Shown here in pieces: positions 1-23,479 of a stretch of 23,479 bases of DNA. Origin of the DNA: Solirubrobacteraceae bacterium (GTDB taxonomy: Bacteria; Actinomycetota; Thermoleophilia; Solirubrobacterales; Solirubrobacteraceae); assembly GCA_030043235.1 (NCBI GenBank), contig JASHYF010000429.1, positions 1 to 23,479 of the forward strand, given 5' to 3'. The notes below the pieces were generated by a model that had not been told where the DNA came from, did not search any database, and was given only the letters and a program-made list of their open reading frames with translations. The position numbers and the translations under genes were made by a program. Each line of letters opens with the position of its first letter. Position 1 is the first letter of the stretch.

Positions 1-401
1 GCCACGTAGACCGGCAGGCTCCAGCTGCGACCGGGCGGCCGCAGGGCGCCGATCTGCTTGCCCGAGCGGTCGTAGACCCGCACGAGGCGCTGCCCTTCGG
101 TTTCGGTCACGTAGATCCGGTTGCCGGACGGGTTGACCGCCACGCCCATCGGCTGGTCGGTCCCGTAGATGCTGGAGACGTAGTGGGGCAGCGTGGAGGA
201 GAGGCTCGGCAGCGGGCTGCGGCCGCCGAGCATGCGGATGATGAGGAAGATGATGATGGCGAGCACCGCGAGGATCGCCCCCAGCGCGGCGAGCTTCCGC
301 CGCCGGCGCCTGCGCGCCTCCCCGGGGAGCAGATCGGCCGCGGCGCCGGCGCCCAGCAGCGGCTCGCCGCCGAGCGGGAGGATCTCGTCAGGGGATGCCA
401 T
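1..401 (-). CDS. NHL-repeat beta-propeller membrane protein, N-terminal part (cut by window edge)
   Basis: Only the first 133 or so codons lie in the window; the gene runs off position 1. The start ATG (401-399) has an AGGAGG site 8 nt upstream and comes one base after the stop of the TPR gene, so the two are probably translationally coupled. The protein starts with an acidic/Ala-rich stretch, then a run of arginines and one hydrophobic helix at about residues 39-55. This predicts a type II membrane protein with the rest outside. After the helix comes a typical NHL/YVTN propeller blade: a 'QPMGVAVNPSG' turn, 'RIYVTETEGQRLVRVYD', then the start of another. Such proteins often bind ligands or partner proteins on the cell surface. 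The TPR-NHL pairing is seen near multihaem cytochrome genes in other bacteria, but none is visible here, so the function is open. Confidence 0.75.
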   Translation of the reverse strand, partial: MASPDEILPLGGEPLLGAGAAADLLPGEARRRRRRKLAALGAILAVLAIIIFLIIRMLGGRSPLPSLSSTLPHYVSSIYGTDQPMGVAVNPSGNRIYVTETEGQRLVRVYDRSGKQIGALRPPGRSWSLPVYV

Positions 402-402
402 C

Positions 403-1335
403 TCACTCGCCTCCTGTGTGGACGCCGAGCCGGGTCAGGTCGGCGCGCGCGTCGAAGTTTTCAGGATCGGCGGCGATGACCTTCTGGTACCAGCGGGCAG
501 CGCTTGCGCGCTGCGACTGCAGCTCGGCGGCCTCTCCGAGCCCGAGCATCGCTTCGATCGCGACCGGCCCCGAGGTCAGGGCCTCCAACCGCCGCGCCGC
601 CTCCGCCGGCCGCTTCTGGCAGAGCTCCACCATCGCGCCCGCGTATTCCGACTGGGGCCTGCGACGCTGGGCCGCGTAGACCTTCTCGAGCTGCTCGTAG
701 GGTTCGCACCAGCCGAGCGGCACGTAGAGCACCGCCCGCTGAAACGCCTTGACCGCCGTCTCGTCGGCGCCGGTTTCGGCGGCGGCAGTCCCCAGCACGT
801 ACCAGGCGTCGGCGTCCACCGGTTCGATGGCGAGGGCCTTTCTCACCTCCACCATCGCTTCCGTCGGTTGGTGCTGTTTCTGCATCACCAGCGCCAGGCC
901 GTAGTAGGCGGCTTCCAGCTGCGGATCGAGGCGGTGGAATTCGCTGCTCGAGGCCTCGGTGATGAACTGCACGAAAGCCTGCCTCGCCGGGAGGAGGTCT
1001 CCCGTTTCAGACAGGATTTCGGCGCGCCCGAGCAGCGCCGTGGGATAGCCGGGGTCGACCTTGAGGACCGCAGCGAACTGTTCGAGGGCGGCTTCGGACC
1101 GGTGCGCGGCTCGGTAGACCATCGCGAGCTGCAGCCGTATCCCGACGTCGTTCGGGTGGGCGCGGGCGGCCTTTTCCCCGGCCGCGACCTGTCTTTCCAC
1201 GAGCGTGGGCTGCGTATGCGGCCGCTCGAGGAAGTAGACGACCGCCCCGAGGGCGACGGCCACCACGAGGACCTTGAGGCCGGTCCGGACCAAACGGTCC
1301 AGGGTCTGCTCGCTCATACCGCTCATATCGCTCAT
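403..1335 (-). CDS. Membrane-anchored TPR-repeat protein
   Basis: About 310 residues. One N-terminal transmembrane helix (about residues 17-35, Val/Ala/Leu-rich) is followed by a series of tetratricopeptide repeats. TPR signatures include 'AALEQFAAVLKVDPGYPTALLGRAE', 'EAMVEVRKALAIEPVDADAWYVLGTAAAETG', 'TAVKAFQRAVLYVP' and 'SAARWYQKVIAADPENFDARADL' (segments of the repeat consensus). TPR solenoids are protein-interaction scaffolds; the anchor suggests an extracytoplasmic location. It is the third gene of the kinase-regulator-TPR-NHL unit, about 117 nt after the regulator. The start is uncertain: three in-frame ATGs at 1335, 1326 and 1317 sit in a 9-bp triplicated sequence, an upstream GTG lies at 1362, and none has a convincing ribosome site. 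CcmH/NrfG-like cytochrome assembly is conceivable, but no haem-lyase partner is in view. Confidence 0.8.
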   Translation of the reverse strand: MSDMSGMSEQTLDRLVRTGLKVLVVAVALGAVVYFLERPHTQPTLVERQVAAGEKAARAHPNDVGIRLQLAMVYRAAHRSEAALEQFAAVLKVDPGYPTALLGRAEILSETGDLLPARQAFVQFITEASSSEFHRLDPQLEAAYYGLALVMQKQHQPTEAMVEVRKALAIEPVDADAWYVLGTAAAETGADETAVKAFQRAVLYVPLGWCEPYEQLEKVYAAQRRRPQSEYAGAMVELCQKRPAEAARRLEALTSGPVAIEAMLGLGEAAELQSQRASAARWYQKVIAADPENFDARADLTRLGVHTGGE

Positions 1336-1338
1336 ATC
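1309..1338 (-). repeat. 9-bp unit in three tandem copies carrying three in-frame start codons
   Basis: On the minus strand the unit GATATGAGC occurs twice and then as GGTATGAGC, giving Met-Ser-Asp, Met-Ser-Gly, Met-Ser-Glu at the start of the TPR gene. Each unit supplies its own ATG (1335, 1326, 1317). Because the unit is a multiple of three, copy-number change would not break the frame. Confidence 0.7.
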
Positions 1339-1424
1339 GCATTGTCCCAGTGTCGAGCGCACGGCTCAATCTGCCGGGAGGTAGATTTTTGGTACAGGCG
1401 AGCGGTGGCCGCGGCGTCGCGCCC

Positions 1425-1459
1425 TCGCGGGCGTCAGCCGCCGTCGCGGGCGTCAGCCG
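1425..1459. repeat. 16-bp direct repeat spanning the response-regulator stop codon
   Basis: TCGCGGGCGTCAGCCG occurs at 1425-1440 and again at 1444-1459 (period 19). The second copy contains the stop of the response regulator (1453-1455 on the minus strand), so the gene's 3' end is duplicated into the spacer before the TPR gene. The rest of the spacer (1336-1452) shows no other clear gene or site. Confidence 0.75.
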
Positions 1460-2139
1460 GTCTCGGCGCTTCGCCCGAGACCCTGGCGGACGATGTAGGC
1501 GGCGGCCTGCGTGCGGTTCTCGAGCTGGAGCTTCTCGAGGGCGTTGTGGATGTGGTTCTTCACCGTCCCCTCCGTGATGAAGAGGCCCGCGCCGATCTCC
1601 TTGTTGCTGAGACCGTCGGCAACGAGCTGCAGAACCTCCAGCTCGCGCCGCGTGAGCGCCGGCGTCTGAGGCGCCGAGGCCGGTATGACCGGCGGCGCGC
1701 TCGCGTCGCGGATCTGGCCGAGCAGCCGCTTGGCGATGGCCGGAGAGAGAGGGGATTCGTCGTGCATCACCGCCCTGACCATGGAGTAGAGCTCCGCCGG
1801 GCGGAGGTTCTTCAGCAGATACCCCTGCGCGCCGAAGCGGATCGCCTCGAAGAGATGGTCATCGGACTCGGACACCGTCAGGATGACGACCTTGGCGTTC
1901 GGCACCTGTTCCCGGATGAGGCGCGTCGCCTCGACCCCGTCCATCACCGGCATTTCGATGTCCATGATGACGACGTCGGGCTTCAGCGCGCGTGCCTTCT
2001 CGACCCCCTCCAGGCCGTTCTCGGCTTCGCCGACGACCTCGAGGCCGTCCTGCCCCTGCAGGAGCTCCGCGACCGACATGCGCAGCAGCGCTCTGTCGTC
2101 GACGAGCAGGATGCGGATTGGCCCGGTCGGCTCCCGCAT
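1453..2139 (-). CDS. NarL/FixJ-family response regulator
   Basis: 228 residues. The N-terminal CheY-like receiver has the acidic pair Asp14/Asp15, the phospho-acceptor Asp60 in 'VVIMDIEMPVMDG', the switch Thr88 and the conserved Lys110 in 'GYLLKNLRP'. All key receiver residues are present. The C-terminal LuxR/GerE helix-turn-helix ('LTRRELEVLQLVADGLSNKE', then 'GTVKNHIHNALEKL') covers about residues 161-220. The ATG follows directly after the kinase stop codon (TAG at 2142-2140) with no spacer, the usual arrangement for a cognate pair. It should be a DNA-binding transcription factor activated by the upstream kinase. Its targets are unknown; the two downstream genes are obvious candidates. Family assignment is secure, the specific symbol is not. 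Confidence 0.93.
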   Translation of the reverse strand: MREPTGPIRILLVDDRALLRMSVAELLQGQDGLEVVGEAENGLEGVEKARALKPDVVIMDIEMPVMDGVEATRLIREQVPNAKVVILTVSESDDHLFEAIRFGAQGYLLKNLRPAELYSMVRAVMHDESPLSPAIAKRLLGQIRDASAPPVIPASAPQTPALTRRELEVLQLVADGLSNKEIGAGLFITEGTVKNHIHNALEKLQLENRTQAAAYIVRQGLGRSAETG

Positions 2140-3531
2140 CTAGATCGACGGGATCGGCGCTCGCGCGGGAACGTTGGGAAGCTCGGCCACGACGCGCGTG
2201 CCGCGCCCCGGAGCGGAGTCGGTCACCACCGTGCCACCGATCATCTCCATGCGCTCGCGCATCGAGTGCAGCCCGAACCCGCCCCGCCCCAACAGCTCTT
2301 CGGTCACGTCGAAGCCCCGGCCGTCGTCCTCGACGACGAACGTGACCGTGCCGTTGTCCTCGCTGATGCGGACGGTCGTCGTCGCCGCGCCCGAGTGCTT
2401 GCGCACGTTCGTGAGCGCCTCCTGGACGACCCTGATGATCTGGATCTCGCTGCGGGGGGGAAGCGCCAGCTCATGCTCGAGGCTCGCCTGAAGCGACGCG
2501 GCGATCCCGCACTGCTTGCTGTACTTGTCCAGGTAGGCGCGCAGGCTGTCCAGCAGGTTGCGGTCGACGCGGCTGGATTCGTGCAGATCGAGGATCGCCC
2601 CGCGGGCATCGCCGTAGCCCTCCTCGCACGCGTCCGCAAGGTCGATCAGCTCGAGCGCGATCGGCGCCGTGACGGCGTCCTCGCGCGAGGTGAGCGCGCG
2701 CAGCCGGAGATGCACTGCTCCGAGCACCTGCGCGAGGCTGTCGTGCAGCTCGCGAGCGATCCGCTCCCGCTCGGCGAGGATCGCGCCCTGCCTCTCGCTC
2801 TCGCGCATCCGAGCGCTGGCCACGGCGATCGAGGCAAAGCCGGCGAAGGTCGTCAGGAACTGCCGATCGCGCTCGTCGAAGGGGACCGCCGAGCTGCGGC
2901 CGACCCAGAGGTCGCCGAGCGCCCTGTCAGAGCTCTGCACCTGAAGCTGCACGCTCTCCTTCACCTCCGGCGATGAGCGCAGGGAGCGCACGTAGCGGAG
3001 ATCGTGGAGGTCGCAGGACCCGTTGGCGCCGGGCAGGATGCAGACCCCCTCGCGCAGGGAAGCCGCCCCCGCCGGCGTTGGGCCGAGCTGGACGGATCGG
3101 GTCGTGGCGTCGTTGAGGCAGACGGCCGCGAGGTCGCTCGCCAACAGGTCGCGGGCGTGCCGGGCCACGGCGGCGAGGATATCCGCGAGAGGGTCCTGGT
3201 TCGAGATCCGAAGCAGCACGTCGTAGAAGGCGTGGCCCTCTCGCTGCCTTCGCCGCAGGTCGGTGACCACCTGGGCCGTCTCGGCCTGGGCGCGGGCGAT
3301 GAAGTGAAACATGACGAACGAGAAGGCGATCACGGCGACGACAGTGATCACCGCGAGGACGATGTCAGGGCTGTAGTCGGCGGAGCCCTTCTCGACGATG
3401 GCGAGGCGGATCAGCTCGATCGCCAGGATGAAGAGCACTGGCAGCACGACGCCGATTATCCTCAGGCGACGGAGAGTCACCGGCCGAGTGCCGGGCCCGG
3501 TCTTCTGTTGCCTCATACCACCGCGTGCCAT
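2140..3531 (-). CDS. NarX/LiaS-type membrane sensor histidine kinase with GAF domain
   Basis: 463 residues from the preferred ATG at 3531, which has AAGGTGG about 9 nt upstream; an in-frame ATG at 3633 lies inside an AT-rich promoter-like island and is less likely. Two transmembrane helices (about residues 25-46 and 57-78) are joined by a very short loop, so there is no real extracytoplasmic sensor domain. A linker helix and a GAF-like domain (about 105-240) follow; it contains 'GVCILPGANGSCDLHD' with two cysteines nine residues apart. The HisKA_3 box 'RIARELHDSLAQVLG' places the phospho-accepting His at about 263. The HATPase has its N box ('VVQEALTNVRKHS'), G1 ('DDGRGFD') and G2 ('GRGGFGLHSMRERM'). 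It pairs with the adjacent NarL-type regulator. The signal is probably cytoplasmic or membrane-borne, possibly redox through the GAF cysteines (inference). Confidence 0.92.
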   Translation of the reverse strand: MARGGMRQQKTGPGTRPVTLRRLRIIGVVLPVLFILAIELIRLAIVEKGSADYSPDIVLAVITVVAVIAFSFVMFHFIARAQAETAQVVTDLRRRQREGHAFYDVLLRISNQDPLADILAAVARHARDLLASDLAAVCLNDATTRSVQLGPTPAGAASLREGVCILPGANGSCDLHDLRYVRSLRSSPEVKESVQLQVQSSDRALGDLWVGRSSAVPFDERDRQFLTTFAGFASIAVASARMRESERQGAILAERERIARELHDSLAQVLGAVHLRLRALTSREDAVTAPIALELIDLADACEEGYGDARGAILDLHESSRVDRNLLDSLRAYLDKYSKQCGIAASLQASLEHELALPPRSEIQIIRVVQEALTNVRKHSGAATTTVRISEDNGTVTFVVEDDGRGFDVTEELLGRGGFGLHSMRERMEMIGGTVVTDSAPGRGTRVVAELPNVPARAPIPSI

Positions 3532-3605
3532 CTGGAAGGTCCACCTTCTCTCGCTCCTTCGCTCGCCGTCGACATCGGCCGCCAGGAGCCACCAACCAGC
3601 TATGC

Positions 3606-3645
3606 CGTTAGACACATATACATCAGAATACATATACTATAGTGG
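3606..3645 (-). promoter_or_regulatory. AT-rich promoter island of the kinase operon with paired 8-bp repeats
   Basis: A sharp AT-rich stretch in an otherwise very GC-rich window. ACATATAC occurs at 3614-3621 and 3630-3637, direct repeats with a 16-bp period. On the minus strand TATAGT (3641-3636) is a plausible -10 element, which would leave a leader of roughly 100 nt before the ATG at 3531. No good -35 is seen, which fits an activator-dependent promoter. The rest of 3532-3706 has no recognisable gene. Confidence 0.45.
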
Positions 3646-3706
3646 CCAGACGGCCGAAAACGCCGAAGCGGGAGGCGTTTCGTCGTTGTCCGCAAAGAGC
3701 CGCCGG

Positions 3707-5038
3707 TCACCCACCCGTCATCCGGCCCGAGCGAGCCGGCGGCGGCTCTCGGAGACCGGATGCCGGATCGGGGCGAGCGCCGGCCAGCGCCATACCGGCG
3801 GTGGCTCGTTGGCCACCGAGGCGCGTGGCAGCCGGCATCCCGGCGAAAAGGCAAAGCGCACATGCCACGAGCAGCGCAGTGTGCACACCCGAGGCGCTGG
3901 GACCGCCTGCGAGCGCCACACCGGCCAGGCCCGCCCCGGCGGCGGCGCCCAGCAGGCGGCCGATCGACAGCATCGCGGCGGTACGTCCATGTGATGCGAG
4001 CGGCGTCGCGTTGAGGGCAGCGCGCGAGGTTGGCACGAACAGCATTCCCAGTCCCAGGCCCACGGGGATCAGCACGGGTATCGTCGCCGGGTCTTGCAGC
4101 GACACCGCTGGGATGCCGAGCACCGCAAGACCGCCGCCCGCCGCGAGGAACCCGAGCAGTGCCGGCAGGCGCTCCCCGCGCCGATCGGCAAGCCGCCCTG
4201 CGAGCGGCGCCGCGGCGCTCACGAGCGACGCCACCAGCACGAGCACGCTCGCGGCCTCCAAGGCCGTGTAGCCGGCGATCCGCTGGAGGTACTGCTGCGC
4301 CAGGTAGAAGGAGCCGATCATGACGGCGAACGTGATCGCGGCGATGAGCGTGGCGGCGAGGACCACGCTGTCGAGGACCGCCGGCCCGCCCCTTGCAGCA
4401 TCGCCGTGCCCGATCCTCGGCAGGTGATCGAAGATGGCCCAGGCGGAGACGAGCGCGAGCGGCACGAGGGCCCACCAATCTGCACGCCAGCCGAGCGTGA
4501 CCGTCAGCAGCCCGCCGAGCACTGGTCCGAGCAGGGTCGAGACGCCCGCGCTGGCGCCCCAGATCCCTAGTGCGCTGCCGCGACGCTCGGGAGGGAAGCC
4601 ACTCACCGCGCCCGCGAGCGCTGCGGGACTGACGAGACCGGCGCCGGCGCCCTGAATGATGCGTGTGGCCACCAGCACGCCCATGCTGGTCGCCAGCGCG
4701 CCCGCGGCTGCGCCAAGCGCAAAGACGCCGAGCCCGCACAGCGCCAGGCGGCGCGCCCCGAGGCGGTCCACCAGCGCGCCGCCTGGAAACAGCGTCAGTG
4801 CATACGCACCGAAGTACGCGCTCAGCACGATCGAGGTCGAGGCGCTGCTCACGCGAAGGCTGTGCGCGACGGAGGGCAGCGCGACTGTGATCAGCGTTCC
4901 GTCGAGCTGCAACAGCGCTGCTGCGCCGGTGCAAGCGAACAGACGCTTCCATGCTGCACGCGGAATCTCCTCACGCGCGCTGGGACCACGATCGAGCCAA
5001 TCGTTTGTGCGGCTGGGCTTGTGGGTGAGGCCGGTCAC
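3707..5038 (-). CDS. Major facilitator superfamily permease, DHA2/EmrB-QacA-like
   Basis: 443 residues if it starts at GTG 5038, just before 'TGLTHKPSRTNDWLD'. Longer in-frame starts, up to 5302, would run through low-complexity sequence and overlap the divergent gene. MFS motif A appears as 'GGALVDRLGARR' after TM2, and the exporter-type motif C as 'GVSTLLGPVLGGLL' in TM5. 'LLQLDGTLITVALPSVAHSL' is the typical TM1 of drug/H+ antiporters. A second motif-A-like loop, 'AGRLADRRGERLPALL', lies in the C-terminal half. The family exports small hydrophobic compounds using proton motive force; the substrate cannot be told. The segment joining the two halves is short: after TM6 ('WALVPLALVSAWAIFDHLP') the chain passes almost directly into the helix normally numbered TM9 in 14-helix members. 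It faces the haem operon divergently across 239 nt. Confidence 0.85.
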   Translation of the reverse strand: MTGLTHKPSRTNDWLDRGPSAREEIPRAAWKRLFACTGAAALLQLDGTLITVALPSVAHSLRVSSASTSIVLSAYFGAYALTLFPGGALVDRLGARRLALCGLGVFALGAAAGALATSMGVLVATRIIQGAGAGLVSPAALAGAVSGFPPERRGSALGIWGASAGVSTLLGPVLGGLLTVTLGWRADWWALVPLALVSAWAIFDHLPRIGHGDAARGGPAVLDSVVLAATLIAAITFAVMIGSFYLAQQYLQRIAGYTALEAASVLVLVASLVSAAAPLAGRLADRRGERLPALLGFLAAGGGLAVLGIPAVSLQDPATIPVLIPVGLGLGMLFVPTSRAALNATPLASHGRTAAMLSIGRLLGAAAGAGLAGVALAGGPSASGVHTALLVACALCLFAGMPAATRLGGQRATAGMALAGARPDPASGLREPPPARSGRMTGG

Positions 5039-5134
5039 GATGCCACGGTATCGAGGCCCATCGTTTGCCGAACCGTCATCGTGGGCCAAGCGCTGGACAT
5101 CGGCGCGGTGGCTGCCGGTGCGGACCAGGCTGGT

Positions 5135-5181
5135 GGGCAACGGGCGCGGTCGAGGATATCCTGAGGCCGATGGCGTTGCCC
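5135..5181. promoter_or_regulatory. Nested concentric inverted repeat upstream of ahbAB
   Basis: GGGCAACG (5135-5142) is the reverse complement of CGTTGCCC (5174-5181). Between them is the perfect 10-bp palindrome AGGATATCCT (5153-5162). The two dyads share a centre to within half a base (5158 and 5157.5). This looks like an operator or a leader hairpin about 100 nt before ahbAB, in the 239-nt gap shared with the MFS gene. No clear -10/-35 was recognised in this gap. Confidence 0.3.
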
Positions 5182-5265
5182 GAGAACCGCATGCGCCGCT
5201 TTCGTGCCCCAGCCGCTCTGAGCGGGCTTGGGCGCGATACAGGGCTCTCCCGGACGCCTGGCTGA
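5170..5265 (+). CDS. Possible 31-residue leader peptide before ahbAB
   Basis: The ATG at 5170 has TGAGG five bases upstream and the frame stops at 5263-5265, 12 nt before the ahbAB start. The product is Arg/Ala/Leu-rich ('MALPENRMRRFRAPAALSG...'), as random GC-rich sequence often is. It overlaps the right arm of the nested inverted repeat, so translation could affect any leader structure. No homologue is recognised; listed as a candidate only. Confidence 0.22.
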   Translation: MALPENRMRRFRAPAALSGLGRDTGLSRTPG

Positions 5266-5277
5266 AAGAGGGACCTG

Positions 5278-6324
5278 ATGGCTGAGGGCGCAGCTGCAGC
5301 ACTCGATGAGCTCGATCGCAGGCTGCTCAACCTCATGCAGCGCCGGTTTCCCCTCGAGCCCCGTCCCTACGCTGCGGTGGCAGAAGCGGCGCAGATCACC
5401 GAGCGAGAGGCCCTGAAGCGCGCGCAGCGTCTCACGCAATGGCGAATCATCCGCCAGGTCACGCCGATCTACGACACGCGCGCGCTCGGCTACGACTCGA
5501 TGCTGGTGGCTGCCAAGGTGGACCACGAGCGCACCTGCCGGGCGGCCAAGATCATCAACTCCCATCCAGGGGTCTCCCACAACTACATGCGTGACCACGA
5601 GCTGAACATGTGGTTCACGATCGCCGTGGCGCCAGACTCGGCGCTTGGCTTGGATGGCACGCTGGAGCTCCTGAAGGAGCTGACAGGGGCGATCGCGATA
5701 CGGAGGCTGCCCACGCTGCGGCTGTTCAAGATACGCATGGAGCTGGAGATGGAGGGCGGCGCGGAGGCGCTCACTGGGCCGGAAGTCGTGCAGGAGCCCA
5801 CCTACCCCGAGCCGGTCCCCTACGACGAGCTGGACGTGGCGGTGATCCGCGCCACGCAGGGGGAGATGCCGGTGAGCGCGGAGCCATACGCCCCTGCGGC
5901 GGCGCGGCTTTCGATGAGCACCGGCGAGCTGCTCGAGCACATGCAGGGCATGCGCGAGCGCGGGCTGCTGCGGAGGGTGGCGGCAATCCTCTCCCACCGG
6001 CGGGCGGGCTTCTCAGCCAACGGCATGGGGGTCTGGAAGGTGCCGGCGCAGCGGATCATGGAGCTGGGACCGCAAATGGCCGCCTTCCGCGGTATCTCCC
6101 ACTGTTATGAGCGGCCCACCTATGAGGACTGGCCGTACTCCATTTTCACCATGGCGCACGGTCGCTCGCGGGCTGAGTGCGAGGCCGTCCTGGCGGCGAT
6201 CGCAGAGCAAACGGGGATCGATGAGCGCGCCGTCCTGTACTCCACCACGGAGTTCAAGAAGATTCGCCTGCGCTACTTCACGGACGATCTGCGCTCATGG
6301 GAGCACGAGCACGCGGGCGCGTGA
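5278..6324 (+). CDS. ahbAB: Siroheme decarboxylase, AhbA-AhbB (NirDL-type) fusion
   Basis: 348 residues made of two Lrp/AsnC-like halves. In the known family this protein removes the acetate carboxyls at C12 and C18 of sirohaem to give 12,18-didecarboxysirohaem, the entry step to haem b by the Ahb route and to haem d1 by the Nir route. The first half (about 8-155) has a winged-helix start ('LDELDRRLLNLMQRRFPLEP') and 'SHNYMRDHELNMWFTIAV', the family's ligand-site signature. The second half (about 182-340) repeats this with 'YDELDVAVIRATQGEMP' and 'ISHCYERPTYEDWPYSIFTMAH'. The ATG has GAGGGA at a good distance. In many organisms the halves are separate genes; here they are fused as in NirDL. 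Despite the AsnC fold it should be an enzyme, not a transcription factor. It leads the haem gene run. Confidence 0.9.
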   Translation: MAEGAAAALDELDRRLLNLMQRRFPLEPRPYAAVAEAAQITEREALKRAQRLTQWRIIRQVTPIYDTRALGYDSMLVAAKVDHERTCRAAKIINSHPGVSHNYMRDHELNMWFTIAVAPDSALGLDGTLELLKELTGAIAIRRLPTLRLFKIRMELEMEGGAEALTGPEVVQEPTYPEPVPYDELDVAVIRATQGEMPVSAEPYAPAAARLSMSTGELLEHMQGMRERGLLRRVAAILSHRRAGFSANGMGVWKVPAQRIMELGPQMAAFRGISHCYERPTYEDWPYSIFTMAHGRSRAECEAVLAAIAEQTGIDERAVLYSTTEFKKIRLRYFTDDLRSWEHEHAGA

Positions 6325-6382
6325 CCGGTGTTTGGACGCCATGGGAGCGCGCCCATGTGGGCGCGTGACCGGTGTTTGGACG
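6296..6382. repeat. 44-bp tandem duplication covering the ahbAB stop codon
   Basis: Positions 6296-6338 and 6340-6382 match at 38 of 43 bases with a period of 44. The last 24 bases (6315-6338 and 6359-6382) are identical. The first copy holds the last codons and TGA of ahbAB; the second lies in the 120-nt spacer before the next gene. The second copy has mutated into a small hairpin, CATGGG/CCCATG (6340-6345, 6352-6357). It may be simple slippage or a spacer RNA element. Confidence 0.75.
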
Positions 6383-6444
6383 GAGGCGTTCTCAGTAGTA
6401 CGCCGCGTTGCGAATCACATCGATGAGCGCCTACGCTCGAAGAT

Positions 6445-7662
6445 GTGACGATTAACTTCGACCCGGCTGAGCATTCGGGGGATCCGATGCATCTGGATCC
6501 CTCAGCGCGGGCTGCGCGTACGGAGCGCGACGGCCTGCTTGCGATGCTCGACTTCGACAACGCGCCGTTCACGATCGCCTGGGAGCTCACGCGGGCATGT
6601 GCGTACGCATGCCTGCACTGCCGCGCGGAGGCACAGCCGCGCCGGGACCCACGGGAGCTCGACACGCAGGAGGCCCTGCGCCTGATCGATCGGCTCGCCG
6701 GCTTCGGAACGCACCCGATCCTGGTGCTCACCGGCGGCGATCCGCTGATGCGCCGCGACCTCTTCGAGATCGCCAGCCACGCGACCGAGCAGGGCCTGCG
6801 GGTCGCGCTCACCCCGACCGCCACCGCGCTGCCCACGCGCCGGCGGATGGCGCAGGCGCGCGAGGCGGGCATACGGCGGGTGGCGTTCAGCGTCGACGCC
6901 TGCGAGCCCGAGGTGCACGACCGCTTCCGCGGCTTCCGCGGCTCCTTTGCGCGCACGCGCACCGGCATGGCCAATGCGGACGCCGAGGGGCTGCCGCTGC
7001 AGATCAACACCACGGTGTGCGCACAGAACGCCGGCCAGCTCGAGCGTATGGCCGCGATGCTGAGCGAGTGGGGCATCGTCCAGTGGTCGGTCTTCTTCCT
7101 GGTGCCGACCGGTCGCGGCAGGAGCCTCGAGATGCTCGATGCGGCCGGCCACGAGCGCGTGCTGGGTTGGCTACACGAGCTCACGCGCACGGCGCCCTAC
7201 GACATCAAGGCGACCGCGGCGCCGCAGTACCGGCGCATTGCCATGCAAAGCGGCGGCACCATGCCCGGCGCCGGGTATCACTTCGGCGACGGGCTTGCGC
7301 GGCCTGCGAAGGGAGTCAACGACGGTCGCGGATTCATGTTCATCTCCCACCGCGGCGAGGTCATGCCCTCGGGCTTTCTGCCGCTCTCGGCTGGGAGCGT
7401 GCGGGAGGAGGACCCGGTCGCGATCTACCGGCGGGCACCGCTGTTCAGCGCGCTGCGCGATCCCGCAAAGCTGAAGGGAAAGTGCGGAGACTGCGAGTTT
7501 CGCGAGGTGTGCGGCGGCAGCCGGGCGCGTGCCTATGCCGTGACCGGCGACGTGTTTGCCGAAGACCCGAGCTGCCCGTACATCCCGGCGGGCGAGGGCC
7601 CTGAAGAGAGACCTCTGACCGCCGCTCGCGGTGGGGAAGGAGCTCGGTCATGCTCAGCGTGA
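6445..7662 (+). CDS. ahbD: AhbD-like radical SAM/SPASM protein (TIGR04053-type)
   Basis: 405 residues from GTG 6445. ATG 6487, with GGGGGAT a few bases upstream, is an equally likely start. The radical SAM cluster motif is Cys52-x3-Cys56-x2-Cys59 in 'TRACAYACLHCRAEA', followed by 'VLTGGDPLMR' (the GGDP/GGEP SAM-binding motif). A C-terminal SPASM/twitch-like motif, 'GKCGDCEFREVCGGSRARAY' with Cys-x2-Cys-x5-Cys and a later Cys in 'DPSCPYIP', should hold an auxiliary [4Fe-4S] cluster. AhbD oxidatively decarboxylates two propionates of Fe-coproporphyrin III to give haem b. The phrase 'WSVFFLVPTGRG' is characteristic of the related TIGR04053 group, whose members cluster with these genes. Its end overlaps the ahbC start by 13 nt, so the two are coupled. 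The fold is certain, the exact reaction inferred from context. Confidence 0.8.
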   Translation: MTINFDPAEHSGDPMHLDPSARAARTERDGLLAMLDFDNAPFTIAWELTRACAYACLHCRAEAQPRRDPRELDTQEALRLIDRLAGFGTHPILVLTGGDPLMRRDLFEIASHATEQGLRVALTPTATALPTRRRMAQAREAGIRRVAFSVDACEPEVHDRFRGFRGSFARTRTGMANADAEGLPLQINTTVCAQNAGQLERMAAMLSEWGIVQWSVFFLVPTGRGRSLEMLDAAGHERVLGWLHELTRTAPYDIKATAAPQYRRIAMQSGGTMPGAGYHFGDGLARPAKGVNDGRGFMFISHRGEVMPSGFLPLSAGSVREEDPVAIYRRAPLFSALRDPAKLKGKCGDCEFREVCGGSRARAYAVTGDVFAEDPSCPYIPAGEGPEERPLTAARGGEGARSCSA

Positions 7663-8843
7663 GCCGGCTGTTGAATGGACAGGTCGAGTCCGGAGATGCC
7701 CTGCGCTACGGGCGCTCGACTGCGCGCAGCCCAGCCCATCTCCTGCACTTCACCGCGGACAAGAAGCCGATCGTGGTGTGGAACATAAGCCGGCGTTGCA
7801 ACCTGCACTGCGTGCATTGCTACTCGAGCTCGCAGAATCACGACTACCCCGGTGAGCTCAGCTTCCAGGAGGGCGAGCGGATGCTGGCCGATCTCGCGGA
7901 CTTCGGCGTTCCCACCGTGCTGCTGTCCGGCGGCGAGCCGCTGATGCGCCCCGACGTGTTCGAGCTGGCCACGTGCGCGCAGGCGCTGGGGATGCGCACG
8001 GTCCTGTCCACGAACGGCACGCTCATCGACGACGCGACGGCCGAGCGCATCGCCGCCGCTGGCTTCTCCTACGTCGGCGTGAGCCTGGACGCGATCGGGC
8101 CCGCTCACGACAAGCTGCGGGGCAAGGTGGGCGCCTTCCAGGGAGCGATCGCGGGCATCCGCGCGGCGCAGGGCGCCGGCCTGCGCACCGGCATCCGCTT
8201 CACGCTCCACGGGCTCAACCGCGAGTACCTCGGACAGGTGTTCGATCTGGCGCAGGAGATCGACGTGGAGCGGCTGTGCATCTACCACCTCGCCTACGCC
8301 GGCCGCGGGGGCAAGATCAGCAAGCACGACCTCAGCCCGGCCCAGACGCGCGAGGCGGTCGAGGAGATCTTCGACAGGGTGGAAGACCTCGGTCGCGGCG
8401 ACTCGCCGGTTGAGGTGTTGACCGTCGATAACCCCGTCGACAACGCCCTGCTGCTCATGCGCATCCGGCGCACCCAGCCAGCCCGCGCCGCCGACGTCGA
8501 GCGGATGCTGCGCTGGAACGGCGGCAACCAGTCCGGCATCGCGATCGCCTGCGTCGACCCAACCGGCCTGGTGCATCCCGACCAGTTCTCGTGGTCCATC
8601 AACGTGGGCGACGTGCGGCGCCAGTCCTTTGCCGAGATCTGGAACGACGAGAATCCGGCGCTTGCGCCCTACCGGCTGAGTCCCCGTCCGATCGGCGGGC
8701 GCTGCGCGGGCTGCACTTTCTTCCCGTTGTGCAACGGCGGTCTCAGGGTACGGGCCGAAAGCGCCACCGACGACCCACTTGCCCCGGACCCAGCGTGCTA
8801 TCTGAGCGAGCCTGAGATCGCCGGGTCGGTGCTCACGGCGTGA
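7650..8843 (+). CDS. ahbC: Radical SAM protein AhbC/NirJ (12,18-didecarboxysirohaem processing)
   Basis: 397 residues; the ATG has GGAAGGAG about 8 nt upstream and overlaps the previous gene by 13 nt. The N-terminal phrase 'PIVVWNISRRCNLHCVHCYSSS' carries Cys50-x3-Cys54-x2-Cys57 and closely matches NirJ/AhbC proteins, as do 'LSGGEPLMRPDVFELA' and 'LSTNGTLID'. The C-terminal auxiliary-cluster motif is 'GGRCAGCTFFPLCNGGLRVR' plus 'DPACYLSEPEI', again NirJ/AhbC-like. AhbC removes two acetate side chains from didecarboxysirohaem to give Fe-coproporphyrin III; NirJ acts on the same compound toward haem d1. Sequence alone does not separate them. No nirF, nirN, nirE or nirS is seen here and an AhbD-like partner is next door, so haem b is favoured. 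Confidence 0.85.
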   Translation: MLSVSRLLNGQVESGDALRYGRSTARSPAHLLHFTADKKPIVVWNISRRCNLHCVHCYSSSQNHDYPGELSFQEGERMLADLADFGVPTVLLSGGEPLMRPDVFELATCAQALGMRTVLSTNGTLIDDATAERIAAAGFSYVGVSLDAIGPAHDKLRGKVGAFQGAIAGIRAAQGAGLRTGIRFTLHGLNREYLGQVFDLAQEIDVERLCIYHLAYAGRGGKISKHDLSPAQTREAVEEIFDRVEDLGRGDSPVEVLTVDNPVDNALLLMRIRRTQPARAADVERMLRWNGGNQSGIAIACVDPTGLVHPDQFSWSINVGDVRRQSFAEIWNDENPALAPYRLSPRPIGGRCAGCTFFPLCNGGLRVRAESATDDPLAPDPACYLSEPEIAGSVLTA

Positions 8844-8851
8844 GTGATCCC

Positions 8852-8916
8852 GAGGCTGGGTTCCCGCCTCTCAGTCACCGTTCTCGACCCAAGCCGTAAT
8901 GGAGCCGTGCGGCTCC
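8852..8916 (+). terminator. Two short hairpins after ahbC, possible terminator
   Basis: GAGGC/GCCTC (8852-8856 and 8866-8870) and GGAGCC-GTGC-GGCTCC (8901-8916) lie 9 and 58 nt after the ahbC stop. Neither is followed by a T run, so they are only plausible terminators or mRNA-end structures. The remaining sequence to about 9013 shows nothing I recognise. Confidence 0.35.
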
Positions 8917-9013
8917 GGCCGGTAGGAACATGCTTGGCGGTGATATCAGTTTGCAGAGCCGATCTCACGGCCGTAGAGGGCGCACGTCCGGGCTGCGGCA
9001 GCGCGACTGGTCC

Positions 9014-9057
9014 CGGCCCGCCCGGGAATGTGGGACGGCCCGCCCAGAAATGTGGGA
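9014..9057 (+). repeat. Perfectly tandem 22-bp repeat in the DevS-like kinase promoter
   Basis: Two adjoining 22-bp units (9014-9035 and 9036-9057) match at 20 of 22 bases; each starts CGGCCCGCCC and ends AATGTGGGA, the two differences lying between those blocks. The period equals about two helical turns, so a regulator could bind both on one face. The array ends 13-19 bp before candidate -10 elements. Confidence 0.8.
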
Positions 9058-9069
9058 GAATGGGATTCG

Positions 9070-9081
9070 TACTCTTATAAC
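9070..9081 (+). promoter_or_regulatory. Candidate -10 region of the DevS-like kinase gene
   Basis: TACTCT (9070-9075, fitting the actinobacterial TAnnnT pattern) and TATAAC (9076-9081) lie next to each other in a locally AT-rich stretch just before ATG 9085. Either would give a very short or absent leader. No -35-like hexamer is seen; that position is occupied by the second 22-bp repeat. Confidence 0.4.
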
Positions 9082-9084
9082 CTG

Positions 9085-10884
9085 ATGCTCGCGAGGATGA
9101 CCAAACCGGTCGAGGACTATCCCCTTCGTCACTTGCTCGATGCCGGTCGCGCCCTGATCGGTGAGCTCGATACGGAGGCAGAGCTGCGCCGCCTGCTCGA
9201 GGCCGCGCGTGAGATAACCGGTGCTCGCTACGCAGCGCTGGGCGTGCTCAACGAGCAGCGCGCCGGGTTCGAGCGATTTCTGGTGGCCGGAATCGACGAC
9301 GAGAGCCGGCGTGCGATCGGCGAGGTCCCGCAGGGAAGGGGCGTGCTCGGGCTTCTGGTCGAGGACCCTCGCCCGGTGCGACTCCGTGACATCGCCAGCC
9401 ATTCACGCAGCTATGGATTTCCCACGGGGCATCCCGAGATGCACAGCCTCCTCGGCGTTCCGATCATGGTGCGGGGGCGAGCCTGGGGCAACCTCTATCT
9501 GAGTGAAAAATCTGGCGGGGAGTTCACCGAGATCGACGAGGAGGACATCACGATCCTCGCGGGTTGGGCGGCGATCGCGATCGACAACGCCGAGCAGTAC
9601 GAGACCAGCGAGCGCCAGCGCCATGAACTCGAGCGGGCGCTTCGTGGCTTGCAGGCAAACCGGGACGTGGCCTTGGCCGTCGGCAGCGACGCCTCCCTCG
9701 ATCACGTGCTCGAGTTGATCGCAAAGCACGGGCGGGCGCTTGTGAATGCCAGCAGCCTGCTGATCATGCTGCAGGAGGGCAGCGAGCTGGTCGTGGCCGC
9801 TGCCGCGGGCGACGCAGGCGAGGCGATGGGTGTACGCCTGGGGCTGTCCGCCTCCCCATTCGGGGAGATCCTCCAGCGCGGAGAGCCGCAGCGGATGGTT
9901 GGCGTTGCCGCACGGCTGCGCTGCGCCTCGCAGGAGCTCGGCGTGCGTGAGCCTCACGCGGCCCTGATCGTGCCCATGCTCTACCGCGGTCGAGCCGTCG
10001 GTCTGCTGGCGGCCTTCGACCACGACGCGGGGCAGGATGCCTTCAACGAGGACGACGAGGACGTCCTGCATACGTTTGCAACCAGTGCCGCCACCAGGGT
10101 GGCGCTGGTCCAGAGCGTGGAAGTCGAGCGGCTGCGCAGCGCCATGGCCGCCGCTGAGGCCGAGCGCGGCCGGTGGGCACGTGAGCTGCACGACGAGACC
10201 TTGCAGAGCCTTGGCGGCCTGCGGCTGCTGCTCTCGACAGTCATGCGGCGCTCGGGTCTCGGGGAGAGCGAGCCGGCGCTGGCCGAGGCGATCGCTGAGG
10301 TGGGGCGCGGGATCGGGAACCTGCGAGCGATCATCGCCGAGCTGCGACCGGCTGCGCTCGACCAGCTCGGCCTGAGAGCCGCGATCGAAGCGTTGCTCCA
10401 ACGGCACCGCGATTCGAGCGAGCTTGCGATCGAGACCTGGCTCGAGCTTCCAGATTCCGCCGCTCGTGAGCAAGCCCACGCGCCCGAGATAGAGCTCACG
10501 GTGTATCGCCTGGTGCAGGAGGCTCTGACGAACGTCGTCAAGCACGCCGAGGCGCGCAACGTCCACGTGATGGTCTCAGAGGCAGATGGCCAGATAGTGA
10601 TCGAGGTACGCGACGACGGCGTCGGCTTCGATCCAGGCGAGCAGCACTCCGGCTACGGACTGCGGGGCATGCGCGAGCGTGTCGGCATGGTCGGCGGCAG
10701 CCTGGCGATCTCGTCTGACACGCAAGGAACGCTGCTCCGAGCGGCCATCCCCGGCTCGCACAAGGGTCCGTGCAGCGTGTCGGCACGCGACCGCCACGCG
10801 GTCCCCGACCAGCGCGCGGCTCGCGCAAGTCGCCCGGTGCGACGCTCGAGACGACCGTCTATCCCCTCGTCCAAGAGGCGTTGA
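9085..10884 (+). CDS. DevS/DosT-like histidine kinase with two GAF domains
   Basis: 599 residues from ATG 9085 (ATG 9097 also possible). An upstream in-frame ATG at 9028 is rejected: it lies inside the 22-bp repeat, and only 12 of its 19 extra codons end in G/C. GAF-A (about 15-170) carries the DevS signature 'FPTGHPEMHSLLGVPI...GNLYLSEKSGG'. Its His116 lies 22 residues before Tyr138, the spacing of haem ligand His149 and Tyr171 in M. tuberculosis DevS, so haem binding and O2/NO/CO or redox sensing is plausible. GAF-B covers about 190-345. 'RWARELHDETLQSLGG' gives the phospho-accepting His369; 'VYRLVQEALTNVVKHA', 'DDGVGFD' and 'GYGLRGMRERVGMVGG' form the ATPase. No response regulator adjoins it. 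The last ~37 residues are Arg/Ser-rich and read out of frame through a fossil kinase segment. Confidence 0.88.
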   Translation: MLARMTKPVEDYPLRHLLDAGRALIGELDTEAELRRLLEAAREITGARYAALGVLNEQRAGFERFLVAGIDDESRRAIGEVPQGRGVLGLLVEDPRPVRLRDIASHSRSYGFPTGHPEMHSLLGVPIMVRGRAWGNLYLSEKSGGEFTEIDEEDITILAGWAAIAIDNAEQYETSERQRHELERALRGLQANRDVALAVGSDASLDHVLELIAKHGRALVNASSLLIMLQEGSELVVAAAAGDAGEAMGVRLGLSASPFGEILQRGEPQRMVGVAARLRCASQELGVREPHAALIVPMLYRGRAVGLLAAFDHDAGQDAFNEDDEDVLHTFATSAATRVALVQSVEVERLRSAMAAAEAERGRWARELHDETLQSLGGLRLLLSTVMRRSGLGESEPALAEAIAEVGRGIGNLRAIIAELRPAALDQLGLRAAIEALLQRHRDSSELAIETWLELPDSAAREQAHAPEIELTVYRLVQEALTNVVKHAEARNVHVMVSEADGQIVIEVRDDGVGFDPGEQHSGYGLRGMRERVGMVGGSLAISSDTQGTLLRAAIPGSHKGPCSVSARDRHAVPDQRAARASRPVRRSRRPSIPSSKRR

Positions 10885-10925
10885 CCAACCTCGTCGAGCA
10901 TGCGCAGGCCGGGCCCGGCGCCTGA
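10830..10925 (+). pseudogene. Fossil of a second histidine-kinase ATPase domain
   Basis: In the frame containing codon 10848, the segment up to TGA 10923-10925 reads 'LETTVYPLVQEALTNLVEHA', the N box of a NarX/DevS-type HATPase. Over 19 positions, 15 residues match the intact N box of the neighbouring kinase (about 10499-10555), yet 11 of those 15 codons differ synonymously. So it once evolved as coding sequence and is not a fresh duplication. It lacks the H box before and the G boxes after, has no start, and is out of frame with the kinase whose tail runs through it. Confidence 0.65.
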
Positions 10926-10927
10926 GC

Positions 10928-11683
10928 TCAAGGGCTGGCGGGGAGCGCTTCGACCATTCGTTCCTGCATATCGGCGATCAGAGCGCGCACCGCCTCCTCG
11001 CGGTCCTGCCTGAGCAGCTCGATGGGGTCGGGATCGCCGCCCACGATGGACTCGAAGAACAGCTTGCGATCGTGGTAGGTGGGCAGCGTGCCCTTGGCCC
11101 AGCCGCGCACCTCGTTGAGCAGCACGGCCAATCGCGCGTAGGCCTCGCCGAACTCCTCGCCGATCTCCTTCGCCATGCGCTTGGCGAGCGCCGGCGAGGC
11201 CCCGGCGGTGGAGATGGCGATGGCGAGCGGTCCGCTGCGCACGATCGCCGGCAGGATGAAGTTGCACAGTGGGGGCACGTCCACGACGTTGACCAGCATG
11301 GACCTGCGCTCGGCGTCCTCGTGGACGCGGAGGTTGAGCCCGGTATCGTCCGTGGCGGCGATCGCCAGGAAAGCGCCCTCGAGGTCCCCGGACCCGGCGT
11401 AGTCACGCTTCTGCCAACCGATCGAGCCCTCGCGGGCATACTCCTGAAGCGGCCCGACCGCGGTGGGCGCGATGAGGGTCACGCCGGCCCCGCACGCCAG
11501 CAGGCCCTCGACCTTGGCCAGCCCGATCGCGCCGCCGCCCACCACCACGCCGCGCCGGCCCTCGAGCCTCAGGCAGGCGATGTAAAGCGGGGTCTCGAGC
11601 ATGTCCTCCACGCAGGACTGGTCGCAGATGCCCTTGTGCAGACGGCACACGCACCCCTTGCCGGCATAGGCCTCGGCAACCAT
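10928..11683 (-). CDS. sirC: Precorrin-2 dehydrogenase / sirohydrochlorin ferrochelatase (SirC/Met8/CysG-N)
   Basis: 251 residues from ATG 11683; ATG 11602 is an alternative. The core matches the CysG N-terminal/Met8 family, which oxidises precorrin-2 with NAD+ to sirohydrochlorin and often inserts Fe2+. It has the Rossmann loop '[29 protein letters not shown]', then '[19 protein letters not shown]' with Asp135 at the place of the catalytic Asp, and '[15 protein letters not shown]'. The usual family start corresponds to about residue 29. Upstream is an extension with Cys-x-Cys-x6-Cys-x3-Cys (Cys11, 13, 20, 24). It looks coding (24 of 27 codons end in G/C), and GAGG precedes both ATGs. The gene follows the DGC-DtxR gene by 42 nt on the same strand, so it is likely under the same metal control. 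It would supply sirohaem precursor to the Ahb enzymes. Confidence 0.88.
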
Positions 11684-11725
11684 GTCCTCAGAGGGTAGCC
11701 CGCGCGGGCGATCACGCCATGGGGC

Positions 11726-12868
11726 TCAGCCACAACGGCGCACGAGCACTCTCGCGGCCGTCTCCGAGTCGATTGTGCACCTCGTCTCGCCGATGCGCAC
11801 GTCCATCTTCGACGCGGTGCCGGCATCGGCAAGCACGAGCGCCGTCCCCGGCACCAGCCGCAGCTCATACAGGCGCGCCAGCGCCGGGCCGTCATGCTCC
11901 ACCAGGCGCGCGACGGTCGCCCGATCGCCGGGGAGGAGCGTTGTCAGGGTGCTCAGCTCGCGGCTCTCCGCGCGTGCCCGGACCGGGTCGATCGGCCAGC
12001 CGTGCGGGCAGCGCTCCGGGCCGCCGAGCGCGCTCGCGACGCGCCCGATCGCCTCATCGCCGAAGGCGCCGTCGAGCATCCTGGCCTGCTCGTAGGCCTC
12101 GGTGGGCGGATACCCGAGGAAGTCGGTGGCCAGGCGCTCGAGCAGCCGGTGGCGCCACACGGCGCGGTCGGCCGCTGCGCGACCCGTCGCCGTCAGCATC
12201 AGCTCCTTGCGCGCACTGCGCTCGATCAGGCCCGCGGCTTGAAGCCGGGCCAGCATCTGCCCGGCCGACACGCGCGACACCGAGAGCAGGTGCGACACGT
12301 GCGCCGCCAGTGCGGGGGCGTCCGCCGCCAAAGCACCGCAGCCGAGCACCGTCGAGGCGAGCGCGTCGATCGCGATCAGGTAGTCCTCGACTCCGTGCGT
12401 TCGCTTCAGTCGTGAAGCCGGGTCGGGCCGGGCTGGGCGGGGCGGTCGTCCGCGTCGCCCGCTCGTGGGCCGTTGGCGAATACGCGTGGCGATCTCGGCG
12501 GCAAGCTGCGCCACCTCCTCCTCGCCTGCGCCCTGCACGTCCACGCCCAGTTCGCGCAGGTTGAGGGTGAACCGCGGAGATGCGCCCTTTGCCTCGAGGA
12601 GTCGCGCGCTGCACGCGGACGGGCAGCCGTCGATCGCGATCACCGCACGGCCGGCACGCGCCTGGCTGACGAGGAGATCGACGTCCTCGACGGCCTCCGC
12701 GATGGCCAGCTCGGCGAGTGCGGCAGCGGTCCGCGCGGCCAGACGCGCGCCCGGACTGCCACCCCGGCAACAGCTCACGAGCGGAGGCTCGGCGAACGTC
12801 GTCGGCCTACCCGCACGCTCGGCGGCGGCGGGTGGCGGTGAATGCCCAGATCCAGACCGTGGCGCCAT
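11726..12868 (-). CDS. DGC zinc-binding domain fused to a DtxR/MntR-family regulator
   Basis: 380 residues in two parts. Residues ~25-130 match the DGC domain: 'PLVSCCRGG' (Cys33, Cys34), 'VIAIDGCPSACSARLLEAKG' (the Asp-Gly-Cys motif, Cys82, Cys86) and 'LRELGVDV'. After a basic Pro/Arg linker (~132-155) comes a DtxR-family repressor: winged helix (~160-232), dimerisation domain with 'RHRLLERLATDFLGYP' and 'ERCPHGWPI' (~236-295), and a C-terminal FeoA/SH3-like domain (~303-380). By eye alignment to DtxR, His79 and Glu83 are kept (His240, Glu244), but Met10, His98, Cys102, Glu105 and His106 become Asp162, Tyr259, Arg263, Asp266 and Gly267. The start abuts two DtxR-like palindromes, so the gene is probably autoregulated and near-leaderless. 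It should be a repressor of sirC and the Nramp gene, with sensing possibly moved to the DGC cysteines. Confidence 0.85.
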   Translation of the reverse strand: MAPRSGSGHSPPPAAAERAGRPTTFAEPPLVSCCRGGSPGARLAARTAAALAELAIAEAVEDVDLLVSQARAGRAVIAIDGCPSACSARLLEAKGASPRFTLNLRELGVDVQGAGEEEVAQLAAEIATRIRQRPTSGRRGRPPRPARPDPASRLKRTHGVEDYLIAIDALASTVLGCGALAADAPALAAHVSHLLSVSRVSAGQMLARLQAAGLIERSARKELMLTATGRAAADRAVWRHRLLERLATDFLGYPPTEAYEQARMLDGAFGDEAIGRVASALGGPERCPHGWPIDPVRARAESRELSTLTTLLPGDRATVARLVEHDGPALARLYELRLVPGTALVLADAGTASKMDVRIGETRCTIDSETAARVLVRRCG

Positions 12869-12869
12869 G

Positions 12870-12888
12870 TTAGGGCTACCTAACCTAA
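12870..12888. promoter_or_regulatory. DtxR/IdeR-like operator 1
   Basis: TTAGGGCTACCTAACCTAA matches the 19-bp IdeR/DtxR consensus (TTAGGTTAGSCTAACCTAA) at 14 or 15 positions, with the left TTAGG and the right CTAACCTAA block intact. It also contains the smaller palindrome TTAGG-GCTA-CCTAA. It begins two bases upstream of the DGC-DtxR ATG, so occupancy would block that gene's transcription and start. Confidence 0.75.
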
Positions 12889-12891
12889 TAT
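12886..12891 (+). promoter_or_regulatory. Candidate -10 box TAATAT toward the Nramp gene
   Basis: TAATAT lies exactly between the two operator palindromes and is the best -10-like hexamer in the divergent region. A repressor on either site would cover it. No good -35 is visible. A transcript from here would have a leader of about 125 nt that includes the short ORF. Confidence 0.4.
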
Positions 12892-12892
12892 G

Positions 12893-12906
12893 TTAGGGCA
12901 CCCTAA
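12893..12906. promoter_or_regulatory. DtxR-like operator 2
   Basis: TTAGGGCACCCTAA is a perfect palindrome of two 6-base arms around CA. It shares its TTAGGG half with operator 1 and lies 23 bp further on, start to start. The two sites fill the divergent promoter between the DGC-DtxR gene and the Nramp gene. Confidence 0.7.
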
Positions 12907-12934
12907 TTCTATCCGGCTCAGCTGGAGGCGCTCG

Positions 12935-13018
12935 ATGCAATCGGCTCTGACCATCTCGATCTCAGAGACCTTCCAAGCGAGCCGGCGCGCGCCCGGCGTG
13001 CTCGGCCGGAGAAGGTAG
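12935..13018 (+). CDS. 27-residue leader ORF upstream of the Nramp gene
   Basis: The ATG at 12935 has a strong GGAGG site six or so bases upstream, better than that of many full genes in this window. The frame encodes 'MQSALTISISETFQASRRAP' and ends in three arginines before TAG (13016-13018), four bases before the GTG of the Nramp gene. The Shine-Dalgarno for the Nramp gene (GGAGAAGG) lies within its last codons. So ribosomes finishing the leader would be placed to restart on the transporter. It is in a different frame from the transporter. No homologue is recognised; a translational-coupling or attenuation role is inferred from layout alone. Confidence 0.5.
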   Translation: MQSALTISISETFQASRRAPGVLGRRR

Positions 13019-13022
13019 CAGC

Positions 13023-14360
13023 GTGTCCGCAGCCCTCCCCGACCCGGCAGGTGCCTACCCGGCCGAGGCCGGGTGGACGGATCGAGCCGGCATACCCGCG
13101 ATCGCAGAGGAGGGGCCTCGCGGCGCTGCACGCGCCGGCCGCCGGCGCTGGTGGCTCGTGCTGCTGGCCGTGTGGGGGCCGGGGCTGGTCGTGATGCTTG
13201 CCGACACGGATGCCGGGAGCCTCGTGACCGCCTCCCAGTCCGGCGCGCGCTGGGGCTATGCGATGGTGCTTCCCGAGCTCGTGCTGATACCGATCCTCTA
13301 CGTCGTCCAGGAGATGACCGTGCGGCTCGGCGTCCTCACCGGCAAGGGCCACGGCGCGCTCATCCGGGAGCACTTCGGGCGCGGGTGGGCGTTCCTGTCG
13401 GCAGGCACCCTGTTCCTGTCGGCCACGGGCGCGCTCGTCACCGAGTTCGCGGGCATAGCCGGGGTGGGCGAGATGTTCGGCCTCGCCCGTTGGGTGACGA
13501 TTCCGATTGCGACGACAACGCTGATCGCAGTCGCCACCATCGGGCGCTACCGCCGCGTCGAGCGGATCGGCATCTTCTTTGGGCTCGGCGAGCTCGCCCT
13601 CCTGCCGGCGCTCGTCCTGGCCCATCCACACGTGCCGGCGATGCTTCACGGACTGACATCCGTACCGTTGGGCCACGGGTCGTACATGCTGCTGGTGGCC
13701 GCCAACGTCGGCGCGGTGATCATGCCCTGGATGATCTTCTACCAGCAGGGCGCGGTCATCGACAAGGGCCTGACCCGGCGGGCGATCCGCGCCGAGCGGC
13801 AGGACACCGCGGTCGGGGCGATCCTCACCCAGGTCGTGATGATCGCGATGGTCGTGCTCGTGGCGGCGGCCGTCGAGCGGGGCGCACATCCTCTCAATCT
13901 CGAAACCGTCGGTCAGATCGCGGCGTCGCTGGGCCCCGTGCTCGGAGCGGCGACTCCGCGAGTTCTCATCGGCCTGGCGGTGCTCGGGGCCGCCCTGGTC
14001 GCTGCCCTGGTGGCCTCGCTCGCCGCCTCCTGGGGGCTCTCGGAGGTCCTCGGCTGGCCCCACACGCTCAACCGCCGACCCGACCGGCAAACGGCGAAGT
14101 TCTACGTCACGTATGCCCTCGCCCACGTGCTCGGCGCCGTGCTCGTGCTGGCGAGCATCAACCTGATCGGCCTGATCATCGACGTGGAGGTCATGAACGC
14201 GCTGCTGCTGCCGATCGTGCTCGGCTTCCTGTTGGCGCTCGAGGCGAGGACGCTCGCCTCCCACCAGCGCATGCGTGGAGGGCGTCGCGTGCTCGTCACC
14301 GTGCTGTGCATGGCGGTCATGGGCTTCGGGCTGTACATGATTCCGGCGCTGCTCGCCTGA
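13023..14360 (+). CDS. Nramp-family divalent metal transporter, divergent motif variant
   Basis: 445 residues, about 11 transmembrane helices, GTG start with GGAGAAGG upstream. Canonical Nramp/MntH proteins have Asp-Pro-Gly-Asn in TM1 and Met-Pro-His in TM6. Here TM1 reads 'LADTDAGSLVTASQSG': Asp63-Ala-Gly-Ser66 in place of DPGN, plus an extra Asp61. TM6 reads 'VGAVIMPWMIFYQQG', keeping the metal-ligand Met234 but with Trp236 for His. Other family-like phrases are 'QEMTVRLGVLTGKGHGALIREHFG' and 'TEFAGIAGVGEMFG'. Retained Met suggests a transition-metal substrate (Mn2+ or Fe2+) rather than Mg2+ as in the Nramp-related magnesium group, which has lost it; the Asp-x-Asp-Ala-Gly version could alter proton coupling. 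It diverges from the DGC-DtxR gene across two DtxR-like operators, so metal-responsive import is the best reading. Confidence 0.85.
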   Translation: MSAALPDPAGAYPAEAGWTDRAGIPAIAEEGPRGAARAGRRRWWLVLLAVWGPGLVVMLADTDAGSLVTASQSGARWGYAMVLPELVLIPILYVVQEMTVRLGVLTGKGHGALIREHFGRGWAFLSAGTLFLSATGALVTEFAGIAGVGEMFGLARWVTIPIATTTLIAVATIGRYRRVERIGIFFGLGELALLPALVLAHPHVPAMLHGLTSVPLGHGSYMLLVAANVGAVIMPWMIFYQQGAVIDKGLTRRAIRAERQDTAVGAILTQVVMIAMVVLVAAAVERGAHPLNLETVGQIAASLGPVLGAATPRVLIGLAVLGAALVAALVASLAASWGLSEVLGWPHTLNRRPDRQTAKFYVTYALAHVLGAVLVLASINLIGLIIDVEVMNALLLPIVLGFLLALEARTLASHQRMRGGRRVLVTVLCMAVMGFGLYMIPALLA

Positions 14361-14365
14361 GACCG

Positions 14366-14387
14366 GCGAGGGTTCGTGCTCCCTCGC
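14366..14387. terminator. Hairpin between convergent genes
   Basis: GCGAGGG (14366-14372) pairs with CCCTCGC (14381-14387) around an 8-nt loop. It lies in the 75-nt gap between the Nramp gene and the convergent USP-type gene, where a bidirectional terminator is expected. No T tract follows. Confidence 0.5.
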
Positions 14388-14435
14388 GCTCACGGTTTGG
14401 GAGACGGCCTTGCGGGCCGGAGGCGTTCGCGGTCG

Positions 14436-15089
14436 TCAGGCGCTCAACGAGGGCTCGACGGTGAGCTCGCTGACCGGCACGGCGAACCTTTTGCGCGCGA
14501 GGCTCGCGAGCTTCGGATCGAGTCCGCCCGAGGTGTGCCCGCCACGAGTCGAGATGATGATCTGGTCGGGCACGAACGTTGCGACAGCGTCTTCGATCGC
14601 CTCGAGGGGGTCGGCATCGGAAATCCTGCCCGCCGCGCCGAGGTGGCTCGGAATCCGGTCCAGCGCTTCCGTCAAGCGGGCGCGTGCCTCCTCCAGCGCG
14701 TGGTCGATGTCGCCGGTCAAGCGCGCACCGGCAGAGACGATCGCCGGTGCGAGCATGAACACGCGGGCCTTGTGCGCGGACGCCAAGGTCTCGACTTCAC
14801 GGATGAACGCCTCCTCGTTCAGCGTGTCGTTGGCGACGAGCAGGATGCGGCGCTCGTCTGCTGGCCCGGCGTGAGCGGGAGCGCTCTTGAGCTCCAGCTC
14901 GAGGGTGCGCCGTTTGACCATCTGCATCCGCACCCTGCGTAGAGCCAGCCCGCTCACGACGACAGCGATCACTGCGAGTGTGAGCCATGTCGGACCGAGC
15001 GCGGCCGCGAGCGCGATCGCAAGCACAACCACGGTCACGAGCAGGAGAAAGTTGAAAGCCTCCGGCTCGCTGTGAAAGGGGCTACGCAC
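14436..15089 (-). CDS. Two-TM protein with universal-stress-protein-like domain
   Basis: 217 residues from GTG 15089, which has GAGGAG eight bases upstream and overlaps the stop of the preceding gene by 8 nt. Longer in-frame starts run back through that gene and are not needed. Two closely spaced hydrophobic helices (about 11-31 and 33-51) are followed by a basic patch and a Usp-like alpha/beta domain (about 80-210). That domain begins 'RRILLVANDTLNEEAFIREV' and ends 'DQIIISTRGGHTSGGLDPKL' and 'RKRFAVPVSELTVEP'. The Gly-rich 'STRGGHTSGG' stretch sits where ATP-binding Usp proteins have Gly-x2-Gly-x9-Gly; whether ATP binds is unclear. The N-terminal helices make it a membrane-tethered Usp. Last gene of a three-gene unit with the Cys receiver and the radical SAM maturase. 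Biological role unknown. Confidence 0.75.
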   Translation of the reverse strand: MRSPFHSEPEAFNFLLLVTVVVLAIALAAALGPTWLTLAVIAVVVSGLALRRVRMQMVKRRTLELELKSAPAHAGPADERRILLVANDTLNEEAFIREVETLASAHKARVFMLAPAIVSAGARLTGDIDHALEEARARLTEALDRIPSHLGAAGRISDADPLEAIEDAVATFVPDQIIISTRGGHTSGGLDPKLASLARKRFAVPVSELTVEPSLSA

Positions 15090-15702
15090 GGCTGGAGAGC
15101 TCCTCGGTCTGGTCGCCGAGCAGCTGTTGCACGGCGGCCACAATCTCCTCGGGAGTCGCTGGCGCCCGCAGCGTGTAACAGCCATCGGGGAGCATCTCGC
15201 GGCCGTCGAGGAGCTGGCGCAAGTCCGGGTCTGTCACCGGGGCAGCAACGATCAGGAGGGGTACGTCGGGACAGCGAGTCCGGAGCGCTTCCATGACTTC
15301 TCGGCCCACCTCGCGTTCAAAGCCCAGGCAGGAGACGACGAGATCGGCATCGTGTGCGGTTGCGCACCCATCGATCCCGCACAGTGGGCACTGCCCGGGC
15401 TCCTGCGGGCCGGAACAGACAGCGACCGCGTAGCCGGCGAAACGCAAGCCGGAGGCGATCGCAAGGCCCGCGGCCTCATCCGGGTGCTCCACCAGCACGC
15501 GCGGCCGACTCCAGCGCCACGGCTGCGGCCGGATGTCGAGCGCTGGTGCTGGCGGCGCGCTGCCCGCGCCGGTCGTCTCTGGGCCCGCCTGCGTTGTTGC
15601 CTGCGGCGAGCTCGGTGTGTCACGTGCGGTGAGTGGTCGCTCCATGCTCGTCACTGTCGCCTGGCGGCTCCCGGCTGCCATCGGTAGAAACACCTGAGCC
15701 AC
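15082..15702 (-). CDS. Degenerate CheY-like receiver protein with Cys cluster
   Basis: 206 residues from GTG 15702, whose first base follows directly on the TGA of the upstream maturase (15705-15703), with GAGGA about 11 nt before; ATGs at 15681 and 15645 are alternatives. The first ~60 residues are Pro/Ala/Thr-rich and probably disordered. The rest has a receiver layout: 'RPRVLVEHPDEAAGLAIASGLRFAGYAVAV', 'DADLVVSCLGF', 'DVPLLIVAAP', and a final helix 'TPEEIVAAVQQLLG'. The phospho-acceptor Asp is missing; that strand reads Val-Val-Ser-Cys. A loop 'CSGPQEPGQCPLCGIDGC' supplies four cysteines with a Cys-x2-Cys-x4-Cys core, suited to Zn or an Fe-S cluster. It is therefore unlikely to be an ordinary phospho-regulator. 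It has no DNA-binding domain. Family by fold only; function unknown. Confidence 0.65.
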   Translation of the reverse strand: MAQVFLPMAAGSRQATVTSMERPLTARDTPSSPQATTQAGPETTGAGSAPPAPALDIRPQPWRWSRPRVLVEHPDEAAGLAIASGLRFAGYAVAVCSGPQEPGQCPLCGIDGCATAHDADLVVSCLGFEREVGREVMEALRTRCPDVPLLIVAAPVTDPDLRQLLDGREMLPDGCYTLRAPATPEEIVAAVQQLLGDQTEELSSRA

Positions 15703-17160
15703 TCACGTAGAAGTCCTCAGTTCCGCGTGTTCACCGCCGTGGCAGCGCTTCCACTTGCGGCCGCTCCCGCACGGGCAGTGCTCGTTGCGGCCACGCCGTC
15801 GATCCTCCGCCGCGTAACGTCCAACGATCTCCGCGGGCGCTTTGCCGCTGTGCAGCAGGTCGACCATGGTCTGCATGGGCCGTTCGATGTGGCGGAAGAA
15901 CGTCCGGTAGCCAGCACACAGGAAGTTGAGCCCAGGCTCGCCGTCCGGGGTCGAGACGAAGCGGTCCTTCGGACAGCCGCCGTGACACGCGAAGCGCACA
16001 TCGCAGTCCAGGCAGTAGCGCGGGAGGGCGTCGCGCTTGTCCCGGCCGAAGCGCTGCTGCCTGGCGGAGCCCACCATTTCGGCGAGCGTGCGCTCGCGCA
16101 TGTTGCCCAGCAGGAACTCGGGCTGCACGAAATGATCGCACGAGAACAGGTCGCCCGTGTGGCCGAGGGCGAGCCCGCGGCCGCAAGTCTCAGAGTGCAC
16201 GCAATGGTCAGGGGAAACGCCCGCCCAATTGGCGAGCGCGACGTCGAAGGTTCGTACGAAGACCTCGCCGACGTCCCGGCGCACCCACTCCTCGAAGACG
16301 TCGATCAGAAAGCGCCCGTACTGCTCGCCGCTCACCGAGCGAGCGGTGACGACGTTGCCCTCCTGCTTGTAGAGGGGGCGGTCGCGCCACGAGGACCACG
16401 GCACCGAGCCGTCCTCGAGCGCGCCCGCCACCCGCTCCACGATCGGAATCAACTGCACGAAGCGCGCATCGCAATCGTCCCTCAGAAAGCGGTAGATCTC
16501 ACGTCCGCGGGCGGCGTTGGCATCGTGGACCGTGGTCAGCGCATTCCACTCCACGCCGGCGTCACGCAGGTGGCCGAGGCCGCGCATGACCTTCTCGAAG
16601 CTGCCGCGACCGCCCCTGGTGACACGGTAGGTGTCGTGGACGTCGCGCGGCCCATCGATCGACACGCCCACGAGAAACGCGTGCTCCTTGAAGAACGCCG
16701 CCCACTCCTCGTCGATGAGCGTGCCATTGGTCTGGATCGTGTAGACGACGCGCTGGCCCGTCCGTTGGTGCCTCTTTGCGATCTCGACGGAGCGGCGGAA
16801 GAAGTCGAGGCCCATGAGCGTCGGCTCGCCGCCCTGCCAGGCGATCAGCACCTCCGGCAGGCCCGCATGCGCCTCGAACAGCTGCCGTAGGTACTCCTGC
16901 AGCACCTCGTCGGTCATGCGGAAGCGGCCGCCCGGATAGAGCATGTCCTTCGAGAGGAAAAAACAGTAAGCGCAGTCCAGGTTGCACGCCGCGCCTGTCG
17001 GCTTGGCCAGCAGGTGGAACGGCGACGGCGTCGCATCCCGTCGCACGACGTCACCGAGCAGGCCCCGGTCGGGCTCGGAGCGCGCAATCCTTCCGCCGAG
17101 CTTCCCCCGGAACTCTGAACCCGGGCTCGAGAGCACGCCGCGGCCGGGCTGGTCGGACAT
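15703..17160 (-). CDS. anSME-like radical SAM/SPASM maturase with SEC-C tail
   Basis: 485 residues from ATG 17160, preceded by AAGGAGG at ideal distance (an upstream in-frame start at 17211 is not needed). The radical SAM motif is Cys59-x3-Cys63-x2-Cys66 in 'PTGAACNLDCAYCFFLSK', followed by 'AWQGGEPTLMGLDFFR' and 'QTNGTLID', all typical of anaerobic sulfatase-maturating enzymes, which convert an active-site Cys or Ser to formylglycine. The SPASM cysteines are complete: 'HCVHSETCGRG', 'LFSCDHFV', 'YCLDCDVRFACHGGCPKDRF', and the late 'LNFLCAGYRTFFRH'. At the extreme C terminus is a SEC-C zinc motif, 'NEHCPCGSGRKWKRCHG'. No sulfatase is present in the window, so the target is unknown. It heads the operon with the Cys receiver and membrane Usp; a target outside sulfatases, or those partners themselves, is possible. 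Confidence 0.85.
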   Translation of the reverse strand: MSDQPGRGVLSSPGSEFRGKLGGRIARSEPDRGLLGDVVRRDATPSPFHLLAKPTGAACNLDCAYCFFLSKDMLYPGGRFRMTDEVLQEYLRQLFEAHAGLPEVLIAWQGGEPTLMGLDFFRRSVEIAKRHQRTGQRVVYTIQTNGTLIDEEWAAFFKEHAFLVGVSIDGPRDVHDTYRVTRGGRGSFEKVMRGLGHLRDAGVEWNALTTVHDANAARGREIYRFLRDDCDARFVQLIPIVERVAGALEDGSVPWSSWRDRPLYKQEGNVVTARSVSGEQYGRFLIDVFEEWVRRDVGEVFVRTFDVALANWAGVSPDHCVHSETCGRGLALGHTGDLFSCDHFVQPEFLLGNMRERTLAEMVGSARQQRFGRDKRDALPRYCLDCDVRFACHGGCPKDRFVSTPDGEPGLNFLCAGYRTFFRHIERPMQTMVDLLHSGKAPAEIVGRYAAEDRRRGRNEHCPCGSGRKWKRCHGGEHAELRTST

Positions 17161-17248
17161 GTGAGGACCTCCTTGGACGCAGGGGCGCGTTAGCGGTCGC
17201 TGGACGATCATCGCACAGCCGCGTGCGGCCGGCCAGACCTAGACTGAA

Positions 17249-18448
17249 ATGGCGGTGGAGAGCCGGGCGGATAGACAGCTGAGCGAGATCGCGGGCGCGT
17301 TTCTCGGCGAAGTCGAGGGGCTTGCGCAGGAGATGTTCGCCGATATCCAGGCTCATGCCGCGGAGTGGGAGCAGACCGACGTGCCTGAGCTCCGCGACAC
17401 CCTCTATGCCTCGTGCCTTGCCAACATCCGCGCAGGCTTGGAGCGGATCTCGCGCGACCGGACCGTGCCCACCGAGCTCCCTCCCGATGCGCGCCAGCTG
17501 GCACTGCTGAGCGCCCGTCTCGATGTCCCTCTGGCGGCGCTGCTCCGCTCGTATCGCATCGGGCATGCTCTGATGTCGAGACGCTGGTACCGCGCCGTCG
17601 AGGCGGCTCCGCTCTCGGCCGAGGATCGCGTCGTCGTGCTGGACGCCGCCTTCGGCTACCTGTTCGAGTACGTCGACCGAGTGTCGAGCTTCGTGACCGA
17701 CGTCTACACCTCCGAGCGCGACGATCGTCTTCGCTCACGCGAGCAGCGCCGCCTTCAGCTCGTGCGCTCCATCCTGGAGGGCGTCGACCCGAACTACGCC
17801 GACAGCTTCCAGGTGCTCGACTATGACCTGAGACTCCAGCACCTGGCGTGTGTCGTCGTGGGAAACCACCACGAGCGGGCGGTGAGCGCGCTCGCCTCAG
17901 CCCTGGGGGCGCCGCATCGACTGACCGTCTCGATCACCGACGACGTGGCCTGGGGGTGGCTTGGTCGCACACGTCCGTTCGAGGCTCTCTCCGGGTTCGA
18001 GCCGCAACCCGGAACGGCGATCGTGCTCGGCGACCCCGCTGGACACCTCGACGGGTTCCGCCGGTCGCATCTGCAGGCACGCGATGCTCACCGTGTCGGC
18101 AGCGCAAGCGGGAAAGCGGTCACGCGCTACGGAGAGGTGGCGCTCGAGGCGCTCGTGACCGAGGACCTCGGACGAGTGCGCGACTTCGTCCTGCGCGAAC
18201 TGCACGGACTGGACGGCAGCGACTCCCGATCGGTGACCCTGCGCGAAACCCTGCAGGCGTACTTCGCCGCCGAGCAGCAGGCCTCGGCGGCCGCTGCGAG
18301 GCTGGGCGTGCACGAGCACACGGTCGCCTACCGGCTGCGGACCATCGAGGAGCGTCTCGGACAGCCCGTGACGGCTCGGCGCGCGGAGCTGGAGACGGCA
18401 TTGCGGATGCGGTTTGTGCTCGAGGCACAAAGCGATCGCACGAATTGA
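17249..18448 (+). CDS. PucR-family transcriptional regulator with RsbRD-like N-terminal domain
   Basis: 399 residues. The N-terminal half (about 10-165) is all-helical ('LRDTLYASCLANIRAGLERI', 'LAALLRSYRIGHALMSRRWYRAV', 'YLFEYVDRVSSFVTDVY') and resembles the RsbRD/PucR N-terminal module. A middle domain (about 170-290) is divergent. The C-terminal PucR helix-turn-helix (about 330-385) is clear: 'TLRETLQAYFAAEQQASAAA' and 'GVHEHTVAYRLRTIEERLGQ'. PucR-type proteins are usually pathway-specific regulators of nearby catabolic genes. It lies 72 nt before the acetone carboxylase genes on the same strand, so it likely controls or is co-transcribed with them. Start ATG 17249 has only a weak purine stretch upstream. 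The 88-nt gap to the divergent maturase gene holds both promoters; no strong hexamers stand out. Confidence 0.88.
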   Translation: MAVESRADRQLSEIAGAFLGEVEGLAQEMFADIQAHAAEWEQTDVPELRDTLYASCLANIRAGLERISRDRTVPTELPPDARQLALLSARLDVPLAALLRSYRIGHALMSRRWYRAVEAAPLSAEDRVVVLDAAFGYLFEYVDRVSSFVTDVYTSERDDRLRSREQRRLQLVRSILEGVDPNYADSFQVLDYDLRLQHLACVVVGNHHERAVSALASALGAPHRLTVSITDDVAWGWLGRTRPFEALSGFEPQPGTAIVLGDPAGHLDGFRRSHLQARDAHRVGSASGKAVTRYGEVALEALVTEDLGRVRDFVLRELHGLDGSDSRSVTLRETLQAYFAAEQQASAAAARLGVHEHTVAYRLRTIEERLGQPVTARRAELETALRMRFVLEAQSDRTN

Positions 18449-18520
18449 TTCGAAGCTCCCATTGCCCCAGCTCGCCGGAGCGCCTACATTTGCCGGAAGG
18501 CAGCGCGGCGAGGATGTGGG

Positions 18521-20686
18521 ATGTCTGAGAATGGCGCACGAATCCCTCGTGTGCTCGCGATCGACGCGGGCGGCACGATGACGGACACCTTCGTCGTCGA
18601 CGAGCACGGCTCGTTCGTGGTCGGCAAGGCGCAGACCACGCCCGAGGACGAGTCGATCGGGTTCATCGCATCCGCCCGCGATGCGCTGGAGCAGTGGGGC
18701 TCGACGCCGGAGGAGGGCTTCCCGTCGATCGTCTCGGGCATCTACTCCGGAACGGCGATGATCAACCGGCTGCTCCAGCGTCAGGGGCTGAGGATCGGCT
18801 GCATCGTCAACGCCGGCCACGAGGACTGCCTGCGGCTCGAGCGCGGCATCCAGACATACCTCGGCTCCTCCTACTCCGACCGTCTGCACGTGGCCACCCA
18901 TCACCACAACGAGCCGCTCGTGCCCCGCTCGCGGATGAAGGGGGTGCGGGGCCGCATCGACGTCTTCGGCGACGAGGTGCTGCCGCTTCGCGAGCAGGAC
19001 GTGCGCGAGGGGGCGGCCGCGCTGCTCGACGACGGCGTGCAGGGCATCGTCGTCTCCCTGCTCTTCTCCTACCGCAACGCCGCCCACGAGCAGCGCGTCG
19101 CGGAGATCATCGCCGAGGAGAAGGCCGCTCGCGGCCTCGACGGGTCGGTTCCCGTGTTCCTCTCCTCCGAGCTCTACCCGATGCGGCGCGACCTCCCGCG
19201 GCTGAACTCCACCGTGATAGAGGCCTACGCGGCGGAGCCCTCCCGGACCACCCTGAAGGCGGTCCGGGACGTGACCAAGCGCAACGGCGCCCCCTTCGAG
19301 CTGCGGGTGATGGCAGCGCACGGAGGCACGGTCTCGATCGAGACCAACGTCCTCGGGCGAACGCTGGTGTCCGGCCCGATCGGCGGGGTGGTGGGCGGGC
19401 AGGCGCTCGCCAGCGGGATGGGGCTGCGCAACGTGCTGTGCACCGACATCGGGGGGACCTCCTTCGACGTCGCCCTGATCACCGACGGGCGCTTCGAGAT
19501 CACCCAGACTCCGGACATCGCCCGGTTCGTTCTGAACCTCCCGCTCGTCCGCATCGACTCCATCGGAGCGGGCACGGGGTCCTTCGTGCGCGTGAACCCG
19601 AACTCCAACCGACCGGAGCTCGGGCCGGACTCGGCGGGATCGCGCATCGGGGTGTCCTGGGCGACGGGGGGCACGGAGATCGTGTCGGTCACCGACCTGA
19701 ACCTCGTGCTCGGGCGGCTGAACCCCGACTACTTCCTCGGGGGCGAGATCGAGCTGGACGTCGAGCTCGCGCGTGCGGCGATCGAGCGCCAGCTCGCGCG
19801 ACCGCTCGGACTGTCGGTCGAGGCGGCCTCCGCCGGCGTGATCGAGCTGTTCGAGCAGACGCTCAAGAACGAGGCCGTCGGGCGGATCCTCGGCAAGGGC
19901 TACGCTCCCGCCGACTACACGCTGCTCTGCTACGGCGGCGGCGGCCCGCTGCACGTGGCCGGCTACACCGAGGGAGTCACCTACCGCGAGGTCCTCGTGC
20001 CCGCATGGGCCGCGGGCTTCTCCGCGTTCGGGTGCGCGTGCGCGGACTTCGAGTACCGCAGCGACCAGACCGTCGACCTGCCGCTGCTGCCGTCCTTCGG
20101 CGAGGACGAACGGGCGGGCATCGGGATGATGGTCACGGGCGCGTGGCACGGCCTGCAGGACCGGGTGGCCCGGGAGTTCTCCAAGTCGGGGATCGAGCGC
20201 GACGCGATCACCTTCACCCACACGGTGAGGATGCAGTACTACGGGCAGCTCAACGACATCGAGTTCGTCTCTCCCCACGCGGCGCTCGCGGACGCCTCGC
20301 AGGTGGATGACCTGATCGCGGCCTTCGAGGACGCCTACGCGAAGGTGTACGCCTCCTCGGCCCGCTCTCCGGAGGTCGGCTACCTGGTGACCCACGTGGT
20401 GGTCCACGGACGGACCGGCGTCGAGAAGCCGGCGCTGCCCCGGTCGCCCGAGCAGGCCGGCTCACCGCCGCTGAAGGCCAGGCGCCCGGTCCACTGGGGT
20501 CCCGCCAGCGAGGGCGAGTTCGTCGAGACCGAGATCTTCCAGCTCGAGGAGATCGCCGCCGGACACTCGCTCGAGGGGCCGGCGATCGTGGAGCACGCGG
20601 CGACCACGTTCGCGATACCGCCGGGGCGCAGCGCCCGCCTCGATGAGCATCACATCTTCCACCTGACCCACACAGAGGAGGGCTAG
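18521..20686 (+). CDS. acxA: Acetone carboxylase beta subunit / hydantoinase A-like ATPase
   Basis: 721 residues, close to the ~717 of the Xanthobacter beta subunit. It belongs to the HyuA/oxoprolinase family with an ASKHA-type nucleotide fold: phosphate-1 loop 'VLAIDAGGTMTDTFVV' (about 11-26), phosphate-2 'CTDIGGTSFDVALITDGR' (about 307-324) and the adenosine motif 'LLCYGGGGPLHVAGYTEG'. Acetone carboxylases use ATP to phosphorylate acetone (as enolate) and bicarbonate, then join them to acetoacetate; the beta subunit carries the nucleotide-binding domains. The 'SGTAMINRLLQRQG' and 'LLFSYRNAAHEQRVAEI' stretches fit this subfamily better than hydantoinases. The start ATG has GAGG about 10 bases upstream. 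The stop is 2 nt before the next gene, so the subunits are coupled. Substrate could be acetone, a longer ketone or an aryl ketone; the linked alpha-gamma gene supports acetone-type. Confidence 0.85.
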   Translation: MSENGARIPRVLAIDAGGTMTDTFVVDEHGSFVVGKAQTTPEDESIGFIASARDALEQWGSTPEEGFPSIVSGIYSGTAMINRLLQRQGLRIGCIVNAGHEDCLRLERGIQTYLGSSYSDRLHVATHHHNEPLVPRSRMKGVRGRIDVFGDEVLPLREQDVREGAAALLDDGVQGIVVSLLFSYRNAAHEQRVAEIIAEEKAARGLDGSVPVFLSSELYPMRRDLPRLNSTVIEAYAAEPSRTTLKAVRDVTKRNGAPFELRVMAAHGGTVSIETNVLGRTLVSGPIGGVVGGQALASGMGLRNVLCTDIGGTSFDVALITDGRFEITQTPDIARFVLNLPLVRIDSIGAGTGSFVRVNPNSNRPELGPDSAGSRIGVSWATGGTEIVSVTDLNLVLGRLNPDYFLGGEIELDVELARAAIERQLARPLGLSVEAASAGVIELFEQTLKNEAVGRILGKGYAPADYTLLCYGGGGPLHVAGYTEGVTYREVLVPAWAAGFSAFGCACADFEYRSDQTVDLPLLPSFGEDERAGIGMMVTGAWHGLQDRVAREFSKSGIERDAITFTHTVRMQYYGQLNDIEFVSPHAALADASQVDDLIAAFEDAYAKVYASSARSPEVGYLVTHVVVHGRTGVEKPALPRSPEQAGSPPLKARRPVHWGPASEGEFVETEIFQLEEIAAGHSLEGPAIVEHAATTFAIPPGRSARLDEHHIFHLTHTEEG

Positions 20687-20688
20687 AG

Positions 20689-23479
20689 ATGGCGATCATC
20701 GACTCCACGCGCGCGCTTGCCCCCGAGCGCCCGGGCATCGGCTGGGAGGGCAAGAGCCTGCTGGAGATGCTCGAGGAGTCCGAGCGGCTGTTCGCCGAGA
20801 CGGGACGCTACGGCGGCCTGCACGAGCTCGAGCTGATGCGCTCTGACCCGATCGGCTACGAGAAGCTGTTCTCCCGGCTGCGGGGAGGACTGGTGTCGGC
20901 CCGCTCCACTGCGCTGAACATCTCGGCCTCCCCGATCGTGCGCGAGCTCGGCGAGCTGTGCTTCGCCCTCTACACCCCCGAGGGGGACTCGCTCGCGCTG
21001 TCCACCGGAATCATCGTGCACGTCCACACGATGTCCGACGCGATCAAGTGGATGGTCAGGCACCGCTACGAGGAGAACCCCGGCATCCGGCCCGGCGACA
21101 TCTTCGCCAACAACGACCCGGCGATCGGCGACGTTCACAACGCCGACGTGCAGACGTTCGTGCCGATCTTCTGGGAGGGCGAGCTGATCGCCTGGGCTGG
21201 CGGGGTCACGCACGTGCTGGACATCGGCGCGAGCACGCCGGGTGGAGTGCCCGTGGGGCCGACCATGCGCTACGAGGACGGCATCGACCTGCCGTGCATG
21301 AAGATCGGCGAACACGACGAGCTCGCCACGTGGCACCTCGAGCGCTGCCGCAAGCGCACACGCGCCTCGACCTACTACCTGCTCGACGAGCGCACCAGGC
21401 TCGCCGGCTGCCACATGATCCGCGACGCCGTCGAGCGCGTCCTGATCGAGGAGGGCGTCGATCGCTTCAAGCGCTTCAGCCGTGAGGTGATCGAGGAGGG
21501 CCGGCGCTCGTTCAAGTCGCGCATGCGCGAGATGACGGTGCCAGGCCGCTACCGCTCTCCAGCCTTCTCGGACTCGAAACTCGCCGACAAGGAGCGCCTG
21601 CCGATGCGCGCCCGGCGCGACACCGTCATGCACTCCCCCTTCGAAGTGAGGATCGGCGGGGACGGCACGTACGAGCTCGACTACGACGGCACCTCCGCCT
21701 GGGGCTGGCACTCCTCCAACTGCACCCCCTCGGGGATGCAGGGGGCGATCTGGGTGATGTTCACGCAGACGCTGATCTGCAACGACAAGGTCAACGACGG
21801 CGCGTACTTCGCGATCAAGACCAACTTCCCGGAGGGGACGATCGCCAACCTCGGGGACGCCGAGGGCTCCACCGCGATCGCCTGGGCGTTCCTGCAGCCC
21901 TCGTTCACGGGCTTCCCGCGCACGATCTCCCGGGCGCTGCAGGCGCGGGGGTTCATCGAGGAGGTGATCTCCGCCTACTCGCTGTCGGGGAACGTCCAGC
22001 AGGGAGGGGGGATCGACCAGTACGGGAGCTCCTCGGCGATCATGAACTTCGAGATCTCCGCTCAGGGCATGGGCGCCAAGTACGTGCTCGACGGCACCGA
22101 CTACTGCGCCGCGATGTTCAACCCCGAGGGCGACATGGGAGATGTCGAGATGTGGGAGCTGATCTCCCCGTTCGTCTACCTCTCCCGGCGGGTGAAGGCG
22201 TCATCGGGAGGCCCGGGCCGCCATCGCGGGGGCTCGAGCTTCGAGTCGCTGTTCATGGTCAACAAGACCCCGTTCTGGGAGCTTCAGAACATCGGCACCG
22301 GCCACGTGCTCTCCTCGGCGGGGCTCTTCGGCGGCTACCCCGGCCCGACCGCCTACATCCACAACATCCACGGCGCCGACCTCACCGAGCGCGCCCGCCG
22401 CGGCGAGGCCTACCCGGTCGCCGACGGCGACTTCGAGCACCCCGCGCTCATGGAGATCCAGGGCAGCGCCCGCGAATACAAGAACGACGGCCAGACGCTG
22501 CTCTCGCCGTTCGCCAACGGGGACCTCTACCTGAGCGTGATGAAGGGCGGTGCCGGTCTCGGCGATCCGCTGCTGCGGCCCGTCGAGGCGGTGCGGCGCG
22601 ACGTCGAGGAGGGCCACCTGCTGCCGCGCTTCGCGGAGTCGGTGTACGGGATCTCCGACCGCGACGCCTTCCGGCGCAAGCGTCTGCAGCGGGCGGTGCC
22701 GGTGCGCGAGTGGGTGGCCGCCGAGCGCGAGCGGATCCTCGCCCAGGGGTTCGCCGAGCCGGTGAAGGTCATGTACGCCGAATCGATGCGCCTGTCCCCT
22801 CGCTGGGCCGCGGAGTACCGCGGCTTCTGGGATCTGCCAGAGGACTTCGAGTACGAGGTGGCCACGCCAACTGTGGCCGCACAGCGCTCGCAGCCCGGCA
22901 GGCTGCACCCCGACGAGGCCGCCGACGCATTCCTGGCCCAGTCGGACCCCCACGGCGCGCACGAGGGCGTGCCGGCAGCGACCGGCGGGCGGCTCGACAC
23001 CGAGACGCTGGCGGCGCTGCTCGGGGAGAAGCTCACGCGGCGGGAGGTCAAGGACATCCAGTCCGGCTACAAGGACTCCGATCGCTTCGAGAAATGGGTC
23101 GCGGTGCTCCAGGCGCGCGTGCCCTACGAGGACCCGATCGTGCTCCCGGCCGGCGAAGGCCTGAACATCGTCCGCCGCCGCACCGACGGAGAGCTCGTCT
23201 ACCGCTGCGACTGCGGGCACGACTTCTGCCCACACAGCCGCAACTGGAAGATGGACGCCGTCGTGAACGTCCGCGCGAGCGAGGAGTCGATGCTCGAGGT
23301 CTATCCGAAGATGGGCGGTCCCGATCCGCGTCTGCAGGAGATCCGGGAGTACTTCTGCCCCTCGTGCGCGCGCCAGCTCGAGGTCGAGGCGCTCCCCCCG
23401 GGCTACCCCGTCGTCCACGAGTTCCTGCCGGACGTCGAGGGCTTCTACCGAGGCTGGCTGGGTCGCGAGCTCCCCGACT
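20689..23479 (+). CDS. acxB: Acetone carboxylase alpha subunit fused to a gamma-subunit-like domain (3' end beyond window)
   Basis: At least 930 codons, open to the end of the window; ATG 20689 has GAGGAGGG upstream and starts 2 nt after the beta-subunit stop. Residues 1 to about 740 match the alpha (HyuB-like) subunit: 'NISASPIVRELGELCFALYT', 'FANNDPAIGDVHNADVQTFV', 'GVTHVLDIGASTPGGVP' and 'SLSGNVQQGGGIDQYG'. His/Asp in these first segments are candidates for the Mn site of the family. After a ~25-residue linker, about 765-930 match the separate gamma subunit (about 170 residues): 'KDSDRFEKWVAVLQARVPYED', 'YRCDCGHDFCPHSRNWKMDA' (Cys840, Cys842, Cys847), 'EYFCPSC' (Cys890, Cys893), 'VVHEFLPDVEGFYRGWLG'. 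These cysteines would form the gamma zinc site. I read every codon across the junction and found no stop or frameshift. In Xanthobacter alpha and gamma are separate genes. Confidence 0.85.
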   Translation, partial: MAIIDSTRALAPERPGIGWEGKSLLEMLEESERLFAETGRYGGLHELELMRSDPIGYEKLFSRLRGGLVSARSTALNISASPIVRELGELCFALYTPEGDSLALSTGIIVHVHTMSDAIKWMVRHRYEENPGIRPGDIFANNDPAIGDVHNADVQTFVPIFWEGELIAWAGGVTHVLDIGASTPGGVPVGPTMRYEDGIDLPCMKIGEHDELATWHLERCRKRTRASTYYLLDERTRLAGCHMIRDAVERVLIEEGVDRFKRFSREVIEEGRRSFKSRMREMTVPGRYRSPAFSDSKLADKERLPMRARRDTVMHSPFEVRIGGDGTYELDYDGTSAWGWHSSNCTPSGMQGAIWVMFTQTLICNDKVNDGAYFAIKTNFPEGTIANLGDAEGSTAIAWAFLQPSFTGFPRTISRALQARGFIEEVISAYSLSGNVQQGGGIDQYGSSSAIMNFEISAQGMGAKYVLDGTDYCAAMFNPEGDMGDVEMWELISPFVYLSRRVKASSGGPGRHRGGSSFESLFMVNKTPFWELQNIGTGHVLSSAGLFGGYPGPTAYIHNIHGADLTERARRGEAYPVADGDFEHPALMEIQGSAREYKNDGQTLLSPFANGDLYLSVMKGGAGLGDPLLRPVEAVRRDVEEGHLLPRFAESVYGISDRDAFRRKRLQRAVPVREWVAAERERILAQGFAEPVKVMYAESMRLSPRWAAEYRGFWDLPEDFEYEVATPTVAAQRSQPGRLHPDEAADAFLAQSDPHGAHEGVPAATGGRLDTETLAALLGEKLTRREVKDIQSGYKDSDRFEKWVAVLQARVPYEDPIVLPAGEGLNIVRRRTDGELVYRCDCGHDFCPHSRNWKMDAVVNVRASEESMLEVYPKMGGPDPRLQEIREYFCPSCARQLEVEALPPGYPVVHEFLPDVEGFYRGWLGRELPD

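Follow-up and report, generated by a model that had tools for sequence, protein, structure and literature searches.

The described systems that come closest to the regulator analysed here are the streptococcal Mn2+ repressors ScaR, SloR and MtsR and the actinobacterial Fe2+ repressors IdeR and DtxR. ScaR binds Mn(II) via Glu80, Cys123, His125 and Asp160 (PMC4805248), site 1 of MtsR and SloR is made up of His76, Glu80, Cys123 and His125, and mutants of this site in MtsR completely lost repression (PMC9253540). For IdeR and DtxR, the 14-bp box TTAGGNNNNCCTAA (TTAGGN4CCTAA) has been proposed as redefined consensus (PMC8464063). Searches of the literature, mostly without subscription papers, returned no paper on a DGC domain together with DtxR, on PF08859, on COG4273 or on metalloregulators formed by DtxR domain fusion, and no experiment on any DGC domain; among the matches listed, "DGC domain" seems to stand for diguanylate cyclase. 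To our knowledge, no function is known for DGC domains.

The stretch of Solirubrobacteraceae DNA studied here (23,479 nucleotides, hereafter the window) contains a gene in which a DGC domain is joined to a complete DtxR-type repressor (Table 1). As the preliminary description had proposed, this is a true single protein: one open frame covers both halves and the same architecture was found in 55 further sequences, i.e., 56 DGC-DtxR fusions in total, which rules out two separate proteins. The DGC part reaches 48.4 bits with the curated Pfam profile (cut-off 27) and carries the DGC motif as Asp80-Gly81-Cys82. All elements of the DtxR family, the winged helix-turn-helix (HTH), the dimerisation/metal domain and the FeoA/SH3-like domain, lie in one chain; the HTH is weak in Pfam, and the structural alignment of the predicted model to the DtxR family covers residues 154-379, the listed matches of the structure comparison referring to the DtxR part. 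From sequence and this one predicted model, which form the evidence base throughout, we lean slightly towards a metal-activated DtxR-family repressor of metal import, which would work mainly via the ScaR/SloR/MtsR-type site and receive a second, cysteine-based input from the DGC domain. The ATG of the gene lies one base from the first operator box (window 12866-12870) and codons 2-30 contain no ATG, GTG or TTG, so that a leaderless transcript or a shorter protein is possible; most of the listed relatives start about 27 residues later.

Table 1. Features of the fusion locus and its surroundings (positions in the window).
Feature	Position	Strand	Basis or remark
Precorrin-2 dehydrogenase (CysG N-terminal type)	10928..11683	-	TIGR01470 over cut-off; 42 bp downstream of the fusion gene
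DGC-DtxR fusion gene, 380 aa	11726..12868	-	Single ORF, domain profiles, predicted model
FeoA/SH3-like domain, residues 307-377, with Glu324	11738..11950	-	PF04023
Dimerisation/metal-binding domain, residues 226-293, with His240, Glu244, Cys287, His289	11990..12193	-	PF02742
Degraded triad Arg263/Asp266/Gly267			Alignment; inside the dimerisation/metal-binding domain (residues 226-293)
Winged HTH, residues 158-225	12194..12397	-	Alignment and predicted model
Fusion-specific His190 codon	12299-12301	-	Within the winged HTH
Fusion-specific Cys177 codon	12338-12340	-	Within the winged HTH
Pro/Arg-rich linker, residues ~133-157	12398..12472	-	Low conservation; pLDDT 66-78 in blocks 131-160
DGC domain, residues 31-119, with Cys34, Cys82, Cys86	12512..12778	-	Pfam PF08859
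Box TTAGGGCTACCTAA	12870..12883	.	Together with the following CCTAA (up to 12888), it makes up three of the four repeats in the 19-bp IdeR/DtxR operator (PMC8464063)
Second box TTAGGGCACCCTAA	12893..12906	.	Starts 23 bp from the start of the first box
NRAMP metal importer, divergent, presumed main target	13023..14360	+	Pfam Nramp E 9.2e-62; NCBIfam MntH subfamily far below cut-off

A sequence-profile alignment of the fusion to SloR, ScaR, MtsR, M. tuberculosis MntR and IdeR revealed that the classic ligands have mostly been replaced. The primary site of DtxR and IdeR (Met10, Cys102, Glu105 and His106) reads Asp162, Arg263, Asp266 and Gly267, with Asp162 assigned by eye as the sequence alignments begin after that position, and His98 of DtxR became Tyr259. 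Of the MntR-type binuclear site (Asp8, Glu99, Glu102 and His103), only the Asp8 equivalent is kept, again by eye. Both sets of exchanges had been read from the sequence in the preliminary description and agree with the alignment. His79 and Glu83 of DtxR are retained as His240 and Glu244, and in the same alignment Glu80, Cys123, His125 and Asp160 of the ScaR/SloR/MtsR-type site 1 correspond to Glu244, Cys287, His289 and Glu324, the last being a Glu in place of the Asp160 of SloR and ScaR, while His76 of site 1 is represented by His240. Judged by this alignment, the residues of a documented regulatory metal site remain in the fusion.

With the streptococcal repressors the protein shares the three DtxR domains, the matched site 1 positions and the CPHG motif; these chains, however, lack a DGC domain and retain Glu99, Glu102 and His103, where the fusion has Arg, Asp and Gly, and the boxes of the fusion belong to the IdeR type known from actinobacteria. 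IdeR and DtxR are alike in fold and in the 14-bp box, but their Cys102, Glu105 and His106 are replaced in the fusion and IdeR features SPFG instead of CPHG. The MntR of M. tuberculosis (5zr4/5zr6) differs by keeping Glu99, Glu102 and His103 and by an Asp at the position of Cys287.

Conservation among the relatives supports a role of site 1. The Glu244/Cys287/His289/Glu324 quartet is intact in 55 of the 56 fusions, and His240 is found in 41, being replaced in the other 15. The exception is L007 (genome G105; L082:482-1516), which lacks the CPHG region although the gene adjoins FeoB. The CPHG segment is kept in L004, the sister of the G105 fusion, and its lack in G105 reflects either a deletion or an assembly fault. 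Among the near unfused relatives, comprising 42 rows (31 loci and 11 database proteins) of which some may stand for one and the same gene (the branch between L020 and P0050 has length 0), the quartet is intact in 39, the exceptions being L014 (Asp/Lys), P0059 (gap at 324) and P0061 (Arg at 324). These relatives belong to the same class (e.g., L019, L024 and P0049) and resemble the fusion in the DtxR half (36-49% identity in the loci), the lost triad and the mostly intact site 1; they differ by the absence of a DGC domain, by Tyr177, Arg190 and His259, and by Asp263/Gly266/Asp267 in 25 of the 42. P0045, which is listed without DGC but starts inside an apparent DGC remnant and groups with the fusions, was left out of the unfused count, and P0043 (658 aa) was excluded from all counts.

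The preliminary description had suggested that the DGC cysteines took over sensing from the classic sites. In its strict form, i.e., a DtxR half that no longer senses metal and DGC cysteines that do all the sensing (of metal, an Fe-S cluster or redox state), this would fit the absence of a classic triad ending in His from all 56 fusions, Arg263 in 43 of them and the loss of His259 in 47. The triad is, however, equally absent from 42/42 near unfused relatives, none of which has a DGC domain, and present (Asp, Glu or Cys, followed by Glu and His) in 7/7 more distant unfused ones. Its loss therefore preceded the fusion, and primary-ligand loss as a consequence of the fusion is ruled out. The fusions have gone beyond this at position 263, where the near unfused relatives mostly have an acidic residue (36/42), and at His259, kept in 9/56 fusions vs 42/42 near unfused proteins. 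The near-complete conservation of the quartet also speaks against sensing by the DGC domain alone, as does the location of some near unfused relatives next to ZIP, FecCD, IucA/IucC or NRAMP genes. The preliminary description had itself named intact ligands elsewhere in the protein as evidence that would speak against its model, and at the level of sequence the quartet appears to be just this. We consider a DtxR half without any metal sensing improbable.

Within the favoured metal-activated repressor, the second input would come from the DGC domain. Standalone DGC proteins (PF08859, "putative zinc-binding protein") share with the fusions the cysteines C1, C3 (in the DGC motif) and C4, with C1 present in 119/119 (one sequence lacks a residue there) and C3 and C4 in 120/120 each, a set that comprises the best 120 among the 2071 matches of a single query and thus one subfamily; more distant DGCs also show four cysteines by eye. 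In the fusions, C1 is found in 53/53 (three have no residue there) and C3 and C4 in 56/56, which bears out the earlier emphasis on Cys33/34, Cys82 and Cys86. In contrast, C2 occurs in 120/120 standalone DGCs vs 0/56 fusions, where the column is entirely absent in 55 and a Ser is found in P0037, leaving three of the four cysteines typical of standalone members. In eight genomes of family f8 (L055-L057, L059 and L061-L064), a different DGC lineage is represented by two or three genes per genome, of which at least two lie near one another.

Two residues of the DNA-binding domain go along with the fusion. Cys177 is found in 55/56 fusions vs 0/40 unfused proteins (all 40 have Tyr; two more are gapped), and His190 in 52/56 vs 0/40 (all 40 have Arg). 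Every fusion has at least one of the two: those without His190 (P0030, P0039, P0048 and L015) all have Cys177, and P0037, which lacks C2 and has Tyr177, has His190. As P0037 forms the first branch of the fusion clade, the simplest reading of the sequences would be an early loss of C2 and an origin of Cys177 after the first split; a reversion in P0037 is a possible alternative. Since each change maps to essentially one event, their association counts as one data point. Perhaps Cys177 and/or His190 take the place of the ligand that the DGC domain lost, thereby joining both domains via a metal or Fe-S site. This would yield a two-sensor repressor, in which the state of a second metal or Fe-S site, shared by Cys34, Cys82 and Cys86 with Cys177 and/or His190, positions the DNA-reading domain while Fe2+ or Mn2+ at Glu244/Cys287/His289/Glu324 does the rest, a model that we put forward tentatively and regard as possible, though doubtful.

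Alternatively, the DGC domain could play a passive role, either structural with bound zinc or in binding a partner, the protein simply being an Fe2+/Mn2+ repressor acting via its site 1 ligands. The almost invariant site 1 residues would fit such a function, and some sources name DGC proteins putative zinc-binding or uncharacterised metal-binding. Yet the three DGC cysteines are invariant while the rest of the domain diverges, and the fusion-specific Cys177 and His190 would require another reason, so that we regard a passive DGC domain as unlikely. Cys177 and His190 could also form a metal site of the DNA-binding domain itself, together with His158 and Asp162 and independent of the DGC cysteines. 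All four are highly conserved in the 56 fusions (His158 in 53, Asp162 in 56, Cys177 in 55 and His190 in 52), but His158 and an acidic residue at 162 are each present in 38/39 unfused proteins with a residue there, which have neither Cys177 nor His190, and the loss of exactly one DGC ligand would be left unexplained. Such an independent site appears quite improbable to us, and a cysteine-based DGC input remains our preferred reading.

Turning to the putative targets, two exact TTAGGNNNNCCTAA copies lie directly upstream of the fusion gene, as in an IdeR/DtxR-type operator. The 2.67 Mb assembly (59% complete) contains five such sites and none of a reversed control pattern, and two of the five are those of the intergenic region between the fusion and NRAMP genes. 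Of the other three, two lie on contig C320, where one precedes an ABC ATPase gene and is flanked on its opposite side by an Rrf2 gene, while the other precedes a solute-binding protein gene, by inference parts of an iron-type importer; the remaining box is located on contig C65 near a GAF-LuxR gene. Four of the nine fusion genes whose neighbourhood was read adjoin NRAMP or FeoB, and the same four carry boxes: besides the window, L080, L081 and L082 adjoin FeoB and have one exact box each, in two cases accompanied by a box with one mismatch at distances of 21 and 24 bp. The metal-import context suggested earlier is thus found in the window and in three relatives. No box with up to one mismatch was found within 300 bases of the gene in five of the eight other fusion loci, which adjoin non-transport genes, namely IlvD and a PAS kinase (three loci, IlvD being scanned in one and the kinase in two), an SDR (one) and HerA/RibD_C (one), nor by the same measure in 11 of 12 unfused loci. 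The unfused L093, next to FecCD and a periplasmic binding protein, has a box; further neighbours of unfused relatives are a ZIP transporter (L091), IucA/IucC (L095), an NRAMP relative (L037), an aminotransferase (L094) and PriA (L089), with a gene that we take to be MetK from its sequence start on the other side of the L089 gene. In L108 (positions 1733-4284, genome G101), a standalone four-cysteine DGC gene immediately precedes FeoB in the same orientation. As fusions are found by FeoB as well, DGC and FeoB may share a role.

The preliminary description had also placed sirohaem synthesis under the control of the fusion protein. Given the short distance and shared strand, the precorrin-2 dehydrogenase gene is probably co-transcribed with the fusion gene; none of the other eight fusion loci, read over 4.7-15.5 kb each, gave a precorrin-2 dehydrogenase match. 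A second copy of this gene, 73% identical, is found on contig C328 of the assembly. Further along the window, 5278-8843 encodes a sirohaem decarboxylase in which AhbA and AhbB are fused (each half exceeding its NCBIfam cut-off) and two radical SAM proteins, one AhbD-like (TIGR04053, over cut-off) and one AhbC-like (450.6 bits vs a cut-off of 650), probably representing a sirohaem-dependent haem pathway. The link of a fusion gene with sirohaem-derived haem genes was seen at the window locus only. At 15703-17211, the window also encodes a radical SAM protein of the anaerobic sulfatase maturase type, which exceeds its NCBIfam cut-off.

In a tree of 112 rows, all 56 fusions and the remnant P0045 form one clade with an SH-aLRT support of 96, or 100 without P0037, values that stem from a quick search with SH-aLRT as the sole support, flagged long branches and an outgroup that does not fall on one side of a branch. 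A scan of genome contigs returned only two distant planctomycete relatives. In the phylum sample, five genomes outside the class gave matches, none of which starts before residue 124. Two candidates for DGC-spanning matches were rejected, as the upstream part looks like an unrelated hydrolase by eye in G196 and is interrupted by stops in G330. In 23 other genomes of the same genus (63-97% complete) no fusion-like match was found, the best E-values belonging to generic DtxR proteins. A mis-binned contig can be rejected as cause of this sporadic distribution, since five of the 23 genomes have a hydantoinase with 80-85% identity to that of this contig (one match being partial) and the contig therefore fits the genus. 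The fusion locus rather looks acquired or patchily lost.

In the metal-activated repressor that we favour, Fe2+ or Mn2+ would be bound by the quartet and His240 between the dimerisation domain and the FeoA domain of the predicted fold. The metal-loaded dimer could then cover the paired TTAGGN4CCTAA boxes (12870-12906) and repress the divergent NRAMP importer as well as the gene of the regulator itself and the precorrin-2 dehydrogenase gene behind it. The DGC domain might hold Zn2+, iron or an Fe-S cluster on its three cysteines, Cys177 and/or His190 supplying the ligand lost with the second cysteine; when filled and reduced, this site would fix the DNA-binding domain, while an empty or oxidised site would alter it. 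Domain make-up, residue conservation, boxes and neighbouring genes are observed; the identity of the metal, the activation of repression by it, the operon, and what the DGC domain signals and in which direction are what we infer here.

The component parts of this regulator are of known kinds; what is new to us is how they are combined, that the protein apparently relies on site 1 and that a cysteine site may be shared. A DGC domain joined to a repressor of known type provides a reporter of what DGC domains sense. Moreover, members of this lineage, fused and unfused alike, seem to make do with site 1 in the absence of the classic primary site, which raises the question of what purpose that primary site serves.
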